Virus record (IMG/VR): IMGVR_UViG_3300036838_000048
Span: 1 to 23,415 of that record
DNA: 23,415 nucleotides
Source: a virus
Strand: one strand, 5' to 3'
Under the pieces are notes generated by a model, which was given only the letters and a program-made list of their open reading frames with translations, did no database searches and was not told the DNA's origin. How positions within the stretch are numbered: position 1 is the first letter of the stretch; every line of letters starts with the position of its first letter. This document shows positions 1-23,415 of this stretch, in pieces. The translations under genes and the position numbers were made by a program.

Positions 1-309
1 CCCGACGGCCTTATCCAAGGCGGCGTTCCAGTCGAATCCACCATACTTGGCGTAGCGAGGATCCATCGACTTGAAGCCGTTCTCCACCGAGGGGGTGATC
101 CCCGGCATCTGCGGAGCTTCCGTAAGCGGGTGCTGCGGGTCGATGACGAACCCGCGCGCTAGGAGCACGCGAAAGCGCCGCCAACTCATACCCAGCACCT
201 GCTTTACCTCCAACCCATATTCGGCCGCGAAGTAGGCTTCAACCTCAGCCCAGGTACCGAGGATGCCTCGGTACCTGGTGAGGAACCTCAGGAGGGACTG
301 GGTTGCGGG
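1..309 (-). CDS. Tail assembly chaperone GT extension, -1 frame (partial, runs off the window)
   Basis: This frame is open from the slippery site at 309-315 to the left edge of the window, about 103 codons, and has no start of its own that is needed. It would be made as a C-terminal extension of the upstream chaperone by a -1 ribosomal frameshift. The predicted residues (around AEVEAYFAAEYGLEV, then a WRRFRVLLARGF stretch) resemble the second tail assembly chaperone of siphoviruses, which usually has a W-x-x-F helical segment. In such phages the GT product coats the tape measure protein during tail assembly. The position directly after the major tail protein and the first chaperone fits. The tape measure gene should follow to the left of the window. 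The downstream end is unseen. Confidence 0.85.
250..278 (-). repeat. Perfect 13-bp hairpin inside the GT frame
   Basis: Positions 250-262 and 266-278 are perfect reverse complements (CCAGGTACCGAGG on one arm) with a 3-nt CAT loop. The hairpin begins about 30 nt downstream of the slippery heptamer. That is farther than the usual 5-9 nt for a stimulatory structure, so its role is open. It encodes part of the -1 frame protein. Confidence 0.85.
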
Positions 310-587
310 TTTCCCGGGCCGCCCAGCTGCTCGAAGATGTCGTTGATGAGCATCGCGTACTGGGACCACGGGCGTCTCGTATCCTTAAGACGCTTGTAGT
401 CCTCGTCCCCGAAGATCATCTTGAGCAGGTCCACCATCGAGCGGTTGGACGTAGCTCCCTCCATCCACGAGAGGACCATGCCTCCGTTGAGGTTGAGGCG
501 TACCGAGAACTTCTCCCCGCCGAAGAGGAACTCGTAGTACTTGTCGTCTACCTCCTCAACGGCCTGGTCGTAGTCCTTCACGTTCAC
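288..587 (-). CDS. Tail assembly chaperone G
   Basis: A 99-residue acidic protein lying directly downstream of the major tail protein, the standard position for the first tail assembly chaperone of a long-tailed phage. The GTG start overlaps the preceding TAG by one base (TAGTG). Near its 3' end it carries the GGGAAAC slippery heptamer (codons 92-93), so ribosomes would make both this short product and a longer G-GT fusion. The sequence has mixed helix and strand character (a YYEFLFGGEKFSV stretch, then LLKMIFGDEDY) like other G-type chaperones, but is assigned mainly from context and the frameshift. The last residues (PQPSPS) are translated only when no frameshift happens. Confidence 0.85.
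   Translation of the reverse strand: MNVKDYDQAVEEVDDKYYEFLFGGEKFSVRLNLNGGMVLSWMEGATSNRSMVDLLKMIFGDEDYKRLKDTRRPWSQYAMLINDIFEQLGGPGNPQPSPS
309..315 (-). promoter_or_regulatory. Programmed -1 frameshift slippery heptamer GGGAAAC
   Basis: On the minus strand the zero-frame codons of the first chaperone read CCG GGA AAC, giving G GGA AAC, a canonical X-XXY-YYZ heptamer. Slipping back one base gives CCC GCA ACC CAG and enters the long -1 frame. The zero-frame stop TGA lies at 288-290, 19 nt after the heptamer, so the heptamer sits inside the overlap of the two frames. Confidence 0.9.
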
Positions 588-1159
588 TACGCCACCAACG
601 TGGTTTCGGTGACCTCAAAGAGGTCGTCGCCCGTGCGCTTCAGCGCCCTGAAGTCGAGTGCGATCGCGGACGGGTTGGCGCCCTTGGTGTGGGGTATGTC
701 GATCGACGACGCGGACACGACCTTCGGGACCTTGACGTCGCGAAAGTTGTCGACGCCTACCGCAAGCTCGGGAGCCTTCGTGCGGAAGAGCACCGCGAAC
801 GTGTCGTAGTCGGTCGTCGACGGAGCCGTGTACGTCTTGGTCGACGGGGGACCGACGGCCGTTGCGATCGTGCCGCCGCCCAGAGCGAGCTGCAGGTTCT
901 CGAGTGAGAACTGCACCGCCACCCCGCGGACGTGCATCTCCTGGCCGGCCTTTAGGGTCGCGATCGGGTCGACTTCCTCGGCGGGGGTGAAGAACTCGTA
1001 CGTCAGGTCGGCGACGATGTTCCACCCGTCCTCGGAGTAGCCGATGTCTTCCCAGTTGCCGGCTACCGCGGTGGTGGGGTCGGCGGGAAACGCCTCACCC
1101 TCGGGGGCGGTGTACATAGTGCCGGGACCAAGCAGCACTTCGCCCGTGGTCTTTGCCAT
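587..1159 (-). CDS. Major tail (tube) protein
   Basis: A 190-residue protein in the position of the tail tube subunit, between the tail terminator and small-protein genes and the tail chaperones. The N-terminus (MAKTTGEVLLGPGTMYTAP) and the phrase on a gradual build of extended beta strands (GYSEDGWNIV, then FFTPAEEVDP) are typical of siphovirus tube proteins. Length is in the usual 150-250 range. The ATG is preceded by AGAAGGGA about 8 nt upstream. It should form stacked hexameric rings around the tape measure protein. The call rests on motif style and synteny. Confidence 0.82.
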   Translation of the reverse strand: MAKTTGEVLLGPGTMYTAPEGEAFPADPTTAVAGNWEDIGYSEDGWNIVADLTYEFFTPAEEVDPIATLKAGQEMHVRGVAVQFSLENLQLALGGGTIATAVGPPSTKTYTAPSTTDYDTFAVLFRTKAPELAVGVDNFRDVKVPKVVSASSIDIPHTKGANPSAIALDFRALKRTGDDLFEVTETTLVA

Positions 1160-1185
1160 AGGTTATCCCTTCTAGGTAGGCGTCC

Positions 1186-1437
1186 TTAGGCTTCACCCTC
1201 CGCGTTATCGGCGGTGACCTCTCCACCTCTCGACTCGATGAACGCCTTGGCGTCCTCGGCTGAGACTTCGACGGCCACGGGCTGCCCGTTGACCTGGTAC
1301 TCTAACACCTCCTTCAGCTGCGTCGCGGTGACCTCACTCGGATCCTGAGTTATCACCGTCTTGCCGTCGGCGAGGGTGTGCTTCTTGAGCAACCGAAGCC
1401 TCGGGTTGATCTGCGCGTACTTCTTGCTACTGGCCAT
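1186..1437 (-). CDS. Small hypothetical protein of the tail module
   Basis: An 83-residue charged protein between the tail-terminator-like gene and the major tail protein. The ATG has a strong Shine-Dalgarno (GAGGAGGGCCG before ATG), which lies within the 3' end of the preceding gene; the two genes overlap by 11 nt. The N-terminus is basic (SSKKYAQINPRLRLLKKH) and the C-terminus acidic (TADNAEGEA). No catalytic motif or membrane segment is seen. Small genes at this place occur in many actinophages, and I do not recognise a function. It could be a tail accessory or structural protein. Confidence 0.7.
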   Translation of the reverse strand: MASSKKYAQINPRLRLLKKHTLADGKTVITQDPSEVTATQLKEVLEYQVNGQPVAVEVSAEDAKAFIESRGGEVTADNAEGEA

Positions 1438-1861
1438 CGGCCCTCCTCACTACTACGAGCGCATCCATCCAGAAGCGCGCGTCCCGAGTGTCGGGATTTT
1501 CGAGCTGCTGCATCCCCTCGAACGGCGCCATCTCGCTGATGTACGCGTCGCCGATGCTAGCGCCCGCAAATGCTCTGATCTCGGCTTCGATCACCCGGGC
1601 CGGCTCGTCCGCCAGCACCCAGTTGGGTAAGCCGTTGTCCTTAGTTCCGCCCCAGACGTTGAGTTGCAGGCGCGCGAAGTCGATCGGCGCCTCGCGGATC
1701 TGGGGCACTCCGGTAATGCGTCCTACCGTGACGAACGGAAAGGTAATGTTGGTGGGCTTCGTGGAGAAAACCCGGCTGCCTACCTGCGCGGTGATCGGAG
1801 CGTTTGCCTTCGCCCACGCGACCCACGCGACCGACGCCGACGGGATGACGATGCCCGGCAC
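1427..1861 (-). CDS. Tail terminator-like protein
   Basis: A 144-residue product if translation begins at the GTG at 1861, which shares one base with the stop of the previous gene (TAGTG). A longer reading back to 1996 would run through the gp10-like gene and is rejected. The sequence contains a beta-rich core (ITFPFVTVGRITG, then LQLNVWGG and ARVIEAEIRAFAG) that resembles tail terminator or tail-to-head joining proteins, in which a dimer-built ring closes the tail tube. Synteny supports this, since such genes usually lie between HK97 gp10-like and major tail protein genes. Confidence 0.72.
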   Translation of the reverse strand: MPGIVIPSASVAWVAWAKANAPITAQVGSRVFSTKPTNITFPFVTVGRITGVPQIREAPIDFARLQLNVWGGTKDNGLPNWVLADEPARVIEAEIRAFAGASIGDAYISEMAPFEGMQQLENPDTRDARFWMDALVVVRRADGQ

Positions 1862-2184
1862 TAGAGTCGACCCGAGCTGAGGCGCGCGCGCAACTCGTTG
1901 AGCGCGGGACGTAGGAACGGATGAGCCGGGTGGTGGATCGTGCCGAGTTCCTGGAACAACCCGTACTTCACGTTCGTTCCCACGCGCCCGACCCACTGCA
2001 GCTCGAGGCTTACCTCGTGGTAGATCGAGCGTCTGAGGTTACCGGTGTCTACCGGGGCGTGGTCCTTCGCGGCCCTCTCGGTGATCTGACACGCCTTCTC
2101 GAGTGCGTCCCGCACCTCACCCGAGCGGGTGAGCTTGCGCAGGTCGAGACTCGTCAGCTGGATCGAAAGTTGCGGGTCCGGCAT
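1861..2184 (-). CDS. HK97 gp10-like neck / tail completion protein
   Basis: A 107-residue protein with the classical features of the HK97 gp10 family: an APVDTGNLRRSI segment, then YG, ELGT, and a HPAHPFLRPAL C-terminal block. Family members sit at the head-tail joint as tail completion or neck proteins. The ATG at 2184 overlaps the preceding stop as TGATG, and GGAGGACCAGCTG lies upstream, so translational coupling is likely. Length matches the family (about 100-150 residues). It is one of the most secure assignments in the neck region. Confidence 0.9.
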   Translation of the reverse strand: MPDPQLSIQLTSLDLRKLTRSGEVRDALEKACQITERAAKDHAPVDTGNLRRSIYHEVSLELQWVGRVGTNVKYGLFQELGTIHHPAHPFLRPALNELRARLSSGRL

Positions 2185-2540
2185 CAGCTGGTCCTCCGGT
2201 CGATCTCGTGCATCGCCATCTGCCAGTGGTCGAGGTTACCGTCGAAGTCGGTCAGGTCCTCGACCTTGTCGACGTACACGGTCGGGCCACCCACGATGAC
2301 GAACCTGTCGGTATGCTTAGGTTCGGCCGCGGTGCCGAGGATCCAACCCGTCCACCTGACGACGTCTCCGGGAACCGCGTCGGCGGGGTCTACCTCGGGC
2401 TGCTCGATCCGGATCGGGACGTCACTCGCGAGGTCGTCGTAGTCCGCGGACTCGTCACCGTACCCGTCGCTCGTGGTCGAGCTCGGTAGACGCTGGTGCG
2501 TCGCCCTCCGATCGAGCCAGGACAGCTGCAATAGTGGCAT
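2184..2540 (-). CDS. Head closure / head-tail adaptor-like protein
   Basis: Open reading toward a 118-residue protein if the ATG at 2540 is used; the frame stays open upstream to 2609, inside the previous gene, so the start is uncertain. The core (DVPIRIEQPEV, GDVVRWTGWILG, then FVIVGGPTVYVDKVEDL) is a small beta-barrel pattern like SPP1 gp16-type head closure proteins, which cap the connector and meet the tail. The place immediately before the gp10-like gene is where head closure genes normally occur. The start is not preceded by a strong Shine-Dalgarno, so coupling to the overlapping upstream gene (86 nt overlap) may supply ribosomes. Confidence 0.65.
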   Translation of the reverse strand: MPLLQLSWLDRRATHQRLPSSTTSDGYGDESADYDDLASDVPIRIEQPEVDPADAVPGDVVRWTGWILGTAAEPKHTDRFVIVGGPTVYVDKVEDLTDFDGNLDHWQMAMHEIDRRTS

Positions 2541-2757
2541 CGTCCCAATCATACACCGCGGGTTCGGGCATGTTGTGCCTGATGGCCGCAAACGCCTTGG
2601 CGTCGGCAACGGTCCAGTCGACGCCGACGTACACGGCGTTGTGGCCGTCGGTCAGCACGGGAGGAGACTTGCCGGCCACGAGTGACAGCGTCTTGAAGTA
2701 CCGAAGCTCCAGCAGCTGGGGATCGAGGGGGCGTCGAAGTGACGCGAGAACTTTCAC
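2455..2757 (-). CDS. Hypothetical neck-region protein, probably leaderless
   Basis: A 100-residue protein starting with GTG at 2757. The -10 hexamer TACAAT of the promoter at 2764-2769 ends six bases before the GTG, so the expected transcription start is the G of the start codon itself. No Shine-Dalgarno is present. Leaderless translation is common in Actinobacteria and prefers ATG or GTG at the 5' end. The protein has a VYVGVDWTVADAKAFAAIRHNM middle (sequence broken here for description only by its key W and A-rich helix) and an acidic C-terminal half. No family is recognised. It would be the first gene of the neck and tail operon. Confidence 0.7.
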   Translation of the reverse strand: MKVLASLRRPLDPQLLELRYFKTLSLVAGKSPPVLTDGHNAVYVGVDWTVADAKAFAAIRHNMPEPAVYDWDDATIAAVLARSEGDAPASTELDHERRVR

Positions 2758-2760
2758 CTA

Positions 2761-2773
2761 GCTATTGTATCAC
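2761..2773 (-). promoter_or_regulatory. Promoter P1 (neck/tail operon), extended -10 GTGATACAATAGC
   Basis: One of seven copies of the invariant TGATACAATAGC element. The -10 is TACAAT at 2769-2764 with the extended TG motif. I see no good -35 (TCGTGG at 17-nt spacing). It lies just after the stop of the MuF-type gene (2782) and drives transcription leftward with a GTG start at the expected +1. Confidence 0.8.
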
Positions 2774-2781
2774 ACATGGCC

Positions 2782-5559
2782 TCACTCCACGAGATCGAGC
2801 GACACCATGTCCTCCTCGCGGATCACCACGAACCCGCGTCTGACGTCGTCGTCGGGGTTGTTGATCATGTGCGCGATCGCGACCCACTTCGTGCCGCGGG
2901 GATCCCGCCACATGTGCCAGACCTCACCCTGGATAAACTCGTCAATCTGGGGGAGATTTTCGAGATTTGCGATGTTTCGCCTACCGACGTAGTTGCGCAC
3001 CTGCAGCGGGTTGCTGTACGGGGCGCGAAGCTCGATCTCCACGACGTCACCTACCGATATCTCCACGGGAAAGTGCGCTCCGGTACGTGGGTGTGGCGGC
3101 GGAGTGAAGGTGAGACTTCGCGTGCCGTCGTCGAGGTAACCGACCGCGAGCGCGCGGCGGATCCGATCCTTGATCCGCTCGATCTGAAACTCGAGCAGCT
3201 GCTCGAACTCCTCCGGTCCTCCGAGGTGGTCCATGATACGCTCGAAATTTTCCGCGTCGCGCGAAGGTCGCCACGCGATCCTCCTCAGGTCGTCGTCGTA
3301 CCCCCCCTCGAGCAGCTTGTAGATGAATAGGATCTCGTCGTCGGTGAGCTCCACGGTGGCGATTTCTATGTACTCGGCTGGCGACAGGTTCGGTCCCAAG
3401 ATCAGCTCGAACTCCGGCCCGCCGATTAGGCTTCGCTGTCGATCTAGGTTTGCGAGTTCGAATAGCTCGCGCTGGATCGCCTCGAACCGCGCGTCCTCGG
3501 CGAGGCTCATCGCCGGCGCTCCCTGGCGCCCACCTCGCAGGGTCCACGAGCCGAACGTCCGCTCGAGGTCGATCGGCATTGCCGACACCCCCGAGAGGCT
3601 CCGTCTGCCTCGGGGAATATCGTTCATCTCCTCGATCGTGCGCCCCGGCTGCACGAGCCAATTGTGCTCGTGGGAGTCGTTGTTGTCGTAGATCAGGTTG
3701 AGGATCTGAAGTCGGCGTGCCTGGTCGAGACCGCGGATGTCGCCGTCGCCGAAGAGGTCGTCCAACACGTTCCCGGTCGATCGCGTATCGTTAGCGGTGT
3801 AGTAACCAAGCGGCTTCCACCCGTCGAGGTACGTCTGCGCGATGATCCCCATCTCCCCGTTTTCGAGTACCCGAACGAGCTCGGTGTCGGGGCGCGGCAA
3901 CCCGAGAAGCCGCGCGAAGAAGGTACCCCATTCCTCGTTGACGTATACGGGGTAGATCTCCTGCACCTCGCCGTTGATACCCTTCAGGATCCACCGGTTG
4001 TCGATGACCGCGATCGAGCCGTTGACTCCCCCGCCGAGGGTAGTCGTAAACCTATTGCCGAAAAACTGGGTCGCGATGTCGATCACATCGAGCGCGTCGA
4101 AGATCGGCTCGTTGTCGATCGCGGTGCCGATCCCAAACAACGTGGGATCTCCAGTTTTCTTCATCTCATCTACGAGATCACCAAGTGAAATTTCCCCCAA
4201 GCGATACCTAGCGATGAACTCGTCAACCCAGTCGTCGATCCCGAACGCCTTGTCAATTAGAGTGTTGACGTCCCTTCCTCTCAGGGTACGCGTCGCTTCC
4301 CGAACCTCGTCCGCGAACGCCTGCAAGGGAACGCTCTCGTCGGGTACGAGCGACACGTGGGCGTGGGCGACCCGCACGCCAAGCACGTCGTCGATCGCCT
4401 GCCGCACCGGCAGGGCACGTCTCTCGATCCCCGCGATCGCCGCGTTCTTCATCCGGGCGGGGATCCCCGGCGCCAGCACCTCACCGGCCTTCTCGACGAG
4501 CGGCATGAACTGCGAGGTCAGCCACGTCTCCAGCCACTCGACGCTGCCGACCAGCGCCGCTGTCGCCTCGTAGCTGTCGAGTCCCGCACGGATCGGCGGC
4601 GGGATGAGTTCGATCTTACCCACCGCGTTCCAACGCCGGATCGCCCTAACCGCGGTGGCCAGCACCAGCTCGTCGGTGAAGGTCAGCGCCCCGAACCGGG
4701 CAATCTCCTCGAGTGACGCGCGGTGGAGCGCTCCACGCCCCGGCTGCGGCGCGAACGCGCGGCGGCAGTTCGGGTGGGAGATGACGTGGGAGTACGCGTA
4801 GTCGAGGGTCCAGATCTGCCCGTTCGCCCTCGCGCAGTCGGAGTCCTGGGTACCGTCGAACACCAGCACCCGACTTACCCCCTCCTGCCGCGACTTGTTA
4901 AGCGTTCCGACGTTGAACGCGTTCGCGCTCTTGGTGCGGATCAGCATCCGCGAGTACGCCTCGGCGTCCCAGAAGCGTCCCGACCTGTCGATGATCTGCA
5001 CTCCGTTCTTCCAGAGTTCGTCGCGCAACCTACGCGCGGCGTCGGCCGGGGACAGCTCCCCGAGAAGCAGCTGCTGCGCCACCAGCTCCCGGCCGGCGAC
5101 CTGAATGAGTCCCCGGCGATCGTCCGTCAGGCGCTCGAGTTGGCGCTGCGCCGCGACCTTGAGTCGAAACTGCTGGGGAACCTGCTGCAGTCCCGTCGCC
5201 ACGTCGGCGTACGCGTCGCGCACCACCTCGGCGATCGCGTCCTTGTGAGCTAACGTGAAGTTCGCCGCGGTGCGAAGCTGCATAGCGGCCGCGATGTGAC
5301 CTTGCGCGTAGAGCCTCGACACGTTCGTAGTCGCCCAACCGCGGGCTAAGCGCGTCGCCTCAGAGTACGCGCGCTCGACCTCACGCTGCAGGGCCGTGTA
5401 GCGTTGCAGTCGGCTAAGGCGAGACGGGTCCGTCTCGGGAAGCGCCTGCGCCTCGGAGACCGCGCGGTCGAGAGTCTCCTGCGCCTTGTGCACCTGCACG
5501 AGCAAAAACGCTAGGTCCGGGTCGTCGGGACCTGGCGCCCTCCAGGGGATGACGGCCAT
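2782..5559 (-). CDS. MuF-type minor head protein with C-terminal HipA/PI3-4-kinase-like domain
   Basis: A 925-residue protein, two to three times the usual length of MuF/SPP1 gp7-like minor head proteins. Residues about 150-271 are MuF-like (IRTKSANAFNVGTLN at 207, VFDGTQDSDCARANG at 233, SHPNCRRAFAP at 261). Such proteins bind the portal and can be ejected with DNA. Residues about 290-495 are helical and unassigned. Residues about 500-670 look like an atypical kinase: Gly-rich loop LGGGVNGS (508-515), candidate ATP-binding Lys526 in WILKG, N-x-D-x-H-x-x-N at 626-633 (Asp628), and metal-binding-like Asp664 in PIDLERTFG. The last 100 residues are beta-rich. The kinase call is motif-based inference. 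MuF proteins with C-terminal toxin domains are known in temperate phages; here the cargo would be a kinase-like fold. The ATG at 5559 has a weak Shine-Dalgarno. Confidence 0.85.
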   Translation of the reverse strand: MAVIPWRAPGPDDPDLAFLLVQVHKAQETLDRAVSEAQALPETDPSRLSRLQRYTALQREVERAYSEATRLARGWATTNVSRLYAQGHIAAAMQLRTAANFTLAHKDAIAEVVRDAYADVATGLQQVPQQFRLKVAAQRQLERLTDDRRGLIQVAGRELVAQQLLLGELSPADAARRLRDELWKNGVQIIDRSGRFWDAEAYSRMLIRTKSANAFNVGTLNKSRQEGVSRVLVFDGTQDSDCARANGQIWTLDYAYSHVISHPNCRRAFAPQPGRGALHRASLEEIARFGALTFTDELVLATAVRAIRRWNAVGKIELIPPPIRAGLDSYEATAALVGSVEWLETWLTSQFMPLVEKAGEVLAPGIPARMKNAAIAGIERRALPVRQAIDDVLGVRVAHAHVSLVPDESVPLQAFADEVREATRTLRGRDVNTLIDKAFGIDDWVDEFIARYRLGEISLGDLVDEMKKTGDPTLFGIGTAIDNEPIFDALDVIDIATQFFGNRFTTTLGGGVNGSIAVIDNRWILKGINGEVQEIYPVYVNEEWGTFFARLLGLPRPDTELVRVLENGEMGIIAQTYLDGWKPLGYYTANDTRSTGNVLDDLFGDGDIRGLDQARRLQILNLIYDNNDSHEHNWLVQPGRTIEEMNDIPRGRRSLSGVSAMPIDLERTFGSWTLRGGRQGAPAMSLAEDARFEAIQRELFELANLDRQRSLIGGPEFELILGPNLSPAEYIEIATVELTDDEILFIYKLLEGGYDDDLRRIAWRPSRDAENFERIMDHLGGPEEFEQLLEFQIERIKDRIRRALAVGYLDDGTRSLTFTPPPHPRTGAHFPVEISVGDVVEIELRAPYSNPLQVRNYVGRRNIANLENLPQIDEFIQGEVWHMWRDPRGTKWVAIAHMINNPDDDVRRGFVVIREEDMVSLDLVE

Positions 5560-5565
5560 GTCTCG

Positions 5566-5988
5566 TTACGGTAGTACGAGAAGCCGACTCAGGTCGTAAT
5601 AGCCGTCTAGCGCGAGCGCCTTGATCTTGGTGTGCAACTCGCCGATGAAGGAGTCGCTCGGCTCGAGGGACCACCAGCGTCCGACGGACTTGCCGGCGAG
5701 ACCGAACCAGTAGTTGGCCATCGCCAACGCACTCGTCGAGGGGGACGTGCTGGAGGACGTGGAGTACGACTCCGTAAGTTTGCCGATGGTGCGAGACGTC
5801 ACAGCTCCCGCGGCACCGCTGCTGCCACCCGTCGCACCGGCGGCCGCGCGTACCAACCAACCGAGGCCTATCGCCTCCTCGAACGACTCGGTGTACTCGA
5901 GTAGCTCGTCGAGTTCGTCGTCGGAGAAGAACTGGCTAGCTCCGGCGGGGTCGCGGAGGTAGAAGCGCAACCGTTCAAGTTCGGTCAC
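5566..5988 (-). CDS. Head-tail connector-like protein
   Basis: A 140-residue protein beginning at GTG 5988 with a good Shine-Dalgarno (GGAGGTAGGAC). It starts with a helical, acidic segment (LRFYLRDP, FFSDDELDELLEY), then an Ala/Gly-rich helix, a low-complexity Ser/Thr tract (STSSSTSPSTSA, residues about 75-88), and a final helical part. The opening is typical of gp6/gp15-like adaptors or of small head proteins located after the capsid gene. It lies 6 nt upstream of the minor head gene. The role as connector is inferred from position; the sequence itself is not decisive. Confidence 0.6.
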   Translation of the reverse strand: MTELERLRFYLRDPAGASQFFSDDELDELLEYTESFEEAIGLGWLVRAAAGATGGSSGAAGAVTSRTIGKLTESYSTSSSTSPSTSALAMANYWFGLAGKSVGRWWSLEPSDSFIGELHTKIKALALDGYYDLSRLLVLP

Positions 5989-6010
5989 GTCCTACCTCCG
6001 CGCCTGTCGC

Positions 6011-6289
6011 CTACGACTCTGTGTCTGAGTCGTCACCCGCCTCGACCTCGTCGGGGAGGTCGATGAGTTCGTCCTTCGTCAGGCCCTTCAGGTCCTCGTC
6101 CGTGTAGCCTTGCGACTTCCGGTAGTCGACCCAGTCAGCCTTCGCGGCGCTCTTTGCGGGCGCCTCCGCCATGGCCTCGCCGGTCGACGGGGTCTCACCC
6201 TTGTCGCCGACTAGACCGAGTTCGGGGTAGTTGGTCGGGACGTTGGCTCCCGTCAACCACTGATGTACGCTCTTCCTCAGCTGCGTCAT
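6011..6289 (-). CDS. Small acidic head-module protein
   Basis: A 92-residue product if the ATG at 6289 is used; this ATG overlaps the capsid gene stop as ATGA and has GGAGGTGA about 8 nt upstream, so it is preferred over an upstream in-frame ATG at 6307 that lies within the capsid gene. The C-terminal half (VDYRKSQGYTDEDLKGLTKDEL) is a short helical motif seen in small proteins that follow the capsid gene in actinophages; the pattern is like a small SAP/Rho-N-type helical hairpin. The C-terminus is acidic (AGDDSDTES). Likely a head-tail accessory protein, function unknown. Confidence 0.72.
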   Translation of the reverse strand: MTQLRKSVHQWLTGANVPTNYPELGLVGDKGETPSTGEAMAEAPAKSAAKADWVDYRKSQGYTDEDLKGLTKDELIDLPDEVEAGDDSDTES

Positions 6290-7416
6290 GGCAGCGTCAC
6301 CTCCCACACCGACAGGTCGGGGCTCATCAGGAGACCGCGCCGAGCGCGTGCCACCATCTGAGCGGCGATCAAACGGCTCAGGTCGTACGGCCGATCCACG
6401 TCGACCCGAAGGTCGTGCTTCACGAACTCGAAGAGGTTCCGCCGCGGCTGAACGAGGTAGACCTCGCCGTCCGCGCAGCCTGGGTAGTCGAACTCCAACC
6501 CGCCCATCTCGAGAGTCTCACCGTCGTAGACGATGATCGAGGTGATCGAGTTGACCGAGAACCCCGTCGTGTCGGGAACCCGACCCAGGAGGGCGTCGAT
6601 GTCGCCGCCGCCGGCTACCGTTCCGATCGAGGGACGGTTACCGAGGGAGAGCGCGTCCGCGATCTTGATCGCGTCGGCGCTTGAGCAGAGCACCGCGGTC
6701 GGCCTGATGGCCTTCCGTCGCCCGAGGGCGTCGGTGTTCTGCGCGGCGTCGATCAGCGCCTGCCGGAGCGTGGCGCGGATGTCCTCGACCTCGTTCCCCG
6801 TCGGGGTCTGCGCGGCCGTCTGGTTGCCGATGGCCGCGTAGTTGTACGAGATGATCGGCGAGAGGTGGAGGTGGTTGAGCAGCGCGTTGTACGCGCGCCC
6901 GATCGCCTCGTTGGCGATGTCGATCCGCCAACCCTCGTCGTAGACCTCCACGTCCTCGTCCCACTCGAACCCTGCCGTGTAGGTCAGGATCGGAACGGTG
7001 ACGCCCTGCTCGGCGGCGACCGTGCCGAACCGAACTTCCTGACCCTCGACGTGCTGCAGGAACACCACGTTGCCGTAGATGATCTGCGTCGCGTCGAGGA
7101 GACGCGGGAAGTTGGCGTTGACGGTCGTCGCGTACAGCGAGCCGTACAGGAGCGGAATGTCCGCGTCCCGGCCCAGCTCGATGTCGACGGTCACCTTCTG
7201 GGCGAGCTCCTCGATCATGTCGCTGGAGCCGATAAACTCTCCGATGGGCTTGGTCAACACGAGACGCTTCATCTCTCCGGACGGACCGAAGGGAATCTCC
7301 ATCGTCTTGACCTCGCCCCCGAGCGAGTACCGACTTACGTGCTTGCCGTTGGGCGCGGAAAGGCGCTGTACCCGGCGCTGCGCGAGGATGTTTTCCTTGC
7401 TGATGACTTGCACCAT
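6286..7416 (-). CDS. Major capsid protein
   Basis: A 376-residue protein with ATG at 7416 preceded by AAGGAGGAGC. It lies directly after the protease/scaffold and decoration genes, the canonical place for the HK97-fold major capsid protein. The length is right for this family. Visible features include a helical segment with many charged residues (MIEELAQKVTVDIELGRD, residues about 67-84) and a C-terminal region rich in aromatic and beta residues ending in LSVWEVTLP. The capsid shell would be built from this protein, with the following DUF2190-like protein as decoration. The assignment rests on synteny and general style and not on a single diagnostic motif. Confidence 0.85.
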   Translation of the reverse strand: MVQVISKENILAQRRVQRLSAPNGKHVSRYSLGGEVKTMEIPFGPSGEMKRLVLTKPIGEFIGSSDMIEELAQKVTVDIELGRDADIPLLYGSLYATTVNANFPRLLDATQIIYGNVVFLQHVEGQEVRFGTVAAEQGVTVPILTYTAGFEWDEDVEVYDEGWRIDIANEAIGRAYNALLNHLHLSPIISYNYAAIGNQTAAQTPTGNEVEDIRATLRQALIDAAQNTDALGRRKAIRPTAVLCSSADAIKIADALSLGNRPSIGTVAGGGDIDALLGRVPDTTGFSVNSITSIIVYDGETLEMGGLEFDYPGCADGEVYLVQPRRNLFEFVKHDLRVDVDRPYDLSRLIAAQMVARARRGLLMSPDLSVWEVTLP

Positions 7417-7435
7417 TGTGTAGCTCCTCCTTTCC

Positions 7436-7798
7436 TTACGCGCCCACTAGCGGATCTGCGAACGCCTGCGGCGCAACGAGCATCCACCCGACGCCGCCGG
7501 CGGCGGCGACCGCGCGGGTGACCCGGCCGACGAACCGGTTCGCCGTCGCCGTTTCCGTCAACGCGCTCGTGGCGTTGACGACGTAGACGGGGTCTCCGAT
7601 CGCCCAGCCGCCCACCTTGGCGGGAAGGGTTACCTCTCGTTCCTCCTGACCGATGCTGAGCGAGACTGACTCGCCCGCGTCGGAATCGGCGTCCGCGAAC
7701 CCGAAGTAGTTCGAGATCACGTACGGCGTGTCCTTTACCGTACCTCCGACTGGGGAGGTTACGACAACAGACTTGCCGTCACTTACCTTATGGCCCAT
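7436..7798 (-). CDS. Capsid decoration / cement protein (DUF2190-like)
   Basis: A 120-residue protein with ATG at 7798 and GAGAGGTGA upstream. Its all-beta pattern (GTVKDTPYVISNYFGFAD, VSLSIGQEEREVTLP, WAIGDPVYVVNATSALT, then FVGRVTRAV) matches DUF2190 proteins, which are small trimeric capsid cement proteins. Length is typical at about 110-120 residues. It is between the protease/scaffold gene (10 nt away) and the major capsid gene (19 nt away), as expected. It would bind the outer surface of the mature shell. Confidence 0.85.
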   Translation of the reverse strand: MGHKVSDGKSVVVTSPVGGTVKDTPYVISNYFGFADADSDAGESVSLSIGQEEREVTLPAKVGGWAIGDPVYVVNATSALTETATANRFVGRVTRAVAAAGGVGWMLVAPQAFADPLVGA

Positions 7799-7808
7799 GC
7801 ATCACCTC

Positions 7809-8849
7809 TCAGTCGGACCAGGTTGTTCCCTGGCGCTGCTCGCTGCCAGGCTTGGCTGCACCCGTACCGATCACCGTCGGTACGGACTGACCTCCTAGAA
7901 CGCTGATGTGGGGCAGCTCCTTCGCGGACTCGATCTCGCCGGCGATCTCCTCGTCGGTGGCTCCCGGCTTGAGCCGGGATACGAGCCGCTCCGTGACGGC
8001 AGCCTTCATCAGTTCACCCGAGATGGCGGCGGCCACCTTCTCTGTGATCCTTTCCTCGAGCTCCTCGGTCTCGTCCGAGACCACGAGTTCGGAAACCTTG
8101 GCCACGACCATGTCCAACTCGGCGTCCTCGCCGATGCTGAGGGCCGCGCGCAGCCGAGCCATCGCGTCTACGTGACGATCGAGCTCGGTCTGTACCGGCG
8201 CCTTAGCCTGAGCGAGCAACGCTTCCGGCAGCTCGTCGACCTTTAGCGACGCGATTACCTCGTTGCGATCCAACTCTTCCTCCTGTCTTTGCTCTCCGCT
8301 AACTCCTACCAACTCCGTCACCATGCCGGCGCGCCCCTTGGGCGTCCAGTCCAGTGACCAGAGGTCGTAGGAAACCACCTCGTCGTCCTTGACGCTCCGC
8401 ATCCCCCAGACGGAGACGGAGTTCACGACGTCCGCGCCCGACGCCGCCAACGCGAGCTGCTGCCGCAGCTCGGGGGCGGTTGGAGGCACGTAGCCCTTGA
8501 CGTAGAGGATCTGCTCCGCCTCGTTGTAGTGGGCTCCGACCCACGCGGTAACGGGCTCGCGCCACTCGTACTCGATCTTGTCGGGATCCTGGTGGCCGCG
8601 GTAGCCGGGAGGACGCTTCTCGTTGATCTGCTTCTCGAGTGAGCGCATGACGTCGGCCCCGTAGTTGGGACCCTTCCCGCCGTTGCCGCGACCTGGCTTG
8701 ACCTTCACGGTGGCGAACCACGGATCGGGGTCGACGGCCTTCAGCGCCTCGAGGTTGAAGCCGGGGGCGAAGGGAACGTCGGTGGCCGGAGCCGCGACGA
8801 ACTCACCCGACAGCTGCGAGACCCGTTGCTCTATCGTCTTCGTTGTCAC
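7809..8849 (-). CDS. Prohead protease with C-terminal scaffold region
   Basis: A 346-residue protein beginning at GTG 8849 (GGAG six bases upstream), overlapping the portal 3' end by 47 nt. The N-terminal about 185 residues look like the fused capsid maturation protease: His86 in GYRGHQDPD, Ser144/Ser146 in VVNSVSVWG, and the later SYDLWSLDWTPKGRAGM block, similar to the H and S blocks of phage prohead serine proteases. Residues about 190-300 are charged and helical (EELEERITEKVAA), a typical scaffolding coiled coil. The C-terminal SEQRQGTTWSD may be the capsid-binding tail. It would self-process after shell assembly. I place the active residues by pattern only. Confidence 0.8.
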   Translation of the reverse strand: MTTKTIEQRVSQLSGEFVAAPATDVPFAPGFNLEALKAVDPDPWFATVKVKPGRGNGGKGPNYGADVMRSLEKQINEKRPPGYRGHQDPDKIEYEWREPVTAWVGAHYNEAEQILYVKGYVPPTAPELRQQLALAASGADVVNSVSVWGMRSVKDDEVVSYDLWSLDWTPKGRAGMVTELVGVSGEQRQEEELDRNEVIASLKVDELPEALLAQAKAPVQTELDRHVDAMARLRAALSIGEDAELDMVVAKVSELVVSDETEELEERITEKVAAAISGELMKAAVTERLVSRLKPGATDEEIAGEIESAKELPHISVLGGQSVPTVIGTGAAKPGSEQRQGTTWSD

Positions 8850-10332
8850 CGTCGTCTCCGTTCAGTAGCCTGTTGAGGATGTCGGCCTCAGCCGTACTTC
8901 TCTCGGCCTGCTCGGACTCGATCCGAGACTTCTCGTCGTCCTTTTCGTCACCGTCGCGCTCAACTATATACTCGAGAAGGTGAGGGAGATAGGGTCTCAG
9001 CGTCGCGACCGCCGTCTCGATGGACACGATCTTCGCGTCAACTAGGGCGGTGAGGGCGTCGGTCAGGGTCTTGATCGCCTCCGCCTCGCTCTTGCTGTCC
9101 TTGTGCGCGAGTTCGTCCCACGACGCCTTGACGGAGCTCCTCTGGTTAACGATCGCCAGTCCCATCTGAGCCGCGAGGGCCCACGTGTTCTCCACCGCGG
9201 TTTGCTTTCGCTTGACCTTGTGCACCAGCGGAGCCGACTGCTCGGACACGGACGCCTTCGACGACGCGATCGCGCCGCCGAACGCCCACTCCGGGACCTC
9301 GGAGACGTCGACGATGTTGAGGAAGATGTACTCGAGGAGGGTGTTGGTGTCGCCGAGGGGAACCTGCGCCTGCACGATGTCGGCACCCTCCTGCGGAACC
9401 GAACCCGTCTGCGTCGGGTCGGGTAGCCCCGTCTCGAAGAAGAGGACGTCCTTACCCTTGAACTTCAACGTCTTTTCGGCGATCTCGGCGTCGGTGAAGT
9501 TGTTCTTGATGAAGTTGCTCACGTTCTTCGCGCGGATGACGAGCTTCGCCGTGGAGTGGAGCTGCGACGCCGAGCCGGCGTGGAGCATGACGTCGTTGTA
9601 GAAGCGCATGTAGGGTTCGAGTGGTTCCAGCTCGCTCTTACCGTGGAGCTCGTGATCCTCGTTGTCGTTTCGCAGCGCGATCGCCGGGACGAAGCCGAGT
9701 CCGTTGAAGGCCGTCCGCTTAGGCCGATAGTTGTTCTCCCACTCGATCACGACACGGTCGGGGTAGATCTGCTCGTAGATCTTCTTCTCCACCATGCGGT
9801 CGCCCTCGCGCACGAGGGTCAGGTGGGTGACCTTGACGCCTTTCAGCGCGCCGGCGTCCTCCTCCAGGAACTCGAGGTCGAACGTGCCGGCCGTGTTGTA
9901 GCCGACCTCGACCGTCGGCAAGTTACCCGAGTAGAGCGCCGCGTACGCGGGGCTGCGCCCACCTGGCCTGAGCCTGAGGAGGATCTCACCGTCCCTCAGA
10001 AGAGCGCGGTGGGCCCGCAGGATATCACCTGACCAGGTCGGAGCGAGTTCGTCTAGCCTCCGCTGAGCGTCCGGGGAGGCCGCCTTGAAGCGGGGGACGC
10101 CCATGAACCCGACGGGGATGTTGATCGCGGGTCGGGCGAACCCGGCGCCGAGCTTGTAGCGCGTCTCGGTGTTGTCGTAGAGGGAGCGCGCCAGCTTGAC
10201 GTCGACCTTAGTCGTGACGAGGTGATACTCCCCTAGCGACCGCTGGGTGTCGAGTGGTCCGGGGGTCTCTCCCGGCACCCGAAGAGCCGAGTCGATCACG
10301 CCCTTGGAGGTCGACCAGGGCCAGTTTACCAA
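8803..10332 (-). CDS. Portal protein
   Basis: A 509-residue protein directly after the large terminase, the standard place and size for the dodecameric portal through which DNA enters and leaves the head. Visible portal-like features: an N-terminal LYDNTETRYKLGAGFARPAI region, ILRAHRALLRDGEILLRL beta-helix segment, then EEDAGALKGVKVTHL and a long helical part with VSEVPEWAFGGAIASSKAS, common in SPP1-type portals as the clip/crown transition. The C-terminus (about 440-509) is strongly charged, with DGDEKDDEKSRIESEQAER. The start is a TTG at 10332 with weak Shine-Dalgarno, 30 nt after the terminase stop; another start is possible. Confidence 0.9.
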   Translation of the reverse strand: MVNWPWSTSKGVIDSALRVPGETPGPLDTQRSLGEYHLVTTKVDVKLARSLYDNTETRYKLGAGFARPAINIPVGFMGVPRFKAASPDAQRRLDELAPTWSGDILRAHRALLRDGEILLRLRPGGRSPAYAALYSGNLPTVEVGYNTAGTFDLEFLEEDAGALKGVKVTHLTLVREGDRMVEKKIYEQIYPDRVVIEWENNYRPKRTAFNGLGFVPAIALRNDNEDHELHGKSELEPLEPYMRFYNDVMLHAGSASQLHSTAKLVIRAKNVSNFIKNNFTDAEIAEKTLKFKGKDVLFFETGLPDPTQTGSVPQEGADIVQAQVPLGDTNTLLEYIFLNIVDVSEVPEWAFGGAIASSKASVSEQSAPLVHKVKRKQTAVENTWALAAQMGLAIVNQRSSVKASWDELAHKDSKSEAEAIKTLTDALTALVDAKIVSIETAVATLRPYLPHLLEYIVERDGDEKDDEKSRIESEQAERSTAEADILNRLLNGDDGDNEDDRATGLAAVG

Positions 10333-10362
10333 GGCCAGCTCACTTCGTCACCGCGGGAAATC

Positions 10363-11991
10363 CTAACCCACCAGCTTCGCGTTAGCTAGTAGCTGCCTCG
10401 TTTCCTCGTCGACGGGCTCCTGCGCGAGGGCTGAGCCGAGCGCCGCCTGCAGGAACAACTCGGTCGAGTCGAGTCGGTCGTCGTGCCGACCTTCGGGAAA
10501 GTCGATCCACTGGTCGTAGAAGTTTTCGGTCTCGTCGTCGCCGTAGATTCCCTCCCCCCGCGAGTACACGACGACGCGCCCGATGTCGAACAGCGCGCCC
10601 ATCGACTCGAACCGGGTCTCCTTCGAGGTCTTCGGGGTTGGAGCCTTGTACGCGGGGACGCTCGTCTCCCGCCAGAGCATCTGCTTCTGCGCCACCTGGA
10701 AGGCGACCGACTCGACCGCGACCTTGCGAAGCTGGTACTTCTTGTGCAGCTTAGCCAGCTCCATGGTGCCCTCGTAGATCCCCCACTTCTGGTTGGCCAC
10801 GATCCCGAGCACGACGACCCTTCCCGACTTCTCCTTGATGCCGTACGTGATCGAGTACTCGTCGGGAGACGGCCCCTCGGCCTCGCCGGTGGCGGGGTCG
10901 GCTCCCGCGAAGTAGCCGGCCCCGTCGAAGTTGACGTCGCTCCACTCCACGAACTTGAGCCACTCCGCCTTCAGCTGCTTCCCACCCTCGTCCTTAGACT
11001 CGTTCAGGTACTTGCGCGCGAACCGGCGCTCTCCCTGCCGCTCCCGCGCGAGCTTGAGGCGTTCCCGCGTCATCATCAGCGGCTCCCCCGGCTCCCCGTA
11101 CCGTCCGTCCCTGTCGTACGCGCTTAGGTGCATGTGCCGGTAGCCGGGTCGGGTCGCCATCGTGTTGGTCAGGTCCCGCTTCGTCTGCAGCGTGCCGTAC
11201 GTGGAGCAGATGCCCCCGTCGACGACTCGGTTCTCGATGATCTCCTGCCAGTTTTCCTGGTCGGCTTGGTTCATGATCTCGGAGAGCGCGCGGCGTCGGT
11301 CCTGCACGTCGTCGCCGAACGCGTAGTCGAGGCGGGCCCCCTGGATCGTGCCGGTGATCCCCGTCGTCTGAATCGTCGGGTCCTTCGTGCGGTCGCGCCG
11401 CTGAACGAAGATGCGGGTTTCAGACACTCCGGCGCGGTAGTCGGGGCGCAGCTCGGGAAAGTCGGCACGAAGGCGCTGGTTGTGCTCGAGGTGCCAGCGG
11501 ATCACCGACAGCGGCTTCTGCGCGTCCTCCGCGCGGTTGCCGATCAACGCTCCCTTCGCCTCCTGATCGACGAGGGTGATCCACAGCGGGAGCACGACCG
11601 AGAGCCACGTCGTCTTCGTGTGCTCGATCGGGACAAGCAGCGCCGAGTACGACGTGCGGGCGAACTCCTGGGCGTCCTCGGGACGCGGTACCTCCTTGAG
11701 GATCTCGGGGTCGAACCGGCTCCCCTTGAGGACGTGGTAGACCATGTCCCGCTGAAACTCTCGAGTGTCGGTCGTCCACCGCACGTCGTGGGGACGCACG
11801 TACGTCTCCCCGAAAAAGATCGGGTCGACGAGCGCCCGCCGAACTACGTCGGATCTACTCTCCGGGTCGTAAAACGTCCGGAGCTTCGAGATCGTAGCCA
11901 GCACCGAGCGCTGGAGAGCTGATTCCTGTGTAGGTGTCGACGGTGTTGGTGAAGTAGGCTTGGGCTTCTGTGAGGAAACCAGGGATGTCAC
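10363..11991 (-). CDS. terL: Terminase large subunit
   Basis: A 542-residue DNA-packaging motor by the longest reading (GTG at 11991). The ATPase part has a variant Walker A at 121-129 (PIEHTKTTW) and Walker B at 222-228 (DYAFGDD). The nuclease part has Asp365 in AGADPATG, Glu427 in VAVESVAF and Asp504/505/508 in RHDDRLDS, an RNase H-like acidic set. It follows the small terminase and precedes the portal. The start is uncertain: a near-perfect Shine-Dalgarno (GGAGGTGA) overlaps the GTG itself, whereas an in-frame CTG (codon 4) lies 8 nt after GGAGG, and a GTG at codon 30 (11904) is also possible. The reading overlaps the small terminase gene by 137 nt. Confidence 0.95.
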   Translation of the reverse strand: MTSLVSSQKPKPTSPTPSTPTQESALQRSVLATISKLRTFYDPESRSDVVRRALVDPIFFGETYVRPHDVRWTTDTREFQRDMVYHVLKGSRFDPEILKEVPRPEDAQEFARTSYSALLVPIEHTKTTWLSVVLPLWITLVDQEAKGALIGNRAEDAQKPLSVIRWHLEHNQRLRADFPELRPDYRAGVSETRIFVQRRDRTKDPTIQTTGITGTIQGARLDYAFGDDVQDRRRALSEIMNQADQENWQEIIENRVVDGGICSTYGTLQTKRDLTNTMATRPGYRHMHLSAYDRDGRYGEPGEPLMMTRERLKLARERQGERRFARKYLNESKDEGGKQLKAEWLKFVEWSDVNFDGAGYFAGADPATGEAEGPSPDEYSITYGIKEKSGRVVVLGIVANQKWGIYEGTMELAKLHKKYQLRKVAVESVAFQVAQKQMLWRETSVPAYKAPTPKTSKETRFESMGALFDIGRVVVYSRGEGIYGDDETENFYDQWIDFPEGRHDDRLDSTELFLQAALGSALAQEPVDEETRQLLANAKLVG

Positions 11992-12580
11992 CTCCGGCGT
12001 TCTGAATGTAGCGAATCGCGATCGTGAAGAGAGCCTCCGACCACTCCATGAACTGCGGCACCTCGATCACCAGCTTCTGACCTTCGGTCATGTCGTGATG
12101 CTGCTTCACCATGGCGGAGATCTTGTGCAGCGCGTTGACGACGTCCGTCATCTGATCCATGTCAAGCTGCGCCGGGTCAGGTTCGTCCCCGAGCGCGTCG
12201 TCGACCACGGCCCACGCGGCGGCGACGGCACTCGAGATGTTCATGAACTCGTAGCTGTCGAGGTACTCGCGAAAGCGTTCGGCCACGCGCCGGTGCCGAA
12301 GGAGTGACGTGTTACCGGTGCGGAGGAGGTTCTTACCCTGCATGCCGGCATGCTTGCGACACCTCCCCTCGCCGGGATGGTCGGTTCCCGCGCCGGGACG
12401 CTGGCGGCAGACTCCCTTGAGGTGGCCGAAGCCAAGCTGCGTGGTGAACTCATCGGGCGCGCGCTTCTTGCCGCCGCAGATCGCGCGGCCTACCTTCGCC
12501 TCGACGGCCGTCACGGCCTCGATGTAGTCCTTGTCCCAGGACGACGCGATGATCGTGCCGAACGGGAGGGTCTTCGGCAT
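11855..12580 (-). CDS. terS: Terminase small subunit
   Basis: A 241-residue protein by the ATG at 12580, which has GGGGAGGTC directly before it (tight spacing); the frame is open back to 12616. The N-terminal 80 residues contain a zinc-like pattern, Cys35, Cys58, Cys74 and His77, with RPGAGTDHPGEGRCRKHAG, a phrase characteristic of small terminase subunits with an HPG...C-x-x-H block. A helical middle (AERFREYLDSYE, AVAAAWAVVDDAL) is compatible with the DNA-binding and oligomerisation core. It is immediately upstream of terL. It should recognise the packaging site and regulate the motor. The gene is the first of the late head operon, with a 313-nt gap in front. Confidence 0.82.
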   Translation of the reverse strand: MPKTLPFGTIIASSWDKDYIEAVTAVEAKVGRAICGGKKRAPDEFTTQLGFGHLKGVCRQRPGAGTDHPGEGRCRKHAGMQGKNLLRTGNTSLLRHRRVAERFREYLDSYEFMNISSAVAAAWAVVDDALGDEPDPAQLDMDQMTDVVNALHKISAMVKQHHDMTEGQKLVIEVPQFMEWSEALFTIAIRYIQNAGGDIPGFLTEAQAYFTNTVDTYTGISSPALGAGYDLEAPDVLRPGE

Positions 12581-12647
12581 GACCTCCCCACCTACTTTCA
12601 TAGCGTTGCGCGGCATCGGTCGTGAATCATAACCCAGGCGCTAAAGA

Positions 12648-12698
12648 AGCCAGGACACCTGGAGGAGGAGGTCAGCCCAAACTCCAAACGCCCTGGCT
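12648..12698 (-). ncRNA. Candidate leader RNA hairpin presenting an anti-Shine-Dalgarno loop
   Basis: On the minus strand AGCCAGG (12698-12692) pairs with CCTGGCT (12654-12648). The 37-nt loop contains CTGACCTCCTCCTCC (12675-12661). This is the exact complement of GGAGGTCAG, the Shine-Dalgarno used by at least seven genes to the right. CCTGGCT can alternatively pair with the nearer CCAGG (12662-12658, 3-nt loop), so two folds exclude each other. The downstream bases TTCTTT resemble a weak terminator. The RNA role is an inference. Confidence 0.4.
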
Positions 12699-12730
12699 CC
12701 CACGAGCCTTGTCGGCCGGTTTCGTCTACG

Positions 12731-12754
12731 ATGGTAACACGGGGTAGCCTCGAA
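12731..12754 (-). promoter_or_regulatory. Degenerate promoter candidate for the terminase operon
   Basis: GTGTTACCATCG on the minus strand matches 9 of 12 bases of GTGATACAATAG, keeping the extended TG and a -10 of TACCAT (12736-12731). No convincing -35 is visible. It lies just past the terminator hairpin and would start the leader about 145 nt before terS. Confidence 0.35.
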
Positions 12755-12759
12755 TAGGC

Positions 12760-12792
12760 GAACTGCCCGGCGGTCAGACTACCGGGCAGTTC
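12760..12792 (-). terminator. Terminator-like hairpin after the DUF932 gene
   Basis: GAACTGCCCGG at 12760-12770 is a perfect 11-bp match to CCGGGCAGTTC at 12782-12792, with an 11-nt loop. No strong T-tract follows on either strand, which is normal for actinobacterial intrinsic terminators. It would end the 13823-12894 transcript before the terminase operon. It could also act in both directions. Confidence 0.75.
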
Positions 12793-12794
12793 AC

Positions 12795-12891
12795 TTTGGT
12801 GGAGCTTTGACTGTTGGGCCAACGGCTACTACGTAACTACCGCCTCGCCCTCACTACTCATTTAACCCAGTCGGTTGCCGGGACCACCAAA
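12795..12891. other. Structured stretch closed by an 8-bp helix
   Basis: TTTGGTGG (12795-12802) and CCACCAAA (12884-12891) are perfect reverse complements about 81 nt apart. Inside, GTTGGGCCAAC can fold on itself and GACTG/CAGTC can pair over distance. It lacks the T-arm and anticodon geometry of a tRNA. It may be a 3' UTR structure or a small RNA, or chance. Confidence 0.3.
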
Positions 12892-12893
12892 CC

Positions 12894-13823
12894 TCACGCC
12901 GCCTTCAGCAGCGAGAGCGCCTTCGCCTTCGTGCGGTACGCGACTCCGTCCCAGATCGCCGTCAGCTGAGCCTCAGGAGACCGCGGCTCGCGTAGCCAGT
13001 CGGTGTATTCGCTGACCGCGTTCAGCGCCGCCCACCGAGTCCCGCGCACGTTCTCGAGCGTCGAAGACTCGGCGAACGTCCGGGTCAGAAGCTCGACGGT
13101 CGACGCCTTGCGGGGCCGGTCGGGGAGTAGCTCGTTCGCGAACTCCTCGAACTCCTTCTCCGTCATCGCGACGCTGAGGAGAGCCTCGGCCTCCTTCTCG
13201 AACGCGTCCGCGTACTTGAACGTCAGCTTGAGCGCCTGCCGCGCCTCCTCGAGTCGCGCCTTCGCGGTCTCGATGTGCCGGACGGACCACTTCTGCAGCG
13301 CGCCCGCGACGGCCATGTTGAACGTGTTCTCGCACATGATGCGGATCTTCGACAGCGAGACCGTGATGGCCCTGCTGCCGTCGTGGGACGTCGTCAGGTG
13401 CATGTACGTCTGGTGGGGGTCGACGCCGCCGACGTTCACGTCGAGCTGCGCTACCCGCGCCGTGATCCACACCCACCGGCCGCCGCGAAACTCGCCGGAC
13501 GCGTGGTACTTGGCCTCGTTCGAGTCGACGAGGTTGTCGAAGAACTCGAAGCACTGCGCGTTGGGCCACGCCTGGTACGTCGGGCTGACGAAGCCGAGTG
13601 CCTCCTTCGTGTCGGGCCGGACCAGCGCTACCCGGTCGGGCACCTTCGTGTACTGCGGTCGAGCCGCGTGGCCCCAGTCGACCTTCAGCGGTCGCTTCTC
13701 GACCGTCCAGTCGAGTCCTCCCCGCCGCAGCGCTTCCTGCGCCGTCATCGCTCCCTCGACGGACGTGCCCACCGTTTCCCACGGATTGGGTCTCGTCGCG
13801 GCGATTGCCGTTACCTCACTCAT
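12894..13823 (-). CDS. DUF932-like phage/plasmid protein
   Basis: A 309-residue protein using the ATG at 13823, which has GGAGGAGGTCAAGAC before it; the frame extends 19 codons upstream through the leader hairpin to an ATG next to the promoter. The sequence resembles DUF932 (phage/plasmid-like protein family, TIGR03299 type): a VRPDTKEALGFVSPTYQAWPN-like segment (key residues VSPTYQ), a GEFRGGRWVWITARV strand, SHDGSRAITVSLSKIRIMC, then a charged helical C-terminal half. The biochemical function of the family is not established; it is common in phages and mobile elements. It is the last gene before the terminator hairpin. Confidence 0.85.
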   Translation of the reverse strand: MSEVTAIAATRPNPWETVGTSVEGAMTAQEALRRGGLDWTVEKRPLKVDWGHAARPQYTKVPDRVALVRPDTKEALGFVSPTYQAWPNAQCFEFFDNLVDSNEAKYHASGEFRGGRWVWITARVAQLDVNVGGVDPHQTYMHLTTSHDGSRAITVSLSKIRIMCENTFNMAVAGALQKWSVRHIETAKARLEEARQALKLTFKYADAFEKEAEALLSVAMTEKEFEEFANELLPDRPRKASTVELLTRTFAESSTLENVRGTRWAALNAVSEYTDWLREPRSPEAQLTAIWDGVAYRTKAKALSLLKAA

Positions 13824-13842
13824 GTCTTGACCTCCTCCGGTC

Positions 13843-13868
13843 GCACCCGGGGTACCTCCCCGGCGTGC
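13843..13868 (-). promoter_or_regulatory. Leader hairpin L2 before the DUF932-like gene
   Basis: GCAC+CCGGGG at 13843-13852 pairs with CCCCGG+GTGC at 13858-13868 (one bulged base), loop TACCT. It sits between promoter P2 and the Shine-Dalgarno. Confidence 0.7.
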
Positions 13869-13881
13869 CCAAACCGTCATC

Positions 13882-13894
13882 GCTATTGTATCAC
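13882..13894 (-). promoter_or_regulatory. Promoter P2, extended -10 GTGATACAATAGC
   Basis: The -10 TACAAT is at 13890-13885. The TGA directly before it is the stop codon of the WhiB gene. The -35 is weak (GCGCAC at 16-nt spacing), but a CACCGTG block nearby is shared with P3 and P4. It drives the DUF932-like gene. Confidence 0.8.
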
Positions 13895-14130
13895 ATTTCC
13901 GCCACGGTGCGCGCGCGACGACGGCGCTCGCGCACCAGCTCGTTCCGGTTCAGGCCTCCCCAGATTCCTAGGTCGACCCGCGCCGCGAACGCGAACTCCA
14001 TGCACTCCTCCGTCACTGGGCAGCCAGCGCAGATGAGCTTCGCCTCGAGGCCGCGACCCACCCCATCCCGCGGGAAGAACAGGTCACTCGGCATCCCGAC
14101 GCAGGCGGCCTCGGTCCGCCAGTCCTTCAC
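13891..14130 (-). CDS. whiB-like: WhiB-family iron-sulfur regulator
   Basis: A 79-residue protein with the full WhiB signature: four cysteines Cys10, Cys34, Cys37 and Cys43 (C-x23-C-x2-C-x5-C) that hold a 4Fe-4S cluster, then GIWGGLNRNEL (residues 55-65) and a basic C-terminal tail (RERRRRAR). Members bind sigma factor region 4 and DNA and occur only in Actinobacteria and their phages, so this gene is the best host marker here. In mycobacteriophages such proteins can reprogramme host transcription. The ATG overlaps the upstream stop as ATGA, so it is coupled to the preceding gene. Its own TGA stop forms part of promoter P2. Confidence 0.96.
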   Translation of the reverse strand: MKDWRTEAACVGMPSDLFFPRDGVGRGLEAKLICAGCPVTEECMEFAFAARVDLGIWGGLNRNELVRERRRRARTVAEM

Positions 14131-14564
14131 CTGCGAAAGCTCGGCTTCCGCTCGGTGCGTTCGGCCCTGAGCCGCCGCCCGCTGAAGAGCTCGTACCGGG
14201 GCGTCAGGGTGAAGAGCTTGAACCCGTTTCCCTCAGCCTCGGTCTCGTCGACCGGTTCGGTCTCGACGGAGAGCCACTCCGAGTACTCGAGCGTGGTAGT
14301 CTTGACTTTGCGGCCACCGGACCCGTCGGGTAGGAGCAGATTGTACTCCATCGGGTACTCCAGTTCCCGAACGCTCTCGACCGCGTAGACCAGGGCATCG
14401 GCCTTCTCCTGCGCGGACAAGCCGAACAGGTCGCCGTCGGCGTACGTGTCGAGGAAGCGGGTGACCACCCTCTCGACCTGGTCCGGGTACGCGTCCCCGC
14501 GCATGCGGACGTACGCCCTGTTGTCGTAGTCGTCCTCAACGATGATATAGCCGTGTGTGCTCAC
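14127..14564 (-). CDS. Hypothetical protein upstream of WhiB
   Basis: A 145-residue protein with a GTG start at 14564, overlapping the previous stop as GTGA, and a strong GGAGGTCAG four bases plus upstream. The N-terminus (STHGYIIVEDDYDNRAYVR) is beta-like with acidic turns, followed by helices (DQVERVVTRFLDTYADG) and another beta part; the C-terminus is very basic (SGRRLRAERTERKPSFRR). No catalytic pattern or membrane segment is recognisable. The opening resembles small actinophage proteins that start with a short sensor-like strand, but I do not assign a family. Confidence 0.75.
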   Translation of the reverse strand: MSTHGYIIVEDDYDNRAYVRMRGDAYPDQVERVVTRFLDTYADGDLFGLSAQEKADALVYAVESVRELEYPMEYNLLLPDGSGGRKVKTTTLEYSEWLSVETEPVDETEAEGNGFKLFTLTPRYELFSGRRLRAERTERKPSFRR

Positions 14565-15085
14565 TTCTGACCTCCTATTTTCTCTAGGTTCTCGGCTTCC
14601 TTGCCCAACTTGGCGAGCCGAACCAACTCGGCTAGGTTGTCGGCGGAGATCTTGATGCCGTCGTTGACCCAGCCGTACCCGTCTAGGTGACTTCCGTCGA
14701 CGGCGACCTCGAACTCGGGCAAGTTACCTAGTACCTGGCGGACCCTGCTGGCGAGTTGGTAGTAGCGCTGGTTGACCTTCTCGAAGGAGACCTTACGCTC
14801 GCGCTTCCGGTCGTTCAAGTCGAGCTGCTGCTCCCACGTGCGGGTAATGTTCCGACTCTGGACGACCGCCGGCCGCCACCCCAGATCGAGGGGCGTGCCT
14901 AGGGCGCTCAGGTAGGTAACTCGCACGCCGTCGCGGACGACGCTCGTGGGTCGGCGGCTCCAGCTGCGCGAGTCGTAGACCTCACGCTCGACGCCTACCT
15001 CGTCAACTCGCACTCGCTTGCCGAAGTCACCGTCGTACTCGACCAGGGCGTACTCGCCTCCGACCTTGATGTCGTTCTTTCTCAT
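14561..15085 (-). CDS. Hypothetical protein with beta-rich N-terminus
   Basis: A 174-residue protein beginning at ATG 15085, which overlaps the previous stop as ATGA; an in-frame ATG four codons upstream is less likely. The first 60 residues (DIKVGGEYALVEYDGDFGKRVRV) look like a small SH3-like barrel. The centre is basic and helical (NDRKRERKVSFEKVNQRYYQLASRV region) and the C-terminus is a leucine-rich helix (DNLAELVRLAKLGKEAENL). The final codons GGQK* are encoded by the Shine-Dalgarno of the next gene. Possibly nucleic-acid binding, but only by composition. Confidence 0.75.
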   Translation of the reverse strand: MRKNDIKVGGEYALVEYDGDFGKRVRVDEVGVEREVYDSRSWSRRPTSVVRDGVRVTYLSALGTPLDLGWRPAVVQSRNITRTWEQQLDLNDRKRERKVSFEKVNQRYYQLASRVRQVLGNLPEFEVAVDGSHLDGYGWVNDGIKISADNLAELVRLAKLGKEAENLEKIGGQK

Positions 15086-15660
15086 CGCGAGGCCCACGTC
15101 AGGAAGTGGCTTGCGCGCTCACGCTTGATCGCGTCCATCGCGTTCGACATCTCGTTGGTAGAGCCGCCCCGATCGTAGTTGCGGATCAGGCGCTCGGTCA
15201 GCTGCGCGATCACGATCTCCTGGGCGGCGACCGCGTCGTGCTCGTCGTCGATCAGGTTCTCCACCTGAGCGTAGATGTCGGCGTCGCACTGGGCGGTGAC
15301 CAGGCCCTGCAGCTCGGAGTATCCGACCACGTAGTTCTTGTCGAAGTACCCGGTCAGCTTCGCGCGCTGAGCCTCGAGTTGAGCCTTGGCCTGCTCGATG
15401 TTCTTGAGGATCGACGCGTTGCGGAAGGTTCGCATCTGGGCCTCCTTCTCAGCCTCGGTCAGCTCGACCCGCTGGACCTCGACCTCGTCCGTGGCGCGGA
15501 AGCCCTTGGGGGTGGTCGACCCGTCCACGAGGACGCGGTAGTTGACGCTGTAGTTTCCCTTCGGCGTCTTGTTGCTGATCTCCGTCACGGCCTTGCCGTT
15601 GAGCAGGTCGCCCCTGCGAAGCTGCGAAACCGGGATCGTCTTGGTGACTGTCTGTGGCAT
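15082..15660 (-). CDS. Hypothetical coiled-coil protein
   Basis: A 192-residue product using the ATG at 15660, preceded by AGGAGGTCAGAA. The frame remains open upstream to an ATG only five bases after the promoter -10 (MRTEDGPRARRRSE before this start), so an N-terminally extended form is possible. Residues 1-70 are beta-rich (IPVSQLRRGDLLNG, NYSVNYRVLVDG). Residues 72-190 are mostly helical and charged (TEAEKEAQMRTF, IEQAKAQLEAQRAKL), compatible with a coiled coil. No known domain is recognised. Confidence 0.75.
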   Translation of the reverse strand: MPQTVTKTIPVSQLRRGDLLNGKAVTEISNKTPKGNYSVNYRVLVDGSTTPKGFRATDEVEVQRVELTEAEKEAQMRTFRNASILKNIEQAKAQLEAQRAKLTGYFDKNYVVGYSELQGLVTAQCDADIYAQVENLIDDEHDAVAAQEIVIAQLTERLIRNYDRGGSTNEMSNAMDAIKRERASHFLTWASR

Positions 15661-15703
15661 TTCTGACCTCCTACGCGCCCGCGGTCCGTCCTCGGTGCGC
15701 ATG

Positions 15704-15735
15704 GCTATTGTATCATATTCTCGCACGGTGTGCAA
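15704..15735 (-). promoter_or_regulatory. Promoter P3 with -35 TTGCAC, 17-nt spacer, extended -10 TGATACAAT
   Basis: The -35 TTGCAC (15735-15730) is 17 bp from TACAAT (15712-15707). GCAC-ACC-GTGC between them is a short inverted repeat that could be an operator. The stop TAA of the previous gene is 2 bases upstream of the -35. It drives the 15660-12894 genes. Confidence 0.88.
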
Positions 15736-15737
15736 AT

Positions 15738-15947
15738 TTAGGTGGGATATTTCCGGTAGTAATCTCGAAGTTTCTCGAGGATGTCCTGTGTCTCCCGGAC
15801 GGCCGTCAGAGAGCCGGCCGGCACCGTTCCCTCGAGGAAGCCTCGGCAGGTTGGCCGCAACTCGTTGATCGAGGGAACGCGGCCGAACGGGTTCGGCACG
15901 TCGCGGAGGATCTCCGCGACGTGGTTGACAAGTTCGACCCGGCCCAT
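15738..15947 (-). CDS. Small hypothetical helical protein
   Basis: A 69-residue protein using the ATG at 15947 that overlaps the previous stop as TGATG, with GGAGGTGGAG before it. It is mostly helical and amphipathic (VELVNHVAEILRDV, then AVRETQDILEKLRDYYRKY). Longer readings to 16250 pass through two other genes and are shadows. The TAA at 15738-15740 abuts promoter P3. It shares the LEVE-encoding junction with the next two genes. Function unknown. Confidence 0.75.
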   Translation of the reverse strand: MGRVELVNHVAEILRDVPNPFGRVPSINELRPTCRGFLEGTVPAGSLTAVRETQDILEKLRDYYRKYPT

Positions 15948-16180
15948 CACTCCACCTCCAGGTCGGTCACGTCGAGCTGGTCGTCCGTCTTGATCGCGGA
16001 GAGCATGAGGTCGGCTAGTTCGTCCCCCTCGAGGGTGTACTCGTAGTCGTACCCCTCGATCGAGATCGGGCAGTCGACCTCGGCCGACCGGGAGTCCCCG
16101 GCCAGCCACGCAGCGACGAGCTCCTTGAGAAGCTCGGCGGCGACCTCCAGCTTCGACCTCTCGACGACGTCGGGGATCAT
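15947..16180 (-). CDS. Small acidic hypothetical protein
   Basis: A 77-residue acidic protein from the ATG at 16180, which overlaps the previous stop as TGATG. The sequence is helical at the N-terminus (VERSKLEVAAELLKELVAAWLAG) and beta-like in the middle (ISIEGYDYEYTLEGDEL). It ends in DLEVE, encoded by the same TGGAGGTGGAGTGATG junction that ends its upstream neighbour. Probably an accessory protein of the small-gene block; no domain recognised. Confidence 0.75.
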   Translation of the reverse strand: MIPDVVERSKLEVAAELLKELVAAWLAGDSRSAEVDCPISIEGYDYEYTLEGDELADLMLSAIKTDDQLDVTDLEVE

Positions 16181-16377
16181 CACTCCACCTCCAACAGCAC
16201 CATCGTGCTGGTCTGGCCCGGCTCGATGTCCTTGCCGGAGTGTCGGTCACAGAACGGGATCCCGAAGCGAAGGGTCAGCTTTTCCGGCCCGTAGACCTGG
16301 GTATGAACGACCGTAGATACGAACTCGAGGTCGGTCTGCGGGTCCCCGCAAACGACGCAGGGGAGAGGGGTGGCCAT
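16180..16377 (-). CDS. Small Cys-containing hypothetical protein
   Basis: A 65-residue protein from the ATG at 16377, overlapping the DUF6011-like gene stop as TGATG. It has a C-V-V-C pair (residues 7 and 10) and a later C-D-R-H (about residue 43), a pattern that could hold a zinc ion. The rest is beta-like (LEFVSTVVHTQVY, LTLRFGIPFC). It ends in LLEVE. A treble-clef-like or zinc-ribbon mini-protein is plausible, but unproven. Confidence 0.72.
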   Translation of the reverse strand: MATPLPCVVCGDPQTDLEFVSTVVHTQVYGPEKLTLRFGIPFCDRHSGKDIEPGQTSTMVLLEVE

Positions 16378-16952
16378 CACGCCACCCCCACCATCTCGGC
16401 GCAGTCAGGCCCGAACCCGCGGTTGATCGAGGCGGGCACCGTCAGGGTGCGGTTGCACCGGCGGCACCGGCCTGACCGGAGCGCGTACTCTTGGCCGGCG
16501 GCCTCGGGAACCGTGACTAGGACCTGGAGGGCGCGAGCCAGGGAATCATTCTCCTTGAAGCGCTTCCACACGTTGAACGTGCCGTTGGGCTTCAGGAACG
16601 CGAACCCCTGGTAGTCCGACTCGTTGTCTGAGCCTGAGAGGAAGGCGACGACCTGCTCGCCGGGGGCGAACCGCGCGTCCTTCGCCTGGGTCCGTACGCG
16701 GAGGGTCCGGTATGAGTCGTCCGCGAAGACGACGGTGTAGAACCCGTCCTGGAGCTTGGCCTTGGGAGCCGAGGTGCCGAACTCGACCTGTGCCGCGTAT
16801 CGAGCACGGTCCTCGCGGTCGGCCTTCAAACCGTCGCGGATGTCGTCCCGCATGACCCGTCGTGTCCCGCCCGTGACTACCCCGTAGCACGACTTGACGT
16901 CGGCCACGCTGCCGTGGGTTCCCCGGCAGTTTCCACACTTGATGCTTGCCAT
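16377..16952 (-). CDS. DUF6011-like Cys-rich protein
   Basis: A 191-residue protein from the ATG at 16952, four bases after GAGGAGGTCAG. The N-terminus has a CGNC-x-GTHGSVADVKSC zinc-like cluster. The C-terminal block GRCRRCNRTLTVPASINRGFGPDC looks like DUF6011, a small zinc-binding domain frequent in actinobacteria and phages (quoted here by its key Cys and GPDC). The middle is beta-rich (DGFYTVVFADDSYRTLRVRT, GEQVVAFLSG). A nucleic-acid-binding role is a common guess for such domains; nothing here proves it. Confidence 0.8.
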   Translation of the reverse strand: MASIKCGNCRGTHGSVADVKSCYGVVTGGTRRVMRDDIRDGLKADREDRARYAAQVEFGTSAPKAKLQDGFYTVVFADDSYRTLRVRTQAKDARFAPGEQVVAFLSGSDNESDYQGFAFLKPNGTFNVWKRFKENDSLARALQVLVTVPEAAGQEYALRSGRCRRCNRTLTVPASINRGFGPDCAEMVGVA

Positions 16953-16967
16953 TCTGACCTCCTCGCC

Positions 16968-16984
16968 CGCCGGCCTCTCCGGCG
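16968..16984 (-). promoter_or_regulatory. Leader hairpin L4
   Basis: CGCCGG (16968-16973) pairs with CCGGCG (16979-16984), loop CCTCT. It lies between promoter P4 and the GAGGAGGTCAG Shine-Dalgarno of the DUF6011-like gene. Confidence 0.75.
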
Positions 16985-16990
16985 TGCATG

Positions 16991-17021
16991 GCTATTGTAT
17001 CATATCTCTCACGGTGTGCAA
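16991..17021 (-). promoter_or_regulatory. Promoter P4 with -35 TTGCAC, 16-nt spacer
   Basis: TTGCAC at 17021-17016, spacer 16, TACAAT at 16999-16994. The whole promoter is inside the end of the upstream gene; its final codons (HTVRDMIQ, then TAG) are the promoter bases, and the TAG stop is part of TACAATAG. It drives the 16952-15738 gene cluster. Confidence 0.85.
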
Positions 17022-17333
17022 AATCGCCTCTCGGGTCCGACCGAACGGGCGCTGGAGCCGCCGGAGGCGGACGACTAGAGGGAACTCCTCGAGCCACTCC
17101 CGCGGCCGGGTCAGGTCGCGCTCAACCTGCGCCCAGACGTCGTCCGGGGCGGTCACGAAGCGGCCCGACCAGGACCACGCCAGCCTCGCGGCGTGCCGCT
17201 CCAGCCACCGCAGGAGGTTTCTCCGGTGCCGCCGAGACATGCGCTCCACGGGCCACGTGCGCCCCGACTTGTCGACCCAGATCCGGTCCTGCCGGAGGAG
17301 GTTGAGAACGTCGTGCCGGGCGTCGCGACTCAC
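16992..17333 (-). CDS. Basic hypothetical protein
   Basis: A 113-residue strongly basic protein starting at GTG 17333 with GGAGG five bases upstream. It overlaps the 22-residue micro-gene by 4 nt (GTGA). A helical segment (RMSRRHRRNLLRWLERHA, residues about 31-48) resembles an N-terminal part of small actinophage proteins with an R-x-N-L-L-x-W-L helix, and could bind nucleic acid. The C-terminus lies on promoter P4. No catalytic motif. Function unknown. Confidence 0.75.
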   Translation of the reverse strand: MSRDARHDVLNLLRQDRIWVDKSGRTWPVERMSRRHRRNLLRWLERHAARLAWSWSGRFVTAPDDVWAQVERDLTRPREWLEEFPLVVRLRRLQRPFGRTREAILHTVRDMIQ

Positions 17334-17398
17334 GGGATCCTCCGCGTCGTCGCCGGCTCAAACAGGACCCGCCGCAGTAGTTCGAGTAGGCGTCTCAC
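17330..17398 (-). CDS. 22-residue micro-protein
   Basis: A GTG-initiated 22-codon frame (GTG at 17398-17396, TGA at 17332-17330). It overlaps the DUF4314-like gene by 4 nt (GTGA) at its start and the next gene by 4 nt (GTGA) at its end, so it is exactly stitched into the operon. The product is a helical, basic peptide (RRLLELLRRVLFEP). It fills what would otherwise be a 61-nt gap in a region where genes usually touch. A chance reading with both overlaps is possible but needs two coincidences. Confidence 0.5.
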   Translation of the reverse strand: MRRLLELLRRVLFEPATTRRIP

Positions 17399-17601
17399 GC
17401 CGGCTCAACCCGGTCCCCGGCGGCGGACAGGAGCGACAGGTTGGAGCCGTCGTCCCAATCCACGTCGAGGACGAACTCCCGCGGGTTGGAGTAGTCGGGC
17501 CGGATGGCGACTACCGTCCCCAGCGACCCCGGCCGGAGCCGCGTCCACTCGTCGTCGGTGTGAACCAGCTTGACCCGCTGGCCTGGTTCTAGGTTCATCA
17601 T
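17395..17601 (-). CDS. DUF4314-like SH3 protein
   Basis: A 68-residue protein; two ATGs in tandem (17601 and 17598) are candidate starts, and the first has GGAGG seven bases upstream. The sequence (GQRVKLVHTDDEWTRLRPGSLG, then VDWDDGSNLSLL) matches DUF4314, a small SH3-like barrel common in actinobacteria and phages. The order of strands and the W-D-D-G-S loop are the key signs. The second ATG overlaps the previous stop as TGATG. The precise role of DUF4314 is unknown. Confidence 0.85.
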   Translation of the reverse strand: MMNLEPGQRVKLVHTDDEWTRLRPGSLGTVVAIRPDYSNPREFVLDVDWDDGSNLSLLSAAGDRVEPA

Positions 17602-17921
17602 TCGCTGACCTCCTTCAGTCCTCGCTGCCGGGCGTGCTGGTCGCACAGGTACGCCAGCGGATCCGGCTTCTTCTTGTGGGGAAACTTCCGCCACTTGAGC
17701 CAGGCGGCCGTCTCGGAGCAGTGCATGATCCGCAGCCCCCGCGTCTCGTACCGCTGGCTGCAGCGGATCTCGGGGTCGGCGACCGCCGTCCACGAGACCT
17801 CGGTGCGCTTGTCCAACTCGCGGTCGGCCTCCACGAGGCTGCGGTGGCGCCGCAGCTCGTAGTCCTGATCCGCGTCCTTGATCGTCTCGGAGACGATCCG
17901 GGTCGGGGCACGCCTACTCAT
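17598..17921 (-). CDS. Hypothetical Cys/His protein
   Basis: A 107-residue protein from the ATG at 17921, preceded by GAGGAGGTCAGA. It is helical and charged at the N-terminus (DADQDYELRRHRSLVEADREL) and has Cys54 and Cys68 and a C-D-Q-H element near the end (CDQHARQRG), so it could bind metal. It ends in KEVSE, encoded by the next gene's Shine-Dalgarno. It is the first gene of an operon transcribed from promoter P5. Function unknown. Confidence 0.75.
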   Translation of the reverse strand: MSRRAPTRIVSETIKDADQDYELRRHRSLVEADRELDKRTEVSWTAVADPEIRCSQRYETRGLRIMHCSETAAWLKWRKFPHKKKPDPLAYLCDQHARQRGLKEVSE

Positions 17922-17933
17922 TCTGACCTCCTC

Positions 17934-17950
17934 GCCGGCACGGTGCCGGC
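17934..17950 (-). promoter_or_regulatory. Leader hairpin L5 (8-bp stem)
   Basis: GCCGGCAC (17934-17941) and GTGCCGGC (17943-17950) are perfect reverse complements. The structure lies between promoter P5 and the Shine-Dalgarno. A short reading from an ATG five bases after the -10 would give a 12-residue peptide whose stop overlaps the gene start. Confidence 0.8.
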
Positions 17951-17953
17951 ATA

Positions 17954-17985
17954 GCTATTGTATCACATTTCCATCCGCGGGTCAA
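17954..17985 (-). promoter_or_regulatory. Promoter P5 with -35 TTGACC, 17-nt spacer
   Basis: TTGACC at 17985-17980, spacer 17, TACAAT at 17962-17957. This is the best consensus match of the seven. It lies in a 69-nt intergenic space after the methyltransferase-like gene. Confidence 0.9.
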
Positions 17986-17990
17986 GTCGA

Positions 17991-18650
17991 CTAGTAGCGC
18001 CGCTTCGCCAGCTCGAACCCCCACGACGCCTGCGCCTCGACGCGGCGTCCGTACATCCGGTGGAGGCGGGCGAAGTTGTTGTCGGAGGTGATCGTGTCCC
18101 AAACGTCGTGCCAGGCGAAGTCCCAGCGGGTGCCGACCGGCCACCTCATCTCGTACGCGTCGGCGACGTGGATCTCCACCCGTGGATCCCGCACCCAGTC
18201 GGCGTGCCGGATCATCAGGTCGACCAGCTCCGCGTCGATCTCGACCACGTCCACGTGTTCCACGTGCGGGTAGGCGAGGACGCCCCGCAGGACGCAACCC
18301 AGCCCGAGTCCGTTGATCAGGATCCGCCGCGTGTCGGTCCGCCTCGCTTCCCAGATCGGCTCGGCGTGGTCGTGAAGCTCGTCCGGGGTGTCGCTCATCA
18401 CGGTCTCCCGCGGCTTGCCGTCGCGGACCCGCTTCAGCCACGTGTAGTCGCCGGGGGGCGCGAACCTGCCGCCGTGGAAGTACCCGCCCAGCTGGCTCGT
18501 CATGTCGGAGTCCTTGACCGTGAACCCCTCGCAGACCCAGCGGTCGGTGCGGAACGGCTCGATCCTGCCCGTGACCCGAAGCTCCTGGAATCCCCGCGGC
18601 ACGACGGCCTTCCACGACCACCACTTGTCAAACTTGGTTCGGGTAATCAT
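17991..18650 (-). CDS. Class I SAM-dependent methyltransferase-like protein
   Basis: A 219-residue protein from the ATG at 18650 (ATGA overlap with the previous stop). Residues about 110-150 carry a Rossmann-type signature: ILINGLGLGCVLRG as motif I, VDVVEIDAEL with the acidic residue that binds the SAM ribose, and VEIHVADAYEM as the next strand, then WDFAWHDVWD as a motif IV-like block. The pattern is close to spermidine synthase-like methyltransferases. No DNA-recognition domain or DPPY motif is seen, so a DNA base methyltransferase is unlikely. A longer frame to 19151 overlaps the cysteine-triad gene and is rejected. Substrate unknown. Confidence 0.8.
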   Translation of the reverse strand: MITRTKFDKWWSWKAVVPRGFQELRVTGRIEPFRTDRWVCEGFTVKDSDMTSQLGGYFHGGRFAPPGDYTWLKRVRDGKPRETVMSDTPDELHDHAEPIWEARRTDTRRILINGLGLGCVLRGVLAYPHVEHVDVVEIDAELVDLMIRHADWVRDPRVEIHVADAYEMRWPVGTRWDFAWHDVWDTITSDNNFARLHRMYGRRVEAQASWGFELAKRRY

Positions 18651-19204
18651 TCGTGCCCCGTCAGGTGCCGCAACACGTCGATAGGCACCAGGGCCGCGAG
18701 CGCCGGAGTACGGTCGGCCGCGTCGACGATCTCCGCCGCCGGCCATCCCTCCATGGGAGACCGGAGGAGCACTCCCCACCCTCGCCTGTCGAGGGGGCCG
18801 AGAAGCTCGAGAAAGCCACGCGCCTGGTCGCCGGGGTCGACCGCAAGCTCGATCGGCGGGCCGACTAGGTTCGGGTCGGGACGCCCGTAGTTCCAGATCG
18901 ACCCGGCCTGGTGCGGCACGTGCCACCCGTCCCGCGCCGACCCGTACCAGATCCCCTTGACGTCGGGACGGTACGACCAGAGCGTCGGGTCCACGATGCG
19001 CGCGTTTTTCGCGTAGACGTCCCCGTCGACCACGACCCACGAGTGCTGGCCGCCGACTCCCCGGCAGGTCCCGCGCGCTACGCGGGCTAGGTCGCCGACG
19101 ACTCCCGACTCCACCAGCGTGACGCTGGCGGCGTGACACTGGTGACTCCACCGACTCAGCGGCTGGAGAGCGCGCCGGACCGCGGTCCTGTCGAGGGCCG
19201 TCAC
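18647..19204 (-). CDS. Protein with Cys-His-Asp triad, peptidase- or transglutaminase-like
   Basis: A 185-residue protein from the GTG at 19204 (GTGA overlap). Three blocks are spaced as in papain/transglutaminase-like folds: Cys23 in HQCHAASVTL, His54 in GGQHSWVVVD and Asp72 in VDPTLWSYR. The residues between are a helix then strands, as expected for a Cys-protease or amidase core. The C-terminal half is helical. The triad is inferred by pattern. Alternatives are an amidotransferase-like fold with another function. It lies directly upstream of the methyltransferase-like gene and is probably co-translated with it. Confidence 0.7.
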   Translation of the reverse strand: MTALDRTAVRRALQPLSRWSHQCHAASVTLVESGVVGDLARVARGTCRGVGGQHSWVVVDGDVYAKNARIVDPTLWSYRPDVKGIWYGSARDGWHVPHQAGSIWNYGRPDPNLVGPPIELAVDPGDQARGFLELLGPLDRRGWGVLLRSPMEGWPAAEIVDAADRTPALAALVPIDVLRHLTGHE

Positions 19205-20190
19205 GGCTTCACCACCTTCACCTTGGCGGGGCCGCTCTCGATCGGGAGGCCTTCCGGCCCCTTCACGTACGGCTCGATCCAGATGGGTCGGTGCTCCTCG
19301 ACGGACGGGTACCACTGGCGGCGCCAATGCCCCGACACGATCCACCGGTGCGTCCACTCTCGATGCTCGCTGGTGCCCGTCGGGTGCGGGTTCGACCGTC
19401 GGCGGATGTCGACTACGGAGATCTTAGGCGCGGGTCTCCTAGTGGCCCTCTCGTACCTGCGACGGGCCTTGCGGTCGACCTCCTCCCGTTCCACCCTCTC
19501 GTTGCAGAGGTGCCAGATCGAGTAGAGGACCTTGCGGAGGTTGTGCACGTGAGTGATCCCGCGCGGGTCGTTCGGTACGACGGTGTCGGTGCCGTAGTGG
19601 ATCACCGCGCCGAGCTCGTCGTCCGGGCCCGGCGCGTCGATCTCAGTCGCCTCCTTCCCGAACGACCACCCGGTGACGTCCATCGGCAGGTACGGGGATG
19701 ACCTCGCGAGCTCACCCGACAGCGGGTTGACGTTGGATCTCTCCACGAGTTCCCTCGAGTGCACCCAGTGAACGATCGTCAGGCCCGGCCCCTGTTGCGT
19801 CGGATCCTCGCGCGAGCCGACGGGGTAGCGGTCGGACCACGTGAAAAGCCCCGATCGCAGCGGAGCGTCGTCGAGGTCGGCGAGCGGCCACGTCATGAAC
19901 ATCACGCCGGTGCCCGAGGGAACCTCCCACGGCTGTACCGTCGGCACGTAGTCGAGCTGCTCGCTGGCGTGCCGTACCAGGTCGGCCATGTCGGAGGTGA
20001 CCACGTAGGTCGGGGTGTCTCCCGCGAGCAGGTCGTGGAGGAACGACTGGACCGCCAGCGCCCGGCTAGGCGGGTCGGTACTCGGGGGAACCGACTTCTC
20101 GAACAGGCGCCGGATCAGGTAGTGGCAGTACGGTCCCACGACCCAGCCGGCAAGCCTAAGTCGCGCGTCGAGCGCCTCACCGGGGGTCAT
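19201..20190 (-). CDS. Conserved actinobacterial-type protein of unknown function
   Basis: A 329-residue protein, ATG at 20190 overlapping the preceding stop as ATGA. The N-terminal half has helical and beta parts (ALAVQSFLHDLLAG, VMFMTWPLADLDDAP). The C-terminal block (WIVSGHWRRQWYPS, then HRPIWIEPYVKGPEG) is a recognisable conserved element in actinobacterial plasmid and phage proteins, with an arginine-rich helix before it (VDRKARRRYERATRR). I recall no established activity for this family. The length and conserved C-terminus suggest a real, complete gene. Possibly a nucleic-acid-related protein, by composition only. Confidence 0.75.
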   Translation of the reverse strand: MTPGEALDARLRLAGWVVGPYCHYLIRRLFEKSVPPSTDPPSRALAVQSFLHDLLAGDTPTYVVTSDMADLVRHASEQLDYVPTVQPWEVPSGTGVMFMTWPLADLDDAPLRSGLFTWSDRYPVGSREDPTQQGPGLTIVHWVHSRELVERSNVNPLSGELARSSPYLPMDVTGWSFGKEATEIDAPGPDDELGAVIHYGTDTVVPNDPRGITHVHNLRKVLYSIWHLCNERVEREEVDRKARRRYERATRRPAPKISVVDIRRRSNPHPTGTSEHREWTHRWIVSGHWRRQWYPSVEEHRPIWIEPYVKGPEGLPIESGPAKVKVVKP

Positions 20191-20429
20191 CCTAGGTCCT
20201 CCTCTCGCCAGTTCTCGGGGATCACCGCGACGATCTCCCTCAGCGGCCTCAGCAGGCCGTACTCCGCGAGCGCGTCGAGGAGCTGGCCAAGAAAGTACTC
20301 GGCCGAGCCTCCCTGGACGTCCTCCGACGCGATCGGCTTTTGTGAAATGAGCTGGGCCAACTCGTCGATCTTCTGGACGAGGCCCTCGTCGTACTCGTCG
20401 GGTTCGGGGGTGAAGTCCTCCGGGGTCAT
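20187..20429 (-). CDS. Small acidic hypothetical protein
   Basis: An 80-residue acidic protein from the ATG at 20429, overlapping the previous stop as TGATG. Longer readings to 20687 cross the metallopeptidase-like gene. The N-terminus is Pro/Glu/Asp-rich (MTPEDFTPEPDEYDE) and the rest is helical (AEYFLGQLLDALAEYGLL). Such small acidic helical proteins can be partners of neighbours, but there is no evidence for that here. Confidence 0.75.
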   Translation of the reverse strand: MTPEDFTPEPDEYDEGLVQKIDELAQLISQKPIASEDVQGGSAEYFLGQLLDALAEYGLLRPLREIVAVIPENWREEDLG

Positions 20430-21103
20430 CAGTACGCCTCCACGTAAGCGAGGTCGTCGTAGGGGACGAACTCCGGGATCGCCGCCGACAGCCCGTGGCC
20501 GATCGACCGGTGCGGCGAGCCGACGAAGGTGATCCCCTCGCGGCCGCGCGTCGCCCTGCCGTAAAGCGCCTGCTGGCCGAGGGGAGAGTCGCGGCGGGTC
20601 ATGACCTTGAGCCGGCCCGGTCCGTTCTCGCGCAGAAGCCACTTGGCCTTCGCCGTGACCTCCTTCGCGCGCTGGCCGTACGCCCACGCGACCTTCTTCT
20701 CCCGCATCGCGGTCCGCATGTGGTCACCCACCCCCAGCGCGTCGAGGGCCGCGACCACCGCCGCCGCGAACTCGACCCCGTGGCCGGGGATGTCCCAGTA
20801 GTTGTCGTTGGCGAGGTGGCACTGCTCGTGGAGGAGGATGTACCGCGTCGTCAGCCTCGACACCGTGATCTTGTCGTCGTTGTAGACGGCGTACCCGCCG
20901 CCCCGCTTGTTGGGCGAGTGGACGATCTCGACCGCGCGGCGCGCCGGAAACCCCGCCTTGACGAGCGACCTGTGCACCTTGTCACACCACGCGCGCGACT
21001 GGGTGGAGTCGACCCGCTCGTAGAGGTCGGGTCGCTCCTCGTGAGCGAGCCTCCAGAAGAGGCTCTCCGCGTTGTAAAGCTTAGTCTGCTGGAACTCCTT
21101 CAC
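20429..21103 (-). CDS. Zn-metallopeptidase-like protein (TIGR04338 type)
   Basis: A 224-residue protein, ATG at 21103 overlapping the previous stop as ATGA. Residues 91-97 read LHEQCHL, an HExxH zinc-binding motif (His92, Glu93, His96), followed by GHGVEF (His108) twelve residues later, a possible third ligand. The arrangement resembles TIGR04338-type putative metallohydrolases of actinobacteria and their phages. The C-terminal region is basic (AREKKVAW..., KEVTAKAKWLLRENG) and unassigned. Substrate and role are unknown. Phage-encoded examples sit in small-gene blocks like this one. Confidence 0.82.
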   Translation of the reverse strand: MKEFQQTKLYNAESLFWRLAHEERPDLYERVDSTQSRAWCDKVHRSLVKAGFPARRAVEIVHSPNKRGGGYAVYNDDKITVSRLTTRYILLHEQCHLANDNYWDIPGHGVEFAAAVVAALDALGVGDHMRTAMREKKVAWAYGQRAKEVTAKAKWLLRENGPGRLKVMTRRDSPLGQQALYGRATRGREGITFVGSPHRSIGHGLSAAIPEFVPYDDLAYVEAY

Positions 21104-21399
21104 ACCGCCTCCACGAGGATCGTCGCCGGCATCTTCCAGAGCACGCCGTCGAAGTTGACGGTGACCGTCTGCTGGTTGCGTCGAACTACCTCGCCCGAGC
21201 GTCCGACCATGTCTCGGTTCTTCAGGTTCGGCAGGTCGAGAACCCGCACCTTCATGCCGACCCGCAGGTCGCGGGCGGCCTCCATGCGCCGCGCCTTGTA
21301 GCGCGCGTTGATCTCCTCGCCGATGCGGTTGAGCTCGTCGTCGAGCGCCCCGCCTCGGATCGCGCGGACGATGTCCGCGACCACGTTTTCCTGTTCCAT
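21100..21399 (-). CDS. SH3/KOW-like hypothetical protein
   Basis: A 99-residue protein from the ATG at 21399, after GAGGAGGTCAGA. The N-terminal third is helical (ADIVRAIRGG, DELNRIGEEINARYKARRME), and the C-terminal part is a small barrel (GMKVRVLDLPNL, RSGEVVRRNQQTVTVNFDGVLWKMP) like KOW/SH3 domains. This is the first gene of the operon driven by promoter P6. Nucleic-acid binding is plausible for the barrel, but not shown. Confidence 0.78.
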   Translation of the reverse strand: MEQENVVADIVRAIRGGALDDELNRIGEEINARYKARRMEAARDLRVGMKVRVLDLPNLKNRDMVGRSGEVVRRNQQTVTVNFDGVLWKMPATILVEAV

Positions 21400-21414
21400 T
21401 CTGACCTCCTCGAC

Positions 21415-21431
21415 CGCGGGCACTTCCCGCG
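21415..21431 (-). promoter_or_regulatory. Leader hairpin L6
   Basis: CGCGGG (21415-21420) pairs with CCCGCG (21426-21431), loop CACTT. It lies between promoter P6 and the GAGGAGGTCAG Shine-Dalgarno. Confidence 0.75.
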
Positions 21432-21438
21432 CGTCATG

Positions 21439-21451
21439 GCTATTGTATCAT
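21439..21451 (-). promoter_or_regulatory. Promoter P6, extended -10 ATGATACAATAGC
   Basis: TACAAT at 21447-21442; the TGA stop of the upstream small membrane protein (21450-21448) is the extended part. No clear -35. It drives the 21399-17991 operon. Confidence 0.8.
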
Positions 21452-21600
21452 GCGAGGGTGACCACCACGCACCTGGGCGGACGGCAGACGTTGAGCGGGC
21501 CCGGCGGCTCGAGGTCGAGGGCGGCCAGCACGAGGATCAGCGCGTAGACGATGATCAGCCACGCGATCCCGTCGCGGACCCTGTCTCCTAGCGTCGCCAC
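21448..21600 (-). CDS. Small single-pass membrane protein
   Basis: A 50-residue protein from the GTG at 21600, overlapping the previous gene's end by 13 nt. One hydrophobic segment (AWLIIVYALILVLAALDL, residues about 13-31) is a good transmembrane helix. The preceding residues are charged, and the tail carries CRPPRCVVVTLA. The stop TGA is part of promoter P6. The frame is open back to 21708, but the upstream part is proline/arginine-rich and looks like an artefact. Function unknown; a phage accessory or host-membrane protein. Confidence 0.65.
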   Translation of the reverse strand: MATLGDRVRDGIAWLIIVYALILVLAALDLEPPGPLNVCRPPRCVVVTLA

Positions 21601-21989
21601 GCGAGCCAGTCCTGAGGTGTCATCGCCCGGAACTCGGTGCAGGCGCAACCCTGGGAGATGCAGCCGGGGTCGTGGTTGAGGTCGGGGTGGCGGCAGGTGT
21701 CGCACCACGCCGCGCCGCCGAGGGACGACCGAGACATGAGCTCCATGACGTCGGGTTTCGCCGCGACGGGCTCACCTGGGGGAGCGGGGCGGAGGACGTC
21801 CCCCCGCGGGACGCTGAAGTTCGACCCGCGCGTTCGGATCCGCAGGTACTCCCTCTCGGGGTACGGGTGCTGCACCAGCACCCCCGTCAGCTCCCCCTCC
21901 AACCAGCGAAACACGACCGCGTCTCCGGCCCTGACCGAGTCGCCAGACGAGGTCTCCAAGGTGGGCGATCCAGGCCGCGCCGCAGTCAC
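21588..21989 (-). CDS. Cys-rich hypothetical protein
   Basis: A 133-residue protein from the GTG at 21989, overlapping the previous stop as GTGA, with GGGGGAGA upstream. A beta-rich N-terminus (AGDAVVFRWLEGELTGVLV) suggests a small barrel. Near the C-terminus lies a metal-binding-like cluster, WCDTCRHPDLNHDPGC followed by GCACTEF, with C-x2-C-x-H-x4-H-x3-C spacing in pattern. This motif is common in actinophage small proteins, so it may bind zinc and nucleic acid. Confidence 0.78.
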   Translation of the reverse strand: MTAARPGSPTLETSSGDSVRAGDAVVFRWLEGELTGVLVQHPYPEREYLRIRTRGSNFSVPRGDVLRPAPPGEPVAAKPDVMELMSRSSLGGAAWCDTCRHPDLNHDPGCISQGCACTEFRAMTPQDWLAWRR

Positions 21990-22198
21990 GCTCTCCCCCA
22001 GGTGACCCGCTCGGCCCGCTCACGCGCGGTGCCCGGCACGAGGTCGGAGTCGGAGAGCGCGCGCCGCACGAACTCGTGCCTGCCCGAGTGGTCGTCGGAA
22101 GACTCGACCGCGCAGAGAAGCCTGACGGGCGTGCCGACGGGCTTCGAGGTCTCGGGGTCGACGTCGCAGAACTCGACCCACGCCTTGCACCCCGTCAC
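21986..22198 (-). CDS. Small hypothetical protein
   Basis: A 70-residue protein starting at GTG 22198, which overlaps the preceding stop as GTGA (a TTG four codons upstream is less likely). Its sequence (GCKAWVEFCDVDPETSKPVG, then PVRLLCAVESS) is beta-like with scattered cysteines; the C-terminal half is charged and helical (HEFVRRALSDSDL). It ends directly before the Cys-rich gene with a 4-nt overlap. No domain is recognised. Confidence 0.7.
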   Translation of the reverse strand: MTGCKAWVEFCDVDPETSKPVGTPVRLLCAVESSDDHSGRHEFVRRALSDSDLVPGTARERAERVTWGRA

Positions 22199-22431
22199 GA
22201 CCTGGTCCAAAAGTCGGTGACCTTGCGGAACGCCATGCGCTCGCGCGCCGGCTCCCAGATCGCCCTGAACCGCGTCGTGTGGAGAGCGCGGGCCAGCTCG
22301 ACGGTGACGTCGATCAGGTCCCCCTCCTCCGCCATCTCGCGGGCGGCATCGAGCGCCTCGGTCCCGGTGGGAAAGGTGCCGCGCTTGACGACCTTGTCGT
22401 CGCGCGTGACGACCAGCTTGTTAGACTTCAT
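22195..22431 (-). CDS. Small hypothetical protein, first gene after promoter P7
   Basis: A 78-residue protein with ATG at 22431 and GGAGGTCAG directly upstream. A longer reading to 22743 would run back through the promoter and the FnIII gene and is rejected. The N-terminus is beta-like and basic (SNKLVVTRDDKVVKRGTFP), followed by a helix (GTEALDAAREMAEEGDLIDV) and a basic end. It resembles small actinophage proteins of this size but has no assigned family. Confidence 0.78.
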   Translation of the reverse strand: MKSNKLVVTRDDKVVKRGTFPTGTEALDAAREMAEEGDLIDVTVELARALHTTRFRAIWEPARERMAFRKVTDFWTRS

Positions 22432-22447
22432 CTGACCTCCTTCACGC

Positions 22448-22460
22448 GCTATTGTATCAC
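22448..22460 (-). promoter_or_regulatory. Promoter P7, extended -10 GTGATACAATAGC
   Basis: TACAAT at 22456-22451; the FnIII gene's TGA stop (22459-22457) is the extended -10. No clear -35. The leader to the ATG is short (about 12-15 nt) and has no hairpin. Confidence 0.78.
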
Positions 22461-23062
22461 ACGCCTGACCAGACGACGTACGTCGACTCGTACGGGTTGG
22501 CGCCCGCCACGTCGGGGCACTCGAGGGTCGTCCCGGAATCGACGTTCGAGGCGGGAGAATCGCCGTCGGCGCTGAAGGCGAACACCCGATAGAAATACTC
22601 GGTCTCGCAGGTAAGACCGGTGTCCGTAAACGTCGTCGCGTCGGCTGCCTCGTCTCCGAGGTCGACCCACCCTCCGACGCCGTCGAGACTCCTTTCGATC
22701 CGGTATCCTGTCTCGTCCGCGACGTTCGTCCACGAGAGGTCAACCGTTGACGCCGTCGTCGCTCCGACGGTAAGAACGGGAGCGTCGGGCAACGCCAGCT
22801 CCTCGACCAGCGCAGCGAGAGCGACGCGTGATACGCGCGCGTCGACGTTGGTCGCCTCCACGAGCGTCGCGAGCGCGACGCGGGAAACTCGAACCTCAGG
22901 CACGGGCGGACTTCCGAGAACCTCGAGGTACGTCTGCGTTACGCGAAACGCCGGCGCCGGACCGGCACCTAACGCCTCGAGGTACTCCTGGGTGACCCGC
23001 AGCGTGGGATCCGCCACGGCGAGCGTCTCCAGATACGCCTGGGTAACGCGCGCGACGGTCAT
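22457..23062 (-). CDS. RVTQ-repeat plus fibronectin type III protein
   Basis: A 201-residue protein from ATG 23062. Residues about 5-97 are five 17-19-residue repeats of RV[TS][QR]x[YA]Lx[TA]L (RVTQAYLETL, RVTQEYLEAL, RVTQTYLEVL, RVSRVALATL, RVSRVALAAL). Residues about 98-185 form a fibronectin type III domain: LSWTNVADETGYRIERS, then FTDTGLTCETEYFYRVFAFSADG, with the conserved W, Y and T-Y-x-Y-R-V-x-A pattern. Such proteins are found among phage structural or tail-fibre-associated genes, and FnIII domains are frequent on virion surfaces. Its TGA is part of promoter P7. Its start has a weak Shine-Dalgarno. Confidence 0.82.
   Translation of the reverse strand: MTVARVTQAYLETLAVADPTLRVTQEYLEALGAGPAPAFRVTQTYLEVLGSPPVPEVRVSRVALATLVEATNVDARVSRVALAALVEELALPDAPVLTVGATTASTVDLSWTNVADETGYRIERSLDGVGGWVDLGDEAADATTFTDTGLTCETEYFYRVFAFSADGDSPASNVDSGTTLECPDVAGANPYESTYVVWSGV
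22772..23050 (-). repeat. Five protein-level RVTQ/RVSR repeats of about 54 nt
   Basis: Five imperfect repeats at codons about 5-97 of the FnIII protein. The first three share RVTQ-YLE-L and the last two RVSRVALA-LVE, so the array seems to come from two duplication events. Confidence 0.75.
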
Positions 23063-23066
23063 GCAC

Positions 23067-23415
23067 CTACGCTACTACTTCGACCTGCAGCTCCAGCGCG
23101 TTAACGGCCGCGACCGTCCAGGCAACGTCACCGTCGGGGTCGAGGTCGAACGGGTTGGCGGTGCTCTCGTACCCGGTGTTGGGCGCGATCGTTTCGCCGT
23201 TTGCCGTCGTAGCGTCGGAGAGGATTCCCGATCGGTACGTCCGCGCCCCGGCGTCGTCCTTGCGGGCGCGGGTCGTAACCTGCACAGCGTCAACCACGGT
23301 CACGTCGGCAGGCAAGTTGGCAAGAGCGAGTCGGGTAACGTGCCCGGCGGTCGAACTCTCGATGTACGTCGCGTCCTCGTCGGCGATGGCGCCTGCCGGG
23401 TCGTCGACCATCGCG
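23067..23415 (-). CDS. Structural/tail-type protein, C-terminal part (partial at window edge)
   Basis: The frame is open to the right window edge. The first methionine inside the window is at 23411, but no Shine-Dalgarno can be judged, so this is probably a fragment of a longer gene. The visible 114 residues resemble the C-terminal module of phage structural proteins, with LALANLPADVTVVDAVQV, a GARTYRSGIL part and the closing DVAWTVAAVNALELQVEVV phrase (W-T-V-A-x-V-N-A-L-E) that recurs in tail and fibre-associated proteins. The stop TAG is 4 nt before the start of the RVTQ/FnIII gene. The role is inferred from that phrase. Confidence 0.65.
   Translation of the reverse strand, partial: AMVDDPAGAIADEDATYIESSTAGHVTRLALANLPADVTVVDAVQVTTRARKDDAGARTYRSGILSDATTANGETIAPNTGYESTANPFDLDPDGDVAWTVAAVNALELQVEVVA

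What the first reader, a model, noticed from the sequence alone, without database searches (positions are those of the whole stretch)
12648..12698. Leader RNA of the terminase operon contains the complement of the phage's own Shine-Dalgarno
The minus strand reads CTGACCTCC (12675-12667), the exact complement of GGAGGTCAG, which precedes starts at 14564, 15660, 16952, 17601, 17921, 21399 and 22431. With the longer motif GAGGAGGTCAG the match is 11 nt. It lies in the loop of a 7-bp hairpin, a typical way to present a pairing site. A late-operon leader that sequesters early ribosome binding sites could switch off small-gene translation when packaging genes turn on. Nothing like a start codon follows it on the plus strand, so it is not a plus-strand Shine-Dalgarno.
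Basis: partly seen in the sequence, partly recalled or inferred. Interest (0 to 1): 0.75.

Follow-up and report, generated by a model that had tools for sequence, protein, structure and literature searches.

The report
Phage hairpin opposing its start signals
Just before its DNA-packaging genes this soil phage carries a strong RNA hairpin whose loop is the exact complement of the ribosome-binding signal used by its early genes, and two groups of mycobacterial phages carry the same kind of hairpin, so phages may use it to turn down a whole set of early genes; this is untested.

Summary
GGAGGTCAG precedes all seven listed starts, and its one copy on the other strand (12667-12675) lies in a hairpin loop. 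The hairpin is stronger than stated: 17-20 bp uninterrupted on the minus strand (12701-12644), every non-Watson-Crick pair being G-U on that strand. The 17-nt loop holds the 11-nt complement of GAGGAGGTCAG.

The repeated start motif, mostly behind copies of one promoter (TGATACAATAGC), resembles the SAS/ESAS of Cluster K mycobacteriophages, whose role is unknown. In those phages I found hairpins at two different genome places that show the complement of SAS in the loop: the late-transcript leader of Anayavirus (loop invariant in 11/11, stem varies) and immediately upstream of terS in Kratiovirus and kin (loop invariant in 6/6, stem compensated). This makes a regulatory role more credible than the window alone does.

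Against it: many Cluster K phages keep SAS without any antisense copy; the window's relatives lack both parts; a probable near-leaderless terS promoter lies downstream of the hairpin, so membership in the terminase leader is unproven. Pairing in trans is inferred, never observed. A terminator with a chance loop remains the main rival.

The parts
12644..12701 (-). Hairpin 2: 20-bp uninterrupted stem (17-bp core 12698-12682 / 12664-12648), six G-U pairs, 17-nt loop
   Evidence: all non-Watson-Crick pairs are G-U on the minus strand only
12665..12681 (-). Loop UUUGGGCUGACCUCCUC; CUGACCUCCUC (12675-12665) is the exact complement of GAGGAGGUCAG
12757..12794 (-). Hairpin 1: 14-bp stem-loop downstream of the DUF932 gene, where relatives have a terminator
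   Evidence: relatives
12626..12631 (-). TATGAT, candidate -10 element of a (near-)leaderless terS promoter, downstream of hairpin 2
   Evidence: L010 has TGGGTTATGCT 7 nt before its terS ATG; consensus match only
12580..12587 (-). GGAGGTCA overlapping ATG 12580 (internal or alternative terS start), possible cis partner of the loop
   Evidence: -27.3 kcal/mol
11855..12616 (-). terS-position gene (putative small terminase), in-frame starts 12616, 12601, 12580
   Evidence: about 35% identical to genes in the same place in L010, L011, L013; no PHROG or Pfam match, so the name is by position
10363..11991 (-). Large terminase gene
   Evidence: phrog_38 3e-59
14567..14575 (-). Start motif GGAGGTCAG of GTG 14564
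15663..15671 (-). Start motif of ATG 15660 (promoter copy 15715-15704)
16954..16962 (-). Start motif of ATG 16952 (promoter copy 17002-16991; 11-nt form)
17605..17613 (-). Start motif of ATG 17601
17923..17931 (-). Start motif of ATG 17921 (promoter copy 17965-17954; 11-nt form)
21401..21409 (-). Start motif of ATG 21399 (promoter copy 21450-21439; 11-nt form)
22432..22440 (-). Start motif of ATG 22431 (promoter copy 22459-22448)
13827..13835 (-). Variant start motif GGAGGTCAA of the DUF932 gene (ATG 13823; promoter copy 13893-13882)

Best explanation
The element is an RNA hairpin at the early/late junction that displays in its loop the complement of the phage's repeated early start motif. When minus-strand transcription crosses it (late leader or read-through), the loop base-pairs with the Shine-Dalgarno-containing motif on early mRNAs, competes with the 16S rRNA tail and lowers translation of that gene set as packaging begins. 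Shown: the hairpin, the strand bias of its pairs, exact complementarity including the non-ribosomal CAG part, and comparable anti-SAS hairpins in late or terminase leaders of two Cluster K phage groups. Inferred: that the RNA is made, that the loop pairs in trans, and the direction and timing of the effect.
For: Hairpin with six of six non-Watson-Crick pairs G-U on the minus strand; 0/400 shuffles. 11-nt complement wholly inside the loop; 23/5000 shuffled motifs do as well at 9 nt. Predicted duplexes: motif starts -19 to -27 kcal/mol, other starts -12 to -21. Anayavirus: the single reverse SAS noted by PMC3203893 is the loop of a hairpin in the 92-93 gap where late transcription starts (PMC11373665); loop invariant in 11/11 with stem changes on both sides. 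Kratiovirus and kin: perfect 15-bp hairpin with anti-SAS loop immediately upstream of terS, loop identical in six, stem compensated.
Against: No transcript data for this phage. A -10-like element lies downstream of the hairpin. 11 of 12 Cluster K phages tested outside the typical K1 group keep SAS with no antisense core. AnnaSerena, another SAS phage, has none in the first 50 kb. The window's relatives have neither motif nor loop. The loop also fits the terS start.
Confidence: 0.45

Rival explanations
1. Hairpin 2 is a transcription terminator or insulator that separates the early operon from the terS promoter immediately downstream; the loop sequence is incidental.
For: It lies between the last early gene and a TATGAT element that is probably the terS promoter; the stem is followed by TCTTTAGCG, partly U-rich; relatives have strong terminators in this gap; in Cluster K the late-leader stem is conserved while the loop is not.
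Against: Hairpin 1 already stands where relatives have their terminator; a 17-nt loop and a weak U-run are atypical; the scan finds only a small inner hairpin, at chance level. It does not explain an 11-nt loop match to the start motif, nor the invariant anti-SAS loops in two Cluster K groups.
Confidence: 0.3
2. Cis control of terS: in read-through RNA the loop pairs with GGAGGUCAUGCC at ATG 12580, about 80 nt downstream, and hides that start, so that terS is made only from its own late promoter, as T4 does for some late genes (T4 comparison from memory).
For: GGAGGTCA at 12587-12580 is the strongest start-site partner of the loop (-27.3 kcal/mol); it is in cis; the Kratiovirus hairpin also lies just upstream of a G-rich terS site (-18 kcal/mol).
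Against: GGAGG ends only 2 nt before ATG 12580, too close for a good ribosome site, and ATG 12616 fits a near-leaderless start as in relatives. In Anayavirus the next gene's ribosome site does not match the loop (-10.5 kcal/mol).
Confidence: 0.1
3. A DNA-level feature: a binding site for a regulator upstream of the terS promoter, or an inverted remnant of an early start module, with no role for RNA pairing.
For: On the plus strand CCAGGacaCCTGG precedes AGGAGGAGGTCAG, resembling the small hairpin before the motif in several early modules; the site lies about 50 bp upstream of the candidate terS start of transcription; relatives carry small inverted repeats with AGGAG-like centres in sense orientation here.
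Against: No start codon and no copy of the early promoter on the plus strand. All stem mismatches are G-U on the minus strand only, which a DNA site or remnant does not predict. The motif sits where a ribosome site sits.
Confidence: 0.13

Closest known systems
[quoted passage not shown]
   Same: A ribosome-site motif longer than needed for 16S pairing, repeated at many non-structural gene starts, often behind one repeated promoter; one antisense copy per genome in some lineages, which I find in hairpin loops.
   Different: Motif sequence (GGAGGTCAG against GGGATAGGAGCCC); the window's promoter module has no 17-bp inverted repeat; no sequence kinship between the phages was detected.
SAS-like motifs of Microbacterium Cluster EF phages such as AnnaSerena (PMC7302621)
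   Same: About ten copies of a 13-bp start motif (GGGAAAGGACCCC) with an upstream conserved element.
   Different: No antisense copy in the first 50 kb.
T4 RegB and RegA (PMC3014915)
   Same: A phage shuts off translation of its early genes at the Shine-Dalgarno or start region.
   Different: They are proteins (an RNase and a repressor); here the agent would be an RNA loop.
Bacterial regulatory RNAs with C-rich loops that cover Shine-Dalgarno sequences (e.g. S. aureus RsaA, PMC3961350 abstract)
   Same: A hairpin loop presents a pyrimidine-rich sequence to ribosome-binding sites.
   Different: Host-encoded RNAs with individual targets; here the loop matches a motif repeated across one phage's own genes, and no RNA has been detected.
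Abundant non-coding RNAs of Cluster A mycobacteriophages such as D29 and L5 (PMC5712189)
   Same: Phage non-coding RNA from an intergenic region near a genome end.
   Different: Made early from Pleft; no start-motif complementarity reported there.

Membership tests
Cluster K SAS/ESAS | 13-bp consensus GGGATAGGAGCCC at starts | tested here: not met
   The window's motif is GGAGGTCAG; same layout, different sequence. Works like, not a member.
Cluster K SAS/ESAS | Motif repeated at the starts of non-structural genes, conserved beyond the 16S-pairing core | tested here: met
   Seven starts plus one variant, none at structural genes; CAG extension conserved.
Cluster K SAS/ESAS | ESAS: promoter with 17-bp imperfect inverted repeat upstream of SAS | tested here: inconclusive
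   Repeated promoter TGATACAATAGC present before six of the starts; no 17-bp repeat, only variable small hairpins.
Anti-SAS leader hairpin (class proposed here) | Single antisense copy of the phage's start motif, in the loop of a stable hairpin on the coding strand | tested here: met
   Window; Anayavirus; Kratiovirus and kin.
Anti-SAS leader hairpin (class proposed here) | Lies in the late or terminase transcript leader | tested here: inconclusive
   Position fits, but a candidate promoter lies downstream of the hairpin.
Anti-SAS leader hairpin (class proposed here) | Loop conserved while the stem covaries among relatives | not testable with these tools
   No close relative of the window found. 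Met in the two Cluster K groups, not met across the whole cluster.
Trans-acting antisense RNA | Expressed RNA that pairs with the targets and alters translation | not testable with these tools
   Needs RNA-seq and reporter assays.
Intrinsic terminator | GC-rich stem with short loop followed by a T-run | tested here: inconclusive
   Stem yes, but loop 17 nt and tail TCTTTAGCG; only a small inner hairpin is called, at chance level.

The most novel reading that the evidence does not exclude
Actinobacterial phages have repeatedly evolved late- or terminase-leader RNA hairpins whose loops are antisense to a phage-wide start motif, so that late transcription switches off translation of a whole early gene set by base-pairing; the start motif then exists partly as the target of this RNA.
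Probability: 0.35. Interest if true: 0.85.

Novelty: new variant of a known kind. Interest (0 to 1): 0.64.

Why it matters
[quoted passage not shown] If the loops pair with the starts, one RNA would control a dispersed set of phage genes at translation, an RNA counterpart of T4 RegA and RegB. Cluster K phages are standard tools of mycobacterial genetics, so the Anayavirus and Kratiovirus versions can be tested directly in M. smegmatis.

Tried and rejected
tRNA, tmRNA or Rfam family at the site: none. Plus-strand Shine-Dalgarno for a plus-strand gene: no start codon in range. Phages sharing the window's motif: the exact 16-mer GACCTCCTCCTCCAGG gave 47 unrelated places; promoter plus motif gave none; GAGGAGGTCAGNATG gave 119 single, scattered hits. 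Conservation of the loop in homologues of the terminase region: L010/L012, L011, L013 and L105 have no repeated start motif and no matching loop, so they neither support nor refute. Mimicry of the 16S tail: the loop's CUG and the K1 loop's AUCCC match the phage motifs, not the 16S end. A conserved anti-SAS loop throughout Cluster K: rejected. ZoeJ-type antisense sites at about 31.7 kb fold weakly and may serve a leftward gene. No near relative of the window in the phage records or genome contigs.

Full report
WHAT IS THERE. The window is a high-GC tailed-phage fragment with nearly all recognisable genes on the minus strand. Non-structural-type genes run from 23.4 kb down to a DUF932 gene ending at 12894, followed by a 277-bp gap and then a terS-position gene, terL, portal and other structural genes. 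In the gap are two hairpins. Hairpin 1 (12794-12757, 14 bp) stands where relatives have the terminator of the same upstream gene. Hairpin 2 is the finding: 17 uninterrupted pairs, 20 with the flanks, around a 17-nt loop. Every non-Watson-Crick pair in it (six of 20) is G-U on the minus strand, that is A-C on the plus strand, as expected if the minus-strand RNA is what is selected. It is the longest such stem in the window, and 0 of 400 dinucleotide shuffles of the gap reach 17 bp.

THE MOTIF. GGAGGTCAG occurs eight times on the minus strand, seven of them directly at starts, and once on the plus strand, in hairpin 2. These are more than good ribosome sites: five of the seven starts, plus the GGAGGTCAA variant of the DUF932 gene, sit behind a near-identical promoter TGATACAATAGC (seven copies in the window; the seventh, at 2772, has no start motif after it), often with a small GC hairpin between promoter and motif. 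This is the layout of the SAS and ESAS of Cluster K mycobacteriophages with a different sequence. It is an analogue, not a member.

CHANCE. An exact GAGGAGGTCAG on the plus strand is expected 0.011-0.027 times under Markov models. Of 5000 shuffled motifs, 23 had a 9-nt complementary run in any minus-strand hairpin loop.

AN INDEPENDENT TEST. Pope et al. (PMC3203893) state that four K1 phages each carry one SAS in reverse orientation, not obviously at a gene start. In Adephagia I located it at 58682-58694 and found that it is the loop of a long hairpin on the coding strand, in the gap between genes 92 and 93 where late transcription appears to start according to published RNA-seq (PMC11373665). 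The surrounding region is recognisable in 177 phage records. In 11 K1-type sequences the loop CCTCCTATCCC is invariant, whereas stem positions change, two pairs on both sides (C-G to U-A, G-C to A-U) and several to G-U; 8 of 500 shuffles reach the covariation score. Across the wider cluster the stem persists but the loop does not. It is a degenerate pyrimidine loop in Amginevirus and Unicornvirus, several of which still pair with SAS better than most shuffles of themselves, and it is unrelated or lost in Keshu, Yuna, MarkPhew, KiSi, SirPhilip, Nibb and Chris. Eleven of twelve phages tested outside the typical K1 group have no antisense core anywhere although they carry 13-18 SAS.

A SECOND ANALOGUE. 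Counting orientation in 40 further records revealed antisense copies at a different place in five phages that match Rando14, Omnicron, Collard, Larva and Leston (matched by sequence and record length), about 0.8-1.2 kb from the left end. There a perfect 15-bp hairpin carries the 13-nt loop TGCCTCCTATCCC. OkiRoe (Kratiovirus) has the same, between tRNA-Trp and the annotated small terminase gene. The loop is identical in all six; the stem changes in a compensated way (CAG/CTG to CGG/CCG). This is the same place as in the window: immediately before terS. Three unrelated hairpins, two different start motifs, one arrangement: this is my main reason for raising the probability above what the window alone allows.

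HOW IT MIGHT WORK. Predicted duplexes of the window's loop with motif starts are -19 to -27 kcal/mol, against -12 to -21 for other starts, and the motif starts pair less well with an assumed 16S tail than most other starts. The loop matches the phage-specific ends of the motif (CAG here, GGGAT in K1), not the 16S sequence. A hairpin RNA that competes with ribosomes at this gene set is therefore plausible. Shown: structure, complementarity, recurrence, loop invariance in the analogues. Inferred: expression, pairing in trans, direction, timing.

WHAT SPEAKS AGAINST. A TATGAT element at 12631-12626, resembling the terS promoter region of L010 (TGGGTTATGCT) and followed 9 nt later by ATG 12616, lies downstream of hairpin 2. 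If that is the only terS promoter, the hairpin is not in the terminase leader but at the 3' end of early transcripts or in read-through RNA, and a terminator role becomes more likely. Among start sites the loop pairs best with GGAGGTCA at ATG 12580 (-27.3 kcal/mol), so a cis effect on terS must be kept in mind. The nearest relatives (57-60% identity in the large terminase) have neither motif nor loop, so conservation in the window's own lineage is untested. AnnaSerena shows that a SAS phage can do without an antisense copy, at least in the 50 kb examined.

VERDICT. The finding turns an old loose end, the reverse SAS of Cluster K phages, into a testable question.

Noticed in passing
2761-2772, 13882-13893, 15704-15715, 16991-17002, 17954-17965, 21439-21450, 22448-22459 (minus): Seven exact copies of an extended -10 promoter TGATACAATAGC (0.21 expected, up to 2 mismatches allowed), six of them feeding the start motif; the one at 2772 lies in the structural region with no start motif after it.
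   Followed up: partly
7887-7895 (minus): One GGAGGTCAG inside the coding frame 7809-8849, about 90 nt before the next gene, with no start codon at a usable distance.
   Followed up: no
L011 about 4165-4190 and L013 about 1020-1045: Small hairpins upstream of terS with an identical loop GATAGGAGTA (sense, Shine-Dalgarno-like) and different stems (CGGTGA/TCACCG against GCGG/CCGC), followed by a conserved ATGAGTGTAGCGCA.
   Followed up: partly
Adephagia 36160-36198 (locus L396), also Yuna, Nibb and Cain: The sense SAS with final A (GGGATAGGAGCCA) lies in the loop of a 9-10 bp hairpin conserved across Cluster K; it could kiss an anti-SAS loop.
   Followed up: no
window 13891-14130 (minus): A WhiB-like regulator (phrog_472) just upstream of the DUF932 gene, a candidate regulator of the early/late switch.
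   Followed up: no
window 12580-12616 (minus): Start of the terS-position gene is ambiguous: ATG 12616 near-leaderless, or ATG 12580 with GGAGG only 2 nt away inside a local hairpin; relatives look leaderless at the same gene.
   Followed up: partly
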